Source: Diphasiastrum complanatum (lineage: Eukaryota; Streptophyta; Lycopodiopsida; Lycopodiales; Lycopodiaceae). From it: a stretch of 64,000 nt of DNA. The notes beneath the pieces were generated by a model that worked only from the letters and a program-made list of their open reading frames with translations, made no database searches and had not been told where the DNA came from. The translations under genes were made by a program, and so were the position numbers. How positions within the stretch are numbered: position 1 is the stretch's first letter; each line of letters begins with the position of its first letter. Shown here in pieces: positions 1 to 64,000 of this stretch. The stretch covers positions 23,251,810 to 23,315,809 of the forward strand of contig CM055100.1 of NCBI GenBank assembly GCA_029204225.1, given 5' to 3'.

Positions 1-3000
1 GGACCAACAAAGGCAACTGGAAGAGCAAAGGGAGGTCAAAGCAGCAAGGTGGATAAAAGAAAACATGTGTGAGGTGCAGAAGAGATGGGCACACGGTTGA
101 TACATGCTGGCTCAATCCAAAGATTGAGTGTATCCACTGCCACAAGAAGGGTCATGCAGCCATTGATTGCCGCTTGAACTCAAGAAACAAATAAGCATAG
201 AACAGACAGGAGAACAACAACAGTTCATCCTATGTCGAGGAGCCTGAGAGCTCAAAAATTGACGAAGAGAGATCGAACAAAAATTGTTCGACTGCCTACA
301 TTTGTAAAGACGTGTGTGTAGCGTCAACATCTGACACACAGGAGGTGATTCTAGATTCAGGAGCCACCTCACACTTCGTGACATCAAGATGAATCATGTC
401 TGATTTCAGAAGTGCTGATCCATCAAGATTCATAGTTCTTGGAGATGGATCTAAACATCAAGTGAACGGTATTGGTTCACTGTGGCTCAACACCAATGAC
501 AGAGACAGACGTCTCGAAGACGTTCTATTTGTACCTACACTGCAACAAGACTTGCTTTCTGTGGCAAGAATAGCAGATGCAGGGATGCGTGTGACGTTTT
601 CTGACGAAGCATGCAATGTGATTGATGCCAGTACCAGTACCTTGATCACTCAAGGCAGAAGAAAAGGTAATCTATATCACCTGAAGGTACGCCTATCTAC
701 AGATCAGGTGCATCAGACTCATGATGATTCGCCAGACACTCAATGGCACAGAAGACTATGCCACATGAACCTAATGGCACTTTACCAAGCAAGCCATCAT
801 GGAGCGATAACATGGGTCAGCATCTCGAATGCAACCAGTTCAACCACCTGTGATGTATGTTTGAAGGGTAAGACCAAGATTATGGAGTTAGTGCATTCTG
901 ACATCTGTGGGCCTTTCAATGTGATCTCAGTAGGAGGCTCAAAATATTATATAACCTTCATTGATGATAATAATAAATTTGCCAGAGTGTACTTTATTCA
1001 AAATAAATTGGAAGCACTTGATAAATTCATAGAATATGTGAATGGGCTGAGAGATGTACACGCAACAAAGTGAAGCAGATCAGGACAGATCGAGGTGGCG
1101 AATACATCTCGAATCGCTTCACTGACTTCTGTAATGATCGTGACATCATTCACAGAAGGACTACAGCCTACACATCGCAGCACAATGGTGTTGCAGAGAG
1201 GAAGAATAGTACCCTGATGGAAGCTGCCGGATGCATGATGGCCTACTCAAAGGCTCCAAGGGTACTGTGGGCTGAAGCAGTAGCTACAGCCGCATACATC
1301 CTGAACAGAACATGGAAGTCTGGTGTCCCTCACACGACACCACACGAGTTATGGTGGGGTAGAAAGCCCAACTTGTCTCACATCAGAATCTTTGACTATG
1401 CAGCTTACGCACACATTCCCGATAAGCTTTGAAAGAAGCTTGATGAGAAAGCCAAACGGGGATTTCTAGTAGGTTATGACAACAATTCGTCATACTATAG
1501 AGTCTACATGCTAGACAAGAACATTGTAAAAACAGTGAGAGATGTCAGATTTGATGAGGGCAGGACAATGGCCAATGACGATCCTGTCAGCTATGAAATT
1601 CTGGAGAGACAGTACTATGACTTGCCGCCAACGACAAAGGGAGCAAAAGACGAACACGAAAACGAAGAGTTTTGAGTTGCTTCCCATTCGAGTGATGAAT
1701 CTAAAGACGAAAGATTCGAGAGACAGCCTATTGCTACAGTTCCTATAAACCATGATGGTTCTGGACCTAGCAGAGCAGACCAAGACAAAGGCATTGCTAT
1801 CCCATGAGGATCTCCTAGAAGGTCGACAAGACCACGAAGAGCGCCAACAAGATACGTGCCAGACACCTCCGCTTCTACATCAGAAGAGTTTTGTGGATTC
1901 AGTGACAAACCACAGACTTTCGAGAAAGCAATTGAATGTCCAGAGAAGGACAAGTGGATCCAAGCCATGAACGAAGAGATGGAATCCATGAGGAAGAACC
2001 AGGTATGGACGTTGCAGCCATTACCACATAAGCGCAAGACTGTCAAATGCAAATGGGTTTTCAATTTTAAGTATGGACCAGATGGGAATGTCTCAAAATA
2101 CAAAGCAAGACTGGTAGCGAAGGGATTTTCTCAGAGATATGGTATTGACTACTCTGAAACCTTCTCTCTTGTCATCAAACATTCGTCCCTACATCTGTTA
2201 TTTGCATATGCAACTGCTTATGATCTTAGGATTCACATTGTGGACGAGAAGACAGCCTTCTTGCATGGTGAGCTAGACGAGGAGGTCTACATGGATCAAC
2301 CCCTAGGATACGTCTCAAATTCAATTCCTGATTACGCATGCAGAATGCATAGAAGTATCTACGGTCTGAAACAGTTAGCTCGACAATGGTACAAAAAGAA
2401 GGATCAAGTCATGAAATCATTAGGATTCAAGCCACTGTTGGCTGATTCCAATGTGTATGTCAGAGTTACAGATGGGCAGATCATTATTGTGGTTGTATAT
2501 GTGGACGACACTCTGATACTTTGCAAGAGTGAAAAGCTAATTGCTGAAGTGAAGACAGACATCTCGAAACATTTTGAGATTGTGGATATGGGAGAAGCTA
2601 GGTGTTACCTCGGCTTGCAAATTGAAAGGGACTACAAGAGAGGTAAGCTATACCTTCACTAGTCCAGATACACCCAGAAAATCCTAGAGGATTTTGGGAT
2701 GCTGAACTGCAAAGGAGCGAATACTCCAATGCTCGCAGTAACGATGCTGACAAATGATGATTGTCCGAGGACTGAAGAAGAGAGAGAATAAATGCAGCTC
2801 ACACCTTATAGGAAGCTGAACGGTCGTTGATGTACCTTGCAGACAACACACGCCCTGACATTGCTCATGCAGTATTCAAGATGAGCCAATTCTGCACGAA
2901 TCCAGACTCGACACATTGGAAGATTGCAAAACAAATTTTGCAATATCTTCAATTAACGAGGATTATGGCTTGTGTTATTGTCGTGATGCAGGTTTCAAGA

Positions 3001-3224
3001 TGCTTTCCTACAGTGATGTTGCTGAGCATCCCTCAAGGACGATTGTAAAAGCGTCTCAGGAGGATGCGAAAGAGAATTTTTTGCGGTACAGCATGAGAAA
3101 GTTAGATGACGCAAAAAGTCAAAAGACTCGAAGCGACACGAAAATAGTCGCGAGAACTTTTCTGCCCTCACGCTCCAAAAAGGTCAAGAAGATCATACAA
3201 GTACCCAGAAGTATAGATATCTGA
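1..3224 (+). pseudogene. Ty1/copia gag-pol remnant, 5' end outside window
   Basis: Copia domain order is visible. A CX2CX4HX4C zinc knuckle lies at 129-170 and the protease DSGA at 354-365. A GAG-pre-integrase WHRRLCH and an integrase core (LVHSDICGPF, then RTDRGGEY after a frame change near 1070) run to 1432. Reverse transcriptase occupies about 1856-2662, with KARLVAKGFSQ and YVDD. An RNase H-like tail is recognisable to about 3000. The frame is broken by stops at 192-194, 390-392 (TGA in the protease) and 1430-1432, by a frameshift at about 1070, and by more breaks in RNase H. It would have supplied retrotransposition in virus-like particles; this copy cannot. No LTR boundary was found. 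Class and orientation are secure, exact limits are not. Confidence 0.9.
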
Positions 3225-3754
3225 TCTGATAGCATGACATCAGCAGATGCAATCTAGGTCGTGGCTAATCTGCCACTCTTGTAATTCCTGATTGGTTGTA
3301 GATGTTTCATTACTCTAATCTAGAAGTTACACAGAGCGACTATATACTTTCTGGATGATACTTGATACATATACATGAAGCAGTCTAATGCTAGTAAGCA
3401 AGAAGACGAAGAGACCAAAAAAAAAAAATCCGCTTGCGAGCGAGACAAATTCTGCATAGGATCTGTAGATCCACAAGTCCGCTAGTAAGCGAGACATTAC
3501 TCGTGGGAGAACAATATTTCTCTCACGCCAACGCACTGCGTGGACTTGCATGCAGTGCTTGAAGAATCAAAAAATCAATAGATGATCTTGTAGCCATTTG
3601 CACACATATCACTCTTTTCATGTCTGATCTTGAATGCAAATTAGTCTGCTGTTATTCGTGTGTCTAATTCACTCTTGTTCATTTTAATTATGCACATTGG
3701 TTGAATTTTTGTTGAATGCTACATTAATTTCTAAACGTAGATCAGCAATGCCTG
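3225..3754. other. AT-rich stretch, possible 3' LTR debris
   Basis: There is no convincing reading frame. The position just after a copia RNase H relic makes decayed 3' LTR sequence plausible, but I found no TG...CA pair with a matching copy, so this is only inference. Confidence 0.3.
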
Positions 3755-3959
3755 ACTACATTTTGGAGGACTGTAGGAATGATACAGCTGGCAGTGACCA
3801 ACGATCAGATCCGAACTCCATCCGAATTTGCGTTTCCTTGAATTTTGTCAACAGTTTACTTATTTGAAACAATTGAAAAGAAGTTACTGTCGAGAAATAG
3901 TGACATTCCTGAAGTTGTTGAAGAAGTCGGACACTTTGGTTGATGAACGAAGTTGTCAA

Positions 3960-4053
3960 AGAAGTTGGAGACCCTCATCTTGAATTTCCACAAGTAGTAA
4001 TTCGAACCATCAAGTTTGTCTACCATTAGAGCAGACTGTGATTGCGAATCCAT
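3960..4053 (-). pseudogene. copia gag N-terminal fragment
   Basis: On the minus strand the reading starts MDSQSQSALMVDKLDGSNYY and continues LWKFKMR. This is the usual opening of plant copia gag polyproteins (a LDGxNYxxWKxxM pattern). Similarity is lost after about 30 residues. The start codon lies about 150 bases downstream, in the minus sense, of a primer-binding site, the expected spacing. It is therefore the 5' end of a minus-strand copia element whose remainder is gone. Confidence 0.7.
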
Positions 4054-4204
4054 TGGGAAGTTCAGGATGAGTGTATGTATATAGTAGATTATATGATTGG
4101 AGTCAAATCTAGTAAGTGTCTACTCTGTATTAGAACAATCGTTCCGATACGATATGCTCTAAGACCACACTATATCTATGAAGGAATTAGAGAGTAGAAA
4201 CCTT

Positions 4205-4216
4205 GCTCTGATACCA
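4205..4216 (-). other. copia primer-binding site (initiator Met tRNA)
   Basis: The minus strand reads TGGTATCAGAGC, the exact plant copia PBS complementary to the 3' end of initiator methionine tRNA. On the plus strand it is followed directly by TGTCGGG, consistent with the inner end of a minus-strand LTR at 4217. Confidence 0.8.
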
Positions 4217-4612
4217 TGTCGGGATTTAGCGCCCTGGCAAGGGAGAGAATCCTCCGTGCATAAAGCCACGTCTATCAGATTCAGGCCGACTCCAACTTCG
4301 AAGAATCGGAGACCGCCCTACTTGATCACAACTTTGAAGTCACTGGATCAAGGCAGTCGATTCCATAGCCATGCACGAATTAGATTGATTTGCAGATTTT
4401 AACTTTGCTGAAGCATTTTAGTACGGAATTTAGAGCAATGTGATCAACAAAGACTATTAGTCACATAAAACAATTTAATCTACGAATAAATTTATCTACA
4501 AGCATCAAACCATCATAATAGTCGGTGTCGGATGTTGGCCGAATAGGCAAACGGTAAATGATGGCCGAACAATCGGATGGTGGCCGAATAGTCGATGTTG
4601 ACTGACTTGACA
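4217..4612 (-). repeat. candidate 5' LTR of the minus-strand copia fragment
   Basis: The inner edge is fixed by the adjacent PBS. The outer edge at 4612 is a guess from TGTC...GACA terminal complementarity, giving 396 bp. There is no second LTR in the window to compare with. The segment near 4520-4600 carries several GGCCGAATAG-like repeats. Confidence 0.4.
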
Positions 4613-6735
4613 AGATACTGTCACCGATTTCTTTGTATTTCTACAAACTGTTAAAAAACAAGTGTATTTATGTAGAGCGTGCAACTGTACAAATATTTAT
4701 AGCAAATGAATGGATCTAGATTAGCAATGAGATAAGAGATGGAGAGGATAGAAATCCAACAACCCCTTTGCTCTATCTCGCCTTTTATGTCATCTCCCAC
4801 TACCTCCCCCTGCGTGCCAAGTGGCCTTTTCTCTCTGATCGCCTTTGCCTGCTTTGCCAGTTGCACGAAGAGACAACTTTTGCACCCGTTCTTTCATTTG
4901 TAGCAGGCACCTCTGGGGGGACTTTGCGCTCTTGCTCAATCATTGTGTGGCCCTTCCCCAGCTCTTAGTGGCTTCTGTATTGCTAGGTGACTTGCATTGC
5001 ATGACTAGGGCTTCGCTCACCTTTTGGCATGTATTTAGGCTCTGTATGTTGTGAAAGCTTTGGATTGTGCGAAACCAATTGGTTATTGACAACTCTTTAT
5101 CACCGCCTTTGGCTGCTATGTGCTTTCAATTTGCAATGCGTCTGCTTTAGCTACTTGCTGTACATTTTTCCTTCTCGTTACTCTTACTGGACTGCCTCCC
5201 TATGTGGTGTGCTTATAGTCCTTCTAGGTTTGTCCACATAGTTCTCATGGAAAATAAAATTCTAACCAATTGACAAGTGTAGCTGATCAAGAAAGACATG
5301 TAATATGTAGAGCATGAGTTGAAGTTAAGGAGAAAAATTTTCCGTAAGAAATCTCACCATGCAATCAGGCTTCTATGAATGGTGTGCTCCGTTTCTGTTG
5401 CAACAAAATGAATCAAGAACTCATAAATACACAACTGCTATAGGAGTGCATGCAGATTGGATAACCGACTTGAAAATTGAAATCTCTTAGATGGTGCTGC
5501 TGACGATGATGAAAGCAGAGATCTCATCCTGACAACGTATAAATGACGTTTGCAAAACACACTAGAAACGTTCATCTAAGACTGAGAGAAGACAACCCAG
5601 GTTTGGACACAGCTGGCTGCTGCATGCAGCGACACCGAGGAGATCGAGAAAGGAAACAAACGTGATAGAGAAACAATAAAGAACTTCAAATTTCACACTC
5701 CAAATGTCAATTGTCATGATTCAAGTTCATTTGAGATTCCTGAAGTCCTTGGAAAATGAAATCATGATCTTTTCGAAAAATTCCAAAAATTATTCCGTGT
5801 CAAGCACACGAAAATTGCAAAGGACGCAAAAAATATATATATATAAATATTTGAAAAAAAATAAAAGAAAATAAAAGATCACAAGCAGGTTAAAACCAAA
5901 CATGAATACAATAAACCTCTGCCTATGCCAGCCTACGGCAGGGCCAAAAAATCATACAAAACATCTCACGACACTGATGAATTAGCATAACCTTCAACAA
6001 ATAATCACAACAACGACAATGTTATATGATAGTCATTTGGATCATGTTTGGACAATCTCATACAACCCAACTTGTTTTCATGGAGTATCATATTGTTATT
6101 GGAGCTACCATATATTATTTACAGGCACCATAACATGAACTATGGACTTTAATGTTAATTGAAGGTGATCCATAAAATAAAGACCTTTTTCTGTGATTGC
6201 ATTGTTCACTTGGCTTGGAAGTTGCACTCTTCCTCTTCTCTTTTGTTTTTGCCTTGTTGTCTTTGTGGCTTCTTTTTGGTAGCCACTTACATCTTATCAT
6301 TTTTTGAGGTAGCCTGGTGCTATCGACCCTACCGGAACGGATGAACATCAAATCATCATCTACACTCACGTTTTAACACGTGGCAGTCATGGTATGAGCA
6401 GCTCACGGACCCCACGCCGCCCTCCCAGCGTCTACAGGAATCTTCGTAGAATATCTCGTAAATGATTTTTGAAGAAAGCTCTTTTGAGAATCGGGACGCT
6501 ACGTCTTTCAGATTGACAGCCAGGTCCAACCTTTTTCTGGTATTTTCTAAAAATAATTTTTTCTCCCTAATATTTATCAATCCTCAATTTACAAAATGTA
6601 GTTTAAATTACCTTTTTCCGGTATTTTTAATATTTGTGCACAGAAACAACCTGGCTATTTCAGGGTGTGGTGACCGCTTGAGCCGGTGGCTCCTGTAATT
6701 TTGTCTTCTCCTCTGTACCTTGAAACTGGACGAAT
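4613..6735. other. intergenic, no gene recognised
   Basis: Only short chance frames are present on either strand, with no conserved motif, RNA gene or long repeat that I can identify. The stretch near 5830-5880 is A/T-rich simple sequence. Confidence 0.5.
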
Positions 6736-6739
6736 AAGT

Positions 6740-7125
6740 CATGCTGACGTGGAACCGGCAGGTGTCGGTTATCTTTTAGCTCTGGCATGCTGCCGTGGGT
6801 AAGAGAGAGAGAGAGAGAGAGGCCACCCTTTTTGAGGGTGGCATTTTGAACGGAAAGACGGTCTGGGGTCCACCCTTTTGCAATCCTTAAGGAAAACAGT
6901 GGAGCCGGTCATTCTCTCATTTTTAGACGAGCTAATAGATGGATACCGGCACGTGTCTGGTACCATATTGCAGCGCTGGCATGCTCTGGAGGTGATCGTT
7001 CAAATAGAGAGAGAAAGAATAGAGGACACCCTTTTTGAGGGTGGCATTTTGAACGGGAAACCGTTCTGCGGTCCACCCTTTTGCAAGCCCTAAAGAAAAG
7101 AGTGGCATTCATCAGATAGATCGTT
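6740..7125. repeat. tandem duplication (~203-bp period) in the UGPase 5' flank
   Basis: Two diverged copies share TCTGGCATGCT, then a GA-rich tract, then CACCCTTTTTGAGGGTGGCA, then TTTTGAACGG, then GGTCCACCCTTTTGCAA. CACCC starts at 6824 and 7027, a 203-bp offset. Each copy contains a strong hairpin (CCACCCT-TTTTG-AGGGTGG in copy 1, one pair shorter in copy 2). The block ends about 130 bp before the UGPase start codon, so it probably lies in the promoter or 5' leader. Confidence 0.75.
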
Positions 7126-7255
7126 GGACGAGAAAGAGAGAAAAGAGAGACAGTGAGCAAAGAGGAAAAGGGAGAGCAGAGAGATCTAATCGAGAGAAGT
7201 GATTAGATCCACCGAAAAGAAGGTTTTGTAAGAAGCACATAGGTGTGTTGAAGCC

Positions 7256-20737
<13,482 letters not shown>

Positions 20738-23700
20738 ATTTTTGTGATCTTGTTAAATTAAGGTCAGTTTTTGCAAGTATTAGGAGCTGTTTTGGGTAGA
20801 GAGATGATCTCATTTATATGCCTGTATTAATATGGGCAGTAAGAATATGCTTGATGCAACCCTGGGTGGGTTCCATCTGAGTTATGGTAAAATTTCTGCT
20901 TACTGCAAATTTTTGTTTCAAAGTATTTTATTCATCATTACAAAAGCTTTAGCTACAAATGATGTCCAAGTGGTACTTAGCTTCGAAAATCCAATATCTA
21001 TTATAGATGTTTGCATAGTATTTTCTTTTTTCTAACTGTGATTCATAACGACAAGGTTAGAATCTGTTAGCAAAAGCTTCATATACCTTCCGTCATGTCC
21101 AGAAAACACTGATCGTCATGGTTTCATGGGCAGACATGCAACATAATGAAATTAGAGTAATCCTTAATTTGCAAGAATCCAGAAGTTAGTCCTTACAAGT
21201 AAATTTCTGCTTGTCCAGTTCTTGACAAAAATCTTATAGTTCATTTTAGAGGGAATATGAAACCAGACCTCATGGTGGTATTTGTAACAAAGTACAAGAT
21301 AATTACAACACTGACGTGAACTTGATTTTGCTCTTTTGAGCTTTGCGTGATAGTGATCGGCACCTTGTGGAAAGCTCAGTTAGCACGAATTGGATCGGGC
21401 CAAAATGCATCAGGAAAAGCTAGAAACTACCTGTAGAATTTTTAGTTCTGACACCTGATTAAAAAGGTCGCCAAGACAGTGTACCATTTAATTATTTATG
21501 CATGAAAGCAATCATTATTCGCTTCGCTCATCATAAAGTATCCGACAACAAAAGTTTAATTGGGCGAAGGAAGGAACGAAGCTGATTTCCTTAGCTGATT
21601 TTTTTCCAGTGGAGGGCTCAATATTAACCCAAATGTTTCTAGTTGGCCGTACAACATACGAGTAACTTGGATTGTATCTGTTTTGAAATACATAGTGATT
21701 TAACATTTGTTTTCAGAACCTCGAGGCATCTTTGGTTTCTTCCAATACCTATGCTAATGTCATATTGTGAGTAATTGGTGCTATTGAAATAAAAGAACAT
21801 GTATATAAATTGTTGTACGGAGTGTGATTCTTAAAATAAGTCTACATATTTATTATGTAATTGTGGGCCAAGACGGGAGTGAATGTGTCCTGAATGGTAG
21901 AACATGTCGCTCAACGAACGTGCTATGAAACAGTTTGGCCTACAAAGGTTGAGCCATGAACTTCCTTTTGGTGTCAAAACACATGGCACATGACCCAAGG
22001 CCTTAAAACATGCAAGAAGTAAGCATTTCATAAATGACATATTACTAGCTTTATTCTAGAACCAAGCGATATTCGACTATCCTAACGTGGATAATGTAGC
22101 CAAAGAGGGCTTCACAAAACCATGTCTTGAATTGCCAAACTTAGATTGATAATCACAAGTGAGCAAGTCATTTATCAAAATAAACTTGAAATTGTGTGTC
22201 CAACTGAAATAATGAACATGAACTAGGTTCTAATTAAAGGTCTACATGTGGATGAACATTACCTTATAATTTTGCAGACCCCCAAAACTAGTGTCATATA
22301 TCATAGATTTGTTGGTAAATAGGGTGAAAACACATCTTATCAAAGTAATTGTAGGAAAATCAAATTGTAGCGTTGCCTGAATTGTGAATTTGGCTAGATT
22401 GCCTTCTTCTAGTATGTATTTACCACTTTTCACTCTTTTAAATATTGTAAATTTGATGGGAGGTGTAGGATGATTTGAGGTAAGTCATAAAATGTGCAAT
22501 CTTATCAAAGCAAGCATGAGTTTTGTAAGGAATAGCCTCACATCAATGTCCCTTAAAAAAGCCAAAAACACATTAAAATATTGATAATCTACTCAATGCC
22601 CTTCTTCTTGTTATTCTTCTTCTTCAACATCTTCAACATGCAAGTGCCTGTAGTTCTTGCTTGGACCTAATTTGTAACATTATAATTGGACCTTGACATA
22701 TAGTCAATGTCATTGGTGTTTCATGTCATATGTAAAATGTCTCAAGTAATGAGAAGTTTGGCACAAATGTTTTTGGCTTTTGAAGTCTAGAACTCTCTAG
22801 ATGTTCATGGGGAACAGAAGGAAGCAACTGATCATAATTAGGAGGTTATGCTAAGATTTTTCTTTTTGTCTCATTTGTTTGTTGTCTTGAACAAGAATGG
22901 CCTTGGTTGTCTGTCTTATTTGCTCAATTTACAGTGTCTAACTCAATTGTGATGGAGTTGGTTCATCTTGGTATGTTTTGAATCCAAATTCTTTCCATGA
23001 AAGAGTGTTTCTTGTGCAAATTATTGTTGGAAGTGTTGAAGTTTGACAAAATCATGAATCACACTCTCCATGCTTAGGTTGATCATATTCTCAAGGATGT
23101 AATGTGGTTGTTATCTTCACTTGTAGTCATGATGCCATTGACTACATGAATCTCACCCTTTTTGAAACATAATCTCCTACCAATTTTTTGGGTTGCATCT
23201 TTGGGCATTTTTCTTATTTTCATCTTTATTTCCAATGTATGTTTGTAGAATAGGAAAATTTGGACTTCTTGAAAATGTTTGGGAACTTAGATAAGTGGCC
23301 ATGCATTGGATATTTGGCCATGCATTGGGTTTCTAGTATTTTGTATTTTGTCTTTGTCTCAATAACTTGTCTACATATTATGGTCCTTGTTTTTTTATTT
23401 CATTTTATTTAAATTATTATCCATCATCATTATGTTTCCTTTCTTCTTACTGATTGTCTTTTGCTTCTTAGTCAACAATGGGTCTTCCCAAGAGAATACG
23501 AATTCTTCCAAAGCCCAGTTAACAACTTATGCTTGGGTATTGATGAGACATAAGCAATGATGTTTCGCTAAGATTTTTTGTTTATTGAATTCTATATTTT
23601 TGTTATGATTTAGATCCTTTGACATTTTGGGTTGCTTGTACATTGTTTCTAATCTTTACCTTATGACATCATTGACATCTCTATTTGTGAAATTGGATAT

Positions 23701-24990
23701 ATTCTAGTTTCTTAAATAGATATTTTTTTGTCACTTTACCTGACATGCAAATTCTCAATGAATTTTCGTCCAAGTAGTGGCAGCTGTATGTTCTTATTTG
23801 CATATCTTGAGAGGGTGTGCATGTCCCTACAACTAACTTTGATATTTCACTAATCAAAACGATGTCACATTGGTAAGGTTTTTGTTGTTTCATAGTAATT
23901 TTATGGTTCTCTGTCTCCCTTTTCTTCTTTTGCAAACTTTGTTTGAGTTCTTAGTTTATTGCTTTTTAGGGTTAATCACTTGTTTCTAGCTCACCCAAAT
24001 AGTCTCCTTTCCTCTACGTAGCTCTTGTTTCAAAAACTTTATGATTTATTGCCTATTAAGTTGTGTTGTACCTTCATCATTTTTTTGATTCTCTTCTACG
24101 CATTTACTTTACATATTTAAAGTCTAATTTGTAAAATTGTTCTTACTTAGATTAATGAATGCCCTACTTCCTTTCTTTTCAACTTTCAATATTGGTTACT
24201 CCTTGAGTGGTAAAAATAAAAAAAAATAAAAATAAAAATTCCTTCTCAAGAATTTTTTGGTTGTCTTCATTAGATAAATATTTCAATATTCCTTAATGTT
24301 TAGGTTTAGGCTCCTGTTCTTGATGGTACCAAAGTCATAAAGTAAGTTTCATGTTAGCTCTTGCCTCTTGTAAAGAATTTTGTACATTTGGTTTCATTAT
24401 GAGATTTTTAACTATCTACCAAACCACAATTCTTAATAATAAACATTCAAGCAGTGGCATAAAAATAGCACACCATATGCTATCTTTTCGTTGAATCATG
24501 ACAAGAAAGAAACTCACAAAACTCACAAAATGCCATGGCCCAAAATTTTCATAAAGTTTCTAAAAGACCTAGGTTTATTGCGGCAGCCTATAAAACTACA
24601 CTGACTGACCTTTCGAAGTGGCTAAGTAATTGCTTCAAAGTGTTGAAGTTGGAAGAGATTCAGATAAGATTATAGAACAAGAGATAGTTTGCTCAAACTC
24701 TGAAGCCATAGATGCTCGCTATCAAAAGCTTGCTAAAAAACCATTCCCTATTATTATCTGGTTCATCTACGATGCATATGCTTCAATTAAGGGAATAGAA
24801 GAAGAATCACATCGTCTGGATTTTCTATAGAGATATAGAAAACAAACGCCATTCCTTTGATGAGAATGTGACATTTTCTATTGTGGAAATCACAATATGT
24901 ATTTCTTTTAAAGTATTCATGTTGTTTAGAGTACTTTCTGTCATGTTTATGCTTAGCAAATGGTTGAGAATGTACAAGGTCATTGAAATG
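20738..24990. other. UGPase 3' flank and intergenic, no gene recognised
   Basis: The UGPase 3' UTR must begin here, but I see no decisive poly(A) signal. The rest is AT-rich with only chance frames, all under about 85 codons, and no domain or repeat family that I can name. Short A-rich simple sequence occurs near 24210-24240. Confidence 0.5.
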
Positions 24991-25090
24991 AACAAAACTA
25001 CAATTGTCTATATTTTTGATAGGAGTAGTAATAACCTGAGAACAAAACTACAATTGTCTATATTTCTAATAGGAGTAGTAATAACCTAAG
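24991..25090. repeat. 50-bp tandem duplication
   Basis: Two nearly identical 50-bp copies (24991-25040 and 25041-25090) start AACAAAACTACAATTGTCTA and differ at a few bases. The block overlaps the 3' edge of the minus-strand MASSS-type reading frame. Confidence 0.85.
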
Positions 25091-25253
25091 AGAAATTATC
25101 AAGTGGAACAAGTAATTTAAAACGATTCTCATAAAAAAACTTATCAATATCAGAAGGGGCAAAAAAAAAATACTCCATTTTGTCAGATGGAATGTCACTG
25201 GCTTTCAAAAACTCCCTAAGATTATTCTCACTAGACTGTGAAGAACTTGCCAT
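25086..25253 (-). pseudogene. second copy of the MASSS-type element protein, N-terminal exon
   Basis: The minus-strand frame starts at 25253 with MASSSQSSENNLREFLKASD and ends at a TAG (25086-25088). It aligns without forcing to the start of the minus-strand gene at 54423 (MASSSSSSRESGLSSFLSEF). Shared positions are MASSS, the L..FL spacing, Y-F, FD.FYE and RFK, and both frames stop just after a Phe-Ser. A divergent H3-like frame lies 765 bp away, as in the 54-55 kb copy. Later exons are not recognisable. Function is unknown. Confidence 0.6.
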
Positions 25254-25270
25254 AGTAAAGATGACAAGAC

Positions 25271-25440
25271 CCGGGCTGATATCAGTTCAGCGAGCACAAA
25301 CGTTTCATCTCGCGAACGTTTGAAAAAGGCACGCATTGATTCGATATTTCAGATGAAACCGGACTAATATCGGTTTAGTGCGAGAGCGTAAGAAAGATAT
25401 CCATAAAAGTTCAAGGTGCACGTTGATTCGATATACAAAG
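25271..25440. promoter_or_regulatory. repeated palindromic motif in the decayed divergent promoter
   Basis: CCGGGCTGATATCAGTTCAG (25271) and CCGGACTAATATCGGTTTAG (25369) are about 98 bp apart. A second pair, GCACGCATTGATTCGATAT and GCACGTTGATTCGATAT, lies at about 25330 and 25419. Spacing and location between divergent starts recall the 90-bp motif array at 54.4-55.2 kb, although the motif itself differs. A regulatory role is inference. Confidence 0.4.
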
Positions 25441-26018
25441 AGAAATCTCTGTTGAAGCTCTAAAAAAGTTATGAGAAATGAATCACAAAATCAAAATAAT
25501 ATGCAAATGATATATTTACAGACTTTTCATGTTAATCATAGCCATACATTTGTCAAGTTATGAATGAAAATCTTAGGCCGTAAAATGTCCACCAATAATA
25601 TTGTGACAACGGAGGCCCCACAACGACCAGTCATTAAAGCTTCATCATTTGAAAGGACAAAGGCTTCCAATCATTTGTAGGGTCTAGATCTCATTTATTA
25701 TTGATTTGATTTTCGAGATTCCAAAAAGATTGCAAATTTAATGATCGTCGAATTTCGTACCGAGATAGTGGCAACTCTTGATTGGTCTATGAAATATTAC
25801 AAGTCCAATCATTTCCATGGCCTGCTCTATATAAGTTCTTGCATAACCATAAAATATTTTAAACTTCTGATTTACCCTCAATATTACTTTAGTGTGCACA
25901 ATTAGCTTATTCAGATTGAATGTGTATGGTTCATTGTGATATCGGATCAACGCGTGCTTCATTAACCCAACACTGTTGCTATCTACACCCATGCGCCGAT
26001 CCGATACCAGGAGTGAGC

Positions 26019-26511
26019 ATGGCCCGAACTAAGAAAACAGATCGGATTCATCTTGGTGGTGTCCCACTTCATGTAAGCCGTTAGAAAAATCCACCACCAC
26101 AACATCCACCTCCACCTCCCCCAAGGCCAAGGGGTAGACCACGTGACCCACCATGGCTGAAGGATATTGAAAGTTCTAGAAGACCAACAATCTTCTGATC
26201 CATAAGGCTCACATCCAGAGATCCATCAGACAAGTCACAGGGAGTCTCTCTAGAGATGTGAGATGGATAGTCACTGTAGTGGAAACCCTACACACAATGT
26301 AAGAGGATTTTCAAGTAAAATTCTTCTCATATTGTGTTGTTGCAGCTGTTCATGCCAAGCGGGTCATCATTATGCCCAAAGATTTTACAATTGCGTTCAC
26401 ACATATGACAAGTTTGCTAAGTGTTTCCGTCGAGCTCTCTCCTATCCTCCGAAAGAGGCTACTGAAAAGAAAAAGAGAAAGCAATCTCAACCGAGGCGAT
26501 TAATCTTGTAG
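26019..26511 (+). pseudogene. decayed histone H3/CENH3-like gene (second copy)
   Basis: ATG at 26019 opens MARTKKTDR, close to the ARTKQTAR tail of H3. A stop at 26082 is followed by a proline-rich tail ending PPWLKDIESSRR. After a frame change, NNLLIHKAHIQRSIRQVTG and VRW match the H3 alphaN/alpha1 region, nearer to CENH3 (LLI..., RW) than to canonical H3. A further frame change gives AVHAKRVIIMPKDF, nearly identical to the H3 C-terminus. A basic stretch (KKKRKQSQPRR) follows, as in the 55-kb copy. No Ulp1 domain remains before the copia sequence at 27.0 kb. It is a multiply frameshifted, dead copy. Confidence 0.75.
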
Positions 26512-27023
26512 GTGCAAGGTGGGAGAGTATCAAAGAGGAGGAGGTCACTTGGTACTCCTTAGAAAGCAAGGGATTTTTCACAAACCTCTCCCTATGAAAA
26601 TTTGGTAAAAGTTATCTATGTTGAGTTTAGGCGTGTTTAGAATTTTTTTAGCCTATTGACAAATGTTAGTAGATAATTAGGCCAAATTTGGTGAGTGATG
26701 TAGCTCTAGCTAGCTTAGGCTTTCTATACTTGGCATGTTGAGAGAGGGTAAGTGACACTTCCATATGTGTTGTCATGAAATCATGTCACCAATCAAAAGA
26801 GAAAGTTCCATGAAATTGGTCCAATCAAATTTGAGGGACCTTATGTCACTAAGCCAATCAAATTAGGAGGAGGAAAGAAAGGGGTCCAATCATATTTCAC
26901 TCATCCTAGCTCAGATTTCTACTTGTATGAGGGAGAGAGTCATTTGACACTTAGTTTTTTGGAGAATTCATTGAGAAAAAAGCAACACTTTGTGATCATT
27001 AAAAGACAATTTCTCAAGTTTTC
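26512..27023. other. no gene; possible LTR or leader of the following copia
   Basis: There is no reading frame of note. It precedes a copia gag start by the distance expected for LTR plus leader, but no TGGTATCAGAGC primer site or LTR partner was seen. Confidence 0.3.
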
Positions 27024-27905
27024 ATGGCTTCCTTGGGATCCTTTCTCTTGGATTCTAGTGAGAGATTAGCCACCTCCAATTACTCTATTTGGAAGGTGAC
27101 GATGGAGTCGATTTTGATCTTCCAAGATGTGATGGATATTGTCCTTGGACTTAAGGAGGAGCCTCAATTGCTTCAAGAAGTCCAAAGGTACAAGAAAAGA
27201 GCAAGAATGGCTCTTCACTACATAAAGGTGAATGTTTCAAATGAAGTGTTTTGAGAAATTGGTGCTTGCACCTCGGCCAAGGAGGCTTGGGACACCCTTA
27301 AAGCCAAATATGAGGCCAAGAATACCTCTAGACTACTCACACTAAGAAATCAAAGCTTACAAAGTTGTCAAAGAAGTGATGAGAGTACATCCAACTATGT
27401 TTTGAGAGTGAATGACATCCATAGAGAGATTGCATGCATTGGAGACCACATCAATCAAAGTGAACTAGTGCGAGTAATCCTCAATGGCTTGAAGGATGAT
27501 TTTGACAATCTTGTCCAATCATATGCAATCAAGGAGGAGCTACCAAGTTTGGAGGCCTTATAAGGAGTACTTATTGCTGAAGAGTGTAGACAAGAAAACA
27601 AGCTCATGAGGATGAACAAACTCTCAATCAACAATGGTGGAGAAGAAAAAGCTCTATTTGTCAAAGACAAGCACAAAGGGCAACATCAACAAAACTTCAA
27701 CAAAAACAAAGACAAAGACAAGGACAAAGATGAAGAGGAGGATAATACCTCTCAAGCTTCAACATCCAAGTGGAAGAAAAAGACGATCAAGTGTTTTTTT
27801 GGGGGGCAAGAAAGGCCATTTGCAAATGAGCATTCTAGTATGGAGATCCATTTCCATAGCAAGGAGGTGAAAAAGGACCATACGACTGTCTTAGTCGAGT
27901 GAGAG
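27024..27905 (+). pseudogene. copia gag (UBN2-type) remnant
   Basis: It reads MASLGSFLLDSSERLATSNY and continues SIWKVTMES, the copia gag opening. The UBN2 body follows (EAWDTLKAKYEAKN, LNGLKDDFDNLVQSYAI), then a Lys/Asp-rich linker and a degenerate zinc knuckle (CFFGGKKGH, with its second Cys and final Cys lost). There are in-frame stops at about 27252 and 27561 and a frameshift near the knuckle. The element breaks off near 27905; no pol follows. It resembles the gag start of the element at 44133. Confidence 0.8.
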
Positions 27906-29735
27906 ATGTCTGCCGATTACTGTTGGGCACCTTGCTCAAAATGCATCCGACCCTCTGGAAAGGATTGAAAACATACATAGATGGACCAAGCATCGATAGA
28001 ATAGAGACGAACCCTACCAATCTGGTGTCTAGACGCAGGACCTGAAGGATCACAACTTGTCCACCAAGTAGGAGTAGGATGGGAGAAAGATGCAAAACAT
28101 TTTATGATCCCAATCATGCATTGGGGGTTTCCACAAGAACTAGCCATAGTTGATGGAGGATCATGAGTGAATATCATCTCCTCCAAGCTATACCACGCAT
28201 GGGCACGTAGGGTAACCACCTCTGTGTCAAGTGTTTTGAGCATGGCCTCGTGAACTGCTTGTTGATATTTGTATAGCTGGATCGACCGTGCTGACGGTCT
28301 TTGTAATATTCGACCCTCTTTCTTTGGAGTTTTTGAGCGGCCGATGTTTCTTCTTCTGCAGCTGCAACTATTGATCAAGGGCAACTTGGAAGGCTACACC
28401 TGTTGCATGGCTTTGAGCTCCAGGGCAGCCTGTTGGGCAGAAAATTCTCCCTCGTGCTGTTGTGGTTTTCTCCCTGGAGACGTTGCGCTCCAAGGTGTAG
28501 ATCAGGTCCTTGAGAGACCTCTCATTGGCTTCAGGGCCTCTCGTTCCAGCTCCAGCTCCCTAGACTTCAGCACAAGGTGCTAATGATCTAATTATTAGGT
28601 CGGTCAGGGTGTCTTGTCTGCATCAAGCTCAGCCTTGAGGTTGAACACGAGCTGATCCTGATGCTGAGCAATATGAGCTTGGACCTTGGCCTGGCTCCTT
28701 TTATTTTATTTTATCTCTCTCTTTTTGCAACTGCGCGACTTGATCAATCAAGGCCTACAGTGTTTGCCCTGCCACCAATTGGACGCGGGATTGCTCAGTA
28801 GCTCATTCAGTGAGCAGTTGGTGAAGTTGTTGTTGGAGGCTCGTTAAGGCTGTCCAGCAGCCCAGCGCCTGAGTGTCCCAACAAGCCGAAGGTGGCATTG
28901 TTATGATGGGTGGAGGGGAGAGGTGCAGTCATGGAAATGGTGGTGATGGGGGGAATGGTGGTGGTAGTGATGGTCGTGATGAGGGGGGTGGTTATGGTGA
29001 TGAAGAGAGGGGTGGTGATGGCTGTTATGGTCGGAATGATGGTTGGTGGGCGAATAGGGGATGAGGTGAGTGGAAGGGTAACAGTGATGGAGGGTGACAT
29101 GGCAATCACTAGAGTTGTGATGGGGGAAGATGAGGCTGTTGCAACTATCAACAGAATTGACGAAGTGGCAGCTAGACAGATGGGATGTGATATTGAGGAA
29201 GGGGGAAGAGTGAGTAGGGTTGGTGCGTGCGAGGCTAGTATGAGCGTGAATGGGAGATGGTGTAGGGGTTGGGATAAAGATTGGTGACTTTTGGCTAGCC
29301 TCCAGTTGGTGTGATATTGAGGAAGGGGGAAGAATGAGTAGGGTTGGTGCGTGTGGGGCTAGTATGAGCGTGAATGAGGGATGGTGTAGGGGAGGCGATA
29401 AAGATTGGTGACTTTTGGCTAGCCTCCAGTTGCGCGATCCTGTCTTGGGGGGGGTTTGGGATGGACCAGTTGGTTGGACAGATTGGAGAGGTGATTGGAC
29501 TCCTAGATTCTCTAGGTGGGTTATGGCGAGAACTGTGAAGAACCCACCACAGGTGATCCTATTTGGGCATTTGAAAGCAGCTTGCAGCAACTTTGATCAG
29601 AACTGAAGCCCAATCATAGATGGTGTTGGGGTCGTCCATCACGTGCTGGGAAAATGGAGGCCCGTAGTGGATGGACAGGTCGAGTAATCAGATCGGAATG
29701 GTCCTACTATTGCACAAAGGCAGCGGTCGACTGAT
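27906..29735 (-). other. anonymous minus-strand retroelement-like debris
   Basis: A minus-strand frame of about 229 codons (29590-28901) is rich in His, Pro, Ser and Thr. Much of it comes from imperfect GGT/GAT repeats on the plus strand (28890-29110). Further upstream in the minus sense a frame reads DDPNTIYDWASVLIKVA. The neighbouring LTR-like sequence at 29.7-30.5 kb suggests a decayed gag leader region, but I recognise no domain. Confidence 0.35.
29186..29433. repeat. 124-bp tandem duplication
   Basis: Two copies start TGTGATATTGAGGAAGGGGG at 29186 and 29310, diverged at several bases. They give two repeats of the same Pro/Ser-rich segment on the minus strand. Confidence 0.85.
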
Positions 29736-30490
29736 TCTCTCGGTGCGTGCACCTACAACAATAGTAGGTGAACACAAAAGTAAAGTAGAGCTTAATTGCA
29801 CGGTTGTTTGCGGAAGTAGAAGAGCAGACAATTAGACAAAGCAATAAGAAAGTCAGACAAGAAGATGTAGTAGCAACGCACACAATTATGACAAGAACTC
29901 AAAACACAAATAAAAAAAAGTGATTGATTCAGATTAATGTATAGAAATTATAATTTGTAGAGACAAATTGCTCCCAAGTGATAAAGACTTTCCCGGCTTC
30001 AAAGCCCAAATAGACTTTGATGATATAGAATTATCATTGATCAATATTCTATTAGGATATTGTATGAATTTGAATACTTTAATGAATTGAGTAACAGACA
30101 TTGACACCTGTAGAACTAAGAATCTTCTATGAACCATGTTTGATGGTATTATGAACACTGACCTTTCTTTGAAGGGATGTGCAGGTACACATGAACATAC
30201 CTGATGAATCTGAACGAGAATAAGAAGCCCTCTGGGCTTAAGGACTGATCTCTCTTTGAGAGTATGTGCAGGTACTCGAGAAAGTGCCAGAAGAACAAGA
30301 ATCAAAACAAGAAGCTTTCTAAGCTTAAAGACAGTAAACAAGAAGGCTTTTGACAAAGTCTATAATGAAGGATCAGTAGAGTCTATAAAGAAGGCCTATT
30401 TATAAGTCTATAATGAAGGCTCAGAGGAGTCTATAAAGAGTAGGACAAGGCTTAGGGTCTGATCAGCCTAGTGACTTGTTCCACCATGAT
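29736..30490 (-). repeat. LTR-like segment related to 47.8-47.93 kb
   Basis: The minus strand carries a TTGTCTGCTC..TACTTCCGCAAA block and then CACGCACCGAGAGAAT. The same blocks in the same order occur on the plus strand at about 47828-47920 (TTGTCTGCTCATCACTTCCG and CACGCACCGAGAGAAT). This marks two members of one LTR family in opposite orientation. Boundaries were not resolved. Confidence 0.5.
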
Positions 30491-30530
30491 TGAGGATGGA
30501 CAACCTCTAGAAAATAAGTGCCAATGAACA

Positions 30531-31160
30531 TGATTGAGGATGGGCAACCTCTAGAAAAAAGGGCCTAGGAATTGATGGACATTATGCAAATACAAGATGG
30601 ACATATACCTTGGCTCTTCCTTAGGAAGATTGCACTTGGGTGAATTCCCAAGTTGTAACCATGTAATATTATATGTAATTAAAAGTCAAGTTGGAAACTT
30701 GTACCACCTACCTCCCACCTACTTTTTCTCATGCATTCTAGGCTATTTGACAACTAGAATGAGGCACCCTCCTACACTCTCTCTTCTTAAGCCAAATCAC
30801 CAAAATAACTCTCCCAAGCTAGTACACATCACCCATTTACCCTCTCTAACTAATGCATCTCATCCATGCACTCCACTTCACCCTAAGTCCTATTGGAGTC
30901 TTCCTCACACCTCATGCACTCGAACTTGACACCTCACTCACTTTGGAAGGACTCTCCACTCTCTATATAAGTGGAAATGTGCCCCTCTACCAGGAGGATG
31001 GAAGAATGATGCATCCAAACTCTGTCATTTTATTGTTTGTTGTGTGCAGGTGCTTTGGAGAAGAGGATTGAGGCATTACCTCAAGGAAGCTATGCTATTT
31101 TGTGATTGTAGGATTATTTGGAGCTCAAACCCTCAGATTTCTATCTCTCTCTAACATCAC

Positions 31161-31211
<51 letters not shown>

Positions 31212-32136
31212 TTTCACCTTCTCTCGAAACTATGGTATGCTCTTGAAACAGTTATTCATATGTCAGAATGGCTGATCAGTACTTTTGCATGTCAGGCTAT
31301 CTGTGGCCAATTGTCTATGCATGTCAGATCTAGAACTTGCATGTCATGCCATCAGTGGCCTATTGTCCATGCATGTCAGATCTAAGCTTGCATGTCAGAT
31401 CTAAAGCTTGCATGTCAGTTTGAAAGCTTGCATGTCGTAGCATCTGTGGCCTATTGTCCATGCATGTCAGATCTAGAGCTTGCGTGTCAGATCTAAAGCT
31501 TGCATGATTGAGGATGGGCAACCTCTAGAAAAAGGGCCTAGGAATTGATGGACATTATGCAAATATAAGATGGACATATACCTTGGCTCTTCCTTAGGAA
31601 GATTGCACTTGGGTGAATCCCAAGTTGTAACCATGTAATATTATATGTAATTAAAAGTCAAGTTGGAAACTTGTACCACCTACCTCCCACCTACTTTTCC
31701 TCACGCATTCTAGGCTATTTGACACCTAGAATAGGGCACCCTCCTACACTCTCTCTTCTTAAGCCAAATCACCAAAATAACTCTCCCAAGCTAGTACACA
31801 TCACCCATTCACCCTCTCTAACTAATGCACCTCATCCATGCACCCCACTTCACCCTAAGTCCTATTGAAGTCTTCCTCACACCTCATGCACTTGAACTTT
31901 ACACCTCACTCACTTTGGAAGGACTCTCCACTCTCTATATAAGTGGAAATGCGCCCCTCTACCAGGAGGATAGAAGGATGATGCATCCAAACTCTGCCAT
32001 TTTATTGTTTGTTGTGTGCAGGTGCTTTGGAGAAGAGGATTGAGGCATTACCTCAAGGAAGCTATGCTATTTTGTGATTGCAGGATTATTTGGAACTCAA
32101 ACCCTCAGATTTCTATCTCTCTCTAACATCACAACA

Positions 32137-32219
<83 letters not shown>

Positions 32220-33488
32220 TCTCACTTTCACCTTTTCTCGAAACTATGGTATGCTCTTGAAACAGTTATTCATATGTCAGAATGGCTGATCAGTACTTTT
32301 GCATGTCAGACTATCTGTGGCCAATTGTCTATGCATGTCAGATCTAGAACTTGCATGTCATGCCATCAGTGGCCTATTGTCCATGCATGTCAGATCTAGA
32401 GCTTGCATGTCAGATCTAAAGCTTGCATGTCAGTTTGGAAGCTTGCATGTCGTAGCATATGTGGCCTATTGTCCATGCATGTCAGATCTAGAGCTTGCGT
32501 GTCAGATCTAAAGCTTGCATGATTGAGGATGGACAACCTCTAGAAAAAGGGCCTAGGAATTGATGGACATTATGCAAATACAAGATGGACATATACCTTG
32601 GCTCTTCCTTAGGAAGATTGCACTTGGGTGAATTCCCAAGTTGTAACCATGTAATATTATATGTAATTAAAAGTCAAGTTGGAAACTTGTACCACCTACC
32701 TCCCACCTACTTTTCCTCATGCATTCTAGGCTATTTGACACCTAGAATGGGGCACCCTCCTACACTCTCTCTTCTTAAGCCAAATCAGCAAAATAACTCT
32801 CCCAAGCTAGTACACATCACCCATTCACCCTCTCTAACTAATGCACCTCATCCATGCACCCCACTTCACCCTAAGTCCTATTGGAGTCTTCCTCACACCT
32901 CATGCACTTGAACTTGACACCTCACTCACTTTGGAAGGACTCTCCACTCTCTATATAAGTGGAAATGCGCCCCTCTATTAGGAGGATAGAAGGATGATGC
33001 ATCCAAACTCTGCCATTTTATTGTTTGTTGTGTGCAGGTGCTTTGGAGAAGAGGATTGAGGCATTACCTCAAGGAAGCTATGCTATTTTATGATTGCAGG
33101 ATTATTTGGAGCTCAAACCCTCAAATTTCTATCTCTCTCTAACATCACAACACAAACACACACACACACGCACACTCTCTCTCACTCTCTCACTTTCACC
33201 TTCTCTTGAAACTATGGTATGCTCTTGAAACTGTTATTCATATGTCAGAATGGCTAATCAGTACTTTTGCATGTCAGGCTATCTGTGGCCAATTGTCTAT
33301 GCATGTCAGATCTAGAACTTGCATGTCATGCCATCAATGGCCTATTGTCCATGCATGTCAGATCTAGAGCTTGCATGTCAGATCTAAAGCTTGCATGTCA
33401 GTTTGGAAGCTTGCATGTTGTAGCATCTGTGGTCTATTGTCCATGCATGTCAGATCTAGAGTTTGCATGTCAGATCTAAAGCTTGCAT
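30531..33488 (+). repeat. three tandem ~1-kb units with internal CA microsatellite
   Basis: Units begin TGATTGAGGATGG at 30531, 31505 and 32520 (lengths 974, 1015 and about 969), and a partial fourth start lies at 30488. Each unit has the same order: an AT-rich 5' part, a TATA-like CTCTATATAAGTGG, a (CA)n tract (about 31159-31207, 32139-32216, 33151-33174) and a cluster of GCATGTCAGATCT repeats. Units end AAGCTTGCA, so each has TG...CA ends like an LTR. A frame of about 108 codons is shared between copies but shows no known domain. This is either an LTR tandem or a young satellite. Confidence 0.85.
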
Positions 33489-33536
33489 GTCAGATTTGAA
33501 GCTTGCATGTCACACCATGCATTGTCAAATGACCAT

Positions 33537-33691
33537 GCATGTCAAGAATCTATGAACCCTTATGATTGCATGTCAAGAATCTATGAACCCTTATGATTGC
33601 ATGTCAAGAATCTATGAACCCCTATGATTGCATGTCAAGAATCTAAGATCCATTTGTATTGCATGATAAGAATCTAAGATCCAACATGATT
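33537..33691 (+). repeat. 31-bp minisatellite, five units
   Basis: GCATGTCAAGAATC... starts at 33537, 33568, 33599, 33630 and 33661, with a partial sixth at 33692, exactly 31 bp apart. The first three are nearly identical; the last two are diverged. The unit core GCATGTC is also the sub-repeat of the adjacent 1-kb units, so the array probably grew from their edge. Confidence 0.95.
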
Positions 33692-33879
33692 GCATGTCGG
33701 AAAGATTAAGACTTATGAAGAAATTTCTACGCTTTTGTTAAGCTAGAAATGGAGTTAAGATCATTGAATATGAACTAAGATAGTTAATGTTCCTACATCT
33801 GAGACTCTATTGGAATCCATTGTATATGTAATTGGCATTGGCCAATTGGATTTGCATAATGATAAGAAAAGAATCCTTC

Positions 33880-33908
<29 letters not shown>
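33880..33908. repeat. poly(G) run, 29 bases
   Basis: Twenty-nine consecutive G, followed by TTTCCCC and a short direct repeat of CCCATCTTGACCCC. There is no gene context. Its length may reflect sequencing or assembly uncertainty. Confidence 0.9.
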
Positions 33909-33910
<2 letters not shown>

Positions 33911-34619
33911 TCCCCATCTTGACCCCCATCTTGACCCCTCAGTGCTTCCGATATTGTGTGAATAAATCAATGAGATGTAATGTTTTTTCGAGTTTTGATT
34001 CAAAATCTTAGTTGATTTTCATTAAGATAATTTGAGACTAGCTTATGTGAATGATTAGCCAATTAGTTTGTTTGGCCTTTAAGAACTTAGGACAGACCTT
34101 CACCCTCGAGTTCACAGTATACAAGTTAGATTGATGCTATGAGCACAAGACAATAGAGGACAAAATCACATGCTCTGGAAGCTAGCTTTGCTCTATAAAA
34201 GCTATGAGCTTATTATTGACAATCAGTTTGAAAGAAAGAATCGATGCATGTAAGCATCTACAATGTCTATCTCGTCATGATCTTGATTAGATTACAATAG
34301 TCATCTATATACAATTTAGATTTGTGCAGATGAGTGTACAAGGAGATGGCGTGGAGCCGTTGTGCCGTCTGGAATAGATCATGACAGATGCTGTCATTGT
34401 CAAGTAGTTGCATAGTACAAGAAGTGAAAGTGAGAAGGCTTTGACTATTCGAAATTTGAGCATGTCACTACTGATAGTCAATAAAGTCGGGACAATATGG
34501 TCTTCGACGATAGTCGGCGAGTCGACAAGTCGGACCTCCCGATAAGTCAGACAAGTCGACAAGTCGGATGAGCTTCTCAAGCCTGTCTGCGATAATAAGG
34601 TATTCTTGCAGTTTTACAA

Positions 34620-35807
34620 ATGAAGTCAGGAAGTCCTCCTAATGCAAAGGTAGTGCCTCCAAAGGTACTCCAAGTAACCTGCAAGCTCCAAGATGCTCCC
34701 CAACTCCAAGGTAGGATGTCTCCACCTGCAAGTAAGGATCTTCAAGCCTCCATGGATCTCTCCTCCACCTGTTTCCCTAATCTAAATCACAAAGGTAGAT
34801 AACAAGTGGCCTCAAGTATTCACCACCCAACCATAGCTAGCTAGCACATGCAATTTTACAACTTGGCTAATCTAGCACCCCCTTGCTAATTAATAACTAA
34901 TCACAAGCATACCACCACAAACCACAACATAATCAAGATCCAAACCCTACTTATGTCCCATACCATAAGCAAGATCCAAACCCTAAGCATACTACACACA
35001 AGAAAACACTCTATACACTAGTAGCCACACTAGAGCATAAGCATAACAAACAAAAGAGATCTCTCCTCCTCCCTATGGGCACCCTCCTCCCCTCATATAG
35101 ATGGCAATTGACACCCTCCGATACACTATGGAGTTCCATGCACAACCTCCAATTGGCGCCCTCCAATACCCTATGGAGTTCCATAAACAACCTCCAATTG
35201 GCACCCTCCAATCCACTATGGAGTTCCATGCACAACCAATGAGAAAGAGAGAGGCCTAGGGGAGTTAAAGAACCTTCATAGGCTTATGGAAGTTCAAGTG
35301 ACTTCTTCCATAACCTATGATTCTTTGAATGCCTTTCTTGTGGGAGTTGGGAACTCAATGGACACCTTGGAAATGCACCCTCCTACTAGGTCCCATTTCC
35401 CAAGTTGTGCTTGTATACTTTGGTCCAAGACCAATAAAGTGATATGGTTCAAGGTTGAGACCCAAGGTTTAGAAAAATAGCCAAGACACCCATGGTAATG
35501 ACTTTCTAACACCTCACTAGGTTCCATACCTTTAACCAAGGCATAGACACCTATCTGCCCTAATCCAAGGACACCAGTACCTTAATCTAAAATATATACC
35601 CTTAATCCTAAGGGTACCCCTTATCCAAGGGTAACTTGATTCTATACCTCCGACCAAGGTATAGTTACTTGCCTGTCCTTATCCAAAGGCACATATCCTT
35701 AATCCTAAGAGTACCCCTTATCCAAGGGTAACTTGCCATTTAGCCCTCAACACTAAATGGACATATAGGAGTCACTGAAGTACTGCTAGTTGCATAGGTA
35801 TGTAACA
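34620..35807 (-). repeat. gypsy 3' LTR (minus orientation)
   Basis: On the minus strand it starts TGTTACATACC (at 35807) and ends ...ACTTCA (34620), 1188 bp. The purine-rich tract TTTAGGGGAAAGAAA (35808-35822) lies directly before it in the minus sense, as a polypurine tract precedes a 3' LTR. It is homologous to the plus-strand LTR at 38365-39450. Internal TACCCTTA/ATCCAAGG repeats are shared. Confidence 0.75.
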
Positions 35808-35822
35808 TTTCTTTCCCCTAAA

Positions 35823-36716
35823 CTTAAATTTTTCCTTGTAGGAAAAAATTTGGAAAATTCTTCTAGAGATCAGCCTCATTTTCCTAGGTATTCTCTTCTT
35901 CTAATTTGCCCCTCCACCTGACTAAAAATTCCCGAAGCACTCTATTCCTTAGAGTTTTCTGTCGGCTATATACAATCTGTGAAGAATTGAAAAAGATTAT
36001 CTATGTTAGATATAGGGGTCTTATGTTTTTTACATCAAGCATCTAGGTGTAGGATGTTGATAGGAATAAATTTGGCATAGATGACAAATTATGCATCTCC
36101 ACTTGTAATGCCACTATTGAGCCAAAGAGGCTAAATAGAGTAAGAGGCTAAACACTTGCTAATTAGAGTGTAGACAAGTGTAAAGTTTTTGTTTGATGAA
36201 TTCCAAGAGGTCCAATAGGATTTAGAGGTGGAACCTTGTGAGGTCCAATAGGAAATTGAGGTGTGCTTGAATATAGTCCAATAGAATTAAGAGGTGCATA
36301 GATCAATGATCCAATAGGATCAAGAGGTGACAAAATATGGTCCAATCATAGCTAAGCATAGTGGTAGCTCGTGGACCTACTAGTATCCTTGTACTCCTCA
36401 TTTTGAAATTAATTGATTTGGTGATTTCATGGATTTTGTGAGTTATTGGATTTCTAGCTTTCTCTCTCTACCCGAGAGCTCATGATGCATTTTCTCTCTC
36501 TACCCGAGGAGAGCAGCTTGTTTTTACTTAGATTATTTTTTGAATACTTCCCACACGTGTGAGTGAGAGTTGGAAGTGATTGAATGCATGTAGTAGTGTG
36601 TTTTTGCCATAGGATTCAAGATTGATCTTGAATCTCAATCTAGTCTTGATCTTGGTGCATCTACACACCTTAGGAGATCACAAGTACATGTAGTCGACAG
36701 TCCACACGTGTGAAAT
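35823..36716. other. gypsy 3' internal region with minisatellite
   Basis: No reading frame is supported. At 36205-36350 a diverged minisatellite repeats GGTCCAATAGGA-like blocks about every 33-45 bp, and two copies of TTTCTCTCTCTACCCGAG lie at about 36460-36510. It sits between the pol relic and the 3' LTR of the minus-strand gypsy element, so it is probably its untranslated 3' part. Confidence 0.55.
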
Positions 36717-38230
36717 TCAATACAATCGCCTCGGGTTTAGGTGGTCCACTTGCGGACTCATCACGAAGAAGCTCCATAACAGCTCCAATAACATAATCAC
36801 TGGCATCGGTTCTACTATGATAGCCTTATTAGGATCGCCAATGATTAGTATTGGTGCTGAAGTGACACTTTTTCTAAGCAACTCAAAACAATTATTCATA
36901 GCCTCCGTCCATTTTACTAGTGGACTCTTAGCCCTTTGGCTTAACTTCTTATAGCCTTTCAAGGCTTGGGTAAGAGGAAATGCTAATCGAGCAAATTGGA
37001 GAATATGCCGACAAAAAAATCCTACAAATCTCAAGAGAGACTTGATTTCCCAAACTGTGGTAAGAATAGGCCATTCAATAACCCTCTCGATATGATCGGC
37101 CTGGATCTCCACTCCTCGTTGAAAAATCTTATGTCCCAAGTAGGACAATTCCTTAGCAAAAAAGTCACACTTAAACTCTTTGGCAAAGAGTTTATCTAAG
37201 AATACCACTATGAATCTTCCCAAATATGGCTTGAACAAATTGTTCATCATCTATTGGAAAGTTGCCGGTGCATGGGTTAGACCAAAAGGCAACACCAAAA
37301 ATTTGCAGTGTCCAAAGCAAGTTCGAAAACCCATTTTTGGTATATCTTCTGCCCTAATGCATATTTGATGGTATTCCGATCTTAGATCTATCTTGGTAAA
37401 GTACTTAGCACCACCAAGATAATCTATTAGGTCATCCATCCGCGATAGTGGATATCTATTCTTAACGGTTACCTTGTTCAATTTCTTATGATCGACGCAA
37501 AACCTTATAGTCCCATCCTTCTTGGCAACCAAAACCATTGGTGATGCCCAAGGAGATTTACTAAGTCGTACCCACCCCTTTTTCAGGTAATCATATAAAT
37601 GTCTACTTACCTCAGCTTCTTCCGATGCACTCATCCGATAAGGACGCTGTGCGATCAGAATTGAACTAGGTATAAGGTCGATTTTATGATTAACTGTCCT
37701 TTCGGGTGGTAAACCTACAGGAAGGTCTAAAAAACATCATTGAATTCCTGCCTAAGTTCATTATAGGCTTCAAACTCTGTAGTGTTCTCACTGGGTATAT
37801 TCATGACATTTATGTTAAGTGTTTTTTATCAATGCATCAAAAGTCATTATGAAAAACATAAATAAACTTTAAAATCAGAATTCTTCTTTATTGAATTAAG
37901 TTCCCGTTTAGAATAAGGATTAATATTTTTAGCGTTAACACTTAAACTAGCCTTGATCTTAATCAAAGAATTTTGATGCATAAAAGATAAAGATTTTTCA
38001 ACAAAATCAATTCTCAACGACTTATTTTTATCAAAATGCCATTGTTGCTCGAGAACAATATCTACATTAGCTAATGCAACAACATGAAATTCTAGTTTTT
38101 CAGAGTAATTATGTAGGTGTAACTCTACATTAGGAACACCATAATCCATAAACTTGGAATTGCTTCCCGATGCCATTGTCACACAATATTTTTTCTCACT
38201 TTTTCGGGTAGGAAGGTTTAGCGTCTGCAC
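36717..38230 (-). pseudogene. Ty3/gypsy protease-RT-RNase H relic
   Basis: In the minus sense, a protease-linker segment comes first (VALANVDIVLEQQWHFDK, 38230-37847). The RT follows: [50 protein letters not shown] and [13 protein letters not shown]. The active-site strand reads FIVVFLD and jumps straight to KLFAKEFKCDFF at 37193/37194. About 30 residues, including the second catalytic Asp, are therefore deleted. The RNase H connection (ELSYLGHKI, APILIIGDP) continues to 36717. Spacer stops and frame changes are present. It cannot make active RT. Confidence 0.9.
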
Positions 38231-38364
38231 TAAATTTACATTAATAAAGTTATAAGTAGATCCCGTGCCATTGTTGGATTTATTCCTCTACTCTCCTAAA
38301 TCCTATGTTTATTAAGTTCCATTCATATTGCTACAGTTTTACTCGCATTGTTGCACAGTCTGAA

Positions 38365-39450
38365 TGTTACATACCTATGTATCTAGCAGTACTTTAGTGA
38401 CCCCTATATCCATTTAGTGTTGGGGACTAAGTGGCAAGTTACCCTTGGATAAGGGGTACCCTTAGGATTAAGGGTATGTGCCTTTGGATAAGGACATACA
38501 AGTGACTATACCTTGGTCAGAGGTATGGAATCAAGTTACCCTTGGATAAGAGGTACCCTTAGGATTAAGGATATGTGCCTTTAGATTAAGGTACTAGTGT
38601 TCTTGGATAAGGACAGGTAGGTGTCTATGCCTTGGTCGGAGGTATGGAACCTAGTGAGGTGTTAGAAAGTCATTACCATGGGTGTTTTGGCTATTCTTTT
38701 AAACCTTGGGCCTCAACCTTGAACCATATCACTTTATTGGTCTTGGACCAAAGTATACAAGCACAACTTCGGCAATGGGACCTAGTAGGAGGGCACATTT
38801 CCAACGTGTCCATTGACTTCCCAACTCTCACAAGAAAGACATTCAAAGGCTCATAGGTTATGGAAGAAGTCTCTAGACCTTCCATAAGCCTATGAAGGTT
38901 CTTTAACTCCCCTAGGCTTCTCTCTTTCTCATTGGTTGTCCATGGAACTTCATAGTGTATTGGAGGGTGCCATTTGCCATCTATATGAGGGGAGGAGGGT
39001 GCCCATAGGGAGGAGGAGAGATCTCTTTTGTTTGTTATGCTTATGCTCTATTGTGGCTACTAGTGTATAGAGTGTTTTCTTGTGTGTAGTATGCTTAGGG
39101 TCTGGATCTTACTTATGGTATGGGACATAAGTGGGGTTTGGATCTTGAGTATGCTATGGTTTGTGGTGGTATGCTTGTGATTAGTTATTGTTAGCAAGGG
39201 GGTGCCAGATTAGCCAAGTTGCAAGATTGCATGTGCTAGCTAGCTATGGTTGGGTGGTGAATACTTGAGGCCACTTGTTATCTACCTTTATGATTAAGAT
39301 TAGGGACACAGGTGGAGGAGAGATTCATAGAGGCTTGAAGATCCTTACTTGCAGGTGGAGGCATCCTAGCTTGGAGTTGGGGAGCAGCTTGGAGCTTGCA
39401 GGTTACTTGGAGGACCTTTGGAGGCACTACCTTTGGTATAGGAGGCTTCA
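38365..39450 (+). repeat. gypsy 5' LTR in plus orientation
   Basis: It starts TGTTACATACC and ends GGAGGCTTCA. Ten bases later (39461) comes TGGTATCAGAGCT, the primer site, so it is the 5' LTR of a plus-strand element. It contains a tandem duplication of about 97 bp (AAGTTACCCTTGG at 38436 and 38533). It is homologous over most of its length to the minus-oriented LTR at 34620-35807. Confidence 0.75.
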
Positions 39451-39460
39451 TTTGTAAAAG

Positions 39461-39473
39461 TGGTATCAGAGCT
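39461..39473 (+). other. primer-binding site of the plus-strand gypsy LTR
   Basis: TGGTATCAGAGCT lies after a 10-base spacer from the LTR end, matching the Met-tRNA primer type. It orients the LTR on its left as a 5' LTR. Confidence 0.75.
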
Positions 39474-40227
39474 AGACAAAGGATGGTAACCTTTCTAACC
39501 TTCTTCAAGTTCTATAAAGATCACAAACTAAATTTTTTCTGGAGAAGATTATTGGCTTTTCTAGTGCTTGTAGTTAAAGTACCCAATGAATCTAGTTCTC
39601 TTGATAAAGAATAGTGATGCTTATAGAGTTGTTTAGGGGCTGATTTATGATTATGTTAGAGAAGTTTTAAAGTGCGCTTTTGGTTTTAAATCTTTTTGAA
39701 AAAAGATTTAATGGTAAAAGGAAGTCTTCCTCTACATTCACAAAAAAAAATTTGCAAAAATATTCAAAACTAGTGTTTTTTTTTTTTTTTTGCATAAATG
39801 AAGTGTTTAAACTTTTGATTTTTAACCTGTAGTTCTGAAAATCAGATCTGAAAAGTGAAGTTTTCATAAAAACTTCATTAGTTACACCTTTCTACCTATT
39901 AGTTTCATGAAAATGGCAATGTAAGAAGGAAAATGTAGTGTAACTTTATGCATAAAAAAAGTTTTGAAGTTCTGTTTTTTGTCATTTTGAAGTTCTGATT
40001 TTCAGACCTATAAATCTGAAAAATAGATCTGAAAAGTGAAGTTTTCATAGAACTTCATTAGTTTTCCATTTCTAGTCACTAGTTTCATGGATTTGAAGAA
40101 CTAGGAAAGTGAGAAATGTGAAAATTTGTGTTGAATTTGAAATGACAAATGAAAATGGAATTGGAATGGAAATTTTATGTAAACATTAGCTTGAAGTAGT
40201 TAATTGAAGTTTACATAAAGATTAGTT
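39474..40227. other. retroelement leader debris with ~182-bp duplication
   Basis: There is no coding sequence. GATCTGAAAAGTGAAGTTTT occurs near 39845 and again near 40027, with further shared blocks (CTTCATTAGTT, TAGTTTCATG), giving a diverged tandem duplication of about 182 bp. The stretch ends abruptly where copia RT sequence begins at about 40228. Confidence 0.6.
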
Positions 40228-41463
40228 TTGATGTCATTCCTACATGGATATATACAAGAAGAGATATTCATCTATCAACCAGAAGGTTACGTCCTTCAAG
40301 GCAAGGAGCATCTGGTATGTAAATTGCATAAGGCTTTATATGGTCTTAAGCAAGCTCCCAGGGCCTGGTATGACAAAATCAATCACTTCTTGTTGCAGCA
40401 CAATTTTACTTCTTTCTCTGCAGATTGTAATGTATATCTCAAGTGTAAAGGGTCAGGCTATGTCATAATAGCATTACATGTTGATGATTCTTTAATTATC
40501 AGCAATTCAAATCAGTTGTTACAGAAAACCAAATCTCTGCTTTCATCAGAGTTTGAGATGACTGATTTAGGCCCAGTCCATTACCTTCTTGGTATGGAGA
40601 TCAGCAGAGATCGCACAGGCAAAAGGATAACTATAAGCCAAGAATCCTACTTGACTAATGTACTTCGCAAATATGGCATGGAGGACTGCAAGCCCATAGA
40701 CACATCTATGGATCCAGGAGCTAAGCTGTCCAAAGACATGTGCCCCAAAACTCAAGCAAATCAGCAAGAAATGTGCATGCATCCTTATCAGCCTGTCATA
40801 GGATCTATTATGTATTCTATGATCTGCACACGACCAAATCTAGCATATGTAGTAGGCACATTGTCCCAGTACATGTCCAATCCATGCCTACAACATTGGA
40901 AAGCTCTGCAAAGAATACTGAGGTACATTCAAGCTATAAAGCACTATGCTTTGAGCTATAATGGCAAAATAGAAGCTACACTCACATTGACCACTTATTC
41001 AGATTCAGATTGGGCAGAAGACATGGATACCCGAAAATCCACATCAGGCTACATTTGTTTCCTTGCAGGAGGACCCATCTCATGGAACATCAGAAAGCAG
41101 AAATGCATTTCTCTGAACTCCACAGAATCTGAATATGTTACAGCTACATCAGTAGCAAAGGAGATAATCTGACTAAGGATGCTGCTGCAGGATCTACAAT
41201 TCTCACAGATTAGTCCAACAATACTCTAGTGCGACAATCAGAGCTGCATAGCTCTATCTATGAACCCACGAACTCATAATAGAACTAAGAATATAGAAGT
41301 TTAATTCCATTTTCTTCGAGAGAAAGTTCAGAGTAAAGATGTTGTACTAAGTTACTGTCATACAGATAGTATGTTGGCTGATATTTTGACAAAGCCATTG
41401 TCTAGAGATAAGCATTCTACTTTAGTAGGTATGTTAAATCTCAATTGCAGATCAAATTCATAG
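40228..41463 (+). pseudogene. 5'-truncated copia RT-RNase H
   Basis: The reading enters mid-RT (SFLHGYIQEEIFIYQPEGYV), continues through LHKALYGLKQAPRAWYDK and the active site ALHVDDSLII, and then RNase H (TYSDSDWAEDMDTRKSTSGY, NSTESEYVTATSVAKE). In-frame stops occur at 41170 (TGA), about 41229 and about 41302. It ends near 41463 with LTKPLSRDKHSTLVGML. The catalytic motif is LHVDD rather than YVDD. Gag, integrase and early RT are missing. A polypurine tract and a 3' LTR follow directly. Confidence 0.92.
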
Positions 41464-41472
41464 CAGTTAGCT

Positions 41473-42480
41473 TAAGGGGAGTGTTGGAATTTAATCTAAC
41501 TCCTACTCATCCCAACAGCCCTCTTTTCTTCTCTAAAATTTTTACTCTCTCGAATGTAACCTGTAGAAAATGAACTATTTTAAACAGTCTGCATTTTTGA
41601 ACTAATTGTCGCTACAGTCTGGTTTTTTACTCGCATTTTTTCATAGCCGAAAAATGCGAAAAATCCGACACTGTGTTTTTACACTAAGTTTTCAATAGCC
41701 GAGAAATGCAAAAAACCTGACATTGTGTTTTTACACGGGATTTTTAACAGGCAACAATTAGGGCAAAAAATGCGACACTGCATTTTTACATGCAGTTTTC
41801 AATAGGCGAAAAAGGCGAAAAACCCGACACTATGTTTTAACACAAGTTTTCTGATAGGTGACACTTAACCTACAAAATGTTGAAGGTGCCCTACAAATGC
41901 CGAAGGTGTCTTCCAAAAATGCCGAAGGTGTCTTCCGAATGCTGAAGGTGTCTTCCAAAAATGTCGAAGGTGTCTTCCAAATGCCGAAGGTATCTTCTCA
42001 AATGCCGAAGGTGTCTTCCAAACTTGAAGGCTACCCTCAGGTAAAGGCAACGGCCAAAAGGCCAAGGAGTGGCAGATTTCCAGTCTATCAGAAATACACA
42101 GAGTGTCGCTATCAGACCTGAAAGTGTTCATGCTCCATCAACGAACTGATTCACTGATCAGTTTTACAACTGCTAATCAATCTTGTAATTGTAAAGTTAA
42201 GTTAGTACAAGATCTTTTCAGCTAATATGTATATATACATGTAATTGAGCGATTGAAAAGAGATGAAAATAAGAGGCGGATTCGTAAGCTCAGATAGCGG
42301 AGAACAACCTCTTATCAGTAGCTGACTCCTCAGAGTTAGTGATTATATAGAGAGAGAGAGATTCAAAACTTTAACAATTGTCTTGAATCTGTTAGTAGGA
42401 TCACGCGCTTATCAGCGCAATTGTATTGTGATCTGATCGTTGTATTTACAACTTAATATACAGATTCGCTATTGTTCTAC
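41473..42480 (+). repeat. polypurine tract and 3' LTR of the truncated copia
   Basis: AAGGGGAG (about 41474-41481) is followed by TGTTGGAATTTAATC at 41482, a classic PPT/3' LTR junction. The outer end is not fixed; 42480 is approximate. The LTR contains a roughly 60-bp array (CGACACTGTGTTTTTACAC-like, about 41640-41860) and a minisatellite at 41876-42025. A promoter-like TATATATACATG lies near 42230. Confidence 0.6.
41876..42025 (+). repeat. 20-23-bp minisatellite in a copia LTR
   Basis: About seven imperfect copies of AATGCCGAAGGTGTCTTCCA vary by one to three bases, with insertions of AA between units. The array gives fortuitous frames on both strands and is not coding. Confidence 0.9.
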
Positions 42481-42626
42481 ACTTCATTGCATTATTGTTG
42501 AATGATAACTCTCGCTCCTCTCACACAAACACTATTAAGAAGAGATGTCTAGGGCTATCTCTGACGCCTGAATTAATTCTACACTCTCTTCATATCAGGT
42601 TATCAGCAATAGAGGATTGCATGGTT

Positions 42627-43327
42627 TGTGAAGAATTGCCAAAAATTGGCAAATCTAGCTTGATAAAAAACCATGTAGAATAGTGTAAATTGTGTACACA
42701 AGTGGGTCCCACACATGTGAGGCCATTATGCCACATGGGAAACCCATCCTAGTGTAGGTTAGGTCAAGTCAAGAGAGTTGTTCATGTCTATTTGGTGGTC
42801 ATCCCTACTTTATAGGACCTACACCTAAGTTTAAGGTGAAAATTTGACCAACTAGCAACCTACCAAGCATAACTCTAGGAAATAGACTAGGGTTTCATTT
42901 TAGGTCAAGGAGAGTGAGTTAACTTCCTTATTACATGCTGGAAATCCACCTAACTTCAAGAAGGAAGTCGAATTTGCTATGTATTCCCTCTCTCCATAGT
43001 GAGAAGATAGAAAATTTTTGGAGCTCATTGGCAATCTCAAGCTAGTTCACTATGTACATTGAGTTTTTGTGATCCAAATGAAACCAAATCAATTTCTACT
43101 TGTTTCTCAGGTTGAAGGCCATACTACAGCCTGTAGTACACACGTGTGGGCTCAGATTTCAATGTTTATCAATGCTTTTGATTGTTAATGCTTGTTGTTT
43201 GTCAAATTGCCAATCTAGATCAATTTTTTTGTGTCTAGTTTTTTGATAGATTGTTAAGCAAGCATCCAATCACTCTTGTGGATCTTTTGTAGATCCATTT
43301 ATGGTACTAAAGTACAGTACTTTCACA
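42627..43327 (+). repeat. 5' LTR, 701 bp
   Basis: TG...CA ends; the left flank TGGTT is repeated after the 3' LTR. The Met-tRNA-type primer site follows without spacer. The LTR contains CACACGTGTG. Confidence 0.95.
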
Positions 43328-44132
43328 TGGTATCAGATCCAAGTACAAGAGCATAAGCCATTGATCTAATGCAAATCCATTTTTAGCAAGTTTTGGTGCT
43401 AAAAACTAGTATTGAGAGGGCAAGCTAGAATCTTGATTATGGTGAGGAGATTTGATCCCAAACTTGGTAGGGGTCCAAATCCGTACTGTCCACATGTGTG
43501 GGCACCTCTGAACCTGCATTTAATGCATGGTATTCATTTGATCCAAAAAAATTCAATTTGTGAGCTATTGGTGTAATTTTTGGTGGAGATCTTAGGATAA
43601 TCTACCAAGATCATTTGCCATTGATTAGATTTGAATTTGTTTCATGGAATCTGATTAATCTAGGCTGAGTTCAAGTCCTATTAAGGTTAAAAACAGGTCT
43701 TGAAAGTACACCAAGAAGGAAGAAAGAGATTAAGTCATTTTTTTGTCCAAAAATAGCCAAAATTGGCAAGATTTGATTGTAAGTAGATTTCACATCATCT
43801 TATCTTCATTCCAACTTTGTGAGGGAGTGCTAGAACTGAGATTATAAGTCCATTTGTTGGATTAGAAATCTAATTTGAGTGAAAAACTACAAGAGAGAGA
43901 CCTTAGTGAGTTTCTAAAGACAATCAAATCCATTTCTTGGCAAGATTTGTTTGAAAGTAGTTTTCACTTCATCTCATCTTCATTCCAGCTTTGTGAGGGA
44001 GTGATAGAACTGTGATTATAAGTCCATTTGTTGGATTAGAAATCAAATTTGAGTGAAACACTGCAAGTGTGAGACCTTTGTGAGTTTCAAGTCAATCAAA
44101 TCTATTTCTTGTTTGTAGAAGTCACTAGTAAG

Positions 44133-44216
44133 ATGGGATCTGCTGGAGCATACCTTCTAGAAACTAGTGAGAGGTTGAATTCTACAAATTATGCTATTTG
44201 GAAGGTTCTAGGATGA
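44133..44216 (+). pseudogene. gag N-terminal stub of the non-autonomous copia
   Basis: ATG at 44133 gives MGSAGAYLLETSERLNSTNY and continues AIWKVLG before a stop at 44214. This is the copia gag start, related to the one at 27024. A deletion then joins it, out of frame, to the zinc-knuckle region at 44213. The stub may act only as a translation leader or be non-functional. Confidence 0.75.
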
Positions 44217-45781
44217 GTTCCTTGTCTTTGCAGGATGGTGATGAGAAAGCCAATTTCTCATTCAAGGGCAAAAAGAAGACCAATGGAAAGAAGAAGCATC
44301 CAAAGGAGGCCAAAGAAGAGGATGATGCATCAAGCTCAAAGGACAAGTCAAAGCAAAAATGCTTCTTTTGTGGAAGGAAGGGGCATTATGCATCTAAATG
44401 CTACAAGAGGCTAAGAGCACAAGTGGAGGAGGACAAACAAGGAAACCTTGCAAAGGAGGAGGAGGAGGATGAAGTAGATGTATTCTTGATGGCATCTACA
44501 TCCTCACCAACAAGCAATAGCAATTCAAGAGACAATTGGTGGATCGACAGTGGGGCTAGCTCCCACATGTCTTGTGAAAAGGACTTTTTCTCAACCTTAC
44601 ACTCTTTCAATGATGCTAAAAAGTTTGTCTTTACTGCAAATGATGAAGAGTGTAGGATAGATGGTGTTGGCACCATCTCTTTGTATCTAGAATCCTCAAA
44701 ATGCATGGATCTAGAAAATGTCCTTTATGTACCATCAATCACCAAGAATATGCTTAGTGTTGGTCTACTCTTAGAAAGTGGTTTGGATGTCCACTTTAAG
44801 CATGGTGTTTGCTTCATCTTGAAGAATGATGTTTGTAATGCAAAGGGATTTAAACATGGAAGATTGTTTAAGTTGGAAGCTAGTGTTGCTTTTGAAAGAA
44901 TGAGCTTGGCAAAGGAGGAGATCACTCAAGAGGAGATATTGGCAAAGTGTGATCTTGCTTGCATTGAGGAGGAGTATCAAAAGGAGGAAGATCTTGAGGA
45001 TCAGCCTCAAAGCATGAGAGTTCCAAGGGAGTCCTCAATGACAATGTCCGAGTCATCAAATTGCATGCAAATTGTCCATTCAAGTGTGCATCTTGCAAGG
45101 GTGGTGAGCATTGGAGAGTCTACTATCTTTGAATACTTTTTGGAAATTATTAGTAGACATGAGGTGACTTGTTTCTTACCTTTAAGATTCATGGTGTTTA
45201 TTACTTTGTATGACAAGACAATGAAATGGGATGCTTTGAAATCTACATTTGTTGTCGATAAAGCAAGTTCATTGGATAACTATTTTTGTAATAGTTTGAA
45301 TAGAGTCATAAAAGATGAAACATCATTTGCTTTGGAAATCTTTGTGTCCACATGCTTTGTGCATGATCATTCCAATGTAAGGACCAAAGATTATCCTATT
45401 TCAATGATAGGAATAATGGTAGTGTTTTGCTCTTCAAGTAGAGATTGTAGAATCTACTTGTTTTCAACCAAAGAATTTGTCAATGGTGGAAATGTGAGCT
45501 TTCAAGAGTGGAAGATTTGTAAACTTGAAGAAGCACCTTTGGATCAACACCTTATTCAATTCATTGATGTTTTGGAGTCAAGTCAAGTGGAGGATCAAGC
45601 TCAAGACCCGAGGACTCCAAGAAGAACCTTGAGTATCAAGATGGAGCCATCTAGGCTCAATCATATGGATCAAGCAAGACAAGTTGTCTTTGGCAACATT
45701 ATTTATGCACTTAATATTTTAATTGATGTATCTTCAAGTGCACAAAATGCCTTGGAATCCATGGCTTGGCATGATGTTTAG
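44213..45781 (+). CDS. gag zinc-knuckle/protease-like protein of the non-autonomous copia
   Basis: An open frame of 522 codons from the first ATG (44213). A Lys-rich linker is followed by a perfect CX2CX4HX4C knuckle (CFFCGRKGHYASKC, residues about 51-64). The copia protease start follows (WWIDSGASSHM, about 105-115), with its downstream strands (LENVLYVPSITKNMLSVGLL). From about residue 235 on I recognise no domain: there is no GAG-pre-integrase, integrase or RT. An acidic stretch and DPRTPRRTL occur near the end. The intact frame with near-identical LTRs suggests recent activity. Part of the protease C-terminal half may be altered. Confidence 0.8.
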   Translation: MSSLSLQDGDEKANFSFKGKKKTNGKKKHPKEAKEEDDASSSKDKSKQKCFFCGRKGHYASKCYKRLRAQVEEDKQGNLAKEEEEDEVDVFLMASTSSPTSNSNSRDNWWIDSGASSHMSCEKDFFSTLHSFNDAKKFVFTANDEECRIDGVGTISLYLESSKCMDLENVLYVPSITKNMLSVGLLLESGLDVHFKHGVCFILKNDVCNAKGFKHGRLFKLEASVAFERMSLAKEEITQEEILAKCDLACIEEEYQKEEDLEDQPQSMRVPRESSMTMSESSNCMQIVHSSVHLARVVSIGESTIFEYFLEIISRHEVTCFLPLRFMVFITLYDKTMKWDALKSTFVVDKASSLDNYFCNSLNRVIKDETSFALEIFVSTCFVHDHSNVRTKDYPISMIGIMVVFCSSSRDCRIYLFSTKEFVNGGNVSFQEWKICKLEEAPLDQHLIQFIDVLESSQVEDQAQDPRTPRRTLSIKMEPSRLNHMDQARQVVFGNIIYALNILIDVSSSAQNALESMAWHDV

Positions 45782-45991
45782 TTTTGAAGTGTGCTACATG
45801 TATATAGACACATTTATGGAACATCTTGTAAGGGATCCTCTAAGAGGTGGTGAAAGATCCTTCATGGACATCATTCTCTATTGGAGTCTCAAAAGTTCCT
45901 TCTTTGTAGCTGGATTTTTTAGACACTTCTAAAAGCTTTCATTGATCTATCAAGAGAGTTGTAAATAGATCAAGCTAAATTTGAGGAGGAG

Positions 45992-46692
45992 TGTGAAGAA
46001 TTGCCAAAAATTGGCAAATCTAGCTTGATCAAAAACCATGTAGAATAGTGTGAATTGTGTACACAAGTGGGTCCCACACATGTGAGGCCATTATGCCACA
46101 TGGGAAACCCTTCCTAATGTAGGTTAGGTCAAGTCGAGAGAGTTGTTCATGTCTATTTGGTGGTCATCCCTACTTTATAGGACCTACACCTAAGTTTAAG
46201 GTGAAAATTTGACCAACTAGCTACCTACCAAGCATAACTCTAGGAAATAGACTAGGGTTTTATTTTAGGTCAAGGAGAGTGAGTTAACTTCTTTATTACA
46301 TGCTGGAAATCCACCTAACTTCAAGAAGGAAGTCGAATTTGCTATGTATTCCCTCTCTCCATAGTGAGAAGATAGAAAATTTTTGGAGCTCATTGGCAAT
46401 CTCAAGCTAGTTCACTATGTACATTGAGTTTTTGTGATCCAAATGAAACCAAATCAATTTCTACTTGTTTCTCAGGTTGAAGGCTGTACTACAGCCTGTA
46501 GTACACACGTTTGGGCTCGTATTTCAATGTTTATCAATGCTTTTGATTGTTAATGCTTGTTGTTTGTCAAATTGCCAATCTAGATCAACTTTTTTGTGTC
46601 TAGTTTTTTGATAGATTGTTAAGCAAGCATCCAATCACTCTTGTGGATCTTTTGTAGATCCATTTATGGTCCTAAAGTACAGTACTTTCACA
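45992..46692 (+). repeat. 3' LTR, 701 bp
   Basis: Same length and ends as the 5' LTR, preceded by a purine tract and followed by the TGGTT target duplication. Differences from the 5' LTR are mostly transitions. Confidence 0.95.
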
Positions 46693-48105
46693 TGGTTGTC
46701 TCAGACACCTAATTGTTTTGCAATCTCTCTTTCACGACAATCTATGACTCCTACACAGATAATTTAATTTTCACATAAAGAACTGTTCATAACTCCATTC
46801 TTCAAGTAATTCATGATCCTGGTAGTGGTCATAACAATTTATTTTTCTCCAACAAGAGTGGTATTAGAGCAACACCACCAATCACAACGGTGTTATCAGA
46901 ACCACAACACAACAAACTTCTCCAACACTATATAAGCAAATGAGTGATTGAAGGAAAAAAAAATGAGGCGAACCTGCTCAGTGTTCGCGTTCTTCCTGCA
47001 GCAGGCAATAGCAACTGACATTTCTATGTCAGTGATTCATGTAGTATTACTGTTGTCATATTTTCGCCTTCCATCAGTTATTGTCTTGTAGTATTCTACA
47101 ATGTGACACACTGCTACGGATTCACATTGTTTCTTCTGTAGTAGTCAACATCAGCTGACATTTCTATGTTAGTGATTTATATTTACAGTAGTTGGCGTTT
47201 CTACGTTAGTGATTCACACAACGATATTGCAGCTATGTACAAATGTATTGTCCATCCAATTATTTGATGTACATATTTCATTGTGCCATTCATTTCTGTT
47301 ATTGCAAGAATGCTATTCATTATGTCTTGTTTCTGCTTAGTGCATGGTGATCTATGACACCTTAGTCACTGGCTTAATCTCTTGCATTTGTGACTGTTAA
47401 GTACCTCTCTTTCTGAGCAATTGCATCCACTGATCACAAGTAGTTCTACACACAATTAGAACGATTCATGCACTAGCAATGACATTCTTAAACACACACT
47501 GTACATGACCCATTCATGATCCCTCACACTAATGACTCACACAGTTCATTCATTTATAACATGTGAGACATATATTGTAGATGCCTTCGTGCATTGATTC
47601 TTTCTTTCTTTCAGACAGATTGTCAATAACAGGCTCATGACCTTCACAGATCGTAGTTAGCTTTGTGAAGCACGCAGTTACACCCGCTATTGTTTTGTGC
47701 TCACCTGCTTTATTGACTTGTATATTTTGCTATACTTAATCTGATTACAGCTCTGTCTGGGTTTGTGTTCAGATTCGTGTCAATACTGCAATGCTTTTCT
47801 AGGTTCTGTCTGGCTGCCTATTTGATTTGTCTGGTTGTCTGCTCATCACTTCCGCAAAATTTATTCTGTTCTTGTATTTGCCTACTAAGTCACCAGTAAT
47901 GCACGCACCGAGAGAATTGAAGGTCTTGATTCTTTGATTTTTCGACATGGTATTAGAGCAGGTTATGAACCTGACATGCTATCTTGAATCTACTGTGTGA
48001 AATAGATTTGTCATTTGTTACATTTAGAGTTTTTGGTCACCATTTCAAATCTTTCAAGATCTAATAATTGACTTGAAATGAGTTCACATTATGTGTGAAA
48101 AGATT
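46693..48105 (+). repeat. older LTR/leader debris hosting the insertion
   Basis: It contains TGGTATTAGAGC-type primer sites at 46859 and 47948 (the latter preceded by CGACA, an LTR-like end) and a TATA-like CTATATAAGCAAATG near 46930. Three imperfect copies of CTGACATTTCTATGTCAGTG lie at about 47020, 47157 and 47193. The segment at 47.80-47.93 kb is homologous to the inverted LTR at 29.7 kb. There is no coding sequence. Confidence 0.5.
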
Positions 48106-50143
48106 TTATGTTTTGAGACATTGTCTTAAGTTGTCAATATCGATTTTTCTGCTATCCAAGATTCTGTCATCCAAAAAATTGTAAGCTTCTGCTCCAACAA
48201 GGCAGTCCAAAATGCTTTCAGTAAAAGGTAATGGAAAGTGATATTTTTGCGTCACTTTGTTTAAAGCTTTGAGATTCACACAAATTCTCAATTTCTCACT
48301 CTTCTTAGGAACAATGATAATTGGTGAAACCCATTCCGTGTGCTCGATCTCATAAATGAAATCGGCTTCAAGTAATCTCTATAACCCTTTCTTTATCAAA
48401 TCCATAACATTAGGATTACAACGATAGAACCTTGTGACCTTTGGAACTACATCAGGCATTAAGGGTATGGTATGCTCAATAACTGACGTCGGAATCCCTT
48501 TGAGATCTTTATAAGTCCAAGCAAAGCAATCTTGATATTTAATAAGCAATGTCCGTAGCTCTTGAAACTGTTTAGGAATAAGTTGTGCTCCAACTTGTAC
48601 AATATTTTCTGGTTCTCCTGGTTCAACAAGATTCATAGGCCATCGTAAACATCTTTCAATTCTGGAACTTGTTCTTCAGGTCCACGATGTGCTTTTGGTA
48701 ACATAATAACCACATCATCCAAAGTATAGCATTTGAAATGCTCTGGCATATCATGCTGGACTTCATCTGATTTCTCTTTATCAAAAGAATTAGCCTTTGT
48801 TCTTCGTTTAGCCTTCTTAGCAGGAATCGATTGTGGAGGTGATGACTTCTTGGACGGTGATGTCTTGCGAGAACTCTGACATGAAGAATCATCCTTGACT
48901 TTCCCTTTGCCTTTATCCAATAAAGGTGGCACATTCTTCAAATCAATCTCTTGGGGTGGATATTCCCATTTCAGGACCGTCTTATAATGTTGCTTAGCTT
49001 GTTTCTTCGTCATTGGTCCTGTAATCTTGTCTTTCTTCAATATAAGTGTTTTTGACGATTTTATTGTTGGTTTATAAGAAATATTACGCACTCCAAATAT
49101 GGTAGGATCCATATGATTTAGAATATGCTCATCAATAAATTTTGCATTGTCATCATAAGTCAAGGCGTGACTCACATGAATGAGTTCATCTTCAATCAGA
49201 TATGGTATGGGTTCCGTTGATATCCAAGCCACATTCAGCACGTTCAATAGAAAAGTGAGAGGTGTATCCAAAGTTCGATCCAATAATGAAATCTCGCTCA
49301 AGTCGGACTAATTATCTTATTGACACATATAGCTTGTCGTACACTCAAATTTTGCAAGAGCTTGATTCCAGTTGACAGTATCAGTTTGAGAGTCATAATG
49401 AACTCCCCATTTGTTTACTGGTCGGTCACAAGTGTGATCCATTGTTGATGAATCATCATCCATTTTTTGGGCTATTGGTTTGATAAACTCGTAACCATGG
49501 GCGTCCTAGTAGGACTCGATAAACATTTGGTGCATCAAGTAAGTCCATTACTACAAAAGTAATGACAAAATGAACTCCAACAATTTTGACAAGTATGTCT
49601 TCAACCATTCCTCGCGGACGATCAGCTAGCTTAATGGAAAAAGCCGTAGGCTTAACCCTTGCACATAGCTTTGTTGAAATCAGATTAACTCCTGAACCTC
49701 CATCTATCACGGTTGCTACTTTAGAAAATTGCTATGTTGTATCGGTAGAGTGATATTTTATTGCTCACTTTCCTAGGTTACTCCAACATGGAGTACTTCA
49801 TTAGAATCTTCAAATCCAGCACAAACAAACAGCTCCTGTTGGGCTTCTGGTCCGATCTGAGTTATTTTTTGCGCTAATACTTTTTTTGCTTTCGGCACCA
49901 ACTTCAAAAATTCTCCTAATGTAATATTCATCTCACTAGATAGAATATTCATGAGTAACTCTGTTTGCGGTACTTCCGGTTCAGTCATCTTGAAGGATTC
50001 TTCATGATGATGCAACTGAGTATTAATATATGTTCATGGATTATTTAGTGGTTGCACAAGTGAAGAACGGACTTCGGCTGCGGCTTCATAGAATCTGGTC
50101 ATAGTACTTTGATGCAACTGATTACTCGATTATTTTTTTGATG
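48106..50143 (-). pseudogene. Ty3/gypsy gag-protease-RT relic (minus strand)
   Basis: In the minus sense: a gag-like end (GPEAQQELFVCAGFEDSNEV, about 49773-50015), a protease (MIDGGSGVNLISTKLCARVK, 49710-49456), a long basic/acidic spacer (49301-48633), and the RT start (QDCFAWTYKDLKGIPTSVIE, EWVSPIIIVPKKSEKLRICV, NLKALNKVTQKYHFPLPF). The homology ends at AYNFLDD near 48170, before the YxDD box, so RNase H and integrase are absent. Stops occur between the pieces. It abuts the four-gene element at about 50.14 kb. Confidence 0.85.
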
Positions 50144-52787
50144 ATGACATTATATCATCTACATGTGGATATCCCTATTGATTTGGCACCTTTGCAGAGA
50201 AGAGGAGGCAAAGGAGTTCAAATATATGTTGAAGATCGTTCTCTTATAGGGTAGAAGGAAAGAAAAACTTGGATTTGTGGACAGATGGAACATTATATCC
50301 ACAAGATCCAAGCACGTTGACACATCCCACATTCTCTTCAATAACTCATTTAGTTACATGGATATGCAATGGGCATAGTGGATTACTAGGATATTGTGAA
50401 AGATTGCAAAACCATGGAAAACAACTTTATATGAATAAAGTTCACTTTTTAGAAGGCGAGTTAATTTGGATATCCTCTTATTGTCAGAATAGAGATTGTC
50501 ATCTCCAAAAGACGTTAGAAGAAAATGAACAACTTAAAAAAAATAATGAATCATTACAGAAGATAACAATCAATATCAAATCAGAACTAGAGCAAATGCA
50601 ATCAGTCTTACAGTCTATTCGTATTGAAAACTTACAATTACTGAAGGATGTGGATTTGGCAAAGAAGAAGACTGAAAGTAAGAAGCGAAAGCGACAAAGT
50701 TGCAAGGATATTCAAACGCTTTCAAAAGGAGGTTATCGAAATAGAAGGATCCGTGCATTCAAGTAAGCATATTCTGAATTTTGTAAATTTTTCAATTACA
50801 TTTGGATTTAATTTCAGCTATGGTGATATTCTGTTAACTATTTGTTTTTTTTGCAGATCTGCATTAGTAGCTCCACGGAATATTAAAGACAATGCTTCAC
50901 TAGGAATGTCATTGGGCACAATATTGACTTGCACATCCACTGAGCGTATCATGATGAACAATAGGATTTCAAATGTAAAGTGTAAAATAGCAGAGTCTTT
51001 GATGGTGGACATTCAAAATATTTTAGATAAGACTATAGTTCAGGGTGCTTGCGATTTTGCAGGTATTAGTAGGGAAGCATATGCAACAATATTTAAACTA
51101 ATTAGAGAAGCTTTAAGCAAGTTCAAATTAGAAAAGTCCCAATCCCTAGGACATATCACTTGAAGAAAGAGAGGGATACATTAAACATAGGTATGCATAA
51201 TATCACTGAAACTCCATTTCATATTGAGGAGGTGTATGAAACTGATGGAAGATCGATATTCTATAAATCATCAAACAATTTATTTGTTGATCTAAATCAC
51301 TTGCTGAGATACATCGTCACATTCTATGATATAACCTATGAAAAGGTGAATGGCAAAATAATCATAGTACTTAAGTTAGATGAGTCAGAAATTGTGAAAG
51401 GGCAGAAGATGGAAAGGGTTGGTATAACTCTCATGAATGGTGCTCTATCACAAACAGAGAACCAAGAAGATTTCAAATTCAGTGTCCAGTCAAAAAATGA
51501 TATATGGTGGTTGGCAGCGTTTCAGGTAACTAGTCTCATTATTACACTACATTCATTGAATAGTATTAATACATTGTAAACTAAGTCTGATTAATTCTTT
51601 GGACAGGTGCTGAAAGAGGATCATGATATATTATCATGGATATTCTCAAGGACATCTTATCCTAGGATCATCAAGGACCACATGGATGGAAGACTTCTCA
51701 ATGTTCCAGGAGTTGGAGACTTCAATGTTGAATGGCACTTAGCAGGTGAATTAAAAACATTGAAATGTATATATAATGTCTCCCACGGTGCTACATCAAA
51801 ACGCCCTTGTTTGTACTGCATGAAAATGGCAAAAGATGTAACTAGGAGTACATGAATTACTAGAGAATATACAGATCCAAACTGGAAGCCTGTGCTGTCT
51901 ATCCCCTTAAAAAATGTGCATGTTTGCACTCTTCATGTAGAAGTTAGATTGATAGAAAAGATCATTTATCTTCATATAGTTTTTGCTTGGAATACTAAGC
52001 CAGCATCATTAGCAAAGGAAGCTATCTCTCGATTAGAAGATGTTTTATCAAAAGCAGGACTCCATAAAGGACATGTCAAAATTCAAAAAGATGAAAAGCT
52101 TTCAGAAAAGAATGGGAACATGCCAACTAAGCCAAGCATAGGAGGAACAAAAGCACGTCGTTTTCTGTCAAATCATACTGGTAAGGCTTCTAATATTCAA
52201 CACTCAATCTAGACAGATATTATTGCTGCCACTCAGGACTTCGAGAAAGACGGCAAAACCAGAGTACTAAAAGTTGATGTACAAAAAAAGCTTGATAGTA
52301 TGATTGCTATTTTAAGAAAAGAAAAATACTCTGATATTGATAAGAAAGCTGTCCAAAGGACTTGTGTCGAGTTTGTTAATGCAATATCAAAAGCATGGGG
52401 AGAAGATCACATCACTCATTACATGGTTTGTATAAAATTTTCAAAATGCTTTCAAATTTTCATATATATTTAGATCCAAACATAAGACTAACATTATGAT
52501 TTTGACATATGCAGCACATACTAAGAGATCATACAACATTTTTTGCAAATACATATGGAAGTTTGAGTGTATGGTCATCACAAGGGATGGGGAAGTCACA
52601 CTGGCAAGCACGAGCAGCATTTCATCGAAATACACAACATGGAGGAACCAATGAAAAATGAAATTACATTTGTCAAATGTTTCAGTTGTTCTACCGCAAA
52701 GTTCAGATTCGACATATAACAAAGTCCACACAATACAACAAGTTTAAAAAATCATGCAAGTTCATACAAGAAGAGAAAATTAGATGA
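50144..52787 (+). pseudogene. probable DDE-type transposase of unassigned family
   Basis: Exons read as about 50144-50762, 50857-51525, 51607-52425 and 52515-52787 with GT-AG introns. Exon 1 needs a frame change near 50250, and exon 2 one near 51100-51150. The N-terminal part has a coiled coil (LEENEQLKKNNESLQKITIN). The core has a hydrophobic strand ending LKLDES (candidate first acidic residue, about 51379), GVGDFNVEWHLAGELKTLK, a CxxC in KRPCLYCMK, and IPLKNVHVCTLH. The tail has RNTQHGG. Stops at 51853 (TGA), 52210 (TAG) and 52658 (TGA) fit Trp/Gln codons. The layout recalls large transposases with a G-D-x-K...C-x-x-C core found in many eukaryotes, but I cannot name the superfamily. Confidence 0.6.
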
Positions 52788-52907
52788 TTGCTAAGTAGAA
52801 GATCCTCATGACATGTTCAAAATTGCTTTGCAAATTCATTGAACAAGGGAGGAGAAATACCCAATGTCAATGTATTGATTGTATTATACCAAAATACAAA
52901 GTGTCAA

Positions 52908-54423
52908 TTATTCATCATCAGATCTTGTATCAGATTCTATGGTAGTATTGTCATGAAGAAATTCTCTGTTAACGTATGCATCTAATAGATGTGCATTATC
53001 CTTATTTCCACTAAGCTCAATATAAGTGGAATACAATGAATAATGGGAGTTCCTTAAAGGAACATTTCCATCAGTAAAGCCTAAAATGTTCAAAACATAA
53101 GATCTTTTGACAAAATTGATCTTATTTGTCTTAACAAATTTATGTCCTCCTAGATAAAATGATAAAGCTTTAACTGCCATTATAAGACTCTCCCCGACTG
53201 GGCTCAGCTCGGAATGAGCAATACAGATCTCATTCTTCAGAAAATGCCTAAGATAGTGGCCCAGTCCATTGTCCCTCTGGAACGAGGATGCGTGTTTTCT
53301 GAAACCACCTCGTCTCGCAGCAAAATCATCTATTATGAGAGCATCCTACAATAGGAAATATGTTAGCAAAAACACATTCAGTGATTGAAAACATTCAAAT
53401 GCAAGGAAGATTAAACACTTACACATTCTTCATCATCAGCAGCAACCAGATCAGGATGATCAATATAATGACCACGTACTGAAGTGAAATCATTAGTGAA
53501 GTGCATTAATGATGGATGAGGGAAGCCCATCTGGGATTGAAATGCCGTGAATTCTTCATCGGATAGTCTGCCTCACCCATCCTCAACTATATTTGATAAA
53601 GTCTTATTCATGCATTCTTCACCGGTCATAAGACCCTCCTCATCATCAAAATCAATACTAGCACCAAGGTCATCTGTCTCAAAATCTACAAAGTCGGAGA
53701 ATTCGGAAATTGTGCCAGATAATAAACATAGAACCTCGTCCTCACGATAGTCAACAAATTTACATAAATCAGCAGTAGTGAAATATACATCGTCATTAAT
53801 ATAATATACAGGCAAATTGAAAAGACATTTCGAATTCTCCATAGATTTGGATTCATCATCAGATGTATTTTGGCCAATGAAAGAATCCCGGAGAACATCA
53901 ATATTTACATCAATGAAGTCACTTTCTTTATCAGGAGTGTCGATAAGAAAGTGACTGATATCCTTAATGGCTGACTAAACAGAGGAGGGTGCAAAAGGAG
54001 GGTCAGCAACAAGAACTTCATCATCATCTGGGATCTGAACTAGCTAAAAAAGTACGAAACCAGTCTGATATTCAACCAATCGACATTTCTTGTTGCAATA
54101 CGGACACATTGAACTACTTTTGAAAAGATCAAACAATTTGGTGAACATTCTACCCAGTCTATGTCTAAAAGCTGGGAAGAAATGAACAAGATCAGTATAA
54201 TGCATGTACTAGAGTGGACCTATGGAGAAAACATGCTTGCTAGTATATTTTTGAATCTGACATAATGTTCATAAAATACGTCAAAATTTGGTTGTGCAGT
54301 CCTGAAAACATGTAGATATGGCCTGAATAGATTGTGGAAGTAGTCTAGGTTTTCAGTAATCCCAAATTCACTCAGAAATGAACTCAAGCCTGATTCTCGT
54401 GAGGATGATGAGGAAGAGGCCAT
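52908..54423 (-). pseudogene. MASSS-type acidic protein with CPYC motif, function unknown
   Basis: The start at 54423 (MASSSSSSRESGLSSFLSEF) runs 67 codons to a TAG at 54220. One frame change there continues into YTDLVHFFPAFRHRLGRMF, then MCPYCNKKC (a zinc-ribbon-like CxxC...C) and a very acidic middle (DLGASIDFDDEEG). The intron at 53346-53422 (GTAAGT...TTGTAG) keeps phase into the last exon (53345-52908), which has RRGGFRKHASSFQRDNGLGH and ends DTRSDDE. A splice between 54220 and 54172 is an alternative to a frameshift. Two TAG and one TGA interrupt the middle exon. The start is conserved in the 25.25-kb copy. The gene lies tail-to-tail with the transposase and head-to-head with the histone-Ulp1 gene. 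Confidence 0.6.
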
Positions 54424-54440
54424 GGCAGTAACGTGAATAT

Positions 54441-55206
54441 CGCACTTGTGCGCGCGGGAGAACTGAACCAAAACTAACTATCAAAATGGCGCAGAAGATG
54501 GATATGTATGGCAGACAGATACAGAATATCGCACTTGTGCGTGAGTAGGTATAGTCGCAAGCAAACAGACAGCAATGAGCATGCATAAAAGCTATATGTC
54601 ACGAATTTTGAGAATGGAAAAGGTAAAAAATTAATCGGTTTTTGTGCTATTTATACTAAATTTTTGCACGTGTGGTCAACGGACTTAGGACACGTGTCTA
54701 CTTTCAATTGGACAACAAGCGCAGGCACGTGTGAGATGACACCTGCACACGTGTGAAATGACACCTGGACACGTGTCGCTCTCACATTCAATCGTACAAA
54801 TCCCACATGTGTAATGTGACAGGGTGACATGTGTTGCTCTCACATTTGTCTGTACAATGCCCACACGTGTGACAAGATGTTCTTTCGCACATGCAAACCC
54901 CGATATAAAATCACAAATTTCGATGAATTTTTTTCACTTTTTTTTTTGCTCCGCATATCGCATTTGTGCGCACCCTTCACAATCGAAATTCCTCCTACTG
55001 CCTTCCATGCGCACAGGTCCGATACATCTGCCTACGTGTTATCCCATATCGCACTTGTGCGTCTTTCCTCAAATCTAATCGTTCTCTCTGATATCCAGCT
55101 CGCACAGGTCTGATATACAGTACATTCTGTCCGTACATAACGGTCCTCTGTGAGTTCTTTATCATCCCTCCCTTCTCATCCTAACCTTCACGCACAAGTC
55201 CGCTAT
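54441..55206. promoter_or_regulatory. array of palindromic CGCACAAGTGCG-type sites
   Basis: CGCACTTGTGCG with ATAT in front occurs at 54441, 54530, 54959 (one mismatch) and 55050. The same motif in reverse orientation (CGCACAGGTCCGATA, CGCACAGGTCTGATA, CGCACAAGTCCGCTA) occurs at 55010, 55101 and 55191. Spacings are 89 bp for the left pair, and 51, 40, 51 and 90 bp on the right. The sites flank both divergent start codons (54423 minus, 55223 plus). They look like operators for an element-encoded DNA-binding protein; that role is inference. Confidence 0.65.
54667..54869. promoter_or_regulatory. cluster of six CACGTG boxes
   Basis: CACGTG lies at 54667, 54691, 54726, 54748, 54770 and 54864. Those at 54726, 54748 and 54770 belong to 22-bp tandem units (CACGTGTGAGATGACACCTG and variants). 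Near-matches with CACATG lie between. CACGTG is the G-box bound by plant bZIP and bHLH factors. The cluster is in the middle of the divergent promoter. Confidence 0.7.
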
Positions 55207-55222
55207 CAGATAGTACACGCCC

Positions 55223-56961
55223 ATGGATAGGAGAAAGCAGACAAGGAGGGACTTCTTCTCTCCTGGCTCATCCTCATCTCTTGTGGTTGCCATCACACCA
55301 CCTGCTAGACCTAGAACGCGTAACCGCAGATACGTAAATATCAGAGATCTACAGTTCTGTTGATCCCAAGAGCTCCATTCTACCGTGCTGTCAGTAACAT
55401 AACAAGAAATGATCTTGGACAACATGTTAGATTCACACCGAGTGCTCTTCAGTGCCTTACAAGAGGCTGCTGAAGATTATATTAGCCTTTTTTTTTAGGA
55501 TTCTTTTTTGCTTGCCATCCATACCAAGAGGGTTACCATAATGCCCAAGGATTTTCAGCTTCTGATGAGAATGAGGGATAGGTACTGTAGGTTACATGTA
55601 TCTCAGCCTGCTGCTCCTAGACCAACTCTTGTAGATAGGACTAATCTTCCTACGAAGCGTCCTAGGAAGCAGACAGCCCCCAAGCGTGCTCCTAAGAAAG
55701 TGAAGCCTAACCCTTCAGATTCTATGAAGCCTATCCCAGAATCCATTGTAGATAACGCTGCTGTTGATAGTGCTGTAAATATAGCTACCTCTGTTTTGGA
55801 TACTCCTATAATTGCTGTAGATACTACACATCCACCTCCTCCTCCTCCTCCCAATTTTTATACATATATAGATTCAGATGATTATCTTAAATTTGAGAAA
55901 GACATATCGGATGCCATAGATACAATTGGTACTCCTTTTTGTTTTAGACTAGATGAACTTGATTTTAGTTTCAATTTTAGAGTTCTAGATTGTCTGGATC
56001 TCAAAGACAGATGGACTTCTATCAGTGATCATGTGATAGAGTTCGGGCTTACACTCTTGCAATATGACATTGCAAGAGATTCATCAAATGAGTTGCTGGT
56101 GCAGAGTAACTTCCTGCTTCAGGCTTTCAAGGAGAACAATGACACATTGTCACAGTGTCTGACAAGTGGATTCACACCAACAACAAAACATCTGCTCATA
56201 CCTTATCATACAAAGTAAGTTATATTAAATGCTTCTTGCTGTTTTATGCATTAACATTGGCATTGTCAATGAAAATAGTTCTCAGAATTGCAACTAAAAA
56301 ATTCCAATCTTATTTTGTAGTGACCATTGGAGTTTAAACCTGATCTCTATTAAGAGATCTGTAAATAATATTATTAAATGTTTTTGTGTCAAAATGAATT
56401 CGGCGAGAAACACGCATAAGGATGTAGATATATACATTCCATATCTAAGTAGATATATTCCTACAGACGTTCCCCATTCCGTGGACTGGCAGATCGTCAG
56501 CTTGGAAGTAAACTTTGTCTTTCTTAATAGCATTTTGAAATCAGTATTCTAATGAAATATTTTCAGTCTAATTCATTCTGTTTCATAATTGATATCTTGT
56601 GTGCTGAATTATTTTGCAGTCACCCCAGCAAAATGATTCATTCAATTGTGGGTGGTACACATTGTACAATGCCAAGTTGTTTTTTTATTGGTTCAACCTT
56701 CAACAAGATGTTGATATTTCTAAGGTAATAAATTCTGTTTATTCTTATTTTGAAATCATGATTAGTTTTCTATTCTGGTGATGTTATTGGCCATTACTAA
56801 TACATGAATGTTCTATTTTGCAGTTTACACTTCCTGAGTACACATCAAGCCAAGTGTACAGATTTAGACAAGAAATTATCCTGAGTATACTGGTTAGGGC
56901 AAGGCTTCAGCCTCCCGTTATTGATGATGGTGCAAAGGATGATGTAGTTGTACTAAATTAA
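55223..56961 (+). pseudogene. histone H3/CENH3-like domain fused to a Ulp1 (C48) SUMO protease
   Basis: Four exons in phase: 55223-56214, 56321-56507, 56620-56724, 56824-56961 (473 codons). The N-terminus MDRRKQTRR recalls H3 ARTKQTAR. VNIRDLQ matches the alphaN helix, and SALQEAAEDYISLFF, a stop, then DSFLLAIHTKRVTIMPKDF match H3 alpha2 to the C-terminus. AAEDY, DS and KDF are CENH3-like choices. A basic Pro-rich linker (TKRPRKQTAPKRAPKK, then seven prolines) follows. The Ulp1 domain (about 262-420) has RWTSISDHVIEFGLTLL, catalytic His333 in NDHWSLNLI, and Gln396 with Cys403 in PQQNDSFNCGWY. TGA 55361, TAA 55400 and TAG 55496 break only the histone part. A family-type role would be desumoylation, with a possible nucleosomal target. 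Canonical H3 is less likely than a CENH3-type ancestor. Confidence 0.8.
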
Positions 56962-57156
56962 GATCAGAAAAAATATAGATAACATAGAACAAAAATACAT
57001 GTATAGACTTCATAGAAAAATATACATTGATATATCGAATGCTGCTCCAGTTTATGAATTTGGGAGCACAAAATACATGTACAGATGCCCAACTTGGGCT
57101 TTTATTTATTGAATGAAAGAGTGTATACACAGATTTTTACTAAAGTTTATTTGAAG

Positions 57157-58529
57157 CTATTGTTCTCCCACAATGGTGATTGTTGTAGGTAGATCTTTGC
57201 AGCATGTTATCAGCTCCTGTATTTTTTGCATCTGTGACATGGCAAATATTAGTGAATGTGCAATTGTAAATGATGACATTTTTTATAATTTTGTTCTATT
57301 TTGAAATGGCAATAAACATAAAGTACTTACGAGTCTTCCGTTGATGATAAATCTGAAATATTTTGCTAGATTGGTTTGTAATAGCATGAGCTCTGTTCTG
57401 ATAAAATCAAGCTTCCAGTGCTCTTCCACCTCAACCATAGTCAAATATTCCTCATTGTAGATAATGCTTATCTCCATTCGATTTGTGTGACCATCTAGTT
57501 CAAAGTCTTGATCCAGTGGTAGCCATGTACCTTCAATTTTCTTGTATCTCTGGTAGCTAAATGTGAGACTGAGCATTTGCTTTTTGATATGATAACGAAA
57601 GATCATTGATGACTTTTTAATCCTGCATTCTATGTCATTATTTGTTTTACTATCCCAGCCTTGATCCATGAGATCTGACAAAGTCTCATCTGATAAATCC
57701 TTGCAAACAAATAAAGTTGGTGTCCTACGAACACTAGCACTTGAGAAAAAATCAACAGATGTATGCAATGAGATAAACCAACTTAGGTGAACAATTTTCG
57801 AGCCTGTGCTTATCTTCATAGCATTTTTAATATCAATGAGTAGCTTCCATCTCAAGGATTCAGAAACAATGCTGTCAGGAGTAGGCCACTCATCACTTTG
57901 AAAACTAGGCAATGGAATTGCTTCGAGCTTGCCAAAACCTCCATCTGTTTGTGGCGTATATAAAGATTCATAAAAATAGATACCACAATCTGCAAGTTCC
58001 TTTGGACTTCTTCCTCTGTATTGCAGCTTTTCAACATCAGAGTGAATCACGTCTAATATTTTTGCAAGTGATTGTGCGGGTTCCCATTCACTTATGCATG
58101 ATGGATATAAATCTGAAAGAAAAAAACAATGTTGAGGCATTCAAATCATAATCTGAAGAGCATCAATAAAGGAAATCACCTATGATTGCTGTAGAGTGCA
58201 TATGTTTCGATATACTTACAATTACATTTTTGATGATCATGAGGATTGATATCATGTACTTTGATTTCTGAATGCATCTATACATGTTGCACTAAGACTT
58301 CTGATATCGATTGAACTCCCGGGGTAGTCTTAAACTCCAAAATTTTTGCTGTCCAATAAGATTTGTAAGTCATTTTTGCTCTTTTCTTTTGTCGAAAATT
58401 GCCCTTTGATGATGGATGCACCAATACCCATGAGTTCTTCGTATATTTTGTTGGCTTCCAGTTATCAGCTTTATCTTTCTCATTGTAAAGAATCACATAA
58501 TCGATTTTAGATCTGGGTCTCCTTGCCAT
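57157..58529 (-). pseudogene. fourth element gene, unknown function
   Basis: In the minus sense the exons are 58529-58220, 58112-57331 and 57231-57157, with introns starting GTAAGT and ending TTTCAG and TCACAG. Phases match exactly (310, 782 and 75 nt; 388 residues plus stop). It opens MARRPRSKIDYVILYNEKDK and has TKNSWVLVHPSSKGNFRQKK. The body is hydrophilic with W/Y-rich segments (RYKKIEGTWLPLDQDFELDG) and ends TTITIVGEQ. A single TAG at 58278-58280 reads as a former CAG. I recognise no domain, signal peptide or membrane segment. It is tail-to-tail with the histone-Ulp1 gene. Confidence 0.65.
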
Positions 58530-58594
58530 TGCTATTTTTAAACCTTGAGCGCCAAAAATCTCTCTGATATGTTACTTAATTTTAATCTAATGTG

Positions 58595-58720
58595 AATGCC
58601 AACATAGTCACAGTTACTGCGTATACCATATTTTATGTAACTGTACATACTATATTTCTATGACTGTAACTAGTATAGTTAGAAAATTTCATTATACTAA
58701 CCAGTATAGTAAAGTAAATT
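58595..58720. repeat. short TATACT/AGTATA palindromes at the element's right edge
   Basis: A perfect inverted repeat TATACT-AACC-AGTATA lies at 58693-58708. AACTAGTATAGTT at about 58668 and related ACTG..TATAC words at about 58610 and 58640 accompany it. Clustered short repeats upstream of the last minus-strand gene resemble transposon subterminal repeats. No counterpart was found on the left side. Confidence 0.4.
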
Positions 58721-59446
58721 TAACTTGAGGTATTGACGTCGGGCAGATTAGCACGTGTCGGGCAGGAAGAAGAAACCAATGGGATACGTCCATGCTGCCC
58801 GGACACAAATTTCAAAGTTTTCTATATTGCATTTTTATTTTTTAGTTAATTTGAACTACGTTATGTAGATTTCAAATCTGTGCATTTTGATTGGGCCTGG
58901 TGACGGTCGAAACTAAAGAAAAAAAATAAAAGTATCATTACAAAGGGTCTTTCTGATATCGAGAACTCCTCTAATGTTTTTCGGGTTTTGCTGCATTGGC
59001 AGACGGACGTCGCCAACTTATCATCAACCCTAAAACAGCTGGAGAAACAAATATCCTAAGGGCATTTACCAGCTTTGTATAGATGCAAAACTGGAGTAAA
59101 TGGTAGTTAAGGCATAAGATATTTTTCTCTTGACACTTGTAAATCTATATATTAGCTGAATCAAGCTATGTAAGTGTTAAATCGAATTTATCTTTCAATC
59201 AGAGTTTTCTGTAGCCAGCGTTATCATGCTCAGCAAGCTGAAGTTATTACTTCAAGCTATTGTACTCATTGTTGATATTAATCAGAGTGCAATTTTTGTC
59301 TCACTACTGCGTCGTTCATTTGCGCAATCTATATGAATCCTTCTACTTGAATATTTCTGCAACTAACTGTTGCATTTCCGTTCCTACATGCTGCGCTCAA
59401 ATCTTTGAGCTTCCGCTGTCGCTCATGCGCCCACTGTTTTATGACA
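58721..59446 (+). repeat. probable 5' LTR of the following copia
   Basis: The right limit is fixed by TTATGACA directly before the primer site at 59447. The left limit is unknown because the 3' LTR partner has been lost. There is no coding sequence. GTCGGGCAG is repeated at about 58739 and 58768. Confidence 0.45.
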
Positions 59447-59458
59447 TGGTATTAGAGT
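59447..59458 (+). other. copia primer-binding site variant
   Basis: TGGTATTAGAGT differs from the usual TGGTATCAGAGC at two positions, both C-to-T, in line with the decay pattern of the element. The gag ATG follows about 140 bases later. Confidence 0.7.
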
Positions 59459-59589
59459 AGGCATTTCAGTAATCTGCATTTCTGTTGTGGATTATCAGTC
59501 TTATTTCTATCAAGACATCTTTCTAGCAAACGCGCAGCCAACAGTATTCCGACAATTGTTGTTTCTACCAATGATCTCGTTCAACCAGA

Positions 59590-62500
59590 ATGGATCCATC
59601 ATCTAGTTCATCTCTCATTGACAAACTCGATGGAGATAACTACCATCTCTAAAAATTCAAGATGAAGGTTATACTTCTAGCCAAAGAACTGGGGGACATC
59701 GTTGATGGCACAGAGCTCAAACCAGAAGGTGATGTAGCCATCATCACCAAGTGGAGATTGAGAGATGGCAAAGCATTTGCCATGATTACCCTCAACATCA
59801 AGGATGCATGAGACATCCTAGTAACTCTCTATGACATCAGAGACGTTACGTCCAAGCTTCATCTAAGGAAGAAATTCTTCACCCTCAGAATGCCTGATGT
59901 AGATAGTGTTTCAAGTCATCTCAACACTTTCAAAAATCTTATGGAGCAGATGACTGCAACTGGTTCAATGATAGAAGATTCCGATGCACTCATGACTCTA
60001 TTATCGAGTCTACCTGAAGCCTACAAAAATTGGGTAATGGCAATTTCTACCCAAGAGCACCTCACTCTATCAAGAGTAATTTCGCTGCTCCTACAAGAGG
60101 AGATTAGAAGATCAGCATCCTCCTCAGGCCCAAGATCGGATCCTCAAGCCCTGTATTAAAAAAATTAGAAGTTTAGATCCAAGAGGTCTACAAAGTCAGG
60201 CTATACTAACAAGAAGAGCAATATGTAGTCTGGACCAAATTCCAGTTCAAGATCGAATTCAAGCTCTTCATCATTCCAACCAGCACAAAAACTTTTCTGC
60301 AGATGCTGTAAGAGGACTGGCCATGAAATCAAGGACTGCCGAACTTTGAAATACAACAACAAAAAGAAGAAGCAGTTCCAACAACAAGCACATAATGCTA
60401 CAACCAGTCACTCAAATCAGCAACAACAAGAAGAAGAAGATGATGAAGCAGCTTTCATGACCAAAGTTGGAGAACAACAGAATATCGATTCTTGGTATCT
60501 AGACTCTGGAGCAACTCAACACATGACTCACCGTTGCGACTCATTCAAAGACTATAAGTCATTCACCCACTCTTGAGTTGTGCAACTTGGAGACAACTCA
60601 TCACATTCAATCGAAGGTGAAGGAACAGTCAGAGTTGAATTCAAAAGAGGTGAGGTCAAGTTGTTGTCCAACGTTCTCCATATTTCAAATCTGACCAAGA
60701 ATCTGCTCTCAGTTAGCAGAATCATCGATTCAGGTCAAAGGGTTGAATTCGATACAGAAGGCTGCAGATTCTTGACAAATCCCGAAAGATTCTAGTATAT
60801 GAAAGAAGAAGCAGCTATCTTTACAAACTCAGCCATTCCTATTCTTCTAACAGTCAAGCTCTTCGCACAGCCACTTCTGAATCAACTGATATGTTGTGGC
60901 ATTTCAGACTTGGGCATCTCAACTTCAACAATTTTCAGCAAATGTCAGCTCAGAGTCTAGTACAAGATCTGCCTTTGGTCAGCAAGCCAACTTCTCCATG
61001 CGAAAGCTGTATTATCAGCAAGCATGCAAGGAGTCCCTTCAGTTCAGACTCAGTTCATACATCCAAGGGCTTGCTTGACCTTGTACATAGCGACATTTGT
61101 GGCCCGATGCAGACTGCTTCCACAGGGGGAGCTCTCTATTTCCTAACCTTCATCGACGAGTTCTCTCGAAGGACTGCAACCTACTATATGAAGAACAAAT
61201 CCGAAGCATTCAAGTTCTTCAAGCAGTTCAAGGCGTGTGCAGAAAAACAGACCCAGAGGAAGATCAAGGCTCTACGCACAGATGGAGGGGGAGAGTACAT
61301 CTCCACAGAATTCAAGGAGTTCTGCAAGGCCAACGGGATACATCAACAATATACAACCAGCTACTCACCTCAGTCCAATGGTATAGCTTAACGAAAGAAT
61401 CAGACACTCATCAAAAGTGCCAAGAGCATGATGGCCCATGCCTTTCTTTCAAAATTTTTTTGGGCAGAAGCTGTTACTACAGCTGCCTATTTGCAGAATC
61501 GATTCATCACCAAAGCCCTGAATGGCAAAACACCTTATGAGGTGTGGACAAGATCAAAACCATCACTCAAACACATTCGAGTGTTTGGATGCATCGCTTT
61601 TGCTCAAATCCCTAAGGATCTAAAAAGAAAGCTAGATGACAAGAGCAGGAAAACGATTTTGATTGGCTATTCTCCCGAACACAAGGCATACAAGCTCTAC
61701 AATTTGGATAATGAGAAGGCATTTACCAGTAGAGATGTCATTTTTGTGGAAGACCAGTTCATCGACCACAAAGGAAAAGCTGTTGATAAATCTGACTCAA
61801 GGATAGAACAACCAATCAATTTCCGATCCAGAGATTCAACTGTAGAATATCAACGCTGACTCAAACAATGAATCAGAACCTCAACGAGTCAACTCACATC
61901 AGAGGACTGAAGTTCAACCCAGAAGATCGAACAGGTCCAGACAGCCTCCATCTAGATTTATGAATGATCCGGCTTGCCAATTTGTGCAGGAACCAACCAT
62001 TGTTTCTGAGGCGATGTCTACTCCTGATGCTGACCAGTGGAAAGCAACGATGGTTACCGAATTCGATTCTCTTATGGAGAATCAAACATGGACACTCACT
62101 AAGTTGCCAAAGGATCGAAACCCAATTCCATACAAATGGATATTCAAGACGAAGTATGACATTGAAGGAAGACTAAATCGTTACAAGACCAGGCTAGTCG
62201 CGAAAGGCTTTTCCTAGACTCCAGACTCGAATTATTCAGAAACCTTCAGCCCAACTGTCAAACATGCTTCGATCTGCCTACTCCTCTCCTTTGCAGCCGC
62301 AGAAGATTTTGAAGTCCACCCAATGGATGTCCAGACCGCTTTCCTCAATGGAACCATCGAAGAGGAAATCTATATGACGCAGCCAGAGGGATGCGAACTC
62401 AACGACAAGCAGCAACACCTTGTATGCAGAATCCACAAGGTGCTCCACGGGCTAAAATAGTCACCCAGAGCCTAGTTCCAGAAGATCAACACATTTTTGA

Positions 62501-63519
62501 TAGAGAATGGTTTTATTCAAAACTCAGAAAACTCGAATGTCTACTTCAAGTCTATATTAGATTACTTCATCATCATCACTCTCTATGTAGATGATACACT
62601 CTTATTCAGTAATGATCTGAATCTGATGAAGGATACAAAATGCATGTTGGCCCAAGAGTACAAGATGACTGGGTCTAGTCCAAATCCACCGAGATTGACC
62701 CAGCAGACTGATATTCATCAGTCAGCAATGATATCTCAACAACGTGCTGGAGAAGTATGAAATGGCCAACTGCAAACCAAGTGACTTTCCGCTCGACCCT
62801 AGACTAAAGCTATCAAAGAAACAAACCAAGTGACTTTCCACTTGATCTTGGACTGAAGCTATTAAAGAAACAGTCTCCTCAAACTGAGGCAGAAAAGGAG
62901 AAGATGAAGCGCTACTCATTTCAATCCATCATCGGCTCACTGATGTACACAATGATCTGCACACAACCAAACCTTGCATATTCGATCAGTACACTCAGTC
63001 AGCTCCTGTCAAATCCAAGCTTAACTCATTGGAAGACACCAACAAAGGTCATGAAGTACATCCAAGCAACGAAAACTCTTAGCATCTGCTATGGAGGCAG
63101 CCGCACTGCCAACATCCTTGAAGCCTACACAGATGCGGATTGGGCAGGAGATGTTGACACCAGAAAATCAACTTTTGGATTTGTATTTTTATACCTCAGT
63201 TGCATTATCAACAACGGAATCCGAATACATAGCTGTCACAAATACAACCAAAGAGGCGATCTGGCTAAGACAACTGCTTGCAGACCTCAACCTTGCACAA
63301 CCACTTCCTACAACAATCTATTGTGACAATCAAAGCACAATAGCGCTATCTCTCAATCCGAGATTTCACTCTCGAAGAAAACATATAGAAATCAGATATC
63401 ATTACCTTAGAGAGAAAGTGCACAACAAGGAAGTAGAATTGGTTTTATGCAAAACAAACTACATGGCAGCAAATTACTTCACAAAGGCTCTATCAAAGGA
63501 GCAACATCTCAGATTTACT
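59590..63519 (+). pseudogene. nearly full-length copia gag-pol pseudogene
   Basis: Gag starts at 59590 (MDPSSSSSSLIDKLDGDNYH) and has a UBN2 body (RMPDVDSVSSHLNTFKNLME). A CX2CX4HX4C knuckle (CRCCKRTGHEIKDC, about 60300-60340), protease WYLDSGATQHM and integrase (WHFRLGHLN, LVHSDICGPM, RTDGGGEY) follow. RT has WKATMVTEFDSLMENQTWTL, RLVAKGFS and TLYVDDTLLF. RNase H runs to YFTKALSKEQHLRFT. Stops include TAA 59650, TGA at about 59810, TAA 61389, TAG 62217, TAG 62458 and TAG 62473, plus frameshifts in RT and RNase H. A short 62760-62880 segment is duplicated. The PPT and 3' LTR are missing. Confidence 0.95.
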
Positions 63520-64000
63520 CTTGACCTTATACACTCAGATGTTCATTCATTTTCACATGAATATAATGGTGGAGCTCTTATGTATGTCACTTTTATTGAT
63601 GATAAATCAAGATACTCTTGGCTTTACCTCTTGTCTAAGAAAAGTGAAGTATTTGAGTCCTTTGTGAAGTTCAAAACTCTTGTAGAAAAGCAACTTAATG
63701 CTAGCTTGAAAGTATTAAGATGTGATAATGGAGGGGAGTACATCTTCAATGGTATGAAAGATTTTTGTGAAACTAATGGCATTAGGAGAGAGTTTACATG
63801 CACATACACTCCTCAACAAAATGGAATGGCCAAGAGAAAAAATAGAATACTATGTGAGTGTGCTAAAGCATTGAGATTAGATGCATCTCTTCCTATTTCA
63901 TTTTGGTGAGAAGCTATTTTATGTGCAAACTTTCTATGTAATAGAATGACTAATAGTGCCATTGAAGGACTCAGACCTTTTGAAGCATTATATGGCAAAA
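63520..64000 (+). pseudogene. integrase fragment of another copia, continuing past the window
   Basis: LDLIHSDVHSFSHEYNGGAL begins a second integrase core directly after the RNase H of the previous element and in the same frame. It continues with VTFIDDKSRYSWLYL, KVLRCDNGGEY and TYTPQQNGMAKRKNR. A TGA occurs at 63907-63909 where a Trp-Ala (WAEA-like) stretch is expected. The element's gag and protease are absent, so this is a rearrangement junction rather than a normal gene order. Confidence 0.85.

Follow-up and report, generated by a model that had tools for sequence, protein, structure and literature searches.

The window, by which we mean the whole 64,000-nucleotide stretch of the Diphasiastrum complanatum genome analysed here, contains the remnant of a mobile element in which histone H3-like sequence and C48 (Ulp1-type) peptidase sequence lie together in one gene on the forward strand (55223-56961, ATG at 55223). 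The fusion is gene 3 of the four in the carrier, an element of 8.7 kb bounded by terminal inverted repeats (TIRs). The window copy comprises the following features.

50083-58976, forward strand: remnant of a lineage A element with a complete right end, delimited by blastn against 10 copies (homology on the left ends at 50083)
50233-52473, forward strand: gene 1, decayed, with a coiled-coil-like N-terminus and a putative transposase (from open reading frames)
52908-54477, reverse strand: gene 2, broken in the window and open over 355 aa in the copy L011 (from open reading frames)
54435-55205, no strand: CACNTGTG/CACANGTG motif array, with related motifs of the CGCACTTGTGCG type, lying between gene 2 and gene 3
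55223-56214, forward strand: gene 3, exon 1, with the H3-type tail, the H3 fold (frame-shifted), a basic/proline linker and the N-terminal part of C48 (from relatives in which the exon is open)
56321-56507, forward strand: gene 3, exon 2, carrying the His of C48 (NDHW, spanning the splice) and, where Asp is usual, an Asn (KMN); ends set by eye, with matching junctions in the copy L014
56620-56724, forward strand: gene 3, exon 3, with the C48 Gln and Cys (SPQQNDSFNCGW); Pfam C48 0.0012, just below the cut-off
56824-56961, forward strand: gene 3, exon 4, ending in TAA; layout shared by the copies L014, L046, and L048
57140-58571, reverse strand: gene 4, with a 285-aa open stretch (57283-58140) and an upstream open stretch (58278-58571) (from open reading frames)
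58942-58976, reverse strand: right TIR, CATTAGAGGAGTTCTC..., with substitutions in the window copy

The three introns of gene 3 have GT/AG ends (exon ends were set by eye), and their removal brings together the motifs NDHW and QQNDSFNCGW. The first-pass annotation had described a single phase-consistent frame of four exons. The gene, its ATG, and the three introns stand, but the frame is not open through the histone: alignment with a relative reveals a short deletion, a one-base shift, and a stop after EDYISLFF. The alphaN/alpha1 region and the start of alpha2 (IRKYQRSTVLLIPRAPFYRAVSNITRNDLGQHVRFTPSALQC) are out of frame with both the tail and the alpha2-alpha3 part, and the proposed alphaN helix VNIRDLQ was a wrong-frame reading of IRKYQRST. 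The order of the domains (H3-type tail, histone, linker, C48) had been read correctly, even if their continuity fails. With an X entered at the stop, the histone piece matches Pfam Histone at 1.4e-11. The fusion of histone and protease is real, and the window copy itself is broken.

We searched the 1.74-Gb genome, where the window lies on contig C9, with the 239-aa open stretch of the window that covers alpha3, the linker, and the C48 part of the exon. All of the best 150 of 8359 candidates matched this query with E below 1e-126, and 22 of these 150 listed matches had an open frame of at least 331 aa with no stop within the match. The seven of these 22 that were read all join an H3 fold to the start of C48. 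Ten copies (L009-L018), selected partly by their long open frames, were taken as 10-kb pieces. Exon 1 is open in seven (L010, L012-L017; 331-343 aa from stop to stop), where it encodes the complete H3 fold and, after a basic linker, the beginning of C48, and is interrupted in the other three (L009, L011, L018). An ATG lies within the open frame in five of the seven open copies and outside it in L013 and L017. The lineage A tail reads MDRRKQTRR, and the fusion proteins are about 470-517 aa long. One copy, L012, is internally rearranged: at 2516-4083, its 5' segment is inverted and abuts the middle of the element.

The profile search proposed by the first-pass annotation was made on a spliced relative, L014. 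Exon 1 of L014 matches Pfam Histone (5e-28; 98.2 bits against a cut-off of 26.4) and an H3 chain in the PDB (E 7e-23). The spliced protein of 470 aa matches both Histone (1e-27) and Peptidase_C48 (1.1e-10; 42.2 bits against a cut-off of 20.7) above cut-off. The C48 part alone has its best PDB matches in a Ulp1-like SUMO protease, at E 0.001, and in yeast Ulp1, at 0.0014. The search for other genome copies joining the two domains, also proposed there, found them and left the claim unrefuted.

Further families were retrieved with a histone-family search (best 153 matches) and with a CENH3-fold search (best 150 matches; the query was an approximate Arabidopsis sequence). The first set of loci that we read (10 loci) contains 8 of lineage B, 1 of C, and 1 of A, and the second (13 loci) contains 7 of D, 3 of E, 2 of A, and 1 B-like. 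In lineages D and E, the H3 fold also runs on into a C48 part, an assignment that rests on alignment rather than on Pfam: L046 (D) matches the histone alone, with no C48 match, and L048 (E) gives C48 at 0.0071 and 16.6 bits, below the cut-off of 20.7. Once spliced, L046 and L048 are 33% and 36% identical to L014, respectively, and the three introns lie at matching places in these three copies, one per lineage. The D and E copies with an open tail start with MARTKQT, as H3 itself; L048 has a stop inside its tail, so that its protein lacks a start. The joining of an H3-type histone to a Ulp1-type protease in a mobile-element gene, as first proposed, is supported by many copies and by three diverged lineages, and on these grounds an artefact or a chance fusion was rejected.

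Lineage B (L021-L024, L026-L029, L039, L040, L042) encodes a long proline-rich part with proline runs, followed by an H3 fold that ends the protein, and its element genes are in other orientations. Gene 1 (50% identity with lineage A over 113 aa) and gene 4 (34% over 113 aa, E 6e-19) show that this element is of the same kind, though distantly related; gene 2 is weakly similar to its counterpart (E 0.025). A motif scan for C48 near the histone in three B loci gave three chance-like hits, none of them C48-like. The two parts therefore need not act together. The 10-kb piece L041 carries a lineage C histone and a separate A-like histone-linker fragment (4914-5306, 7283-7810).

Copies that appear shortened are also present. 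A degenerate pattern for ATG-ARTKQTARLT has 195 exact matches in the genome (90 forward, 105 reverse; none for the reversed control). Among the first 100 listed, 70 lie at 18.5-21.8 Mb of contig C3 and 7 at 29.9-30.15 Mb of the same contig. Three C3 pieces (L061-L063) hold five such starts: four have an H3 tail and fold, open over 143-171 aa with no protease, and the fifth stops early. These three pieces look like local amplification of shortened, H3-only copies. In two other pieces (L047, 3-788 on the reverse strand; L054, 72-1307), a part of gene 1 runs into the histone in an open frame; these are probably deletion derivatives that make new fusions.

The carrier has a sharp right end (...GAGAACTCCTCTAATG), common to the window and 7 of the 10 copies, and a left TIR seen in L014, L019, and L020. 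In L014, the right-end sequence is found inverted at the left, 8.7 kb away, forming a perfect 35-bp TIR. The TIR 32-mer has 1,147 exact matches in the genome (582 forward and 565 reverse), and its reversed control has none; a search with 60 bases of the right end, in which very common words were skipped, returned no match. The ends read CATTAG. Target-site repeats of 3 bp (TCA) flank one of seven end pairs, which chance could give, and inspection by eye found no 8-bp repeat in these seven. Pfam gave no match above cut-off for the open pieces of genes 1, 2, and 4.

These features were compared with known classes. CACTA (CMC) elements have CACTA-type ends, a 3-bp target-site duplication, and a known transposase domain; this class was rejected given the CATTAG ends, the 3-bp repeat in only one of seven end pairs, and the gene 1 pieces without Pfam match. 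A hAT element was set aside because the open pieces have no Pfam hAT match and the seven end pairs no 8-bp duplication, and a non-TIR MULE because of the perfect TIR of L014 and the 1,147 exact 32-mers. A BAH-like reading of gene 4 was dropped, as Pfam gave nothing. A scan of viral contigs for relatives gave eight stretches that matched a pattern, none of which was confirmed. Just outside the element, the window carries open frames that we read as Copia-type gag-like (59653-60159).

We computed dN/dS by Nei-Gojobori counts on copies chosen for open frames, which may lower the ratios. The values for the histone fold are 0.26 in A (8 copies), 0.26 in D (5 of 7), 0.35 in E (3), and 0.35 in B (8). 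Those for the linker/C48 part of exon 1 are 0.47 (A), 0.61 (D), and 0.40 (E), and those for the tail are 0.45 (A), 1.01 (D), 0.77 (E), and 0.97 (B); the short remainder of the exon in B has 0.18. The histone fold has the lowest ratio among the compared regions in each of the fused lineages. The folds of A and of D or E are 52-54% identical over 85 aa, with silent sites near saturation.

The similarity to histone H3 and CENH3 covers the whole fold (Pfam 1e-27); the present fold differs in being fused to a protease and borne by a transposon, in the length of loop 1, and in lying outside both groups in the tree. It is 56% identical to the host H3 over 85 aa, and the transposon copies are 47-56% identical to the approximate Arabidopsis CENH3 fold. 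The fold tree (35 folds, with five approximate references and four CENH3s among the sequences used) groups A, D, and E (support 94/85, below the starred level) and separates them from the host H3 and the CENH3s; its deep forks are weak, and the CENH3 references do not form one group. The description of the histone as CENH3-like is at most tentative: LLIP and a longer loop 1 (A, D) resemble CENH3 to our eye, but the tree puts the transposon histones outside both H3 and CENH3. H3 genes and transposon copies take up the best 150 matches, and no host CENH3 gene could be distinguished among them. When A, D, and E are aligned (three rows), the positions of H3 H113, R116, D123, and L126, to which we assign roles in the H3-H3' bundle, do not vary. 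From these conserved interface positions, we infer that the fold may assemble into nucleosomes with H4.

The protease part resembles Ulp1/SENP (MEROPS C48) in its Pfam match and in the order of His, Gln, and Cys; it differs by an Asn at the Asp place, by the histone fusion, and by strong divergence. Where a catalytic Asp is usual, all three proteins of the alignment (A, D, and E) have Asn, and the pattern used for this place in the scan of genome copies could find Asn only. The QQ...GW motif is recognisable in 17 of 26 sequences scanned, and 15 of these 17 keep the Cys, which is absent in L016 and L048 (Tyr in the latter) and present in the E copy L050. The misses in L005-L007 carry little meaning because these were scanned in the stored strand only.

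Upstream of gene 3 lies the motif array. With a pattern chosen after sight of the window, we counted 10 sites in 800 bp, whereas the remaining 8,094 bp of the remnant have none; when these 800 bp were shuffled 300 times, the mean was 0.21 sites and the maximum 2. The corresponding counts are 8 upstream of the fusion gene against none elsewhere in the element for L014, and 10 against 1 for the lineage D piece L060 with its flanks; shuffles over all three tests gave at most 4 sites. Seven of the 10 lineage A copies have 7-11 sites. L013, L015, and L016 have 1-4, and their homology begins inside the array region. In lineage B, the array is absent from loci L039 and L042, and the sites of L040 cluster elsewhere.

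As read from its sequence, an accessory gene of a high-copy TIR element thus encodes an H3-type tail and the complete H3 fold, joined through a basic linker to a C48 domain. This recalls VANC and the Ulp1-carrying VANC genes KIU (Kaonashi) of the Arabidopsis VANDAL MULEs. KIU genes induce hypomethylation of related copies, the role of Ulp1 within KIU is stated as unknown (PMC13317346), and VANC21 binds dense arrays of short motifs in non-coding parts (PMC5735166). The likeness extends to an accessory transposon protein that has Ulp1 and a DNA-addressing part (PMC13317346) and to dense short-motif arrays in the non-coding DNA of the element (PMC13317346, PMC5735166). It is one of architecture and motif arrays. 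The differences are that a histone H3 fold would here do the addressing, that TIRs bound the element whereas those VANDALs are non-TIR MULEs, and that the motifs are near-palindromic.

By this analogy, we favour, with a confidence somewhat short of even, the reading that the fusion protein is an anti-silencing factor that works like VANC/KIU and uses its histone as a chromatin address. The histone module, paired with H4 or engaging H3 chaperones and readers, would bring the protein to chromatin. The protease would then act on silencing factors or on the nucleosomes near the element, stripping them of SUMO or of a related modifier, and the lifting of SUMO-dependent silencing would allow the element genes to be expressed. 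As such arrays do for VANC, the motif array in the upstream region that gene 2 shares with gene 3 could label copies of the element itself. An antagonism to SUMO-dependent silencing had been put forward in the first-pass annotation, and it is the mechanism that we favour. Entry into chromatin, protease activity, and anti-silencing are all predictions from the encoded domains; candidate substrates are SUMO, other ubiquitin-like modifiers, and proteins of the element. In favour of this reading we count the two Pfam matches of L014, the architecture and introns shared by A, D, and E, the low histone dN/dS, the retained Cys, the invariant interface positions, the upstream motif array, and the VANC/KIU precedent. 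Against it stand the Asn in place of Asp, the lineage B histone with no C48 in its exon, the weak or missing Pfam C48 matches of E and D, a motif pattern chosen after sight of the window, and the lack of the array in L039 and L042.

The histone and the protease could also be mere passengers, a captured H3 gene and a captured Ulp1 gene copied along with the element. There is a fungal precedent: among Dothideomycetes, a hAT element of Pseudocercospora fijiensis has captured H3, with hundreds of copies (PMC6710886). That system resembles ours in having an H3 within a 9-10 kb, high-copy DNA transposon with TIRs; its H3-like copies are inactivated by RIP in P. fijiensis except for the original, and many are potentially active in Pyrenophora (PMC6710886). 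The part of that report considered here mentions no protease fusion (PMC6710886), whereas in our case the fusion and the fold are kept across old lineages, and the present element has no hAT domain or 8-bp duplication that we could find. The broken copies, namely that of the window and three of the other 10, would fit passengers. Yet the three fused lineages, with D and E 33-36% identical to A and silent sites near saturation, have kept the fold, the domain order, and the introns, and the histone dN/dS of 0.26-0.35 (from copies chosen for open frames) also argues against this account, which we consider improbable. The maintenance of the fusion in several old branches suggests a chromatin tool rather than an accident.

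The protease could instead cut the element's own proteins, with a histone fold that just dimerises or packs element DNA. C48 relatives can serve as maturation proteases, the protease of Polinton-like elements presumably cuts the element's own proteins, and lineage B keeps its histone without a joined protease. We nevertheless regard such self-processing as no better than doubtful, since Pfam, run on the open pieces of genes 1, 2, and 4, detects neither a capsid-like nor a polyprotein domain.

The histone fold might also serve as an integration tether that seats the protein in particular nucleosomes, e.g., centromeric ones, where the transposase would insert while the protease clears SUMOylated target proteins. 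Loop 1 and LLIP resemble CENH3 in our reading, and contig C1 has two clusters of exact element ends, 14 at 65.1-66.7 Mb and 27 at 95.0-100.6 Mb. The 16 flanks that we compared (L064-L079), of the 41 listed ends, nevertheless fall into two groups, one per cluster, which are 93-99.6% identical within each group, mostly over 250 bp (about 165 bp for L074). Such near-identity indicates duplications, not independent insertions. Hence, centromere targeting, raised in the first-pass annotation, finds no support in the C1 clusters, where the flanks of 16 of the 41 ends reduce to two duplicated ones, and it was rejected as an explanation of clustering, given this duplication and the local amplification of shortened copies that the C3 pieces show. 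Moreover, the tree does not place the transposon histones with CENH3, and the copies among the matches listed are spread over many contigs. We therefore think a tether improbable as well. Spacings of about 28-33 kb recur between several ends within the C1 clusters.

Least probable of all is an H3 mimic whose tail (MARTKQT in D and E) baits H3K4-directed enzymes or chaperones with the protease secondary, for although the ATG-ARTKQTARLT pattern has its 195 exact matches against none for the reversed control and the local C3 array keeps tail and fold without protease, the tail, taken as a whole, has changed more quickly than the fold (dN/dS 0.45, 1.01, and 0.77 in A, D, and E, respectively), the A tail reads MDRRKQTRR, and the B N-terminus is long and proline-rich.

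The anti-silencing reading can be extended into a bolder proposal, which the comparison of sequences makes conceivable and which we advance as rather unlikely in its full form: a clade of DNA transposons would carry its own H3 variant as a standing part, and at least three old lineages would have welded a SUMO-type protease to this variant, yielding a catalytic histone that the element builds into, or sets against, the chromatin of its host, a self-addressed editor able to overcome silencing. Should the protein enter nucleosomes, it would be a protease-bearing histone and a natural tool for local deSUMOylation, and it would offer a direct test of the use of SUMO by plants in silencing mobile DNA. 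The fusion also points to a way in which H3 variants could move between transposons and their host.

Published precedents exist for Ulp1 domains in transposons and, in fungi, for an H3 captured by a transposon. The titles and abstract openings that we searched, with subscription papers mostly and bioRxiv wholly outside the search, gave no transposon-borne histone-Ulp1 fusion, and prior notice of one elsewhere is possible. The genome itself has three Peptidase_C48 matches, the best of which (C5:76129325-76129789) lies in one open frame and is perhaps a host Ulp1 gene.
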